NCBI RefSeq assembly: GCF_024713945.1
Contig: NC_134677.1
Location: 1,925,001-1,989,000, forward strand
Reading direction: 5' to 3'
DNA length: 64,000 nucleotides
Origin: Dermatophagoides farinae
Lineage: Eukaryota; Arthropoda; Arachnida; Sarcoptiformes; Pyroglyphidae
The notes below the pieces were generated by a model, which was not told where the DNA came from, did not search any database, and saw only the letters and a program-made list of their open reading frames with translations. The translations under genes were made by a program, and so were the position numbers. Numbering within the stretch: the first letter of the stretch is position 1; the number at the start of each line of letters is the position of its first letter. Shown here piece by piece: positions 1-64,000 of this stretch.

Positions 1-817
1 CATTTATGGATCATCACATCAGGATTTGTGTGTGTGTGTGTAGGAGTTTTTGAAAACAATTTTACACAATTTCTAAAAAAAAGAGAGAGAAAGATTAGCC
101 TCGAAAAGAAAAGAAAAAAATTTCTTGTTTACACAGATTATTGGCACTGATTTTGTGTGTTTTGTTTTTGTTTTTCCATCACAATCAATCAATAACATTC
201 GGGAATTGAATTGAATCGTAGAATTTATTATCATCAAAATATTTTTTTTTTGATTAAAAAAAAAAAATTTTCTCGAATGCTTTGATCAAACCATCTTGTT
301 TGTGTGTGTGTGTGTGTGCTTGTGTATTTATAATAAATCATTAAAACTATCAAATTCTGCTTTGGTTGGCATTTTTTTTCTCTTCAATATGTTTATATTG
401 AAACAAGAACATCTAAACAAGAAGCCAAAAAAAAAAAAATTCAAAAAATATAAATGTTACATTTATATATTTTGAACACGACAATATTCGGTTAGTGATT
501 TATTTTTTTTTTTATTTTTATTTTTTTTTTTTGTTTATAAAAATCAATTTTTCTGATTGATATATAACCGACAAGCATTGAGATCGAACAAGACATCCGA
601 AACACACACACACACACACACAACACAGTAGATATGTAACAAACAAACCGACTACAACTACTATAGTAATTTGTTAAGAACGATTGATAAACTATAAAAT
701 CAAATCAAATCAAATCAATTTTTTCTTGTGGTTGGTTGAGAAAAAAAAATATCAATGAATGATTACACTACAGACTAACCTAAATTCATTCAGTCATCAT
801 TATCACTGGCCGGTATA
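1..817 (+). other. 5' flank / putative 5' UTR of laminin alpha gene
   Basis: No coding potential is seen. The stretch is AT-rich, with (GT)n tracts near 27-41 and 299-318, a (CA)n tract near 602-622 and many poly-A/T runs. It directly precedes the laminin start codon at 818 and so probably contains promoter and 5' UTR. I could not identify a clear TATA box or transcription start. Confidence 0.4.
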
Positions 818-3800
818 ATGCATCATTACCGTCAAATTTGTATGGCCACTATCATCATAATTTTATTATTATTAAAATTATCACTGTTATTTCCCAATGT
901 TTATATGAAACCATCATCACAAGAAAAAAATTTTCGTTATTATTATGATCCAATAAATCCATATATAATCTACGATATTAATGATCATCATCATTTTGGA
1001 ATCTATAATAGATATATTCCATATGATTATGATCTACCTGAATATATAGGTTAATATACATGTTGTTTTTCAAAACAAAAACAAAAAAAATTTGTTTTCA
1101 TTTCTTCTCATTCATATAGAACATGTGAAAGGATTATATCCAAACATCATAAATTTAGCCGTTGATGCTATTATTTCGGTGAATGCTACATGTGGTGAAA
1201 CTGGGCCCGAATATTATTGTCGCTTGGTATCACATAAGTAAATCATGTTTTTTTTTCTTTTGCTTTTAGAATTTAATTTTAATTATTAATTTTTTTTCAT
1301 TCATTCAAATAAATAAAAGCATTAATACTAGCGATTGTAATGTTTGTGATGCATCTAATCCGGATTATTCAAAACGACATCCAATAAAAAATGTAATTGA
1401 TGGTACAGAAAATTGGTGGCAAAGTCCTAGTTTAAAGAATGGAAAACGTTATGAATGGGTTACCATTAACATTAATTTACGACAACTATATGAAATTGCC
1501 TATGTTATTATTAAATCGGCCATTTCTCCATTACCATCAAATTGGATACTTGAAAAATCAATCGATGGAATCAATTATTATCCGTGGCAATATTTTGCTC
1601 AAACTGATACTGAATGTTGGGAACGATATCGTGTTCGACCATCTATTGGAAAATTACGTTATAGAACTGATGATGAAGTTATTTGTACATCGATGTATTC
1701 GAAAAATAATGTCGTCGGACATGAAGAGGTAATTTGATCAATGATAAATGTTTTTTTTTTTATTTATTTATTTATCACTATTCATATTACATTTTTAGAT
1801 TGATGTTTCATTAATAAATGGAAGACCTGGAGCGGAAACAGCTGATGGAATCAGTCCAACATTGAGAGAATTTATCAAAGCACAACATATTCGAATTCGA
1901 ATGCAAAAAATTCGAACATTAAAAGGAAGCTTGTTCTATGATGCTAATGATATTGATAAAAGTGATAGCACACTAACTAATCGGGTATGTAATGTATATA
2001 ATCAAAAAGTAGATAATTTTTTTTCTCATGTTTATATTTATTTAGCTTTTTTATTCAATCAAAGACATATCGATCGGTGGTATGTGTACATGTAATGGAC
2101 ATGCTGATGAATGTCAGGCGCCAGATTTATCAGTAACAACAACCATACCAAATAGAGGAGGATTGATTAGCCATCCATTACCTAAATGTAATTGCCAACA
2201 TAATACATGTGGCCGTTCCTGTGAATCATGTTGTCCAATGTTTAATCAGAAAAAATGGCGTCCAGGTACTAAACGTGATGGTTCTCCATGTGAAGAATGT
2301 CAATGCCATGGACATTCTGATGAATGTTATTATGATCAAACGATTGCGGATAAAAAATTAAGCATCAACAAAGAAGGAAACTACGAAGGTGGTGGTGTTT
2401 GTGTTCGATGTAAGCATCATACGACTGGCATCAATTGTGAGCAATGTGTGGATGGGTATTTTAGACCAGAAGATGTTGAAATTGATAATGAACGACCATG
2501 TCTACGCTGTCAATGTAATGGACCTGGAATGAATAAACTTTGTGTTAAAGATGATAGTCATTTGATCGAAGGTCGTCATCCGGGCGATTGTCTTTGTCGT
2601 GAAGGATTCGAAGGTTCACGTTGCGATCGCTGTTCGAAAGGTTATCGAAATTATCCTCGTTGTGAAGAATGTTCTTGTGTTTATGCTGGCATAAAAAACT
2701 CTAATGTTTGCGACGGTAACTGTATCTGCAAGACGAATGTCTTTGGTAAAAGATGCAACAAGTGCCAAGAAGGATTTTATAATTTGGCCGCTGATAATCC
2801 GGAAGGCTGTTCGCAATGTTATTGTTTTGGAGCAACAAACGTATGCAAACCAAGTGATTGGGGTATTGAAGTTATCAAAAGTTCAGAACGATGGCGTGTT
2901 ACCGATATTCCTGGATCATTCAAATTGGAACCAGTGGTTGAAGATGGCCATTATGAGATTGCTGATGATTATATTCCTGATCGAGCACAAAATCTTTATT
3001 TCTGGGAAGCACCACCAGAATATCTTGGTCAAAATCTGTACACATATGGCAATGCTTTGAAATACATTGTCAGATATGTAATCGTTCGTGGTGATACTTC
3101 AGGCGTTTATACCGATGAACCTGATGTAATTCTTGAAGGTGGACCAGATAGTTCTCGTTATGGTTTTCGATGGCATAAACGACCAGAAGATTCGGATGAA
3201 GATGAACTAAATTCTACTATTATATTGCCATTACGTGAACAGAATTGGTTTCGTGTTGATGATAATGGACGAGAAATTCCAGATTCACAGCCATCACGTC
3301 AAGATTTTGCACTACTTTTACATGATTTAAAACGTTTGCTTATACGAGCCAAATATCATACTGATCAAGTATCCGGAGGACTATATCAAACTGATTTGGA
3401 AAAAGCATCAAATTCATCGGCCAGCATTAAAAAAGCTGTCGGTACGGAACAATGCGATTGTCCACCAGGATATGGTGGTCTTTCATGCGAGTATTGTGAA
3501 ACCGGATATAGACGTGTCAACAATGTTCTGGTGAATGGAGTATGTGAGAAATGTAACTGTAATAATCATGCGGAATCATGTGACCCATTTACGGGAGTAT
3601 GTTCCGAATGTCTTCATAATACGGTTGGTCCAACTTGTGGTGAATGCAGACCAGGTTTTTATGGCGACGCTACTCGTGGCCAAGAAGATGACTGCAAACC
3701 ATGTGCTTGTCCATTGTTGATTCCAACAAATAATTTTTCGCCAACATGTCGACTAGAATCATCAGCAAAATATGGTTATGTTTGTCTTGAATGCCCAGAA

Positions 3801-6800
3801 GGTTATACCGGGGAACGATGTGAAATTTGTTCCAATGGTTTTTATGGTAATCCGTTGATTCCTGGTGGATTCTGTGCCCCCTGTGAGTGTGGCCCAAACG
3901 CTAATACCACCGTTGAAGGATATTGTGATCGTTTGACTGGTCAATGTAAATATTGTTTGGAAAATTTCGGTGGCTGGAAATGCGATGAATGTCTACCAGA
4001 TCATTGGGGAAATGCCGTTATCGGAGATTGTAAAGCATGCAATTGTGATGTACAAGGATCCGTTAATACACAATGCAATTCCACAACTGGTCAGTGTGAA
4101 TGTAAGCCTAATTATACCGGCGTTCGCTGTGACCATTGTGCACCTGGTTATGGTAACATCGAATTGGGTTGTGTTCCATGTAACTGCAATATGACCGGAT
4201 CGATGGATCAATTTTGTGATGAAACTACCGGACAATGCCATTGTAAGCCGGGGGTATTTGGTCAGCATTGTGACAAATGTTTAGAAGGTCATTTTGGTTT
4301 CTCCAACAATGGTTGTGAATGGTGTAACTGTAACAAACTTGGATCTGAAGGACCAGATTGTGATGAATTTTCAGGTAAATTATTGTAACAAATAATTTTC
4401 GGTTGAAAATTAATTTCAAACATTTTTATTTCTGAAATAGGTCAATGTATTTGTAAACCATTTGTTTTTGGGCGAGACTGTAGCCGTTGTGAACCTGGAT
4501 TCTGGAATTTAGCATCAAATAAAGGATGTGAACCATGCAATTGTAATTATTTGTTGTAATTTGAATTTCTAAAAAATTATTCCGTTTTTTTCGATAGGCA
4601 ACATAACAGGTTCATATAGCAATGTTTGCAATGAAATGACTGGCCAATGTGAGTGTAAGAATGGAGTTGGTGGCCTTCATTGTGACCAGTGTTTACCTGG
4701 TTATTATGGATTTGGACCAAATGGATGTTTAGCTTGTGAACCATGTACAGCACCTGGTCATATTTGTGATCCCAAAAGCGGAAAATGTGTTTGTCCACCT
4801 AATACGGCAGGACCAACTTGTAATGATTGTGCACCTGGAACTTGGGGTTTTGATGTTCTTACCGGTTGTCAAACTTGCGATTGCAATCTTCAAGGATCAG
4901 TAAACAATGAATGTAACCACAAAACCGGTGAATGTGTCTGTTTGGATGGTTTCGAAGGAAAGCATTGTGAAAAATGCAAATTTGGTTATTATCGTTTCCC
5001 TAATTGTCGTCGTTGCGATTGCCATGAACCAGGAACTGATCCATCATCATGTCGTGAAGATGGACTATGCCAATGTGACGAAAGTGGTCAATGCCCTTGC
5101 AAACAAAATGTAGCCGGAAGAAGATGTGACGTGTGCAAAGAAGGTACTTTTGGTCTTGCTGCTGATAATCCGTTAGGATGTTTTCAATGTTTTTGTTTCG
5201 GAAAATCTGGACAATGTGACCAATCCAAAATGGTGTGGAGTGAACATAATTATCCACAACGTGAAGCTTATTTTGTCATTGGTTCGACCGAAATTCGTTC
5301 CGTACTTGGTTTCAAAACTATACCATCGGATACATCTTCGGTTGGTGTGAAGAATTTTGGCGAATTACAACAATCATTTTATTGGTCAATGCCACCAGAA
5401 ATGTTGAATGATCAGGTGGCCACTTATAATGGTTTCATACGATTCCGAACCTATGGGAGAGGTGGTGGAAAACTGAATGAAATGTTACGAAAACGTTATC
5501 CATTGGTTGTGCTTCAGGGTAATCATCGAATCATTCTTTATCATTATGGACCCGAACAATTATCACCCACTGGTTTATATCGTGTTCGTCTCCATGAAAC
5601 GGAATGGACTTTGGCCGATAATCCAGAATATCCTGTTACACGCGATGTTCTTATGGTAGCCTTGCAAAAAGTTCAACATATTTTGATTCGAGCTAGTGAT
5701 CTAACTGAAGCAAATTTCGTACGTATAAGCGATGTTTCCGTTGATTTAGCTACACTTGGTGGATTCTCATCAAAATTAGCTGCTGGCGTCGAACAATGTC
5801 TTTGTCCACCACAATACACTGAAGCATCATGTCAAGATCCAAATATTGGTTATTGTCGAAAACGTAAACAAAACTATCTGGATTCAAAAGATATTCTTGA
5901 TTTAGTTGGATGGGCTGAACCATGTAATTGTCATAATTATAGCCGAATTTGTGATAAAGAAACTTGTGAGTGTATGAATTGTGAATCATTCACAGCTGGA
6001 CCATATTGCAATCTTTGTCTTCATGGCTTTTATGGTGATCCAACACGTGCCATCCCATGTCGTAAATGTGCTTGTCCAACATTAATTAATTCTTTCAGTG
6101 AAACTTGTGAATTGCTACCCGGATCGAATTCTGAATATGTTTGTACAGACTGTCAAGTTGGCTACATCGGAAGACATTGTGAACAATGTGCCGATGGTTT
6201 TTGGGGCGATCCCATGGCACCTGATGGCAAATGCGTGCCATGTAATTGCTCACCAATCGGATCATTGAGCAACATTTGCGATAAACGAAGTGGTCAATGT
6301 CCCTGCAAAGAAGGTATAACCGGGCATGATTGCGGAAATTGCCCACCAAGACATGTTGTCACCGATACTGGATGTCTTAATTGTGATGATGATTGTACGG
6401 GAACATTATTGGATGATATCGAATTTTTACAATCAATTCTACAGGAAGCTAATCTTACAGATGTAGAAAATCTTCCCTGGACTCGTTTGATGTATTTGAC
6501 CAAAAAATATAATATTACCAATTCAAGAATGAATCAATTCAAAGAAAGAGTGATGAATGGTAAAAAAATGGTTCGTGATTTTACTGTTGATTTTGATCTG
6601 GAAACATTGGCCAATCTGCTGAATTTACAAGCAAGAGATCTTGCACGAAAAGCTCCTTATGAAGCTGAAAAAGCTCGAGATACTGTGAATAGAGCTCAAG
6701 ATATTAAAGATAGAATCAGTGATCTTTGGGAAAAAATACAGAACATCATCAATCAATTGAAACGTCATCTGGTAGATTCCACTGATCCATATGGATCAGC

Positions 6801-9800
6801 AGCTGATCGTATGTATGAAGAAGCTGTAAGAATTCTGCAAGAATTACGTATGACAGATTTTTCACCGGATAATCGAAAAGGAGACATTGAACTTAAAAAA
6901 GCTCAATATTTACTCGAACGTGTTCTACAGATGTTGACTGAACGTGGTGATACACAGCCAATGCAAGATCGTATTAGTAAACTATTACGATTACTTAATG
7001 AGATATATGAAATGATCAATCGAAAAGTATATCCGGAAACTAGAGAAGCTCAACGTATCGTCAATTCAATACGGCCATTATTGCAGGCCATTTTCGATGC
7101 ACGAGATAGCGCCGTACAGAATGGTGATGCAGCACGTATTGCATTGAATGAAGCACGAGAATTATTGGATCTGATACATCGTGAATTGTTTGATACAAAA
7201 ATCAAATTCAATGATCTGGCCGATTTAATTGGACAAATGAATGAATTAACCGATGAAATTGAGAAAAGAAGAAGTATTCTGGCCAGATTGAATCCAGAAT
7301 ATGAAGAAAAATATGTCAAACCATGTGAAGATCATGCTGCCGAACTAATGCGTCGTGTAAATGAACTGGGTCGATTATTCAATCAGACCAGAGATGTTGC
7401 TGGATCACCAATGCAAGCTGCAAATGTTTACGAAAATATTGTGAAAGCTTTGACCGAAGCCGAAGAGGCTGTAGCCAATGCACGAGCAGCTGCCGAAAAA
7501 GCTTTCTTCGAAGCCAATCCAGATGGTGATGATTCTTTATTACAACAAGCTATTCAGGCACGAAAACGAAGTGAAGAATTGCTTAAGGAAGCCGATGATC
7601 TTAATAAACGTCTTCGTGATTTTCAATATGAGATTGCCCAAAAACAACGAATGCTGGCCGAAATCGAAGCTATGATTGATGCTGCTCGACAGGATCTAGA
7701 TTGGATCAACAAAAGTCTTGATCAATTACCACGTGGACTGGGCAATGAAGTTCGAGTCATCAATGATCGTCTACAATCATTATTAGACAATCTGGCCAAC
7801 AGTCATAAACGTTTAGATGAAATGATGACACGAATCTATACACTGGAACAGGATTTGGAAAAATTAAGTTCAGGACCAAAAGCAGATTTGGATGATATTA
7901 AACGAGATATTACACAATCATTGAATCTATTGAAACGATTGAAAGAAGAGATTGTTAAAATCGAATCCAAAGGACCTGGTCTTCAACGACATCAACAACA
8001 ATTCGATTTAAATTTGGATGAATTGAAAGCTAAGATTAAAATTAGCAAGACAAAAAGCTGCTAGTATTCGTGTGTCATTGGGTGCCGATCGTGAAGGTGT
8101 CTGTATTCGAACATATGAACCAGATATTGAGCCATCATTCACGAATAATATTGTCATGTATTATGCCATTAAACATGAACATATCCGTGACAGTTTACTA
8201 ATGTATCTTGGTGCACGTGAAAGTCAAGGCTATAATAATGATTTTATGGCATTAGAAATGGTTGATAGAAAAATACGATTTATTTGGAGCACTGGAAATA
8301 ATGAAAGAATGATAACTCATCCACAGAATATATTAACTAATGATAATTCGTTAAGTAAAGATTCACATTGGTATAAGATAGAAGTGAAAAGATATGGTTC
8401 TACGGCAAATCTTTCCGTCATTTCGGTACCGGTAAGTCAAGTAAATTAACATTAATTATTTAACTTGAATCATGAATACTCTAATCTATTTTCTTCTATT
8501 ACAGGGAGCAAGATTCCCAGATCCATTTGAAATGAGTGGTTCATCAAGTTCCGAATCGAAACAAATGAATTTAGATCGTAATTCATATTTTTACATTGGT
8601 GGTTTACCATCGGAAATGCCACATATTCCAAGACAATTACAATCACGATCTTTTGGTGGTTGTCTATTTGAATTGTATCTTGACGGTAAACGTGTTGGTT
8701 TATGGAATTTCACAAGTAATATCGGTTGTGATGGCTGTATGGAGGGAGCAACCGAACCGATTGGTAATTGAAAAATCTAAAATTACAATTGATAAATCCT
8801 TCTAAACTGAAATTTCATAATTGACAGATCCGAACATGTACACATTTTTCGACGAATTCGCTTATGGCAAGACCAGGCAAATTTCCAACTATAATCGAGA
8901 TCGATATCTGGTTTCAATGCATTTCCGTACATTTGATGAAAATGCTTTGTTGTTTTTCACATCGAATCCTCGAACTCGTGATTATGTTGCAATCTATTTA
9001 AAAGATGGTCATGTTCATTATGAATGTCATTTTGGTTCGGGTCCAGGACGACCAGGCCTATTACAATCGATTGTTACTGAGGAGAAACTCAACACCGGAA
9101 ATTGGGTCAATCTACGAGCCGAACGGGAGAAAGATGAGGCTGTCCTAGAATTCATAATGGATTCACAGAAAAGAAATTATGAAAAAACATTGCAATCAAG
9201 CGGAAGATCCATTGATTTAGATCTTATTGGATCAGACGTTTATTTTGGTGGTGTAACACCAAACTTTACGCTAATCAGCAATTTAGAATATCCAAATGTT
9301 ATATTTAAATCATTCGTTGGCTGTATGAATTCACCACAAATTGAAGCCATACCTATTAATTTCCAACGAATTCAATCATTCGGTATCGAACCTGGTTGTA
9401 TGGAGAAACCGATTCGAGTGGCAAGTTTCTTTGGTGATGGATATCTTGAATTGGATGGTCAACCATTAACTGATCATACGGAATTTAGTTTTACATTTAA
9501 GACGCCTAGACCTCATGGCGTTCTATTATTATCCACCTTCGAAGGATTACCAAGAAGTTACGATAGAAAAGATGATGTAAGTCTATTCATTTACAACAAG
9601 ATTTTTGGTTCAAAAAGAATTTTTTCCCATTTTTCACAGCATTACTACTTTTTCTACATTTATAATGGAACTCTTGAAGTACGATTGAATGGTGGCGGTG
9701 GTGTTAGCAGCTATCGTTTCGATAATATCAATGTTTCCGATGGTAAATATCATACGGTTACTTGTATCAAAGATATGCGTAGATTCCGTATTCTTATCGA

Positions 9801-10199
9801 TGATGAACACGAAAGTACACAGCTACGTTTAGCTAAATCACGTGTGATTGAAGCACCAAAAAAAGGTGGTCTTTTCATCGGTGGTACCCGTAAGTATATT
9901 ATTGCTTTGGTTCAATTTTATTGAATTAAAATGATCATCATTGTTTTGTTTTAGCGCCTGGCTTTACCGTCATCAATAAAGGTTATGCATCGAATTTTTA
10001 CGGTGTTATCCGAGATATTGTGTTCAATTCAAAATTGATCTCGTTCAATAATCCTGCCAGTTTCCGGGGTGTTGGCATTGGCCATGAAGGCAGTTTTGAG
10101 ATCATACATACACCATCACCACCACCACTAGAACCATATGATGATCTTCAACAATCAACATGGCGACAGGCAAGCCGTATTCGAGCTCCAATGCTTTAA
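818..10199 (+). CDS. wb: Laminin subunit alpha (alpha1/2, wing blister type), truncated after LG3
   Basis: Secreted basement-membrane chain that trimerises with laminin beta and gamma. Inferred exons: 818-1049, 1120-1237, 1320-1728, 1799-1984, 2046-4374, 4441-4542, 4598-8431, 8505-8763, 8828-9576, 9640-9889, 9955-10199. All ten introns are GT-AG and 55-82 bp. Allowing for one extra base at 8038-8041, the exons sum to 2,904 codons (about 2,903 aa). Domains in order: signal peptide (about 1-30), LN domain (about 80-327, with the typical WWQSP motif), LE repeats (328-585), first L4 (about 590-780), LE repeats, second L4 (about 1337-1524), LE repeats to about 1720, coiled coil to about 2270, then LG1, LG2 and LG3. 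Two L4 domains set in LE arrays are the alpha1/2 layout. Family members normally have five LG domains; this one ends after LG3 in a proline-rich linker. The start at 818 is the first Met of the signal peptide; Met9 is an alternative. Family assignment is very sure; orthology to wb rather than LanA is moderately sure. Confidence 0.93.
8038..8041 (+). other. Single-base frameshift in laminin exon 7 (A4 run)
   Basis: The frame carrying the coiled coil runs into TAG at 8062-8064, while the LG1 reading frame is offset by one base. Dropping one A from the AAAA run at 8038-8041 joins the two frames into a smooth laminin sequence (coiled-coil end reading KLARQKAASIRVSLGADR). No intron can be one base long and no GT-AG pair here restores the frame. 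A sequencing or assembly homopolymer error is the simplest explanation; a real frameshift allele is the alternative. Confidence 0.85.
9577..9639 (+). other. 63-bp in-frame intron within laminin LG3
   Basis: The donor GTAAGT and acceptor TTTTCACAG bound a 63-bp segment that is a multiple of three and has no stop codon, so reading straight through stays open. Removing it joins the residues RKDD and HYYF, which matches LG-domain strand spacing better than the 21-residue insertion does. Retention would give a longer isoform, but nothing in the sequence shows that this happens. Confidence 0.75.
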
Positions 10200-10329
10200 T
10201 TGAGATGATGAAATTGCATAATTAAAACAAAGAATAACCATTTTTCCCGAAATTATTATTATATGAACAAAATTTCTAATCGATTTTCATTATTCAATCG
10301 ATATTTTTACTAATTTTTTTTTGTCTTTG

Positions 10330-10335
10330 AATAAA
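10330..10335 (+). promoter_or_regulatory. Candidate poly(A) signal of the laminin gene
   Basis: AATAAA lies 131 bp after the laminin stop codon on the same strand, in AT-rich sequence. This is positional evidence only. Confidence 0.45.
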
Positions 10336-11329
10336 CATTTTCATTTTCTTCTCCATGATGAATGATTAACAATTTCATATTTTATTTTTGAATTTCAACT
10401 CAAGATGGCAGCATAAACAAAAGGAAATGATTTATGCCATTTATGTTGTTCACGATTCTGAATATGAAATGAATTTTGTGTGGTTGTTGTTTTTGTTTCA
10501 AAATTTATTTATATATAAAGTAACGTTCGTGCAACGGTTGAGAAGAAGAACTTTATTAGTCAACTAATCAAAGGTTAAACAACAAGCGAGTGTCCAGTGT
10601 TTGTGTCATGACCTTATATACATGTTGTGTCCTTTGTGTGTGTGTGTGTGACATTAGTAGTAGTGGTGGTGTTGTGTAGTGTGAGTGGTACGTGTGTGTG
10701 TGGGAGTGCCGCCTATTTTATAATATAATATGATAATATGATGTTTCCGTTTTTTTTTGTTTGACCAAAAATTTTTTTGGACATAGGATTACAAGAATTT
10801 ATTAATGTTTTATATGTGACGTTGTTTACAAATAAAATTAAATTTTTTTTAAACAGAATTTTAAGGACAAAAAGTTGTAATGACACGAATCGATGCATAA
10901 AAAGGTTTCGAGAACGAACGTAATTCACCGAAATATTGATGTACGAAAAGAAAAAAAAAACATAAGACGAAAAAATAACAGATTTTTTATAAAAAACAAA
11001 GGCTTTATTAACGAGATGATTTTTCTCGATCAAAAACAAAAAACTAAACAAAAGTGAGAAATTTATATGCAACAGAAAAAACCAAAAAACGTTTTCTGAT
11101 GACACACAGGCCAAAAACATGAACACACGCGCAGTCGTAGTTTAACAAAAAGTAATAAAAATAAGAAAGATAATTTCAAAGTGATGACAATTTATTTATT
11201 TGAATGAAAGAATGATAAATTGGAGGTTGATGAATTTTTTTTTTTGATGAACCTGCGTGTGTGTGTGTGTTATGTGATTTTGTAAATGAATTCTCAAATC
11301 ATTTCAGATGGTGATTAAAGACAGAAATA
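10336..11329. other. Intergenic, AT-rich, microsatellites
   Basis: No supported gene. (GT)n tracts lie near 10636-10651 and 11251-11270. I looked here for the missing laminin LG4-LG5 domains on the + strand and saw no stretch resembling LG coding sequence. The open frame on the minus strand at 10713-11126 is low-complexity and not credible. Confidence 0.5.
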
Positions 11330-11866
11330 TTAGATAAGAGCATAGCTAAAAGCTTTGAATTGGATCGCATAAGGATTATTCTGTGCCAGAAAATCATGAA
11401 TTTGAACCAACAAAGTTCTTTCAAGATCAGAATTAGCTGGATGCTCTAATCGACGTTCTGCAGCCTCCTTCGGCCATATCTGAGCTAAACCCGATCTTCA
11501 GGGTGGAGGTTCATCATGACGCATTCCAATTGAGGCAAAACTCAAGGAAGCATTGTAGTTGATTATGTGTTTTTTGAAATAACCATAATTTGGATTTTCA
11601 CGATTTGTGAGTAAATCCTTCAAGAAATCCGGATAACCAACGAATCGTTGCGGTTTGCCGTTGTGGCAGCAATCGTTTGATGTTTCGCACGGGAAAAGAT
11701 AAGCATTGCATCTGCTGCATTGTTTATTCCTTTTGTTTTTTTTGAAGTCGTCGTCGGGTCACTTCCGGGCTTTCTCCGGCTCGAGTTTCAAAACAGAATC
11801 ACTTTGGTTGGAGCGATAGGCACGCATATACTCACGCCTACGTGCTCTTTCTTGTTCGTTTGGCAT
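11330..11866 (-). mobile_element. Decayed Helitron Rep/helicase-like N-terminal fragment
   Basis: Reading the minus strand from the ATG at 11866 gives one continuous 179-codon frame with two internal TGA stops and a final TAA. The start (MPNEQERARRREYMRAYR) resembles the basic N terminus of Helitron proteins. A cysteine cluster follows (CSRC, then DCCHNGK), then a block containing YNASLSFASIGMRHDEPPP, the Helitron helicase-like N-terminal signature in which this block precedes a proline-rich stretch. The last third (LERTLLVQIHDFLAQNNPYA) matches the family's conserved region ending in NPY. The part expected between the proline stretch and this region is missing, so there is an internal deletion as well as the stops. 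The Rep catalytic core and the helicase domain are absent. Not functional. The assignment rests on motif recognition from memory. Confidence 0.75.
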
Positions 11867-12142
11867 TTTCTTTTCTTTATTTTTTCTTCAAACGAAATCA
11901 AACGAAAACACTAAAAAAATGCATGATGATGGTGAATGGTGAACAAACAATGAAATGAAAATGATTCGAATTCAAATTCGGAATCAAAAATGATGATGAT
12001 TAGATTAGATTAGAATTAGAATTGATAAAAACAATATTCACTTTTCAATACTCATAATCATACTCATACATGCACACAAAATGAAAATCACGTGTGTCAC
12101 TATCAAAATTCGAATTCGAACTCTTTCTATGTTCTATTGAAT

Positions 12143-12466
12143 GACCATCTATTGGATGCAAAAGCTGCAGCAACGTGTGCTGAGCTAGAATAATAAAAAA
12201 AAGCTTTGTCAAAGCTACATACCGAAGAATACGTTTCTTTAGAAGCGGCTTCTACTTCTGAAGCTGAATGAACTGTTCAGCGGCATTCAAAAGTTTTTCC
12301 GCACGCATACACACACACACACATGAACAATTTCGATATTAATAATAACGATCACTTGATTTCCGCAATTGAAAAATTGATAAATGACAATAAATTACCT
12401 GAATTCTCTTACCTCATCCATCAACGACTTGGAGAAATGAACAAACATTTGAAATTTATTGTTTAA
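12143..12466 (+). pseudogene. Broken ORF, possible retroelement remnant
   Basis: One frame holds non-repetitive protein-like sequence broken by three stops. It reads DHLLDAKAAATCAELE, then two stops, then an acidic segment with HTEEYVSLEAASTSEAE, another stop, and a 47-residue piece from the ATG at 12323 containing LPEFSYLIHQRLGEMNKHLK. A short (CA)n tract interrupts it in the same frame. I cannot name the family. It is followed by AATAAA (12576-12581), a small hairpin and an A-rich tail, which would suit the 3' end of a decayed retroposon. Confidence 0.35.
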
Positions 12467-12575
12467 AGCTCTTTCTTAGTCTTTCATCTTTATTTACATG
12501 ATTATCAATTTATAAGACTTTTATTTCCGTTTTTTCTTTTCTTGTATTTATATTTTTATTATTTTAATAATTTTA

Positions 12576-12641
12576 AATAAAGTCAGGAGTTATGCTCCTT
12601 TTAAATTAAAAAAAAAATAAAAATAAAAAATAAAAAAATAC
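12576..12641 (+). repeat. AATAAA, 5-bp hairpin and A-rich tail (possible retroposon 3' end)
   Basis: AATAAA at 12576-12581 is followed by the inverted repeat AGGAG (12585-12589) / CTCCT (12595-12599) with a five-base loop, then an A-rich tail of about 35 bases and a (CA)n microsatellite. The order signal, hairpin, A-tail is typical of a retroposed 3' end. The link to the broken ORF upstream is inference. Confidence 0.35.
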
Positions 12642-12762
12642 ACACACACACACACACACACTCAACACCCACTGAGTAGCTCATACTAAATAGTTATGTT
12701 TGTACTGAAAATACGTACGATGACCGGCTCAGCTTGGCCGCATTAAATGCCAAGTTAATACC

Positions 12763-12802
12763 CAGTGCAAGTACACAGTGCAAGCACTTGGCGAGTATAA
12801 AA
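12763..12802 (+). promoter_or_regulatory. Promoter-like block: paired CAGTGCAAG and TATAAAA
   Basis: CAGTGCAAG occurs at 12763-12771 and again at 12776-12784 (13-bp spacing), followed 12 bp later by TATAAAA at 12796-12802. The stretch is much less AT-rich than its surroundings. It points away from the UBE2D gene and has no ORF behind it, so it may be the promoter of another mobile-element relic rather than of a host gene. Confidence 0.35.
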
Positions 12803-12967
12803 GTTGCAATTACCGACAAACGTAAGCGACATAGATTTTAAAAAAATTAAATTCAATTAAATTATTAAATTTAAATTAAACTAGTAGATGATGATGATAT
12901 ATATTTCACACAATTACAAATAAGATTTTTTTTTGCAATATTTGTTTTCGATGTCAATAAATGTTAT

Positions 12968-12978
12968 TTTATTTTATT
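12968..12978 (-). promoter_or_regulatory. Candidate poly(A) signals of the UBE2D gene
   Basis: Two overlapping AATAAA hexamers on the minus strand (TTTATT on +) lie about 340 bp past the UBE2D stop codon. This is positional evidence only. Confidence 0.35.
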
Positions 12979-13312
12979 TTTGCTCGCTAAAATTTTTTTT
13001 TCATGTAAATACCATGAAGATGAAGATGACAAAGCTTTATGTATTTTTTGTTTTGTTTTATTTGTTTACAGGTTGTTGTTGTTGTGGTGTGGTGGATGGT
13101 AATTTTTTTGTTTGTTTTGTTTGAGGGAATTCATCTGATTTAACAAAATTGATTTAAGAGAAACAAAGATGTTATTAATATTTGCTGTTGTTGAAGATCG
13201 AATTGGATATAATGGCATCACACCTGGCAACGTTTTTGAATTCGAAATAAATCGATACACATAAACACAAACACACACTATACATCCCCCCACCATTATT
13301 ATTCTTGCATGA

Positions 13313-13828
<516 letters not shown>

Positions 13829-15200
13829 TCAATAAATCGTGATCGGCCAATGAAACAAAAATCAATTTCGATAATAGCTAATAAGAATCTGTTGAAAGAA
13901 AAAAGAGAAAAAATGTCTTAATAAATAAAATCTATAAAAAATTAAAATTTATGAAGAATTAGTAATAAAAACGATAAAAAATAAAATGCTTTTCATTGTT
14001 GAGGATGAAATAGTTTAATTAGATTGGAACACAATGCGTAATAAAATCAACCACCCTCTCTCAAATAATTTTAATTTATTGTTTTATTTCATCGATAAGG
14101 TCAATCGATCATACCTAAAAAGTAAAATTAGGAAGAGTTGATAATTTCCTAAAGGGGGAGGGAAGAGATCGTAGAAATCAATCAAATAGAAACAATCGGG
14201 AACAGAGCCCAAATTCACTGATACACACACACAAATCGAAGATGAAAATCGGAAAACAAAAATGTGCCAATCTAATGAGATTAATCGGTATATGTACAGG
14301 TTTTTTTCAAGATTTGTATAATAATGTAATTATTATTCTTGTAGCTGAATTGCTGTCGTCGGTTTTGTGTGTGTATGTGTGTTCGTATTCTATTCTACCA
14401 CACAAAACGCGATTCTGGACCTTTATGGATTGATCAAGGGGCTATATATCTCTCATCGAAACATTATTTTTAATCATACAACATACACAATGATGAATAA
14501 TTTTTTTTGTTGATTTGTTGTATAAAACTAAAAAGGATTTCTCAATACAAAATCCTAATTGAAAAACACACCACACACACACAACACACAATCAAGAAAT
14601 TTGTTTTTTCATCAAACGATTGAATTCGATGATGATGATGATGCTGGTGATGATGATTATGATGAAAAAAATAACGATGAATAACAAAATGGTTAAAGAA
14701 TAGAAGAAAATAAAATTGAGTCACACTCACAAATACCAACAATAAAAAAGGATACGAGTTGAAAAAAAAATATAAAAGAGGAAAATCAAAGAAAAAAGAA
14801 GAAAAGGGAGCACGCAGCCAGCCAATAATGCAATGCAAGAGAAACTATGCTTGGTTTTTTTTTTTTTTTTTTGATTTGGCTCACTCACACACAACACACA
14901 CAGCACAGATATATTAACGACGGCAGCAGCAGTATATTAGACGGACAGACATGGATAAAATAGTGAATGAGAGAGAAATTGAGCGTTCGAAAGCCACGAA
15001 AAAAAAATACAAGTAGCGCCACACAAAGAGAATGTTTACAATTGTAGCGGCGGCGGCTGCTTCAAAACAAGAGAATAAATAAATAAAAAAAATTTAATCA
15101 TCCATTCAAATACAACGTATGACCACGAATAAATAAATTCTACCTGAAATTCATTAATCAATACATTTTTTTTATTGATTGATGAATTTACAAATCATAT
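13829..15200. other. Upstream of UBE2D: no CDS; possible promoter near 14.9-15.1 kb
   Basis: No coding sequence is supported. A (GAT)n tract lies near 14627-14663. Around 14920-15065 the sequence is less AT-rich and contains CpG-bearing GCC/GGC repeats, which stands out from the surroundings and could hold the minus-strand transcription start or a non-coding first exon of the E2 gene. That is a guess from composition only. Confidence 0.25.
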
Positions 15201-15350
15201 AAAATGTGAATGATTTTTTACTGACTGGTAATTTACGTTATCATTACAATGCACACTCAGACAATTTTAAGAGACAAAGAACGAAAAAAAACAAAACAAA
15301 AAATGCTTGATACTTTCAAATCATCAGCATCATTCAATTAATTAAGAAAA

Positions 15351-15366
15351 TGAACGCATGCGTTCA
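15351..15366. repeat. 16-bp perfect palindrome TGAACGCATGCGTTCA
   Basis: The sequence equals its own reverse complement over 16 bases, with a GCATGC centre, in otherwise AT-rich sequence. Confidence 0.9.
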
Positions 15367-18047
15367 ATTTTAAATTGCAATCTTGAAAAAAATGATTTTT
15401 AATTTTCATTTTTTTTCACGTGTCAAATACGTATATTACATGTATACTCATTGTTCATCGGTGATTCTATATTCTAATATGAACCTTTTCAATCTAGAAT
15501 TTCCTAAGAAAGACGAAACGATCGAATGAATTAGTATGTCATTCTTCTAAGAGTAGGCGGTAATCGTTAGTCTTTTATATATCCATTTCTTGTGAATTTC
15601 AATTTTTTTTTCGCCTCTCGACTATTCTATGCATATACCGTTACGGACGGTGTTTATGTCCTGATACAACACATAGCAATTTTTTTTCGTTTCGTTGTGC
15701 AATTTTCTTCAAAGAAAAATGGATTAATTCTAAGAATATAAATTGCTGCTGCCACCACCAACACCACCACCATCATCACTAAGACGATGTAAAATAGCAA
15801 GATTTGAAAGGTGAGGTGACAAGAAAAGCAAGGATAGCGAGAGCGAGAGAGAAGATCATCTTAATTCAATGTTAATAGGACGTCTCCATCTTAAATCAGA
15901 TTGAATTTTTTTATGAAACAAATCAAGACATAAAATGAATGACGTAATTAATCTTAATCAAAAGACAAGATGGATGATTAAAAAAGAATTACATCATCTG
16001 ACGGTGATTTGATGATTATGATGAGGTGTACACACACAAAACATGGAACAATTTGCTTATTACTAAAGTATTGAACCTAATTTACAATATAAAATCCACA
16101 TAACTATCATACATGGCTTTATTTTTAGTTGTCATTTTGCAGCATCTTAATTAAAATGTCATCGACATTCGAATCACTAAACAGTAAACAAAACAAAAAA
16201 AAAAATTCAATGATAAATGTAGATGGAAAGGTGAAGAAAAAGTTGAGAAAAAAAAATCTGACAACAACAAAAAGCCATGGTTACTGTTATGACATTTACT
16301 AACCGAAACAGAAATTTGCAATATTGATTCTGAAATTCTTACCTTTAAAAACAAATTCAATTGTTTGTTAATAAATTCGGTGTGTTTTTTCAAATGAAAT
16401 TTTCTATTTCAAATTAATTTTTTCAAATCAAACAATAGGATTATTGGTGATGATAATTTTCCAAACCAGATGAGAAAACCTTTTTTTCATGAAAACAAAT
16501 GAAAAATAATGATTAAAAAAAATTTTTGATTTCGAATACAAACAAAACATTACCGGGTACTCAATATTTGTTGTTGTGGTATTAAAATACAGAGGAATGA
16601 ATGTTTAATGTTTTTTTTTTGTTTTCAAAAGAATATTCTGATGTGAGTGAGTAAGTGAGAGAAAAATCTATAAAATAAAATGAAATTTTAATCGTAAATT
16701 TTATCAATAAAATATAATGATACATGCCACAAATTAGTGATAATTTTTTTCGTATAGTTTTCTATAATACACTCACACACTGACACGAAACAAAAGGTTT
16801 TTTTTTTTCGTTGGAATCGAATGAAAATGATTAGCCCAGAGAATGAGTAATATGACAAACACAAAGGTAAAATATTGCACACGAGAATCAAAAAAAAAAA
16901 AAAAATTAAATACGTTTGTGATGAGATAAAAAAAAAGTCAACCGGGTAATAAATCGGGATAAAATCAATGTGTGTGCTTTATAAAGGGTAGTGATGATGA
17001 TGATAATGATTCGAACAAAAAAAAATTCGAACGTTTTGATGCTGATGATGATTTAATTTAATCCGATATCGACAAATAGAAACAAATCCAAAAGATTAAA
17101 AAAAAGTTGATCAAAAACTTTGAAGTAAATAAATACACAAACACAAAGAGAGAAGAAAAACTCACACACACACGACGACGACGACAACGACAACACCACA
17201 AAAAAAAAAGTTTTTTCTTTCAGCAAGAGCAATTGAGCAACAACAACAACAACAACAACAAAAAATAACAAAAAAAAAAAAAAAAAAATTTTCTTTTTTC
17301 TTTCTGTTCTCGTCAGATGAATTTTCTTCTTCTGTGGATGATGATGATGAATATTATATAAAGACGTAAGTATTTCAATTCAATTCAGACGAAACTTGGA
17401 CTGTTGTTGTTGTTTTTGTTGTTGTTCGGGCTTATGTGATGACAACACTATGTTTTTCATTGCTACTTTTGCTGATTGGCATTATTATCTTATTATTGAT
17501 GAGAAAAACAACCCGAAAAATAAAACATTTACTGATCATGTATTATTATTATTATTATGCAGATTCAAGGTATAGTCGTCATCGTCGTCATGGCCATAAT
17601 GTTGGTTAGTTAATGATTTTTTTTTTTTTAAATTGGAACCATTTTTTTCTCTTTCTGTAAAAAGTTTCAGTTATGACTGATTCTGGTATGTGTGTGTGTG
17701 TGTTCTATATAAACCGATCGAATATTTATGGATTGAAATTATATATAGACCAGATTCTTGAACCAACCACTACTCGGTTTATTTCCGTCAACCACAACAA
17801 CAACGACGTCGTAGTGTTTTTTTGGATTCTTGTCATTAATTTGAATTTTGTTTGTTACCCAACAATAAAACAATCCAACAAGCGAAACAAACAAAAAAAA
17901 TAAGACGGAAAGAAAAAAAAATTTTTTTTTGTTATTCCAAAAATTTGCATTACCAAAATTTTATAATCATCATCGTTTTTCCTCATTATATTTTAAAAAC
18001 AGAACATTTGTTTCCGGTTTTTTTTCCCGTCCCGTTAACCACACTCA

Positions 18048-18090
18048 TTTACATCATCGTCATTATGCATAATGATGATGATGATGTAAA
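18048..18090. repeat. 43-bp near-perfect inverted repeat
   Basis: Arms of about 20 bases start with TTTACATCATC and end with GATGATGTAAA around a TTATGCATAA centre. They pair with a single 3-base (one GAT unit) length difference or one mismatch. It could extrude as a hairpin or cruciform. Confidence 0.85.
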
Positions 18091-19526
18091 TTTTTTTTTT
18101 TGTTTTGTGTGTGATTTACCAATTACATTCGACAATGTTTGATGATGATGACAAAAACAAACATTGGAAAGACATTATTATTCAAAGATGATCAAATCTT
18201 CAACTGATGATGATTCATCCATAATAGCTTGAAGCTATTAGAATACAACCACACACACAACCAACCAAATGATTTTAAAAGATTTCGAATGTTTACGATG
18301 GTAGCATGGCGGTGTGGTGGTGGTGGTGGTGTTTATCATCTATATATCTTTCTTTGCTAATCAACACACTACTTACTTTTTATATTACACAATTTATCTT
18401 TAAAGCTTCATCATCAACAATTTCTCTTTTGCTGAAAATGAACAAATCATATATAAAAGCACAAGCAACACGTTGTTGTTGTATGGCAAAAAAAAAAGAA
18501 TCGAATCAATTTTTCATATAAAAAAAATGGAATATCATCATCATCATCATCATGTTGCATGTCGAAATTTTGATTTTTGTTGACAGATAAAACATACACA
18601 AGCCTATGTTGTGTTGTGAATACAACCACAACAACAACAATCCATTTTGGGATTAAAAATTGATTTCTTCTTCTTTCTTCGATCGACTATAAAACTTGAA
18701 TTTTGCATTAGTTTGTCAAAATTGTTGCTGATGATCAGCCATCGATCCACTTGTCTCTTGTATAATTTTCTCATTTTGAAATTTTTTTTCCTTCCGCACA
18801 CACACACACACACACGAGAAAGCAAGAAAATATTGTCATTTTTTTTGCTTGTTTGTTTGAGAAAATTTTATATCGTCAAAATCAAAGTACAAAGATCGAC
18901 GTTCTCGATTCATTGATCTTTTGTCTGTCTATCTGTGTCTGTGTGTGTTGTGTTGTGATTTTAAATTTCTGTTTTTCATTTATAACATTCTATTTGTGCC
19001 ATGTTTTCTTTTTCCAACCACACATCATCATCATCATCATTATTATTATGAATCCTTGAATTTAAATTCAATCTCCATGAATTTCAATGTGTATGAAACC
19101 TTCATTTGATTGATATATATGCACGCGCGTGTTTGTCGATCTACCATTTTATCATGATGATGATGATGATGTACTTTTCAATGAACAAAAACGATGCGTA
19201 GCTGAACAAAAAAAAAATATTCATATCATAATCATATCATATTTTTATCCCTAAAAATAATATCTGTAATTTAAGTAAACGTAATCGATTATTTATCACA
19301 CCATGAAAGATCAAGATATTCGATTAAGGAAAAGAAAATTTAATAGAGAAATTTAAAGATAGATTTTCAATCGACAATCAATCAACAAAGCAAAAGCTTA
19401 ATATTGTTTTTTTTTCTCCTTTCATTAATGATTTGTACATTGGATCATTCAGTTGATCCATTCATCTATCAAGTGTTGTGGTTTTTTTTACTGTAAAAAA
19501 AATTTCGACCACAATTTATCATCATC

Positions 19527-20222
19527 ATGCCTTGGTTGTTCAATTTTTTAACACCCGTTTTGATTATCATAATGATAATCATTTTAATTCAGATTAATCC
19601 ATCTATTTCCGTTTTTGATCATCAAACAAGTCAAACAAATGAATTGTTATTACAACAATCTCAACAGCAGCAGCAACAACAACAACAACAGCGGCAACAA
19701 TTTCATGTACCACATGTTGATTGGAATTTTTTACAACGTTCAAATCAAACATCAGCAAAATCAATATTACAGAATGAAATTGAAAATTTAAAACGTTTAT
19801 TTCCGTTCATTAATTTCCACAATTCATCAAAATCGTTTGATTCGTTTATTGTTTTGGATAATAATAATAATAATGATGATGACAATGATAATTCGAATGT
19901 TATTCATGAACAACAACAACAACAACAGATGATACAGCCATATCATATTCAAATAGAATCGAAAAAAGATTCGAATGATAATTTCATCAACAATGATGAT
20001 AAAGATGATGATGGTAATAGTTCAACAACCACAACAACAACAAATTCAAAAAATAAATTAATCGATCTAAATGCCATATTATTTTTGGGATTAATGTTTT
20101 TCATATTGGTCGTTATAACGCTTTATCTTCTGAATTCATGGTCATCACGATTGGATCGTCGTGCATCCATACAAACGAAAACGGCCGATAATCACAAACA
20201 ACCATATACGATTTCCGTGTAA
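19527..20222 (+). CDS. Small single-pass membrane protein, function unknown
   Basis: A 231-residue protein I do not recognise. Residues 1-29 look like a signal peptide or signal anchor (PVLIIIMIIILIQI). The extracellular part has poly-Q tracts (about 44-55 and 129-134), Asn/Asp-rich runs (about 115-122 and 151-164) and NxS/T sites. Residues 181-203 form a clear transmembrane helix (AILFLGLMFFILVVITLYLL). The short tail has an RRAS motif that fits a basophilic-kinase site and ends in TISV, a possible class II PDZ ligand. Hydrophobic segments at both ends and a nearby AATAAA (20282-20287) favour a real gene. It lies 413 bp upstream of CPSF3 on the same strand. The topology is inferred and no function should be assumed. 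Confidence 0.65.
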   Translation: MPWLFNFLTPVLIIIMIIILIQINPSISVFDHQTSQTNELLLQQSQQQQQQQQQQRQQFHVPHVDWNFLQRSNQTSAKSILQNEIENLKRLFPFINFHNSSKSFDSFIVLDNNNNNDDDNDNSNVIHEQQQQQQMIQPYHIQIESKKDSNDNFINNDDKDDDGNSSTTTTTTNSKNKLIDLNAILFLGLMFFILVVITLYLLNSWSSRLDRRASIQTKTADNHKQPYTISV

Positions 20223-20281
20223 ATTCAATTATGAAGTCCAAAATGTGAATTTGTGATATTTTCCATATATCTATATCGATA

Positions 20282-20287
20282 ATAAAT
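20282..20287 (+). promoter_or_regulatory. Candidate poly(A) signal of the membrane-protein gene
   Basis: AATAAA lies about 60 bp after the stop codon on the same strand. Confidence 0.45.
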
Positions 20288-20635
20288 TCTTTGCTCAACG
20301 TGATCATCAAAAGATTTTTTGTTTTTTTTTCAACATTCATGAAATTGTAACTGTAAAATTGTATATAATAATTAATTATTGGCCAATATTTTGTTAAACA
20401 CTGATCAACATTTTTTTTAGACTGATAATAATAAATTGCAATAATAAATAAATTAACCTTCAAATTCAAATTCACCTGTTGGGTTTTTTTATACGATGAA
20501 AGTTATCGATTTATTGCGGGTATGAATTGGTCACATTAGAATAACATGTCACATGTTTTTCGTTACAAATAAACAAAATTGAATTGACAATTTATTTATT
20601 TTGTTGTAAAAATAAAATCAATATATCTAATCACA

Positions 20636-22828
20636 ATGGAACCGATAATTGTTGATTCACGTGAAGAAGGTACGGTCGAAATCGACAGTGATATTTTACG
20701 TTTACGACCACTTGGTGCCGGACAAGAAGTTGGTCGCAGTTGTATCTACATGGAATTTAAAGGCAAAAAAATTTTACTCGATTGTGGTATCCATCCTGGT
20801 TTGAATGGTATGGATGCTTTGCCATTTGTTGATCTCATCGATCCAGAAGAAATTGATCTTTTGCTTATATCACATTTTCATTTGGATCATTGTGGAGCGT
20901 TACCTTGGTTTCTACAGAAAACCACATTCAAAGGACGATGTTTCATGACCCACGCAACGAAAGCAATCTATCGTTGGCTATTGGCTGATTGTATAAAAGT
21001 TTCCAACATATCGGCTGAACAGATGCTCTACACTGAACAAGATCTTGAACAATCAATGGACAAGATTGAAACGATAAATTTTCATGAAGAAAAAGAGATT
21101 GCCGGTGTACGATTTTGGTGTTATAATGCTGGCCATGTTCTTGGTGCTGCAATGTTTATGATCGAAATAGCTGGTGTTAAAATTCTTTACACTGGTGATT
21201 TTTCACGTCAAGAAGATCGTCATCTTATGTCGGCCGAAATTCCAGCCATTAAACCAGATATTCTTATCATCGAATCAACATATGGTACACATATACATGA
21301 AAAACGAGAAGAAAGAGAAGCCAGATTCACGGGCATTGTTTATGATACTGTCACAAGAGGTGGCAAATGTTTGATACCTGTATTTGCATTAGGTCGAGCT
21401 CAAGAATTATTGCTCATCCTGGATGAATATTGGGCACAACATCCTGAACTACATGAATATCCAATCTATTATGCATCATCATTGGCCAAAAAATGCATGT
21501 CCGTTTATCAAACATATATTAATGCCATGAATAATCGAATCAAACGACAAATTGCCATCAACAATCCATTTGTATTCAAACATATTTCAAATCTAAAATC
21601 CAAAGCACATTTAGATATGGATGAAATTGGACCTTGCGTAGTTATGGCTACACCCGGTATGATGCAATCAGGATTATCACGAGAACTTTTTGAAAGCTGG
21701 TGCAGTGACCGAAAAAATTGTTGTATCATTGCCGGTTATTGTGTGGAAGGCACATTGGCCAAACAGATTCTATCCGAACCGGAAGAAATTGTTGCGATGA
21801 GTGGACAAAAATTGGCGAGAAAATGTCAAATAGAATATATTTCTTTTTCAGCTCATACTGATTATAAACAGACAAGTGAATTTATTCGAGCACTTCGACC
21901 CCCTCATATAATGTTGGTGCATGGTGAAGCGAATGAAATGAATCGACTAAAATTGGCTCTAATTCGTGAATATGAAGATCAGGAAAAACCACCTGAATTT
22001 CATAATCCACAAAATACAGTCACATTGGAATTACATTTTCGTGGAGAAAAAATTGCTAAAGTGATGGGAAATCTAGCTGTAACAAAACCAACGGCTGGTC
22101 TACGTCTTTCCGGGATATTGGTGAAACGTAATTTTAGCTATCATTTATTAGCACCATCTGATCTAAACAAATATACTGATATGGTAATGAGCACTATTTC
22201 ACAACGTTTAACTGTTCCATTCGAAGATGATTTTGACCACATGCTTACTGCATTCCAAGGATATCATTTGGAACAAATATCGGATTGTTCTGTTAAAGTT
22301 TTCGATCAGATACAAGCAACAATTGATGTGCAGAAAAAATTTGTTATACTTGATTGGATTTCATCGCCAGAATCGGATATGTATGCTGATACATTGATAG
22401 CATCCTTATTGAAATCATCGATAAAAAATGAAGAAATAGCATCACTATCGAGCAACAAAACGATGGATGTCGACATGGTGTCAGATGATAATGATGTAAA
22501 GAAATTTTATCCATCTACCAAGACAATTTCATCACAGGCTAAAGAGTTACTATTCACAAATCTTTTAATTGATTCATTAAGAGAAATGTTTTCATTACAA
22601 GAAAAAGATTTTGTCGTTAGGACTGTGAAACATGATTCGAAAACGACTATGATGATGACAGACAATGTACCGAAAGTTGAAAAACTTTTGGCATTCAAAA
22701 TTGATAATGAAGCTGATGTTGAGATCAATATCACCTCCAGGCAAATAGTTCGATGCGATCTTGATCATGTAAGAAATATGTTGAATAGATTCCTGTCCAA
22801 TAGTGTGGAAATCGGAGCAAATTCATAA
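20636..22828 (+). CDS. CPSF3: CPSF3 / CPSF73, pre-mRNA 3'-end processing endonuclease
   Basis: Zinc-dependent nuclease that cuts pre-mRNA (and histone pre-mRNA) at the poly(A) site, in the nucleus, within the CPSF complex. The CDS is 731 codons (730 aa, somewhat longer than the human protein's roughly 684), without introns. The metallo-beta-lactamase part carries the HFHLDH metal motif (H80, H82, D84, H85), further metal-site segments [10 protein letters not shown] and [12 protein letters not shown], and the beta-CASP part ([52 protein letters not shown]). The C-terminal region is as in the family, with a Ser/Asp-rich insert near 590-625 that could account for the extra length. The start ATG at 20636 precedes a conserved beginning ([14 protein letters not shown]). 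It converges on the RalGAP-alpha gene. Confidence 0.97.
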
Positions 22829-22874
22829 AAATAAAAATAAAAATTTTCAAAAAAAAAATTTAAATTTTTTATTA

Positions 22875-22919
22875 AATAAATTCTTCCTTCATTTATTTGT
22901 CATATTAAAATAATTTATT
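22875..22919. promoter_or_regulatory. Facing poly(A) signals of CPSF3 (+) and RalGAP-alpha (-)
   Basis: AATAAA on + at 22875-22880 (CPSF3), and its complement TTTATT at 22892-22897 and 22914-22919 (RalGAP-alpha, minus strand). All lie in the 142 bp between the two stop codons, so the two 3' ends should overlap or nearly overlap. Confidence 0.5.
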
Positions 22920-22970
22920 TGTTTTGTTTTTTTTTACAAAATAAAATTATTGGAAAAAAAATTTAATCAT

Positions 22971-25900
22971 TTATTTAAATGAACTTCGGCTACTTGGTCG
23001 TAAACCTCGTAATGAAGTACCCGAACTATTTGATGATGTTGATGGAGGACCAGGATAGTGACCGGAAACGTTAGCCATTTTAAATGACATCATCATTGCC
23101 GATGAATCGCCACCCATCACAGCTGGTGATTGTATTGAAGGAGACTGTGGTGATGACATCGTTTGATATTGTTGTTGACAGAATGATATCTCCGATGACA
23201 TAGTTGATGATGCTGGCGAGGTTGGCTCATTAGTCATTGAATGAGGTGTTGATGGTATTGAAACTAATGATTGATTTGTTTTTAATGTACAATGAATAAA
23301 GTCTTCTAATGTTATAAAACCGGAATCCATTAATTTTGTTAGATCATAAGTTGCGTAAAGTTTTTCACTATGCAATAGATCATAACGTGGTGCATAAATA
23401 CGATTAGCAAATTCTTCGAAAATTGTAGGATCTTTATATTTAGTGATCAAGTTTTTGATAGTATCATGACGTGTTTCAAAATATGGCTTATAATCATCCA
23501 TATTCAAACGTTTTCCACGTGATGCATTGATTGCAGTTGCTCGTACTAGACCGGCCAGTTCATCACGATGTACAACGGCACCATGAAAAAGTGGTCCAAA
23601 AAATGGCACCTCTGCTTTACGCATTATTTGAATACGAAATAAATTCGGAAATGTATTGGCAGGTAATGGATAAATGACAATCAAAACATCACCAAATTCA
23701 GTGGCTAATATACTTCGACGATATTCTTTATAATGTTCGGACCAAACAATATGTATTTCATCATTTCCTAAATGTCTCATCTTCATATTCATAAGTTGTT
23801 GTTTATCAATTGATTGTTGTTGTTGTTGTTGACTAGTATTGGCATTTAATAATTCATTATTGACTGGTTCAAGACGTGTGGAAACATGAAATATAACTTC
23901 ATTGAATGAATCGGCGTAATATGGTGCTGTTAGTCCAGTACTTAAATTGGATTGCAGACCACCCATGAAACCAGCATGAGTAGCAAGATTCACTTCCCAT
24001 CCGATACGAGAGACAAATTCTTCGAAAGCTCGACTTCCAGATTTATTAAGTAATATACTTTCACGAGTCTCTTGGCAAGGTCCCACATAAATGACGGCAA
24101 TCTTATGTTGATCTCGAAATTGTTGATTATCCAAATGTCGCAATTCACGTACAGTTGATTGACTTTTTGAAAGTAATTCAATTTGTTTACGTTTTTCCCA
24201 TGATAGAAATCCAAATTGTTCAATCATTTGTCGACAATGTTGAAAAGCTTTAACTGGATCCAAAAGATCTGTACTACTTGAATCAGTTGACGAATTGTAG
24301 CTATTATTATCAATCGATGCAATATCGGGTGATGATTGATCTGGATTGACTTTAAAATGGCGACTATTAAATTCTGGATCTTCATTAAATTGAGATTCTT
24401 GAAAATGTTGATTAATCAATAATGCCAATGTATCGACTGCTTCAGGCATTTGATTTAATGAATGTAAAAAATCATCATTTGTTGTCAAAGTTTTCGGACG
24501 ACATTCTGGTGTAGTTTCGTATATGGAATTCACTAAAAGCTCAAGGCTATCTTTGGCCAAAGAATTCTTGTAACAATTCATTGCATTTTCATCTTCCTCA
24601 TCAGCCAGATCTGGACTTGTCGATTTGGCCGATTGATCACTTGCTAATGAACTTAATGGACGACTTATAGAATTTTTATCAGGAACCAATGGTGATGCAA
24701 GCATTATAGAGTCCCATGCAAATTTTCCCAACACATTACGTATGATTATACGAATCGGTTTAGCTGAAAACAAACTGAATGAATCCGAAGTGGTGGATGA
24801 TAAAAATTTTGTCCATATGGTAGAATCAAATGCTTCGATAGGCAATTCAACAAATGACATTAAACAAGTATCATTAATAGTGAAAACAAGAACATTTGGA
24901 GCATTAAGAGATTCATAATCGACTTTGTCATATTGTGCCGAGGAAACATATGGATTATCATCATTTTCATTGATCAATGCACTTAATAATGCTGACCGTA
25001 ATTTAGGCAAAGGAAAATGGCCCATAAAATTCATGAAATGTAATAAAATTAGATTAGCTGCTTTTTTCAATGTAGAAACATTTTCAATCTGTTGATCAAA
25101 TGATGGTGTTAAACCGCCACCGCGATGACGATTATTATTGTTCATAGTAGTCAACATATCTTCATTCCTTGGTGAATTTGTTGAACTTATAATGGTATAA
25201 TCCATTGTATCCATATCACCTACTTGTGGTGAATTTTTTAATGCTTCCGAAGTTGAAGAATTTAGTGATTGATTTTTAACCAATGCTACTGGATCCAAAT
25301 TCACCACTGATATGTATAAAGAAATGACTAAATCAAGTAAACACGGTTTAATTTGATTAGATCTTGATGATTCATCCGAAGATTTTCGATTATTAATTAT
25401 CGGATTTGGTTGACAAATTTTCCCTGGATATTCTTCCGTTACAAATGTATTCAAAAGAAAATCTTTACTGACTGACATACACCAATGTGATAGGCAAAAC
25501 ATGATACATAGTAGAAGCTAAAAATGAAAAGTTCATTTTAATAAAAAGTATCAAACAAAACAACAACTATGACTTACATTTTTGAAATCTTTCAACAAAG
25601 TTTTCTGTTTAAGAACATCGATATGAAGCTCAAAAGTATAGCATAGACCTTCGATTATACGTCTAGCTAGATCTGGATGTTTGTTCATCAGGTAATTTGA
25701 ATGATCAGCAATCAATCGTAACATGTCACAAGCGACACGACATATTACACGATTATTGAACTAATATATTGAAGAATGAAACAATTTTAGTCATTTGAAT
25801 TTAAATTTTTTTTTTTTTTGCTTAATAAATATGATTGAAATTTTGTATATTTTTATGGCAGATAATTCTCAAATATAGACATTGGATTCGTTTGGTTTAT

Positions 25901-28900
25901 ACCTTCGAATTATCAGCCGAATTACTATTAAAAACAGTAGCAGCAGCAGCAGTAGCCATGTTGGTGGTGGCGTCGGTAATTGGTCGTGTTGGTGAAGCTG
26001 CCGGTTTGGCTCGTTTAACCGATATCTGATAACAATTTTTTTTTGAGTTAGTGTTTTAATGAGGGGTTATTCATCATTCAACGAGCAACGAAATAAATGA
26101 ATGAATTAACAGCAAAATTGACACAAAAAAAATCAAACAAAAAAGAAAAATTAATTTCAATCATGCATGCACAATCAAAAGAAAATAGAGAAAAAGAAAT
26201 GATCGATAGATATACAAATAGATAGATTATATAAAGTATAATTTGGATCCGACACCACCATGACCATGAGTGTATATATAGAGAATGAATGAGAATCAAG
26301 TATTCACGTGCAAATTGAAAAATGATTTTGTTTTTCAAATTTTGTTCAACAATCAAAATGAAATGATAGCTTACCCTTGTTCCAGCAACTAAAATGTTGA
26401 TAATATCTTTGATACGATTAAATTCGGAGCCTTTAATGAATTCACGGTATAGAAATATACCCAAACTACAGAATGAAATGACACGTCCTAATCCAGTTTG
26501 TTCGCGTTTACTGGCGCCAATCAATATTTCAATTACATGATCCTAATAAAATTTTCATTTTTCAATAGGTTAGTATTCAGATCAAAAAAAAATATCATGT
26601 CAAACCTTAAGATCAGTGTATGGTTCAAGACTAAGTGTATCAGTACTACGAAGACAAAGTACATTGCTGAATACGTCGAAAAATCCAATCAATGAACCAA
26701 GCAATTGTAATGATTCAATACGTGGATACTGTATGAAAATAAATTTTGGCGATAATTAATAGTGAAAAAAAATGGAATTCTGTGTAAAAATTACCGTTTT
26801 GACTTCAGTTGAACCAATGACAACATTGGCTGCGCTAACAAAATGAAACAAAAGACATGAAGATCCCCAAAGTGAGGCAGAAAAGAATTTCGATCCACAA
26901 TATTTGATAATGGTATTGATCAAATCCTATTGGATTGAGAGTTTGAAAAAAACAATTTTTATAATCAAATTGAATAATTAGTGTAAATTGTTAATTTTAT
27001 ACCATATCATAGGATAGAATTGCACGTTTCAAAGCCAAATAGAAAAGAATCAAAAATTCTTTGCTTAATTCTTGTTCGGAACGATACATGGCAATCATGC
27101 AAAGTAATTTATATGCTAAAAGTCGACCAGATTTATATTCTTGAGGTAATGTCGTAGCCCTAAATAACCATGAGGTATAATAATGTAATGATGGAACCAA
27201 TAATTGGCCACAATTTTCTCCCGATTGATGTGATGAAGCAGCACTTAGATAAGTAATATTATCACGAATTTTTGTAAAATCTTCAGTGATTATAGCAAGA
27301 CATTCGAATGCCTTTCGATGAAGATTAGGATCTTCGATATCATTAGGATCACCAAGTATTTCCAACATTCTTCGCCAAAGAATAGCAGCAACTTCAGCAT
27401 TCCATCCACGAGATTGTCCTCCTAATAATACTGGTCGATTAGCTAACGGATTAGTATCGTGACAATGTTTATTCGAAACAGTTCCATTTTCTGATGATCC
27501 AAAAGAAATTTGTTGATCGGTTATTGATGAACTACAAGTAGAAGCAGCTGATGTTGAATCGAATGTTAATGGAGTTTCTTTTAAACTATTACATTCACCA
27601 ATTGTACCCGTGTATGATGCCCCTAAACTTAATGTATCAGCAATTGAATCTGATCCATTTGTTTGATTTGAATGATGATGGTGATGATGTTGATGATGAT
27701 GATGATGATGATAATGGGTAATATTGTGACGATGGGCAGAATACATGATAGCTATATCATTTGCAGAATTTGATCGAAACAATGTTTTTCTTCTGAGGTA
27801 GTCAATCATATAATATTCGTTCATTGAAATTGAATCATCATTATCTTCAGCCACGTCATTGTAGCCATTATCATTATAATAATCAGGCTGATAATCGAAA
27901 CTTTCGCCAATTCCAATGGTTAATTCTTCATCGATTTCGTCATCATCAATCATTGGTAAATTATTATTTCGTAATATAGATGATCTATGCCGATTCTTTT
28001 TCGAATATTTTCGATTTTTCGTTGCCGATGATGACTTATAGGAACGTCTTGCAAAATACATTTTCGATTGCATTGATGTGCGTATTGGACATAATGATTG
28101 TTGTACAGTTAACACAAGGCAGCTATCCGATAGGCTACGTTTTAGAAATCGATTTATTAATTGATTTTTATGATAATCCCGATGTCGATTCACCGAAACC
28201 AAATGTAATAATGGTGTTGATATTTTTGGATGACCTCCTTTTCGTTGATGTCGAGAACCATTGATGTTATCACTTGTTGAATCATTGCTAAGTAAACGTT
28301 GAACTGGAACTTTGGATGAATCATATTGTGCGGAATCAGGATGAGTTGATGTTCGACTAATCTGATCATGTTGTTGTTGAGTTTGATTCGACGATGATTG
28401 ATTGATATTTTTTGTCTGATTAATAGTTTCACGTGATTGTGGATGTTGGTTTTGTGATTGTTGTGGTTGTGTTGAACTAACACTTCGAATATGATGTAAT
28501 CTAGGTTTATTTCGTAATTCTCTTTTACGATCAGTGATTGTTTTATCCATTGGCAATTCATTAAGATTAATATGGAATACATAACGTGACATGACTCGAT
28601 TCAAAATTAACATTGTATTACTCCATTCACTGATCAATTCGTCCCATTCGGTTAATGATGAAACAAGCTGATGAAATTGTTCCCATAGCTGACTTGATAC
28701 TTGTATGTTAAGATTGGCTTTGATCCAGGTAACAACTAATGTTTGAAAAAGAGCCGGAGCCAAACGGCCGCCAAGACTATCTTCACGTTTAGCTGGAACT
28801 TTTGGACTAATAATACATTCGGTAACACGAATCAATACTTGAACAAGATTCTCCCAAACACTTTGTTCCATTTCGATTTTCATCACCATATATCGATAAA

Positions 28901-30694
28901 TATTGAATACCCGTTTAGAAACATCAACCTGTTTTTCCAATATTTGCACCATTTCTGAAGGGACTTCCAATAAGAATACGTTCGATGAGGACATGACAAA
29001 TATGTTCATCATATTCATATAACCAGCACATACATTTTCATCATTCGATATCATCAATGTCATTGGCTGATTTGAACTTGATGGTGAATTTGTCAAATTT
29101 CCGCTATTAATATTATTATTTGGTTCAGCCAAAAATAATGGCAATGGACTACTATTTTCTTTGTAAATCCATTGTCGAAATACTTTGATCACATCACGCA
29201 TTGTTGTAGTAAGATCTTCATGAAATGGCCATAGGAACGATTGATGAAAAAGATTTAACACCAGATCAACATAGAATCTTCGTGAATTTAATAATGAACG
29301 AAATATTTCACTTTCATATTCAAATGTTTGGCTGGTTATCATGTTTTGTTGATTGTTTAACAGAGTTTTCGATGATGATTGATTGAATAAAGACATGGGT
29401 GATGATGATTGTGACGTTGACAATAGACTACTTAAACTGGATGAATGTAACAAATTTGATTGTGAAGTTGAATACTTGGATAAATTACTCGACAATGGAT
29501 CTGTTGTTGAATTAGTGGGAGTCAATGTTGCCGTTTGGCCATTGTTTTGATTGCTGGCACCTTCTTTACCCAATAAATATTTGGCAAACCATTGGATTAC
29601 GACAGCTTGTAGGAAAGGCACATGTTCATTTTGATTGGGATAATGATCACGAAATCGTCTCAATTTGGGCAATTCATTAGTTGGATGATAAATCGAAATC
29701 AATAATCTTATTGTAAAATCATTCCATTCATTTTCATTATGATTTTTTGTTGCCAATACTGGAAAAATATAAGGCAAATAAATTCGTGAAAATGATGAAA
29801 AAAGAAATTCAAATCCACGTAGATGTCGTCGTTCTCGATGATCACGCCAATAAATTTTTGCACATTGTGATATTGAATAATCTAATAAATGTAGAGTAAA
29901 AAATATTCTTGTGTACTGTTTATATTCGTAATTAGGATAGCTGCTGTTTATGTTACTGCCATGTGTTACTGATGAAGAATTACTTGAATGCAATGAACTT
30001 AATGATTGATCAATATTCAAGATAAATGGTTCAATTGGAAATGGACGAATTCCATAATATTTCACTTGATTCGGATCGATCAATGGAGATTCGGCTAGAT
30101 GTTGATTCGTGCAAGTTGTTTCATTTAAAACGACACCAGGAATTAGCGATGCATAAAGGAATTCAATTTGTTGATTTTGTCGTAAATTTGTTTCGCCAAG
30201 AATTTGGTAATAAATCAGAAATAAACGCATCGCTTCCAAGCGGATAGATAATAGATTGGTTGGATGTAAACATTTTCGAAATATAAAAATCAAACTATTC
30301 ATTTGCCATCGTTTTTCTAATTTTTCTGGCAAAAGAATCAAAATTTTTTCGAATATATAAAATAATAATCTATCATCTTCGGTGGTATTCTTTCGGTGTC
30401 CATTGAATTTAACCGAATCCAATATGACAAATGTTTCATGAAAAACCGAATAGATGACTGAATAATTACTCATAAAAGTTTCTTTAACTTCTTTGATTTC
30501 TTTTGCATCTAAATAATAATGATGATAAATGTCAATAAAAAAGCATTTAACGTATCAATCAATAATCACTTACCGCAAATAGATTTCAGTGCTCGTAATC
30601 GACTAAAACAATCACGTTTATAATCAAATAATTTTGATAAAGATTTTTTCAAATCAAATTGTTGTTTATTAGTTTTGAATTTGATTCCCTGCAT
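22971..30694 (-). CDS. RALGAPA: Ral GTPase-activating protein subunit alpha (RalGAPA1/2)
   Basis: Catalytic subunit of the RalGAP complex, which works with RalGAP-beta to switch off RalA/RalB and is controlled by Akt in mammals. Inferred exons on the minus strand: 30574-30694, 27003-30508, 26795-26926, 26606-26728, 26375-26542, 25903-26025, 25578-25760, 22971-25517; lengths and phases sum exactly to 2,301 codons (2,300 aa; human alpha1 is about 2,036). The N terminus (about 1-130) resembles mammalian RalGAP-alpha (IFEKILILLPEKLEKRWQ). The middle has long Ser/Asn-rich and poly-His inserts (about 965-985), unlike vertebrate forms. The Rap/Ran-GAP domain lies near 1925-2170, with the catalytic asparagine segment GNDEIHIVWSEHYKEYRR. 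Introns are 60-142 bp except intron 5 (349 bp). The start at 30694 is the first ATG of an exon whose sequence continues the family N terminus. The choice of alpha over tuberin rests on the N-terminal match. Confidence 0.93.
26026..26374 (-). other. Intron 5 of RalGAP-alpha (349 bp)
   Basis: The longest intron of this gene; the others are 60-142 bp. It has a normal donor (GTAAGC) and acceptor (CAG). No coding sequence or RNA gene is seen in it. Confidence 0.7.
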
Positions 30695-32213
30695 TTTTGG
30701 TTGTTGTTGTTTGTTTTCAAAAGATCTAAATTCGTTAAAAATTTTTTCATGAGATTACATCATTCAACAATATGAATTTATGCAATTCTGGAATTGATTC
30801 CCATGAGTGATGATGATGATGATGATGACGTTACTGTTCTTGAATTGTATCTAAACAATAATCAGCATAATTTTTGATTTGAATAATTTTTTTTTTATTA
30901 TTCCGTTGTTTTTGTTGTTTGTGAAAGGCACAAGGTGGGCGAATTTCGTTTATGTTTTCTGCTTCTTTTTCTTCTACCATTAAATATAAACAATAACGGC
31001 ATCAATATAGCAATGAAAATGATTAGTTGAAAAAGAAGAAGTAGAAGAAGTAGAAATAAAATATAGTATAAACAGGATCGAAAATAAAAATTGAAAACAC
31101 ACTGATGTTGTTGATGTTTTTTTTTTGGGGGGTATCAATGATCAATGATTAATGATTAATGATTAATGATGATAGTGAAATCAAACGTTGATGATGAAAA
31201 AAATGTTTTCATTGATCGATGATGATGATGATACGATTTCAATTAATGATAATCTTTATTCGAAAAAAATGTTTTTTTTTTTTGGTGATGATATGAATCG
31301 AACAACTCTTTGCTTGTCTTTTTTTTCCCCATATGCTAATCAAACACAATTTTTTTTTCTTCAATGATGAACATATTAATTTGTTATTATATATGTCTTA
31401 TTTGAAATTCGATATATTTCATATATTTTGTCGTTGTAAATAGTTATTAGTGATTTGATATTTGATCCAAATTTGATGGTTATGAATTACGTTTTTCTGG
31501 TGACGTTGCAGGTAAATATATTGTATGTATGATTCACATCAACGATTAATATCAATGTTTCGAATAGCGAATTTAACAACAGAACGAACGTTGATTACAA
31601 TGACATCGGAAAAAAAACAACAACTAGAAAAATGTCAAATATAAAATCAAAAGAGAATAAATAACACAAGTAGTCATGGTTAGAATCAATCACACATATA
31701 CATACTTTGTTGTCATCATCATCCGCGTTAATGCATAACATATTCAACAGCAAACAATTTCATGATGGATGTTGAATTTGATTTAAATGATTAAATGAAA
31801 AAGATATGATATGATGAGGAAAAAAAGCTGTATAGCTGTTTCGGTTTTGTTGTCAAAAAAAAAGATGAAGAAAGAATAACGAATAAATCAACAAATAAAT
31901 TTCATTCGTATAAATAGAGATTGTAGAGGTATATAATAATAATAATTCAAATCATCACAATAATTACGGATTTTATGATGACCTAACGATGACCATTGTT
32001 GTTGAGAATTTTTTTTTTTTCATTATTCTGCTTCTATTATATAATGGTGGGCAAACAAACAAACAAAAAAAAAACGAAAGATGATGAAGATTTAGGGATG
32101 TGAAGATGATATAGTAATAATAAATGAATAGATGAATAGATAGATATGGATCAAAGACCCTTTCTGGGAGGTAAAGAAAAACGATTCGAGTTGAAGAAAA
32201 AAAAAATCTTGTT

Positions 32214-32253
<40 letters not shown>

Positions 32254-35000
32254 ATGAAGAACCAGTATTCACCACCGCCAATACAGTAAAAAAAATGTGT
32301 CTTCGACTCGTTAACAAAACTACTAGTGGTTGGTTGTCCTTTTTTTTTGATTGTCTCTTTCTCTATCTCATGATGACGATGTGAATGATTGTGTGATTAT
32401 GAGTAGCCAGTTCGGTATTTTTTTCGTTCTGTTGTTATTGTTGTTGTTATTGGCATAGGTAATAATCTTACCTTTCGCCCAAAATTGTGTTTGTATGTAT
32501 TGAGATGCTTGAATGGTAATTGTTGTTTTTTGTTGTTGTTGTTGTTGTTGTTGATAATAGTTTGAGTCGATTATGAATAGAAATGTTCAAATATAGAAAA
32601 AAAACACTTGCTTCCACGGCGACCATCAAATCACTCTTTGATATGACATACACACACAGACACAGACACACAATGTCGAGGTTTATACTTTTTATCCGTA
32701 AATAATGGATAATGATGATGATGATGATGGTAAAATATATTTATGGTGCATGCACACTTTTTTTTTATCATCATCATTATTATTACATGTTATCATAAAT
32801 CATCATGAATCGAATAGACTTGATTATCCAGACATGATTATTGTGGCTCTATGTTTATAGAACTAGAAAAAAAACAAACAATTTTATGTTGACATTTAAA
32901 AAAAAAAAATACATACGACAACAACAAGAATAATTACCTATTTCATAGTAAAACTCAAATCAATCCATACCAGGTAAAAATAAACCACCAAAAACAACTT
33001 GTGGATTATATATTGAAGAAAAAAAAATTGCACTGTAAAAACAAAATTTCTCTCGTTGATTTTCGATTTTTATGTGGCTGCCATTTGAATTTCACAGAAA
33101 AGGAAAAAAATCAAAATCAATCATTCATTCCTTTTTTTCTTCAATGATTGATATGTACTAAGAATAGAATCCGATTATTTGAACATGAATAAATGGATCC
33201 TTTTTAGGAATGAAATGAAAATAAAAACGGATTGTATGTTTATGTTGTTTCGGAATCACAGCATGATTATATTATTATTAAAATCCATCACAAAGAATTG
33301 TATATACACAAACAAAAGCAACAACAAATACTCATTAATTCATGATGTGATGAAAATTTTTATCCACGGATAATAAAATGTAAACAATGTGATTATTACA
33401 ATTTTTATTTTCTGATTGAAAATAAAAATGAATCCACATTTGATTGAATGGAAAAAAAACCAGATCACCGTTGTGGCATGATTTTTTTTTTTTTTGTTCG
33501 AGTCTGTTTATTATCACTATATTACAACAATTGCAGAATATTGCCAAATTCATTGTTATTGTTTCAAAATATCATCGGTTCAATACATTCTTCAACACTA
33601 GATGGCATGCCTATTGCAAAATATTTTTTTTCATTCATCATTTATTTACATTCGAAAATGCTGCTATTATATTGTTTTCATTGTTCTCTTTTTGTTGAAT
33701 TTCAATTTTTTTTTGCTTTTCATCATCTTTGAAAAAAAGTTTTTTTTTGATATTAGATCTGATGATGATGATTATCATGTCAATCAAATGATTAGTGATT
33801 TGTAAATTTATTTCAACTGAAATCATCTTTTTTTTCTGGTAATACAATGTATAACATGAAAAATAATGTTTCCAATCTTATGATTATAATGATGATGATG
33901 ATGATGTTTGACATATGAAAGTTTTGGTTCCCATAACGTAAAAGATAAAATCTTGATCACATCATTATTATTAATATCATCATCATTCTAAATCGAACAT
34001 GAACGTGAATCATTTAGAATCTTTAGAATTCTCATATTTTCAATTTTGTTTGGTTTCTCTGGTAGTGAAAATGTCAACTTTTCTTTCACGCTTTTCCAAC
34101 CACAGCCATCAACCATGGATATCGTTATCGTTGAATAGTTTTTTTTTTGGCAACAAAAAAACAAGAAGAAGAAGAAAATAAAAACGAATCAGAATCAAAT
34201 GAAAGTTATTAATGACCAGATTTATGAAACATCCAGACAAACAAACAAACAAACAAACATGAAAAAAAACTAATGAGAAAAATAATGATTTTATCTCTTC
34301 TTTGAAATGGAATTCATTTTCAACTGTGTCGATTGTGTGTGTGTATTTGTTACAAATCGAATGAATGAATTGCCGCGTGTCATCCATTTCATTTCGTTGG
34401 ATTCATTTTTTTATATTCTCACTGGTCACTGATAATCAGTTATATCGATAAATGGCAAGAATATAGTGAATCCGATAAATGGTTTTGATTACACACACAC
34501 ACACACACACACCATATTATTGTTCATCATCATTAGCATCATTTGGATGACACAATATTGTTCATTTCCGATTATGTTCTAATGATTTTTTTTCAATCTC
34601 TGTTCCACATTCTATTACGAGATACAAGATAAATGATTTCAACTTTTTTTTTCTTCTGGATTTAATTATGAATCAAACCAATATGTGGTTGTGTGTGTGT
34701 GTGTGTATGTGGTGTCCAATATATTGTTGTTGAATTTGTTCAAAATATCCGATTATCAAATTCTCAAATTTCCATTCATTTGTATATTGTTGAAAATTCA
34801 CAATTCAACCCGTATCTCAGTCAAATTTCAAAATGATTATCGTGCTTGTCAATTATCTCATCAATATTTCAAATAAATCGATTGATCTGAACATGCACAC
34901 GCACACACACAACGAAATTCAACAAAGAATTAATCAAATTATCACAAAAAAAAAATTCTTCCGAAGACAAATTAACAAAGCCATATGATCATTGTGTAAA
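30695..35000. other. Gene desert, first part (upstream of RalGAP-alpha)
   Basis: No gene supported. The start probably holds the RalGAP-alpha promoter. Simple repeats include tandem ATGATTA copies (about 31140-31170), (CT)n at 32219-32249, (GTT)n near 32534-32553, (CA)n near 34491-34512 and (GT)n near 34690-34707. Confidence 0.45.
32219..32249. repeat. (CT)n microsatellite
   Basis: About 15 uninterrupted CT units. Confidence 0.95.
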
Positions 35001-38000
35001 CAAAAATGCAAACCATACAAATTGTCAAATGTGTGTGTGTAACATTTGTTTGACCAGTTGGTTTTCTGAATTGTCTCTATGTGTCAAGCGTTGTTTTATA
35101 CTTGGTGAACAACAAAGAAACTTCAAAGGATTGTGCATTGTCATGTCCGAATTGTTTAAAGCCATTGACAGGAATGTGTAAACATCATTTATAATGGATG
35201 TGGAATAATAATGGCCTGGAACTATTAATATTTGCCCTTTGTTCTGGCTCTAAACAATTACCATTTACTACTTATTGGCTTTGATTATTGATTATTGACA
35301 AAAAAAGTTCAATTTTGACTATCAACTACATGCTTAAAGTTCAGGGTAACACCTGCATTCACAAATGGACTAAATTTTTTTTTCTTTACCATTCAAATGT
35401 GTGACCATCAAATGCAAATTGTAATTTTTTTTTTTGCTGTTGCCCATCATGTGATAGTGTATCAACAACAACTCGACAACCGGTGACAGTAAACAATACG
35501 TTTTGATCCATAATTTCGGTGTCATCTTGGTGCTTCTTGTTTGACAAGCTTCAATCAAATTTTTCATGTTTTTTCATTCATTCTTTCTTTCTTAAGAATC
35601 ATTATTGTTGTTTTGTATATTGTGTCAACAGTGACAACAACAACAGCAAAAAAAAAAATGAAATTGAAAAATGTAACACTTTTATTTTGTCCACTATTGA
35701 AAAATTATAATTCTCTCTTAACTTGACCACCAACACACTTGAATATAACAATTGTATATTTGTGTCATGGACACTCATAATCATCACTTGATTGAGTGAA
35801 AAGGTGAAAAGATTTGTTCAGGAAGTCAATTTTACATTTGTGTGTGTGTGTGTGTGGTTGTATTTTTTCTTATTGAAGAGGAGCTAAATACAAGCGAAAA
35901 AAATTAATTAGTTTCTTATATCAATCCAGTAGGGTTAGTAGAGGTCATCATATCATTTTTTTTTGTTCAATTCCCGAAAAATTTCATGGGATAAATATTT
36001 CGGACAAACATTTTTACATCCTGTTCATGTTTTTTTTGTTGTTGTTGTTGAAACATCTGAACTTTCAACACTATTTATTGTATTGTTGTTGTTGTGTGTT
36101 ATCCACAACAAATCTGTTGTTGTTGTTGTTGTTATTTTCAAATCTTGTTTGTTAATAAAAACTTGTCTACGATTAGAGAGAGAGAGAGAGAGAGAGAGTT
36201 AGGAGTCTGGTTATTCATTTCATTTCATTCAGTTCCAAAATATATACCTTCATTCAAACATCGAACCTTAGATCATACCGAACCAGAAACAAGAACAAAA
36301 AAAAAATCAAACAAGATTGGCCACTCATAAATCTGAACAAGTTTTCCTCTCGATGATCCAAAAGTGTGTGTGTGTATGGCTTCTCAAAAAATATAAAAAA
36401 AATCGAGTATGTTGTTCATGGTTGTTTTGTATAGGACTCGAGGATTATCTCGCCCATTTTATTTTTTTCTTTTCTTTCTTACTTTATTCGGCGTTTTTTT
36501 CCCTTCTTTTTTTTACATTTAATATTTTCCTGTACTATTCGATATATCAATATCACACACATATATATAAATATATAGAAATAAATAGGCTTAACAATCA
36601 TATATTATTATGCATATATTATATTCATCAATTGATCAATGGGATTGAATTCAATCTTATTCATTCATTCATTCATTCATTGCATATGCATAATGTGACG
36701 ACAAATTTGTTAGAAAAAAAAATTTCTAAATTTCGATGAAAAGGTAACTTTTTTTCTTTCCTTTTTTTGGTGGAACACACACATTGGGGGCTATATCCAA
36801 CATATTTTTCATCATCATCATCAATCTAGTTGGGGTGTTAAGCTGTTGCTGCTACTGTCGTTTTTTTTTTGTTTTGTTTCGATTCATCACCATCACCATC
36901 ATCATCATCATCACACACAATGGATGATGATCGTAAATTTTTTTTCCGAGTTTCAATTCATTGTCAATTTTTTTTGAGCTAATTTTTTCTTTCATTCTAA
37001 TATGTGTCCTTTTTTTTCTTTGATCTTACTATTTGTCACTATTGTTCTGTATGCATACACACATACAAAGAGGACAATTTAGCGAAAATGTCGAAAAAGC
37101 AATCCAATATAAATGTGCGAATGTGTGTGTGTGTCAATAGAATTCAATTGAATCTATTCAAAATTCAATTGTATTGACAAAAGAGAAAATTTTTACTACA
37201 ACCATTTGCCTACCTACCATCATCATCACCATCATCATCATCATCAACACCACGAACTGTTAAATGGTGTGTAATTGATCTCATTAACACACACATACAC
37301 CAAACAATGTTGAAAAACGTTTTCACCTTTTATTATTTCGATAAGGTCATAGGTGAGAAGTGGTGATAGTTTCATATTATTATATTATATTAATCGTTTT
37401 CAGTAGGCGTGAATAATATGGTCTCTGAAATCTAACTACTCTACTTGTTTTTTTTTCTCATTCTCTTTGGTCCCATTTTTGTTTTTATATATATACCGTC
37501 ATTTACCGTATTATTATAAATATATACACAGTGTACCCGTGTTTATTGTTTCGGACTTTTTTTTTTTTTTTTTTCGTTTTTTTTTTCTTCACTGCAACCG
37601 AAATGCGTATTTTTATTTCTGATCTGACGGTGTGAATGAATGAATGAATATGGTGTATATGGTATATAAAGTAACGATCGATACGAACAAAAGGCGTGAC
37701 GATCACTAACTATATAAAATAAAACTCTTGGTACTGGTAGGTTGTGTATATTTGGCTATAATTCACTACAACAACAACAACAACAACAACGACGACAATA
37801 ATAATAAATGAAAACGAGAAAAAAAACCATATCACACCGAAACTCTTATTATTGTTGAAGAGTCAGTTCCAAGAGTCAGTTTGTTAGTTAGTTTGTTTGT
37901 TTGGTTGGTTTGTTGGTTGGTTGAATGAATTGATACAGTTTTTTTTTTGTTTTGTTCCAAATTTTTCTTTTATTTCTCTGGAACAAATATTACTCGTTGA

Positions 38001-39500
38001 AATTTTTCATGAACATATGGTCAACGATGTATGATCTTGGTTCTATATATTATATATATTTATTTATCGTATTGATTTCAACAATTTCACTTCAATATAT
38101 ATAGATGGACATTTTATTCAAATTCATGTCATTTTTTTTTTCATTGGTGAAGAAGTAGAAAAAAAATTGATGATCGATGATTGATCATTTTTGAATGGGC
38201 TGACAATGATGAATGAATGAATGAATGAATGAAAAAAATGAAAAAAAGAAACAAACAAACAAGAAAAATTGGCATTAAGTTTCACACCTATATATATCAC
38301 ACCTTTTGAGTGATTATTTTGAATTTTTTTTTGTTTCACATTATTCCTAAAATATTGGTGAAAATTCATTTGACAATTTATTTTTTTTTCTTGACTTATA
38401 TAATAACAGAATTGACCTCGATCCAAAAATGATCCACTGGGGTATGAACCGAAACGAAATTGTTAATGTCTGTGTTTTTTTTTATCATTAAGTGTTGTCT
38501 TGTTTGTTCATTGTTAACGATGCGTAAAATTTTTTTTTTCACTATTTTTCTAACTACCTACCTATATAAATGTTTGTGATGTTCCTTATGCTATGGCATG
38601 TCACCTGAATTTTTATTTTTATTTTTTTTTGTTGTTCAAATGTAAAAAAAAGATGTTTGATTGTTACCGATTTGCGGTTTTTTTTTTGCACATTCACAAT
38701 TTTATACCACCATTCACAACCATCTATTCATATATCAATTTCATGACCCATGTTTTTTTTTCTCGGTTTGAAGTTAATATTAATATATTCAGTTGGTGTT
38801 TTTATTGTCACACAAACACCAGAATTAGTGCCACTTGATTGACTTTTTTTTCATTTTCGTCACTTTTTTTATGTCATTTTTATTTGGTGACAATGATATA
38901 AACTTTTTTTTTCTCAAAACAGTTGACCTAACATCATCAAATGACATTTTTTTCCATTTTATTTCATTTTATCTGATTTCAATCTTTTGTTGTTGTTGTT
39001 GTTGTTGTTGATTGTCGTCAAACCAAAATTGAATTCTATTTTGGTTTGCGAAAAAAAATGGCTAAGGATATCCGTATCGTTGACTATATTACCGAAAAAA
39101 AGGGTCGTCTATTGATGGTGTATGGTATCAGATGGAAAACAAACACACCATGAACGTCAACAAGCACGTGTATTTTGAATTTTGTTAATTTTTTTTCTCG
39201 TTTTGTTTTGTTTTCTTTTTTGAATTTCGAAAAAAAAAACAAGAATTCCGATAAAATCTCTAAAATCCTCTTCACTTATGATGATGAGGATGATGTTAAA
39301 AAAAACCAATGTTGATGTTTTCATTCATTGATTGTAATCAATTACATTCTATTATTATATATGGCATAAACGGCACACACACACACAAAATATGATTCAA
39401 AAACATAAACACGTGTCGGTTTTTGATTACATCGATTGATTGTTTTGAATTGTATTACACATTTCTTTCAATGACCACTTTAAAAAAAACTTAACATTTA
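35001..39500. other. Gene desert, middle part
   Basis: No gene supported. The segment 35050-35330 is unusually non-repetitive. One frame from about 35055 to 35185 lacks a start codon but contains CPNCLKPLTGMCKHH, a possible CxxC-type knuckle; it is too short to call. Repeats include (GA)n at 36175-36198, TTG tracts near 36116-36132 and 38990-39010, and long poly-T runs. Confidence 0.4.
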
Positions 39501-42500
39501 ATGATAAAAAAAACGTCTAATGTGTGTATGTGTAGTTGATTAGCTTTCTCACTCGAAATACAGAATTGAACAAAAAAAAACTAACAAATCGATCAAAGAT
39601 TGACTTTGAAAAAAAATCTTTCATTTTTCCTCTCGTAATAAAGATGAAGCAACAACGAAACTGAATTGAAAACTTATCCAGAAAACGCTCGTGTGTGTGT
39701 GTGTGTGTCGGTGTGCATGCATTCATCATTCATCTTGACGCTTTTTTTTGTCATTGTTGTTGATTCTAAATTCATTTATTCAGATAAAATTTGATCAATC
39801 AACCAAAACATCGGGTTGTGTGTTGTTGTTGTTATGGTTGTTATTGTTAATTTTTTTCAATTTAATCATCAATAGAATGACTAAATTGATATTTGAAATT
39901 GTGAAAGAATTCCATTTCATTTTGGATTGTATGTGTGTGTGTGTGTGTGCGTTTTGTTTTGTTTTGTCACACAATTGATATGAGATGATCCATTGATTAA
40001 AACAAACAAACCGAAATAAATGAACGGAAATGAGATCAGCCATGTTGTTGTTGTTGTTGTTGTTGTTGATCATATTGGATTCCATCCTCTACGATTACAT
40101 TCAGGCATCATTTTTTGTTTCCATTTTATTAACTTTTAAATAGGGAACATTTCATCAATTGTCATTGAGAATTTTGTTGTTGTTGTTGTTGTTGTTCTGC
40201 CCTGTAGTGAAGTGACTGGTTTGTTTCGATGTGTGTGTGTATGTGTGTGTCATTCATTTGAATCACTCTTAATAATCAAAAAAAAAAAAAAAGAAAGAAT
40301 CCAATGATTCTTTTTTTTCTATCTCATTTAATCGCTGATTTATGACAATGGTTTTTCCTGTCTATTTGGTTTGTATGTGTGTGTGTGTGTGTATTGGTAC
40401 GTTTCATGGTCATATTTCCACATACAATACAATTAAATGGCTAAATTGGCCTCCGTATACACACACAAACACATCAGATTCATGGCGCAATGGCCAATCA
40501 TCAACCCTATGGAGAATCAAACCACCACCAATGGTTCCACAATAGGACGACCACATGCTGTCACAATGTTTGATTCTATATTCTAACCGAATAATAACAG
40601 AAAGAAAAATCAGATGTCAATTGCAGTCAATGAAAAAAAAAATTTTATTCGTTTTCTTTTCATTCTATTCAATTTTCAATCTATTTCTTTGTGTATGTAT
40701 GTGTGTATGTGTGTGTTCATTTTGTATTTTAGGAAATCTATTTCGTAGCTAATTGTCTTTGTTGTTGTTTTCTAATTTCTTCATTATTCTTCACACACAG
40801 ACCATGAGAATAGTGGCTAACTAGAATTCAATTTTTATTTTGTAAAGAAAAAATCCCGGGATCCCATGAGAACTATCAAAACCAGAAAATATAAATGTTC
40901 ACACCTCGCTACCGATTACAACATACAATGTATTTTTTGGGGTAATGTAGCCTTTTTTGTTTTTTTTTCGGGTTTCATTTTGATAAACCTAAAAAAAAAA
41001 TTTGAGCTCAAGACACACACATTTTATGTGATTACATCTTCTATATTATTTTGTGACAATATATTGTCCATCCATTCTGATTGATCATCATGTTGTTTTT
41101 GTTATACAATTTTCAAGCAAAACACACACACAAAAAAAACAATCATTTGGTTGCTTTGCCCACCACCAACTGGCCACCATTGATGTTGATGATGATGATG
41201 AAAATCAAGATTCATGATATTTGTTTGATATAAACTTGTTGTTGTTGTTCAAATTGTATACTGTCCCTCTCTGTGTCTATGTTTCACATGATTTAATTAA
41301 GTTGTCAACTGAATGAACAAACACACAGAGAGAGAAAAAAAAATCAATGCAAAATCTATGATGGGCCCACCCATTCATTCATTCATTCATTCATTTCAAT
41401 TGATAAAACCATAGAATCTTTTGGCATATTTAAGTAGATTACATTATGGTTGGTGGTGATGGTGGTGGTGGTGGTGGAGGATTTATTGATATTGGACACA
41501 CAAATATAATGCCCATAGACTGAAATTCATATTTGTCTTTTGGCTCAATAATTTTTACGAATTATATTCCTGTTCCTGATTCCGAATAAACACTGGTCTG
41601 GTTTTCATTTTTCCTACATTTGGTAAACGGCGATCCAAACGAAACTGTAAATCAAACACAATTGAAATCAATTGACCAATCTGGTTTCTGTTTCTCAATG
41701 AAGAAGCGAACCAAAAAAAAAAATCAAACATAAAGAAACGAAAAAAATATGTTTCATGTTTTTCATTGTTGGATCAATGAGTGAGTCAATGATTCAATGA
41801 GATTTTTTCTTTCTTTTTTCAATTCGTTCGATTGAATTCAGAATTCAGTTTTTTTTTCGTTTTTATTTTTCATTTTATTTTCATCAATGATCAATCTTTT
41901 TATCATCATCATCATCATATTGAAATCCTGTTGTGAGAAAGAAAAAAAAACGAAGAGCATGGGGATAGTTTCCGGAAATATATATCACTGTCGTTGTCAT
42001 TTTGATTAATTAATAAAAAAAAAAAAAAAAACTGAACACTGAGTTTGATTTATTGATTTTTTTTCTGGTATATCCAAAAAACGAACGATGATTCATTTTT
42101 GATTCCTATATTTCCGGTTTTGTTATTTTTTTTTCGTTCATTTCATTTCATTTTTATCATCATCATCAAATTATAAAAAAAAGACGATTACAATTACATT
42201 AGAAACGAATGAATTTCATTAGATTTTTTTATAATGAATTTATGATTTGATGATAGTGGTACGTGTAAATGAATTTAAATTGAAGAATTTTTTCGTTGTC
42301 TTTTATCAATAATAATAATAAAAAAAATTTCTGGCCAAGATAAACCAACTAAATGATAATTTATTATAGTCGATATTGGATTTGTGTTTGTGTATGTTGG
42401 CCATGAATTTAATGTTATATTTGTTGAAGTGATCTGAGATTTTTTTGATATCTCGTTATATATTAAAGGTTTTGTATGTTTTTTTTCTGTTCAGCATAAA

Positions 42501-42984
42501 TTATTAACCTCGGCTGACCTTTTTTGGATCGCTTGTCTTTTTTTGTTGAACAAGAGAAATAGAGATCAAATGCTCATCATTTCTCTGTCATCATTGTTAA
42601 AATTACAACAACAATAACAACAATAACAATAAAAACCATAGACAGATGGCTTTTTTTGCTAGTTTTAGTGGTTTGTATCTATATAATATAATTTCTGGAT
42701 CATCATTATTATTGGAACAAACCGTGAGAAGATTCCAGCAGCACCAATTTATTTATTTCGAAAAAATTTTTCAAAAAAAAAATCCCTATATGATTATTCT
42801 GTAAATCCTCTTTTGTATTCGTGTGTGTGTGTGTGTGTGTTTGGCTGACTGATGATGATGGTTTATTTTATCGACTTCTTAAATATATTTGATCCGATTA
42901 TTTTGATTTCGAATTTTTTTTTTTTTTTGGAAATAAATGATGTAAATGATCCGTAAACAACTTTAGCTTATGCTTGTACAACAG

Positions 42985-43016
<32 letters not shown>

Positions 43017-43876
43017 TATGTTTGGGTGGTTAATTATATACATTTTTTTTATTCAATCATCATCATGAAAAAGAAAGAATTGTACGTTGTTTTGTAAATA
43101 TGAATATATTAAATAGAGTGTGGTGACGTGGTTTTTTTTCCCAAATATTATCACGCAATCTATCTATCTATCTATATTTATTTAGAATTAAAAGTTTTCT
43201 TTTCTAGCCGGTCCATTGATCTATTCAACGAACCAAACCCCTAAAAACCTGATAATACATTGGGTGTCCATCTCATGACACGTGTCAGTTTTGTTATTGC
43301 TGTTGTTGATGATGATGATGATGATTAAATTATTTGTATGGCCGAATGACAACCGTTAACATGTGATATATATTTATTTATTTAAATCTTTCCACAAACA
43401 CGCACACACACACACAAACCGGTGTTTGGTTGTTAATCTTTGGTTTGTTAAATTGATATTATAATATTCGAATACCCTAATTAGTTGTAGTAGTAAATAT
43501 AACCTATTGGAATATCCGATTTTCGTTTTCTCTTTTGTTCATCTTGTTGATTGAATGAATAACATTAAATGATCGTTTGATCGATTTTTTTTTTTACTCA
43601 TTCAAATTTTAACGAATCTCAATCATTGTAGACAAGTATGAGTCAGTCGAGTGAATGACTAAGAAATTCAATTGGATTTTCATTTTGTCAAATTGTGGTT
43701 AATTTTTATTTGGAAATTATTTCGAAAATTAAATCAATTTGTCTGAATACAAATCAAATTTTTTTTTCACTTTTCATCTAGCTAAATGGTCTCGAAAGAC
43801 TTCTCATCATCATCATCAACAGAGAAATCATTCGGAAATTCGAAACGATCATTTTGGAACATGTAACAATAAATTT
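39501..43876. other. Gene desert, last part (downstream of the NK2 gene)
   Basis: No gene supported. Repeats include (GTT)n at 40044-40068, (GT)n at about 42823-42840 and (CA)n at 42984-43013. The segment 40390-40600 is less repetitive but has no intact coding frame. Confidence 0.4.
42984..43013. repeat. (CA)n microsatellite
   Basis: About 15 uninterrupted AC units, among the longest dinucleotide tracts in the window. Confidence 0.95.
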
Positions 43877-43882
43877 TTTATT
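43877..43882 (-). promoter_or_regulatory. Candidate poly(A) signal of the NK2 homeobox gene
   Basis: TTTATT on + (AATAAA on minus), about 285 bp past the stop codon of the homeobox gene. This is positional evidence only. Confidence 0.35.
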
Positions 43883-44165
43883 TCATTATTCTTTATGTCG
43901 GTAATATTAATTCTGACATACGGGGGCAGTTTTTTTTCTGAATGAATGAATTTTTTTTTTTAGTGAACAAAATGATGACAACTATATTATATTTCCTATT
44001 AGAGAAACAACACAAATGAATGTCTAATGATCTAATTGTTTTTTTTTGTTTTCAAAAAAAAATTTGTGTTTTTTCCGTTCATATGTACATTGAATTATCA
44101 ATTTGAAACATTTTTTTTTTTGGATCGATCAAATCAAATATTGTAATGGTGTTGGATACTGTCAA

Positions 44166-47100
44166 TCAATTGTTCCAGAATAAACTTGATCCCCATGCTG
44201 CAGCTGCGGCTGCATGTTGTGACATTAGTTGTTGATGATGTGTTGTTGTTGTTGCTGCTGCTGATGCTGCTGCTGATAAATGATTTGAAGATGGAGGTGT
44301 TGTTCCTGGATGATGATGATGATTATGATGTGGATGTGAATGATGACCATAACTAGCAGCAACAGCAGCCATTGCAGCAGCACTCATCATATTAAATGTT
44401 GATGGTGGTGGTGGTGGCGGTTGTGGATGATGTCCATTATTATTATTATTATTATTATTGGCCGATGTTGTTGATGTAGGCGTTGTTATTGTTGATGATG
44501 ATCCATATTGTATACCTGCTGATACAGCTGCCATTGCTGTAGCATTTGTTGTTGGTGTTGGTGGCGTTGTTACAATCGATCCATTTGTCATAAGTAATTC
44601 TTTATTACCATGATGATGATGTTGATGATGATGATGATGATGATGATCACTACCACCCGTTGTTATTGATTTTGATTCAGCTTGTCCAGCACGAATTAAT
44701 CCCGAAAGTGATAGACGCCTTGATGATAATGTACCACCAATATGATGTGATGATGGCTGTGGAGAAGCTGTCGATTGTACTAACGATGTTTGTTGCTGTT
44801 GTTGATGATGATGATGTTCCATTGTTTTTTCCTGTGTTGCTCGTTTAGTTTTATAACGATGATTCTATTTTATAATGAAAAATAATGGGATCATGATGTT
44901 ATTGTTTGTCATAAAATTTGCATTTCTAATTTATTCATTTATTGAAAATGATTTACAGAATATATTAACGATAATACAAATACATACCTGGAACCAGATT
45001 TTCACTTGTGTAGGTGTCAAATGAATAATATTTGCTAAATGTTCACGTTCCGGTGCAGAAAGATAACGCTGATGACGAAATCTTCGTTCCAATTCAAATG
45101 TTTGTGCTTTACTAAATAACACACGTCGTTTACGTTTTTTCTGTGGTCCAATACCACCACCAACAATATCCACTGTTCCATGATGATGATGATGATGATG
45201 ATGATGATAATCAGACGATTTATTTGAATCACCATTTCTCATTAGATCATCATCATCAATCATATCATCAGTACTATCGGTAACGCTTAGATTTTCTTCA
45301 GAATTATATGGACTTTGATTATTGCTTGTTCGATTAGTGTTTGTTGGTGAAAATAATGATCCCGTTGATGGACGATGATTGTTAACGGTAAATTTTCCAT
45401 GATTATAATTGGCAGCTAAATTTTTATATGATGCAGCTAATTCTGTATCTGGATTTGTTTCGACAAATGTATTACCATTTTGATTACCATCCAATAAATG
45501 TAAGCCAAACAATGATGTTGATCCATCCAAATGATGGCCCAGGTGATTTGGTAATGTTGAACCTTTTTTTCAAATGAAAAAAAAATTTGATCCATATTTT
45601 ATTATGAAAATGAAAAACAAGTAAATTGAAAAATTAAAGACAAAAAAAATCCACACATACCTAATGCCGATGAATATGCACCAAATGCTGATGGATTTAG
45701 AAATGGATTTGTATCTGGATTCGTATTAGCAGCAAAATAACGGCTATATGCTGATGCGTATTGATCATTTGTTGTTGATCCACCATTACCAGCACTGGGA
45801 TTATAATAGAATGATGATGATGTATTCGTATTTGGAAAATTATTATTATGGTTCAAACCACCATTCGATTCTATGATTGATGATGATGATGATGATGATT
45901 GCACATTAAGTATTTTTGATGATTGTCGTTCACCAGGTGTTGCTGTCGTTGATGTCGTTGTCGATGTTGTTGTCGATGTTGTTGCTGTTGTTGATTGACC
46001 ATCATCAACTATGACACCACTATTATTTAATTTAGAAGATTTATGATTATTATTATTATTATTATGATTATTTTGATTATCATTTTTATTTATAATTGAA
46101 TTATTATTATTATTAGCCGATTGGGATGATGTTATTGTTGATGATGATGATATTGATGATAATGGCCTGGATTCTTTATCCATATCATCATTATTATTAT
46201 CATCATCATTATTTGGTTCATCATTTTTATTATTATTATTATTATTACGATTACCAAGAATATCTAAAACACTAAAACCAGTTTTCGTTGTTGTTGTTGT
46301 TGATTTATTTGGACTAGATGTTTGTTTATTGTTTATTTTTGTATTATTTATGATTGATTTATGTGTTATTGATTTAGTATCCAATTCTTTTGGATTATGA
46401 TCTCTATGTACATTTGGTGATGATGTTGTTTTTGATCTTGATTCTGATGATATATTTCGTTTTCTATTTGAATTTTGATGATGATAATGATGTTGATGAT
46501 GATGATTATGATGAGAATCATATGATTCGGGTAATAATTTTAACATTGCCGATGTTGAAGACATAATTGAATGTTTATTATTATGATTAATAAAATTTTT
46601 AGCTAATAATGAATTAACAAATGGAGCCATAAATGCTGCCATTGATGATTGCTGTAAGGCTGGATTTATTTGTGGTGCAATAATCATCGATGCTGATGAT
46701 GCTAAGGCGGAATTGGATTTATCTAAAATTCCATTTGTTTTCAATAATAATTCTTGTTGCTGTTGCTGTTGCTGTTGTTGTTGTTGTTGGGCCAAATAAA
46801 TGGCCTGAATTTCTTTATGTGCAGCCAACATTATCAATTGTTGTTGTGTTAATTGTGTTGAATGTGATGATGACGATGATGGCAATGATAATTGCGGTGT
46901 TATCGATGTTGTTGTCATTGTCGACGATAAAGAGGCGGATGATGTTGATGTTGGTAATTTTTTATTGATTTCATTCGAATCAATTTCATTTATTAACGAT
47001 AATTCTTTATGTTTTTTTCCAATTTGTTCCATTTTTTTCTGTTGTAATGATGATGGTGATGTTGATGATGATGGTGGTGTTGACGATATGGATGGATATG

Positions 47101-47182
47101 ATGATGATGATGATGATGATGCAGATGATAATGATGGTGATGTTGATTGTGTTTCTCGTTTAGTAATAGTATTCTGTATCAT
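44166..47182 (-). CDS. vnd: NK2-class homeobox transcription factor (vnd / Nkx2-2 type)
   Basis: DNA-binding regulator; in flies and vertebrates this class patterns ventral neuroectoderm. Inferred exons on the minus strand: 45661-47182, 44988-45562, 44166-44864; phases fit and total 932 codons (931 aa). Exon 1 carries the TN/EH1-type repressor motif TGFSVLDIL at about residue 300, amid poly-Q, poly-Ser, poly-Asn and His-rich runs. The homeodomain (about 647-706) starts [19 protein letters not shown], continues [19 protein letters not shown], and is split by an intron after Q50. Exon 3 begins NHRYKTKR, giving the Tyr54 that marks NK2 proteins. Residues about 747-761 ([15 protein letters not shown]) align without gaps to the NK2-specific domain but are diverged. 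SKAQTF and KKRKRR favour Nkx2-2 over Nkx2-1. If the orphan exon at 53.8 kb belongs here, the protein would start there. Confidence 0.93.
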
Positions 47183-50100
47183 TTCTGTTTTTGTTTTCTT
47201 ATTTCTTTGAAACTTTTCAAATCACACCTTGACCATAAAAAAAAATCAAATCAAATCAATTTTTTTTTTGATACAAATAAACGTCGATTATATATGTATG
47301 TGTTGGCTAGAATAAATTCTTAAATATGAAATATATGTGTGTAAAATAATCTCTAGAGCTATTTTGTTGAATTGGATAATCTTATGATGATGTGCTTGAA
47401 ATTATAGTGGTCCGGATCTCTTGATTACCGATAATACACACACACATACCAATAGAGATGACAGATGCTTGATGGCAATTAACTTTGAACAACATTTAAT
47501 ATTAATAATAATAATTTGCAATAACGATCTAATGGGTGAGAAGGAGAAAAAAAGAAAATGTTTAATCTTTTTTTTTCTTCTTTTTGTTGCAGCAAAAATG
47601 TAATCAAATTATTTTTTTTTTCAATAAAAACGATAGCTTAATCCAATTGGATTGTCGATGACACTTGTGTGTGTGTGTATGATGAGTGTGCGTGTGTTTG
47701 GTATGTTGATCAGATCTGGTGGGCTCAATAGACTTGATTCTTTATACACAAACACACAAAAAAAAATGTGATCACTTAATAAATGCCACTTGTCATCAGG
47801 TTTGGTAGGTAGGTAAGGTATGCTTGTGATATACTTGATTTTCGATTGTAATCGTTTACCATTTATAATAATAATAATAATAATAAGGAGTTTTATGATG
47901 ATTTCTTCAGGATTTGTTTTTTAATTTATTTGTCCTTCACTTATTCCAATTTGATGTTTGTTTGTTTGTTTCTTCAATTCAATAATGTTGACGATAATCA
48001 TACTTGAAGGATGGATTTTTATTTGATGATGCTGATCAAAATCGAAATGTATTGGAAATATTATTTTTGAAGGTTTATGTTTCAAGATTGTCTTGTTTGT
48101 TGTTGTTTTGCTGTAAAGTTTTCAAATATAAATCCAATCTATATTTGACAATTTATTCTTTTTTTTTCATGATTTCAAGATAGACATTTTGAATACAGAC
48201 ATAAATTGTTGTTGTTATTTCTGTGTAGAAATAGGCGTTAACCATTGATATTCATTCTTTTTTCAATACGATGATTTTCATTTATTATTACGACGATGGG
48301 TTGTTACACACTCTATTGATGATGATGATGATGGCTGGTTTTTTTTCAGTTTTTGGTATATATAAATTTAGCCCTGGTACCTGGCCACCAAAGCCAAAAT
48401 TGAGAAAACCAGAAAAAAAGAACCCTCTTGTGTGTAATGATGATTGGCGCTGGCGCACTTCAAATGGTTAAGAAGAAAAAAAAAATTGTTGTCATTCAAG
48501 AGAGAGTATGTAGTGCGTGTTGTTGTCCATAGTGTATGAAAATACGATTGAAGAGTATGGACAAACAAACAAATAGAAAAAAAGGAAAAGAAAAAAAAAC
48601 CGAATGAAAGTTGAATTTGAACAAAAAACCATAGAGAATGAGAAAGATCGAGGGAGTCATATATACTACACATTTTTAAAGAGTATATTTATTTACCAAA
48701 TGTAGTGTGGAAGAAGAAAAAAAAGGTTGAAACTTATACAAAAAAGTAGGTTGGACTTGTATTGTAGAGTGTTTTATATGCAATTTTTTTTATATTGACG
48801 AATGGCTTTGGTTTGTATGATGTGTTGTATATTTGGTACCCATTATTATTATCATTGGTGTGTGTGTGTGTGTGTATTCTTCTATTATGAATTGAATATA
48901 CAATACCATAAGAGCACTCTCCAATGTGCTTCGTGCTCTAGTTTTTTTTTTCTCATCTTCTTTACTCACTTTATGGTTGTTCATTCCTTTTTTTTCGTTA
49001 TTCATTCGACATTGAATGAATGAATGGAAAATCTTCAAGACAAGAGGAGCTTGTTTTTTTTTCGTTAGTTAGTTAGCTAGTTAGTTAGAAGTGAACGAGA
49101 TTTGAGTGTGCGGCATAAGTTTCCATCTCTCTTTAGTTTATTCATTCATTCAATGTTTGTGTGTGTGTGTATAGCCAATCGAATGGAATTGAAGAATCCC
49201 ACCTCTTTTACCAGAAATTTTATTCACACACACACGCACAAGCTTTCTTCACTTTTTCGGCGTCGCGCACATACTTCAAAAAAAAAAAATTCCACATCGG
49301 GCCCACATTCCAGTTGAGCATAGAGCTCTATTTTTGCTTTTTCCTCTTCTTTTTTTTTGGATCTATGAATTATGTGTGTATGTGTGGAACCACACAATAG
49401 AATTCCAGACCAAAATCGGTACCAAAAAAAAAAAAAAAATCACAAAGCGCAAGTATCCACTTTTCTTTTTCCTTTTTTTTCTAGATTCTTGTTCTTCTTC
49501 GTTGTTCGAATCTCTCATGTTGTCAACCACCACTTTTCATTTTAAAAATCCAAACTACTTTGATGTTCTGCGCACGTCGACAATCCAAAATGAAACAAAT
49601 AAAGAATATACAGAATGAAACTTGACAACAACAACGATGAGAAAAAAAAACCAACCTAATCATCATATATATATCATCAAACAAATAGAAATTGTTTTCA
49701 CTGGATTCATATATAAATTCAATATATTTTGTACATTCTCATTGTCATCGTTATGTCATCAAAGTCAATGGCGTCACACATACACACACACACATGGATG
49801 GCAAGGACTTTTTTTGTTGTTGTTGCTTTCCTCACTTATAATCAAGAACAACGGGGTGAACAACAAAAAAAAAAAATTAGAAAGAGGCTTGAACATCCAC
49901 CGTAGTATACAATTTATTATGTTGTTGTTGTTGTTAGTCCCTATGGCCCCAGAAAATGAAATCGTTCGGGTTGTTGTTGTGTTCACACACACACACACAC
50001 ACACATTGTACCATTGTTTAGTTTAGATTAGATTAACACCTCTTGGTTTATAACATTAGTTAGTTATTCGTCTCTTGTGTTCGCTGAATTTATATATACG

Positions 50101-53100
50101 AATCATTAATCACATTTAATAAAATGAAATAAAATAGCTACTATTCATTCATATGTAAAAGCAAAAGGCAATGATTATTATTATGATGATGATGACAATA
50201 ATGATCTCTCTCTCTCTCTCTTTCTTTCTGTGTGTTCCTTATGATGAGGAGGATTAACGGTTTTTTTTTCACTATTGCCATGTACACTCACACACGTTTT
50301 TTCATTTGCTTTTATAATGTAAATGACCAACAACAACAACAACAACAAAAAATGATTATCCCCAAGTATTGTTGACGATAACAACGAAAAAATCTAGGGC
50401 TAGGTCTCCATTTATAATATTGATTGTACACACACACACACCATCATCATCTTTGTTCATTATTAAACATTGTACAAGGGGCTTTATATCGATTTTTTTT
50501 TATATCTAGGCTCGGGTCTATATCGATGATGATGATGATGATGATGATGGTTGATTCATTCATTCCTCCCCTTTAGTAGATCCTGATCTTGATTGATCAC
50601 CTACTACTGTTAATGATTTAAAGAGAATGGGGCCAATATGGATTTTGTTTCAATGAATGAATCTGCAAAAATGCTTAGAGGTACTACCTATAGATTTGTT
50701 AGAATTTTCTACATTTAGCAACATTGTTCATGATGATGATGATAATCCCACTCGTTGATCTGAAGCACACACACACCTTGTTGTTGTCGTTAGCTTTACA
50801 TCATCAGTGGTCATCAATGCCAAAAGTCAGCAAGGAAAAAAAATATTCATCAAGATTTACCAGAAGATTTTAATTATAATTTATGATCATCAAAACAAAC
50901 AAACAGAAAAAAAACACTTTTCTTCGTTATTTTTTTTTCTCTCTCAACAAGTCAATTATAATGCGGCAGGAACAGGGTGATTGGACCATTTTATATTTTG
51001 GATGTCAGTGGAAGAAGAAAAAAACTGTGAAAAAATTTTCTCGCAAAAAAAAATCAATCATCAGATGTTGTCTTTGTTATTGAAATTTTTTTATTTCTTA
51101 TTTCAACAACAAAATGAAACTTTTACATTACATTTTGGTCATCTATGATGACCTTCCATACATCCATTGGTGGAAAACAATAACAAATCCAATAATCTAA
51201 ATACTTTTTTTTTGTTTCGAATTACATACACACACACACACACACAGAGAGAGAGAGACATGTGTGTATGTTTTTCGGATTATAATTAATTTCCATTTGG
51301 GTCAATTTGTGCAACACACACACACACACACAGAATAACGTGTGTGTGTGGTTGATAATGGTTTTTTTTTGGCTGGATGACTTGATTTCTTTTTCATCTA
51401 CTTCTTCGTCTTCTTCACATTTTCATTCTGAAAAACCATCATCATCATCATAATAAAATTTAGTAGCGAAAAAAAAAATCAACCCAACCAACAAACTGTG
51501 TGTGTGTGTGTGTGTGTGTATGTTTGATGAAAAAAAAGAAATGTGAACGGAAACGTGCCGAGTGTATTATATTATTATATCAAACACCAAAAACAATGAT
51601 AACTTTTTTTTTGTGGTCTCTTCATTCATTCATTCATTCATTTTCACGATTCTATAATGATGATGACGAGAATGTTTTTATTGTTTTAACCAAACCGATA
51701 ACTATTTTGTTGATGTTGATGATGCCATAAACGATAGCAAAGTAACAAGAAAAACAATAACTACTACTAATACAACAAAACAAGAAACTAAACCAGAAAA
51801 AAAACTATTCGAGCATAAGCGTGTCAAACACACACACACATATACACATAAACAGTGTTATAACACTTTTTAGATCCGGAATGTGTGTGTGTGTGTTTGT
51901 TTCGGGTTTTTCTAATAACCGCAACAATTTTCTATTGTTTATAATCTATCGATGCGGAAATTATATGTATGTGGTTGTCTTGTACACCATGAACACACAT
52001 CATTAGTTTACTTTAGTTTTAGCTTTTTTTCTCTCAATTCTAGTCAATGATGATGATGTTGTTGTTGATAATGATAATGTCTATTTGAAAGTTTTTCATT
52101 CTGTTCTGGTTTTCCTTCTGTTTCGGCATGAAAATCGTTCATTTTTCTCCATCATCATCATCATCATCATCATAGTAATCACCATCATTTTTATCATTTT
52201 ATTTGTTTTAACCGAAATTGTAAACAGTTTTTTTTCTAAAGAAAAATTCGGAAATTTTCGAAAATCATCATCATCATTTATATTTTAAAGTCTGAATTAA
52301 ACAAATCGCCCATCACATTTACTGATTTCCTTTTCCTCTTTTTTTTGCTCATTAGATATATATATGTTGTAGTTATCCTTTTGTTTAGTTTTCTCACTCA
52401 TATGATTAATGATGAAAAAGTAATGGAAAAAATTATTAATCAGGAGAATTACAAAAAAAAAATGTTAATTAAATGAATCGACAACGAATGATAAAACTTT
52501 TAATTAATTAACAACAACAACAACAACAACAAAAAACATCAACTTTTTTATCATCATCATTTGACAAGTGAATCAAACCAGTAAAAAAAACGAATCATTC
52601 TTTATATCAGATCAGGTTTTTTTTCGTTGTTCAAATTTTCAAACCAGAAAAAAAATTGAAATATATCCCAACTGTTACGAGGAATGAGAATTTTTTTGTT
52701 CAAGCAAAAAACCAAACCAAACCAAACCAAACAAATAACAGAAGGGCATACGAATTCAGAAAGTAAAAGGTCAAAAGTCAATAATGGTAGTGAGAAAAAG
52801 TGTTGTTTGAGATTTGAAAAAAAAAGATTTTTTTCTTTTTTTTTTTTTGATTTAACAATAAATCTTTCACTATTGCTGCTGCTGCTGCTGTTTTTTTTAT
52901 ATTCCAACCCGATTTATTATTATTATTATTATCATCGGTGTCAATTGCCTCCTCCTCCTCCTACTTCTATTTATCGTTGTTGTTGTTGTTGTTGTATTCT
53001 CCAAAAAAACGTTTGTTTATTTAGCTCTCTTTATTCAATGACTTTTTTTTTATATTCTCAATGATGATGATGATGATGATTATGATAGCTTTTAAAAGGT

Positions 53101-53801
53101 GAAGAAAATGTCACACACACGTGTTTAAGGTCAAAATACCTTTAGTAATGGAGGATTTTTTTTTTATTCACATTCTTTTCACTTGTTTTTTTCTCGATAT
53201 ATATAAATTCGTAATCGATCCATTTTTCCAAGATTTCATTCTTTTTCTTTGATATTGGATCGATTTTTTTCTTCAAAAAAAAAAAAAAATTTTTTTTTGT
53301 TTGATTGTGTAAACAACATGTGATCAATAGGGAAGATCAATAAGTGTGTGTGGTGGTCGGTGACATTCCATAAACCAAATCTTCATGTTGACCATTTTTT
53401 TTTACGATGAGACAACAATTACAACGACGACAACAACAACAAGCAATGGAGTGTTTCATTTCTTCTTCGTCATTGTCGTTTTTTTTTTGGCCATGCAGGT
53501 GTGCATTGATTATCGAGGTATTGAGGTGTAGTGTGAACGATGAATGAAAAGTCATTTTTATTTTCAAGTTTGATTTCAATGTTTGTGTGATGATGACAAT
53601 TTTTTTTTGTTTGGTAATATTACTCTTCTTCAATCGTCACTTTTCTTTTTTTTTAGTTTCAAATTTCTTTTCATCGATAATAATATGTCATCATCATCGA
53701 TGAATGAATGATGGCGATTTTTTCAAAAATAAAAAAAAAAATTCCAATCGGATAATGGGAAAAGGGAAATGGAAAAAAAATATTTCATTCCATACACATA
53801 C
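47183..53801. other. Non-coding stretch between the NK2 gene and the orphan exon
   Basis: No exon is convincing; if the orphan exon is part of the NK2 gene this is a 6.6-kb intron with regulatory DNA. Repeats: (ATA)n near 47868-47885, (CT)n near 50206-50222, (GAT)n 50525-50549, (CA)n 51229-51247, (GT)n 51499-51518, AAC near 52511-52531, (GAT)n 53061-53079. Minus-strand frames here translate simple repeats. Confidence 0.4.
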
Positions 53802-54706
53802 CTGCTTCTATTATATTCATCGATATCCAATAATGATGGTGGTGGTGGTTGCAGTAATGGTGGTACCAATTTTAAATCCTCTTTCGTTACTGATGATGAT
53901 GATGCTATTGCTGGTTCTATTGCCGTTGTGGTTGTTGTTGTCGTTGCTGTTGTTGTTGTTGTTGAATTTAAATTATTATCAATAATAACATTATTTTGTA
54001 ATTGATAATTAATTATTGAATCTAATGATGTAATATGATAATTATTATTATTTTCTATAATTTGATGATTACTAATTATTGGTGTTAAATGATGATTTCC
54101 ATTCACAATCGATTCATGAGGATGATGATGATTATGATTATGATAATTATTATTAATGCCAACTAATGATGGATGATTTTGATGATGATCATAATAATAA
54201 TGACTATGATGATGATGATGATTATCTTCAGGTGTCATATTTGTCACTGTTGCATCAGGATGATAAATTAAATAGGAATTATTGTATGAAGGAATTTCAC
54301 GATGCATATAGACATCTTGTTGCCATTGTGGTTGATGATGATTTTGTTCATTATTTGAACAATAATCAGAAGGATTCCAATAAGATGTTGTAAGTTGTTG
54401 TTGTTGTTGCAATGGCTCAATAATTGCCGGTGTGGTTGATGATTGTTGACAATTTTCAACATCAATATTATTATTGGAAAATTGATTTTTATCATCCACA
54501 TTATCATTATTATCGGTATGAGATACAATATTTTGTTCAATAATTGTAGATTGGTCATTATTGTTGACCGATGCATTCATATGATCATTGTTTGATTGAT
54601 TATGATCAACTACTGTGGATTTTAAAATGGAAATTTCTTCCATTGATTTTGATGGTGATGATGAATCCGTTGTTGTTGTTGTTGATGATGATAATTGTTC
54701 CATCAT
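53802..54706 (-). CDS. Orphan 5' coding exon, partner gene unresolved
   Basis: An open frame of 301 codons plus two bases starts at ATG 54706 and ends at a good donor (AGCAG/GTATGTG) at 53802. Composition is like that of a developmental transcription factor: Ser/Thr runs, poly-Q, His/Tyr/Asn-rich blocks, poly-Thr and a Pro run (PPLLQPPPPSLLDIDEYNRS). I recognise no domain. It is on the same strand as, and upstream of, the NK2 homeobox gene. A candidate acceptor at 47205-47206 (exon from 47204) would join it in frame to the NK2 first exon via seven codons. It could equally be the first exon of another gene whose later exons I did not find. Low complexity means even its coding status is not certain. 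Confidence 0.5.
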
Positions 54707-56310
54707 TTTTTCAAAAAAAAAAAAAATTTTTCAACTTTCATTTAAAAAAAACAATAAAAAAAATATGAAAATCACACTTCAAGATCAAGGATTATAATCT
54801 GATTTCGATGAGGTGTCAATAGATTATTATTTCGATAGAATCCAGATTGATTGAGTGATTGATTTTATTGTTTTATTGATTGATTGATTGATGTTTATAA
54901 CACCAATATTTATAATGATGATGAAATTCAAGAGTGTATAACACTTCACCGTATGTTGACATCAAAAAAAAAAAAATTTTAAAATCAATACTATTATGAT
55001 GATGGAAATTTGCCGGAATCGTTCGTTTCAAGTTCAATGTCTTGTTGACATATCGTCATTCGAAAATTGTATGATTATCAGATAAAATAAAACAAAACAA
55101 AACAAAACAAGCAAAAAAAACGGATGTAATCACCTGGAAAACAACAACAATGTTTTTTGAAGAAGAAGAAAATTCCAAAAATTATTTCATTCGTCATGTA
55201 TGTGTGTGTGTTGATCATCAATTAACGGCAAAAAAGTTAATGATTTCCATCTAGAATGTACGATGATTTATTCAATTGGCAATGGCAATCGATAATCAAT
55301 TAACGATTATATGATTGGCATAGAGACTTAGTTTTTTTTGGATTTTTTTTATTATTATTGTTTCTAATATTTTTCACATTTTTTTTAAAGAAAAGAAAAT
55401 TTTCTTTATCACTAAAATATACACAAAATAGGTGTATCAATTATCGATTAAAATATCATCAAATAATATTATTGATGATGAGTTGGAATAATTGATTGAT
55501 TGATAATCAATGACAATAATAATCATGGATCCAGACAACAGATCGGTTTCTTCTCTAATAACAATTTTGATTAAAAAATTTTTTTATCTTCATTTTTTAT
55601 TGGATCAAAGTCAAAATAATCAGGTAGAATTTTTTTTTTTTGGTTTTCACTTATCAAAATAAAATCATCATCGTCTTACCTTTGATAACAATCATCAATC
55701 TCATCTTATTAAATGGAATTGGGTTTTGTTTCGATAATATTGTTGGCCCCATTCCATATGTTGGTAATTTTTGTTGTTGTTGTTGTTGATTAAGAATTTC
55801 GTTGTTGTTATTTTTTATTGATAATTTTCAAGAATTTCAGGTCAATTTAATTGGATTTTTCAAATTTCATTTTATTTTTTTGGTGAAATTTATTTTTGTT
55901 GTCTTCATTTTTTCTCTACGGCGTGGAGATTATTATCATTGTTTGTGTATTGAGAAAAAAAAACTAGATGAATCGATGGCGCCATCAAGACGACAATTAA
56001 TTTGTTGATAAAGAAAAAAAAAATAATAATTATAATTATAGTAACAACAACAACAACAACAATAACAATAACTTAATAATTTTTGATCATCATCTATTGA
56101 TCGATCATTCCATTCGTCAATTGATGTAAAAAAAAACTGCTGCCTCAGACATTGCATGTCAAGAAAAAAAAATTATACTTTTTTTTCTGGTTCGGCATCA
56201 ACCACAACCACAACAACAACAACAATGTATTGGTCGCCGATCATCGATCCCCTACATATCGATATCGATAACGATTATCAACCTTCGTTTAATATAAACT
56301 ATGTTGAATA

Positions 56311-56496
56311 ATGTGTGTGTGTGTGTGTGTGTATTGGTGATTTCACCATGGCTTCCATATCTCTCATTTTTTTTCGAAAAGAAAAAAAAATCAGTCAAAA
56401 TCAACATCTTGTCGATATTAAATATGTGTGTGTGTGTGTGTGTATCGACGTCCGTCAATATTTACACACAAAACGCACACACACACACACACACAG
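56311..56496. repeat. Cluster of two (GT)n and one facing (CA)n tract
   Basis: (GT)n at 56311-56332 and 56424-56443 are followed by (CA)n at 56473-56496. The last two are inverted with a 29-base gap, so a long stem is possible. Confidence 0.85.
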
Positions 56497-57430
56497 TGAT
56501 TAGAGAAAATTGGGCCCAAAAAAAAAAAAGAAAATCCATACAGACAGCCATCCAAAGCATCATAATTATTTTAATTTATTTTTGAAACAATTCATTTTTT
56601 CAAAGAATTTCTTTTTTGTAAAAATGAATTCTATATCACATGATTCTCGATTCATGATTCAATTGGCTTTTCTGTTGTTAAATAATAAATTTTCCAGAAT
56701 ATTTAAATCAAGACAAATGGTATAGTATAGCAGACAGTTTAGCATATTATTCCTAGCAACAACAACAGCAACAGCAACACCGACAACGACAACGACATAT
56801 GGTTTATGATTCCATCATGAAATACACAATAAATCTTCGTAACTGTTGATGTGTGCTGACCATTATTGTTGTCGTCATCATCGTCGATTGTTCTGGAAAC
56901 CTAGAGACGATGATGATGATGAAAAAAAATGTGAAACAAAAATGATGGGGGTGAGAGAGAGAGAGAGAGAGAGAGGAAGGAAAAAATAAATGATCAACAT
57001 TGGTGATGATCAACATCGACCAAATAATAATAAGTCTTGCCGCGTTTATCCAATCAATCAATCAATAATAATAATGAAAGAAAAAAAAACTGGACCGATA
57101 AGCTTCATCATCGTACTCTCGTCGTCGTGGTGGTTTATTGGTAAATATTGACTTGTGTGTGTGTGTGTGTGTGTATTGATTGAAATATCGACAATATATA
57201 ATGTCGTCATCATTTGCCTGTAATTTTTTTTCTTGTTGTTGCTCAGTTTGTGTGTGTGTGTGTATGTATATTATCTCGAAAAAAAATAAACTAAAATATC
57301 CATAGAGAACCTAGACCGATTTTATATTGATAAAATCCAAAATCCAATCAATCGATTGTTGATGTTGTTGCATATTTTGTTGTCGTAATGGTCGACTTTG
57401 GCTCGAATCGACTTGATTTCATTTTTTTCT

Positions 57431-57432
<2 letters not shown>

Positions 57433-57464
<32 letters not shown>
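57433..57464. repeat. (CT)n microsatellite
   Basis: About 16 uninterrupted CT units. Confidence 0.95.
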
Positions 57465-57468
<4 letters not shown>

Positions 57469-59300
57469 CTCCACACTTTTACTCTGTTGCTTCGCTGTTG
57501 TTTGCGATTTGTGTTCCAAACACAAACACAAACTTTGCCCTTCATCATTGGCAACAGAGACAGAGACAGATATAAAAAAAATAACATTGAAACCAAACCA
57601 GAGCAGTGAGAACAAAAAAAAAACGACTACAACAACAACCAGCGATTCATGACCAGATTTCAATATTATGGAAATTATTATTTAGTTAAATTAGCTATGA
57701 TGAATATGAATAAATTAAATCGAGTTTTTTTTCTCTTTCTCTTGATTTACCGATCATTATTATTATTATTATTATTACCGCAACTAGAAACAAATTTATT
57801 CGGGCGAACATAAATGACGATGAAAGGAATGAAAAATTTGTTTTTCGTTTTTCGCTCCATGTTAAATTGTCCTCACGTCAATTTTGGTTTTCAGTTTAAC
57901 TTTGGTCAAATTCGAGATGATGATGATGATGATGATAATAGGCAGAGTCAATTTTCCTAATTGAATATTAAAATGTCGAGTCAAAATGCTGTTGTATTTT
58001 GAGGTGGATGAAATGCCCAGAAAAAAACCAAAATGTGAATGGATCATTTAATTTTTGAAACGGTTTTTTTTTCTACTTTCCATTCACCATCATCGATGGA
58101 TAATCATCGATAATTGACTGGTCCAATTTTAATCGAGAGAGAGAGAGCGAGAGAGTAAAAACTCTTTTGAAATGTATGTTTGATGTATGCAGAAAAAAAA
58201 AATGAAATTTCCCAAACGGAAATTAAAAGTTTTGTTCATTGTTCATTACTACCACCATTTAGTGGATGAAAAAAAATGGATGACTACCAGGTGAGCAGAC
58301 CAAATTTTGATTTCCGTTCACGTGCTATGCGATTTTGCATAAAAAAAGTCAGACTTTTTTGGATTAAACTTACATTTATATATAAAAAGATTGACTAACT
58401 AATATTGATTTTCATTTTGTAATCATTATTATTATTATCATTTCATAACATTCATAGGGTTTATTTTTTTGTCTGTGTCTCGTGTTATATAGTGGCCATA
58501 TTTGCATTCAAAAATCATTAACCCTCACAGCATCGGGTCTTTTTATTTAAATAAAATTCATGTCGGCTAGAAGAATCATCATTTGTCACTAATCCGTTCT
58601 GTATCATGTGAATTCCTTGGATCATTAGTAGTGGGAAATCAAAAAAAAAAAAAAAAAAATTCAATCTACTGAAACCTAATATATGATGATGATAGCAATG
58701 AAAAAAACAAAAATCAATAATATTCGATGTTTATGATGATGACTAAGAATATATACACATTTTTATCGCCCAAAAAAAGGTGAATAACACACAGCCTTCG
58801 ATTTCTGTCTAAATGGGCCTATCAAGGCAACAATAACAACAACAACCACCACCACCACCACCACCAATTTGTCATGGTTCGTCTCAAATGAATGACCCAA
58901 TATAATATTGCTACTGTGTACACAACAAAGACACACAATTAACACTTGGGTTATTGTTGAAAACAGAAAAAAAACGTTTATTGTGTGTGTATGTGTGACA
59001 CATAATACAATCATTTTTTTTTGCTTATAAAAAGCCGGACAATTATATGTGATAGGTTTGTTGTTCTCATCATCGTTATCCTCCTCCTTCTCCTTCTTAT
59101 ACCCGGGCAAAAAAAAACAAACGCTCCGGTCTACGATTAAAAGCGATATATTCATAAATCACCATCATCATCATTGATAATCATTGAACATCGACATTTT
59201 GTAATTGTAATATGGTTGACATTTGAAGTGAAAATTATTCCAACAATATGAACATTGATCGTTATTATTATGAAAGTTAAATACTAAATTGAAGAGCTAA

Positions 59301-62300
59301 CAGCATCTGAGCATTGATCATCATCAACATGGTAAATTTCACGCCCGTAACGAATAAAATGTTTTGCAATGAATATTGGATCTGTGATCATTTTCTGTTA
59401 TCCTAATTTATTATCACTATTAGATTTTTAATGATGAGAATTGTAGAATAATCCAAAGTTGTTGTTGTTCAATAAAAATCATTTTGGAACGATTCTTTAT
59501 ATATGATGATTATGGTCGTTTTATAAGTCATGTGTGTGTGTGTGTGTGTTAAGAGGATTAGTCATGTTTTTATGGTCCTAGAAAAAAAACAAAATCCTAA
59601 TCTTTATAATCTTTCATGTTTTGATGGAAACACACACAGATACATATGTTTCATTAATGGATCAATTCAATAAATTCATAAATTCAATTTTTTTTTTCAT
59701 CCAGTGATTGAATGAATGAATGAATGGGGCGAAAAATGTTTCCGAAAACTATTTTCCGTAATTTTTTCGATTTTTTTATATTCGGGTGTTTCACACACAC
59801 ACACACACACACAAGGTTTCTTGTCATTGAAAGCTAATGAATCGATTTCGTGTTGTGAGTGTGTGTGTTTGATACATGGAAAATAAATTAGATTTCAATT
59901 TGAAAACAATCAGCTAGGCAGATAATAACAACAACGTATCTACTTTTGTGTGTGTGTGTTGGAACAAATCGGAAATTACGGTCGGTAAATAATGAACGGA
60001 TATGAATCAATGAAACAATTCATAGTGTGACGTTTTAGTAACGTTTCATTTATCGGAAATAAGATGTCAGAATTCAATAAGATCGATCGTTTTTTTTCAT
60101 TCTTCTCTCATTTTACCGTTAAAAAGTAAGGTAAAGTTTCAATCAGAGAAAGAGAAAAAAATCAATCGATTCGATAGATACCTAGATTACCTTAGTAATA
60201 GTGCTTAATAATTGAATTCAAGCACGCGATTCAGGAATATTTTTATTATTATTGTTGTTGTTGTTGTTGTTATTTTTGGGTTCAACCAAATGCCCAAATA
60301 TGCAGTGAATTACAAAAATGTTTTATAATTCAAGTCTTTTTTTTCGTGAAAATTCATCTTGTTTTCTAAACATTACATAACTCGCTCTCTTTTTATCTCA
60401 CCGAAAAAAAGTGGTGACCAATTTTCAAATTTCAAATTGCCAGTTAAAAATAAAAATCGATCGATTCCAATCACTAGAGCAAGAAGAAAAATTTCTTAAA
60501 GTCAATTGTGAATAAAGGTAAATTGAGAGAAAAAAGAAAACTAAAAATTCTTTCTTTTCTTGATCCAAAAAAAAACGATGAAAACCCCGATGAAAATGCC
60601 CTGAAGCTTTTAATGTTTTTTTCTGGCCATCACAAATGTGTCACTATAAAATTGTGAATATAAAAAGCAAAAAAGATCATTCATCCATGATGATATTTGG
60701 CACCGCGCAGTCTACTATGACCAACCAAAGACGAAAGGCCAACGACCAATCGATTGCTGCTGCTGCTGCTGCTGTTGTTGTTGTAGCAAATATACATAAC
60801 AACAACAATCGAAATACCAAACATACCAAAAAAAAGGAAAAATAACAGCAAAATATATAGGAGTGAGAATCATCACACAAATGACAATGAAAATGAAATG
60901 CAAGCATGATCGATATTTAAAAATTTCACCTGAGTTTTCAAACCATTCATTCTCATTCTTTTTCGAAACGTTAGAATCACCATCACCACCACCACCACCT
61001 TCACCTTTGGAATAAATATCAATATCAGGTTCTTTTTCTCTATATATATGACCCTATTGTATTATTTAATAGAATAGAAATGATCTAATTGAAGTGTAAT
61101 CGATATATTGAATCAGAAAGATTTTTCTTTTTTTTTCTTCTTTGATATATACGGTTAGATTTTTCTTTTTCATTCCATTGTTATTGGTATTTATATATCG
61201 ATACAGGTTCGAGAGTGTGCCAAGTGTCTCTCTCTCTCTCTCTTTTACTCACTCATTCAATGTAAATGATGGCCCGAAATAAAATTTTTGACTTTCGGTG
61301 TTTCATGTAGATTCACACTTCAAAATTTTTTTTTCTTGTTGTTGTCAATTTTCTCTTAATTCGCAGGTGTTCGATTCGATAATGTGTGTGTGTGTGTGTA
61401 TGCTGGTGTGCAATTTATCCTTAAATCAATAAAGAGAGAGAGAGAGAGTGAAAGAGAATTTCTTTCGTTTGCCGCACTTTTTTTTCCAACTTTCCACTTT
61501 TTATTTCTAATATTTATTTTTTAATAAGCGAATAATTTGTTAACGTATTCGGCTTTTTCTGGTTTTGGATTTTTGGTACTTTTTTCTTTCATTTACCTTT
61601 TTTTTCCTACAAGAAAAAAAATAACTAGAAGAAAGCAGAGAGCAGAAAAATTTATACCATATTATGTGTTTGTAGATCAACAAAAAGTATCCATTTAATT
61701 TGTTAGACATATTTATAACATGCTTTTGAGACTTTTTTTTCATTTTTTTTTCTAAAAAAGTTTGTGTTAATCCAGTTATTATTGGCAACAACTACTACTA
61801 CTAGAAAAGAATGAGAAATCCAATATATATTCTCTTTCTATTTTTGTGATTGTGGTGATTTGTGTTAATTTTTTTTTTGCCGACAAACATTGTCGGCAAA
61901 TAAATAAAAAAAAAATCTTTTTCATTGACTATGAAAATAAACAAGAAATACATATTTTTTTTCTTGTTTTGTAAATTTTTTTTTTTTTTTTTTTGACAAA
62001 TATGTTCAACATTAATAATCTGGTGGTCATTTGATAGAAAACGAAATAATCAATCGATCGATTGATAGATATTGAATCAAACAATAGCAAAAAAAAAACC
62101 TGTGTCCGAATATTGTATCGAATACAAATGTATTTCTGCGTGTGTGTGTGTGTGTGTGTGTTTGATTTCAGTTCATTGGATTTCTAGTTTCATTTTTTTT
62201 GTCACTTTATTTTGTATACGTGATCATAATACACAAGTAATGTATGAAAAAAAAACAATCAGCAGTAGAAAATTTCTAACTGTATGTAATTTGAATGATG

Positions 62301-64000
62301 ATGATTTTTTTTTGGATGTTTCAAAAGAAACAAGTGTCACAATCGTCACAATTGATTGTGTTGATGATGAAAATCAATTGACATTTTTTTTCGAAAGTTT
62401 TCTTTCATCTGATGTCAATGAATAATCAGTAACCAGAAGCAAAAAAAAATCATTCTATTTTCATTTTTAGATACAAATTGAAACAGAAAAAAGATAATGA
62501 TAATAAAGATGTCAAATCACGGTTATGGTCGAGTCAAATATGGCAAGCAGCAGCAGCAGCAGCAGCATACGGACCACATTCTTTGCCATGTTTTGGATCC
62601 CCTTTTTTGGGTTTTCACCCTGCTACGTTTTTTTTTGTTTTGTTTTGTTTTCCATACGGTTTTATATAATGATAATAGACACATATACTACCATTTTTAT
62701 ATATTTACACACACACACACACACACGTGAAACAATTGACAAGTTATGTGTTTTTGCACATGTATACTTAATCCCCATATATAACAATCATGATGATGAT
62801 GATGATGATGATGAGCTTGTCGCTTTATAAATGTAATAGTAGTTTATGAGTAACCGTTATACGCGATCATCAACATCAATAACTAAAGCTAAAAAAGTAA
62901 ATGATTCGGAATTCATAGTGGGTTCTTTACTTTTCTTTAGTTGTTGTTTCAGCAAAACAGCTGCGCAAATCGACTATGTTTTTTATTTTTTGAAACAAGA
63001 ATTTTTTTTTTATTTATTTATTCTATACAAATATTTTGTTCATTTAATGTGAATGCTGTTGTTGATTTTGAAATTAATATTTTTTTTTTTGCCAGATCCA
63101 AAATGATTCACAAATCAAATGAAAGTATTATGATCAAGTTCCTGTTGTTGTCGTTGTTATTGTTGTTGGTTGGTTGTTTATTTTTCTTCTTCTCTCTCTC
63201 TGTCTTTTTCCGTTTTTGTGCATATATGTAAGAATCGATTCTGTACACGCAAGATTGAATGAATAAACTACTAAATGATTAGATTGTATTTTTGTATTTG
63301 TGTGAGTATGTGTGTGTGTGTGTGTGTTTGTTAGGTATCATTAATCATAATAAAAAAAGGGTATATTATCCACACACACACACACACCCGAAATAATATC
63401 CGTATGCATGATACGGTTAATATTAATGATAACGATGATGATGGGTGGTGGTGGTGGTGGTAGTGATGGTATATTTTCTTCAAAATTACCAAACAAACAA
63501 ATAAACATAGAACAGTGACGAAATTTATATAAACACGCGTTCATCGCATCATCAACACACACACACACACATGGATGATTTGTATTTTTCATTCATTTCT
63601 CGTATTTGATGATTTTATTATTATTATGCAAACACACACACACACACATACAAAGATTGGAATTGACATCAAAGGTTTATTCAAATTTCAATAAACACAA
63701 AATCAAATGTGATTTACGATTGTTGTTGTTATTGGTGGCGGTTGTATTTGTGGAAAAAAAAATGAAAAGGAAACATAATGTTCAGATAAATGGTTCTCGA
63801 GGCGATTAAAAAAATTTTTTTTTTCACTCCAATAACAGTTTTTACATCCATTGTAATGATGGAAAAGAAAAACTTCATGAAAACTTTACTGATATCGATA
63901 TTGAATAATAAACTGAAAATGATCATTTTTTTTTTGATCATTAAAAAAAAAGTTGATGATCATCAATTTGTGTGTCATTTGTTCCCAAGAAAAAAAAAGA
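59301..64000. other. Upstream desert, last part
   Basis: No gene supported. Contents: GCT tract near 60757-60776, (GA)n near 61433-61449, a perfect 11-bp-arm hairpin at 61876-61900, CAG tract near 62549-62567, (CA)n 62707-62726, (GAT)n 62791-62813, and several (GT)n/(CA)n tracts to the end of the window. Confidence 0.4.
61876..61900. repeat. Perfect hairpin, 11-bp arms, 3-base loop
   Basis: TTTGCCGACAA / TTGTCGGCAAA around ACA. The arms hold a GC-rich core in AT-rich DNA, with poly-T before and poly-A after that partly extend the pairing. No gene ends or starts nearby. Confidence 0.95.

What the first reader, a model, noticed from the sequence alone, without database searches (positions are those of the whole stretch)
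9955..10199. Laminin alpha ends after LG3: LG4-LG5 missing and both LG3 cysteines gone
The alpha chain is otherwise full length, yet the last exon ends about 35 residues after LG3 in a proline-rich linker. The roughly 1.1 kb that would encode LG4-LG5 is not found downstream. LG3's two usual disulfide cysteines are both replaced: the GC motif is GV (codon at 10005-10007), and the C-terminal IGRC-like site reads GIGHEG. Paired loss of a disulfide plus loss of LG4-LG5 looks like lineage-specific remodelling. In other animals LG4-LG5 bind dystroglycan and heparin and can be removed by proteolysis, so this chain would be made already in the processed form.
Basis: partly seen in the sequence, partly recalled or inferred. 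Interest (0 to 1): 0.72.

Follow-up and report, generated by a model that had tools for sequence, protein, structure and literature searches.

The report
Laminin alpha chain lacking LG4-LG5
In one mite genome, one of two laminin alpha genes (laminin is a main protein of basement membranes) ends after its third C-terminal globule and lacks the last two, which in other animals help bind dystroglycan and heparin; the other alpha gene keeps all five.

Summary
The core observation holds. The spliced C terminus (8045-10199) is LG1-LG2-LG3, colinear with laminin alpha1 and alpha2 LG1-3. Coding ends at TAA 10197-10199, 36 residues into a linker-like tail. No LG match follows in the window or for 280 kb on the contig. 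The second alpha gene shows LG1-LG5 in the same search, so whole LG domains are detectable, though this gene's own short last exon was not reported. Both LG3 cysteines are replaced.
Two corrections. (1) One surplus base in an A-run (8038-8041) breaks the frame between coil and LG1, with TAG at 8062-8064. An assembly error is likeliest; a real allele is not excluded. (2) Cysteine loss is not tied to LG4-LG5 loss: the other alpha chain lost its LG1 pair yet keeps LG4-LG5.
Best reading: an LG1-3-only laminin, a natural counterpart of the engineered deltaE3 alpha1 chain. LG1-3 may still bind dystroglycan. A DAG1 search found no dystroglycan, but LARGE is present, so absence is unproven. Transcripts and other mites could not be tested.

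The parts
1324..1734 (+). Part of the laminin N-terminal (LN) domain in one ORF
   Evidence: Pfam PF00055, E 1e-32, residues 19-155 of window:1270-1737
3000..3425 (+). First L4 (Laminin_B) domain
   Evidence: Pfam PF00052, E 9.8e-21
5380..5793 (+). Second L4 (Laminin_B) domain
   Evidence: Pfam PF00052, E 2.2e-21
6400..8044 (+). Coiled-coil region (start approximate)
   Evidence: Pfam PF06008 Laminin_I, E 1.7e-10, residues 680-804 of window:4573-8061; ORF list. Laminin_II was not matched here
8038..8041 (+). A-run with one base too many: +1 frameshift between coil and LG1; coil frame stops at TAG 8062-8064
   Evidence: the two frames side by side match the second alpha chain across the junction
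8045..8744 (+). LG1 (exons 8045-8431 and 8505-8763; borders approximate), cysteine pair kept (GGC...GCDGC)
8828..9402 (+). LG2 (in exon 8828-9576; borders approximate), cysteine pair kept
9403..10088 (+). LG3 (in exons 8828-9576, 9640-9889, 9955-10199; borders approximate), both cysteines replaced (V at 10005-10007, E at 10086-10088)
10089..10199 (+). 36-residue tail, Pro-rich in its first half, in the place of the LG3-LG4 linker, ending at TAA 10197-10199
10330..10335 (+). AATAAA, candidate poly(A) signal; one of six A[AT]TAAA in 10200-11400, so weak evidence

Best explanation
The gene encodes a laminin alpha chain (LN, two L4 domains, coil, LG1-LG3) whose coding sequence now ends in the LG3-LG4 linker. 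Shown from sequence: the order LG1-LG2-LG3, the stop, the missing LG4-LG5, and a paralogue with five LG domains. Inferred: the chain joins beta and gamma through its coil; LG1-LG3 close into the triangular integrin-binding head, in which LG3 mainly holds the triangle; the trimer anchors cells through integrin but lacks the LG4-LG5 sites for dystroglycan, heparin and sulfatide, keeping at most the LG1-3 sites. The missing tasks would fall to the other alpha chain and other LG proteins. It works like the engineered deltaE3 alpha1 chain or a proteolytically processed laminin, but is made so from the gene. Assumed: LG3 folds without its terminal disulfide, and the 1-base frameshift is an assembly error.
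For: LG1-3 colinear with alpha1 and alpha2 LG1-3. 629 open codons over five exons with four GT-AG introns. No further LG match in the window (chance fragment aside) or 280 kb beyond. Second alpha gene, coil and LG part at C2:4659560-4662848, shows LG1-LG5, and its LG4 plus first half of LG5 aligns with alpha2 LG4-5. No second copy of that stretch: 23 matches, best other than itself 43 bits, at an LG/EGF locus. The 40 LG matches outside the two alpha genes lie in 14 loci; 18 stretches of these were scanned and 16 hit LG, beside EGF, Ig, cadherin, Kazal, GAIN, HYR or Cadherin_3 domains or alone. Mini-E8 paper (PMC5343747, passages): integrin site at LG1/LG2 and gamma tail, LG3 need likely indirect. 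deltaE3 mice (PMC2906511, passages): an LG1-3-only alpha1 works in part.
Against: The frame is broken upstream of LG1 in this assembly; if real, the main product ends before LG1. The run is only 4 A long, not a typical homopolymer error. Laminin_II, the coil part next to LG1, was found in the second alpha chain (49 bits) but not in this gene at E<=0.1. LG1-3 of alpha1 and alpha2 also bind dystroglycan, listed as strong for LG1-3 of laminin-211 (PMC11260871, passages), so this chain may not have left that axis. No transcript, relative or dN/dS shows that LG1-3 is under selection. The splice junctions upstream of the coil were not traced, and no structure was predicted.
Confidence: 0.64

Rival explanations
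1. The frameshift is real: the gene, or this allele, is decaying, or makes a chain that ends at the coil's end without LG domains. Loss of LG4-LG5 and of the LG3 cysteines are then steps of decay.
For: +1 shift at 8038-8041 with TAG at 8062-8064. The LG3 cysteine pair is gone. No further frameshift within this gene's ORFs of 780 and 1163 codons or in the 2163-codon frame of the second alpha gene, so the assembly is not generally error-prone here. Laminin_II is not recognised in this coil.
Against: All 629 codons after the shift are open, with intact splice sites and strong match to LG1-3. LG1 and LG2 keep their cysteines.
Confidence: 0.18
2. An unusual short intron spans the junction (for example 7979-8045, 67 nt, or 7954-8029, 76 nt), so there is no error and the chain is intact up to LG3.
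For: 6 GT/GC-AG combinations restore an open frame, two of them near the length of this gene's LG introns.
Against: Donors GTCTTC and GTTAAA and purine-rich acceptors are unlike the four introns of the LG part. The segment removed contains LDELKAKI, which matches IADLKKRI of the second alpha chain in register.
Confidence: 0.08
3. LG4-LG5 exist but were missed: distant, fragmented or trans-spliced 3' exons, or a local misassembly that dropped them.
For: The tail looks like the start of an LG3-LG4 linker, as if the rest had been cut off. The assembly has at least one suspicious base nearby. The genome search missed this gene's own short last exon.
Against: No N in the window. No LG match for 280 kb downstream and no spare copy of LG4-LG5. 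The same search reported all five LG domains of the other alpha gene. A ubiquitin-conjugating enzyme gene sits 3.1 kb on.
Confidence: 0.08

Closest known systems
Mouse deltaE3 laminin alpha1 (engineered, LG4-LG5 deleted; PMC2906511, passages read)
   Same: Alpha chain ending after LG1-3; keeps the integrin-binding head, lacks LG4-LG5.
   Different: Engineered and overexpressed in mice; here it is the natural gene, with its own 36-residue tail and no LG3 cysteine pair.
Proteolytically processed laminins such as laminin-332 (truncation described in PMC11260871, passages; removal of alpha3 LG4-5 recalled)
   Same: A laminin whose alpha chain acts with a shortened C terminus.
   Different: Shortened after translation by proteases; here LG4-LG5 are not encoded at this locus at all.
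Alpha1/alpha2-type chains, including Drosophila wing blister (type assignment recalled)
   Same: LN plus two L4 domains, coil and LG1-3.
   Different: Alpha1 and alpha2 carry LG4-LG5 (solved); for wing blister this is recalled. The better match to alpha1/alpha2 than to alpha5 does not set the type, because the second alpha chain shows the same preference.
Second alpha chain of the same genome (LanA-type by recall), C2:4659560-4662848
   Same: Similar coil-LG1 junction and LG1-3.
   Different: Keeps LG4 and LG5; lost the LG1 cysteine pair instead.

Membership tests
Laminin alpha chain (alpha1/alpha2 type) | LN domain at the N terminus | tested here: met
   PF00055 E 1e-32, part of the domain in one ORF
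Laminin alpha chain (alpha1/alpha2 type) | Two L4 (Laminin_B) domains among LE repeats | tested here: met
   PF00052 once in each long ORF, EGF_laminin 8 and 7 stretches; that this marks the alpha1/alpha2 type is recalled
Laminin alpha chain (alpha1/alpha2 type) | Coiled coil before the LG head | tested here: met
   PF06008 Laminin_I E 1.7e-10; PF06009 Laminin_II not matched in this gene
Laminin alpha chain (alpha1/alpha2 type) | LG1-LG3 head | tested here: met
   colinear with 5mc9 and 2wjs
Laminin alpha chain (alpha1/alpha2 type) | Closer to alpha1/alpha2 than to alpha3/alpha5 by sequence | tested here: inconclusive
   alpha5 scores far lower, but it also does for the second alpha chain; no tree was made
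Laminin alpha chain (alpha1/alpha2 type) | LG4-LG5 pair | tested here: not met
   not found downstream, and no spare copy in the genome
Laminin alpha chain (alpha1/alpha2 type) | Uninterrupted reading frame from coil to LG1 | tested here: not met
   +1 shift at 8038-8041 in this assembly
[quoted passage not shown]
   the gamma gene of this genome was not fetched; binding is an experiment

The most novel reading that the evidence does not exclude
This mite lineage has taken one of its two laminins largely out of the dystroglycan axis: the chain lost LG4-LG5 together with loss (or extreme divergence) of dystroglycan itself, while dystrophin-type, sarcoglycan and LARGE-type genes stayed. Anchoring by this laminin would then be integrin-only by gene structure, and the retained LARGE would have to serve another carrier.
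Probability: 0.16. Interest if true: 0.75.

Novelty: new variant of a known kind. Interest (0 to 1): 0.42.

Why it matters
LG4-LG5 are usually treated as a standing part of laminin alpha chains, removed by proteases or by design (my summary of recalled background and the passages). A gene that ends after LG3, beside a paralogue that keeps all five, is a natural experiment on what LG4-LG5 add beyond integrin binding. If dystroglycan proves to be missing as well, it would touch the published statement that dystroglycan is found in all metazoans except ctenophores (PMC10293626, passages; the same review suggests that the complex is also absent in Nemertea).

Tried and rejected
Missed LG4-LG5 in the window: a local HMM of nine LG sequences over six frames gave a 31-residue match at 33214-33342 (E 0.0039), which scored above the true last exon (E 0.04); rejected as chance for want of the Gly-Gly and Cys landmarks; the further matches had E 0.94 or worse.

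LG4-LG5 moved elsewhere: 49 matches were reported; 4 lie in this gene, 5 in the second alpha gene, 40 in 14 other loci. I scanned 18 stretches of those 14 loci with Pfam: 16 hit LG; 2 did not (L050:3098-3415 EGF only, L054:238-669 cadherin only). The L050 LG stretches, L051 and L052 gave LG alone, and the stretches are parts of loci, so gene identities are not settled; names such as neurexin, perlecan, agrin or slit types are my reading.

Alpha type by structure matches: the preference for alpha1/alpha2 over alpha5 looked telling until the second alpha chain showed it too; dropped as an argument.

Dystroglycan: DAG1 (PF05454) gave nothing at E<=0.1 and one 12.3-bit match at E 2.5 in an ORF that I read as another kind of membrane protein. 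The tool warned that nothing rang in its 14 control genomes either, so silence does not show absence. The recalled C-terminal motif PPPYVPP had 0 matches; as too strict, it was relaxed to PPPYV: 18 matches against 20 for the reversed pattern. All 18 were read; the 5 with a stop soon after the motif were read with about 1.4 kb upstream and none looked like a dystroglycan tail. Dystrophin-type EF-hand matches (3, at two places), sarcoglycan matches (7, at four places) and Glyco_transf_49 matches (7, at four places), one with GT8+GT49 as in LARGE, are present. LARGE speaks against a true loss, so I do not claim it.

Relatives: one scan of viral contigs with the LG2-LG3 exon found none; genome contigs (bacteria and archaea) was not scanned. 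Papers: nine searches listed no title or abstract start on a naturally LG4-LG5-less laminin alpha gene or on mite laminin structure, but the lists were capped: 14 of 14 papers; 17 of 19; 1 of 1; 20 of 53; 15 of 1,482; 15 of 83; 5 of 3,033; 15 of 1,305; 10 of 58. Passages only were read in eight papers. So novelty in print is not established. Structure prediction was not run: the spliced head is not letter-for-letter in the window.

Species: 1 of 8 group-2 allergen family matches was compared with solved structures; Der p 2 and Der f 2 are its best matches but far from identical in the printed alignment. Probably an astigmatan mite, not settled; another of the 8 could be closer.

Full report
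What was checked. The window lies in a 62.4 Mb genome (G000:C1:1925001-1989000), which from a group-2 allergen homologue looks like an astigmatan mite. The gene starts near 0.8 kb and runs on the + strand (start read by eye). Pfam finds an LN domain, laminin EGF repeats, two L4 domains and a coil; that this order marks alpha1/alpha2-type chains is recalled.

The C terminus. The LG part is spliced from exons 8045-8431, 8505-8763, 8828-9576, 9640-9889 and 9955-10199, with four GT...AG introns of 63-73 nt. Of its 629 residues, 1-583 align with LG1-3 of laminin alpha1 (5mc9, E 2.2e-64) and 5-592 with alpha2 (2wjs, E 4.9e-62). So the three domains are LG1, LG2 and LG3 and not, say, LG1, LG2 and LG5. 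After LG3 come 36 residues, Pro-rich at first, and TAA at 10197-10199. AATAAA follows at 10330, but six such signals lie in 10200-11400, so it is weak evidence.

Is LG4-LG5 really absent? The Laminin_G_2 search of the genome reported 49 matches: 4 in this gene, 5 in a second alpha gene, 40 elsewhere. On contig C1 none lies between the end of this gene and 2,215,332, about 280 kb on. The search has limits: its counts are lower bounds, and it did not report this gene's own short last exon. The second alpha gene (C2:4659560-4662848, minus strand) shows LG1 to LG5 in the same search, and its LG4 with the first half of LG5 aligns with alpha2 LG4-5, so whole LG4-LG5 domains are visible to the method. 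With that stretch as query there were 23 matches; the best other than itself is 43 bits, at a locus of LG and EGF domains. Within the window a permissive HMM gave one chance-like fragment. There is no N in the window.

The cysteines. In LG3 the GC of alpha1 (FHGC) and alpha2 (FQGC) is GV here (codon GTT at 10005-10007), and the second site reads GIGHE where LG3 of the second alpha chain has FKKC. The Cys after alpha2's DIGR is recalled, since the alignment ends at the R. LG1 and LG2 of this chain keep their pairs. In the second alpha chain the LG1 pair is gone (FYGVISN...YNIQG) while LG4-LG5 stay. So pair loss occurs on its own, and its coincidence with LG4-LG5 loss is weak evidence for one event.

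The frameshift. The coil frame runs into TAG at 8062-8064, and LG1 is in the next frame. LDELKAKIK in the coil frame, followed by LARQKAASIRV in the next frame, matches IADLKKRIQLARHQANNMRV of the second alpha chain across the junction, which places one surplus base in the A-run 8038-8041. Six alternative introns would also restore a frame, but those of ordinary length have poor splice signals. No further frameshift lies within the ORFs of 780 and 1163 codons; the junctions between the upstream exons were not traced. Laminin_II, next to LG1 in the coil, was matched in the second alpha gene but not in this one at E<=0.1. I take an assembly error as most likely, but a real allele would change the story: the chain would end before LG1.

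How it most likely works. In mini-E8 of laminin-111 the integrin site is placed on LG1/LG2 next to the gamma tail, LG3 closes the triangle, and the need for LG3 is thought to be indirect (PMC5343747, passages). LG4 and LG4-5 carry dystroglycan, heparin and sulfatide binding; LG1-3 bind dystroglycan as well, listed as weak for laminin-111 and strong for laminin-211 (PMC11260871, passages). Mice given an alpha1 chain without LG4-LG5 show that such a chain works in part: diaphragm and heart were corrected, limb muscle and nerve myelination were not (PMC2906511, passages). By analogy the mite chain should anchor cells through integrin and lack the LG4-LG5 functions, which the other alpha chain can supply. 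This is inference from homology; nothing functional was measured.

Dystroglycan. Because it is a main LG4-LG5 ligand, I looked for it. DAG1 gave no match at E<=0.1, and the only candidate, at E 2.5, did not look like it; a C-terminal PPPYV pattern gave 18 matches against 20 for its reversed control, none a convincing dystroglycan tail. By family search, dystrophin-type EF-hands, sarcoglycans and a LARGE-type protein (GT8+GT49) are found. A published survey reports dystroglycan in insects, crustaceans and chelicerates (PMC4582122, passages). LARGE makes matriglycan on dystroglycan (PMC8478517, passages), so its presence argues that dystroglycan may be divergent and missed. There was no animal positive control for the DAG1 search. 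I leave this open.

Verdict. The truncation is real in this assembly and is controlled by the paralogue. It is a new variant of a known kind: a laminin alpha gene with an LG1-3 head only. Whether it has been reported elsewhere is not excluded by my capped literature searches (listed under tried and rejected). The open points are the frameshift, transcripts and relatives. On rechecking I lowered the main odds slightly (0.66 to 0.64) because LG1-3 can bind dystroglycan, Laminin_II was not matched in this gene, and the last exon itself escaped the genome search; the odds of the rivals and of the novel case were moved by 0.01 for the same reasons.

Noticed in passing
8038-8041 (TAG at 8062-8064): One surplus base in an A-run breaks the laminin frame between coil and LG1.
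   Followed up: partly
G000, whole genome (best DAG1 match C4:5134034-5134219, L055): No recognisable dystroglycan in a DAG1 search without an animal control, although dystrophin-type, sarcoglycan and LARGE-type genes are found.
   Followed up: partly
L039 (C2:4658001-4664000): The second laminin alpha chain keeps LG1-LG5 but has lost the LG1 cysteine pair.
   Followed up: yes
11330-11887, minus strand: Broken ORF pieces (REYMRAYRSN..., CCHNGKPQRF...) that by recall resemble a Helitron-like fragment; Pfam gave no match to the 85-aa piece tested.
   Followed up: partly
13313-13828, minus strand: Ubiquitin-conjugating enzyme (UQ_con, E 1.6e-53), the next clear gene seen downstream.
   Followed up: yes
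G000 C1, C2, C4, C6: 8 matches to the family of group-2 mite allergens; the one compared is far from identical to Der p 2 and Der f 2.
   Followed up: partly
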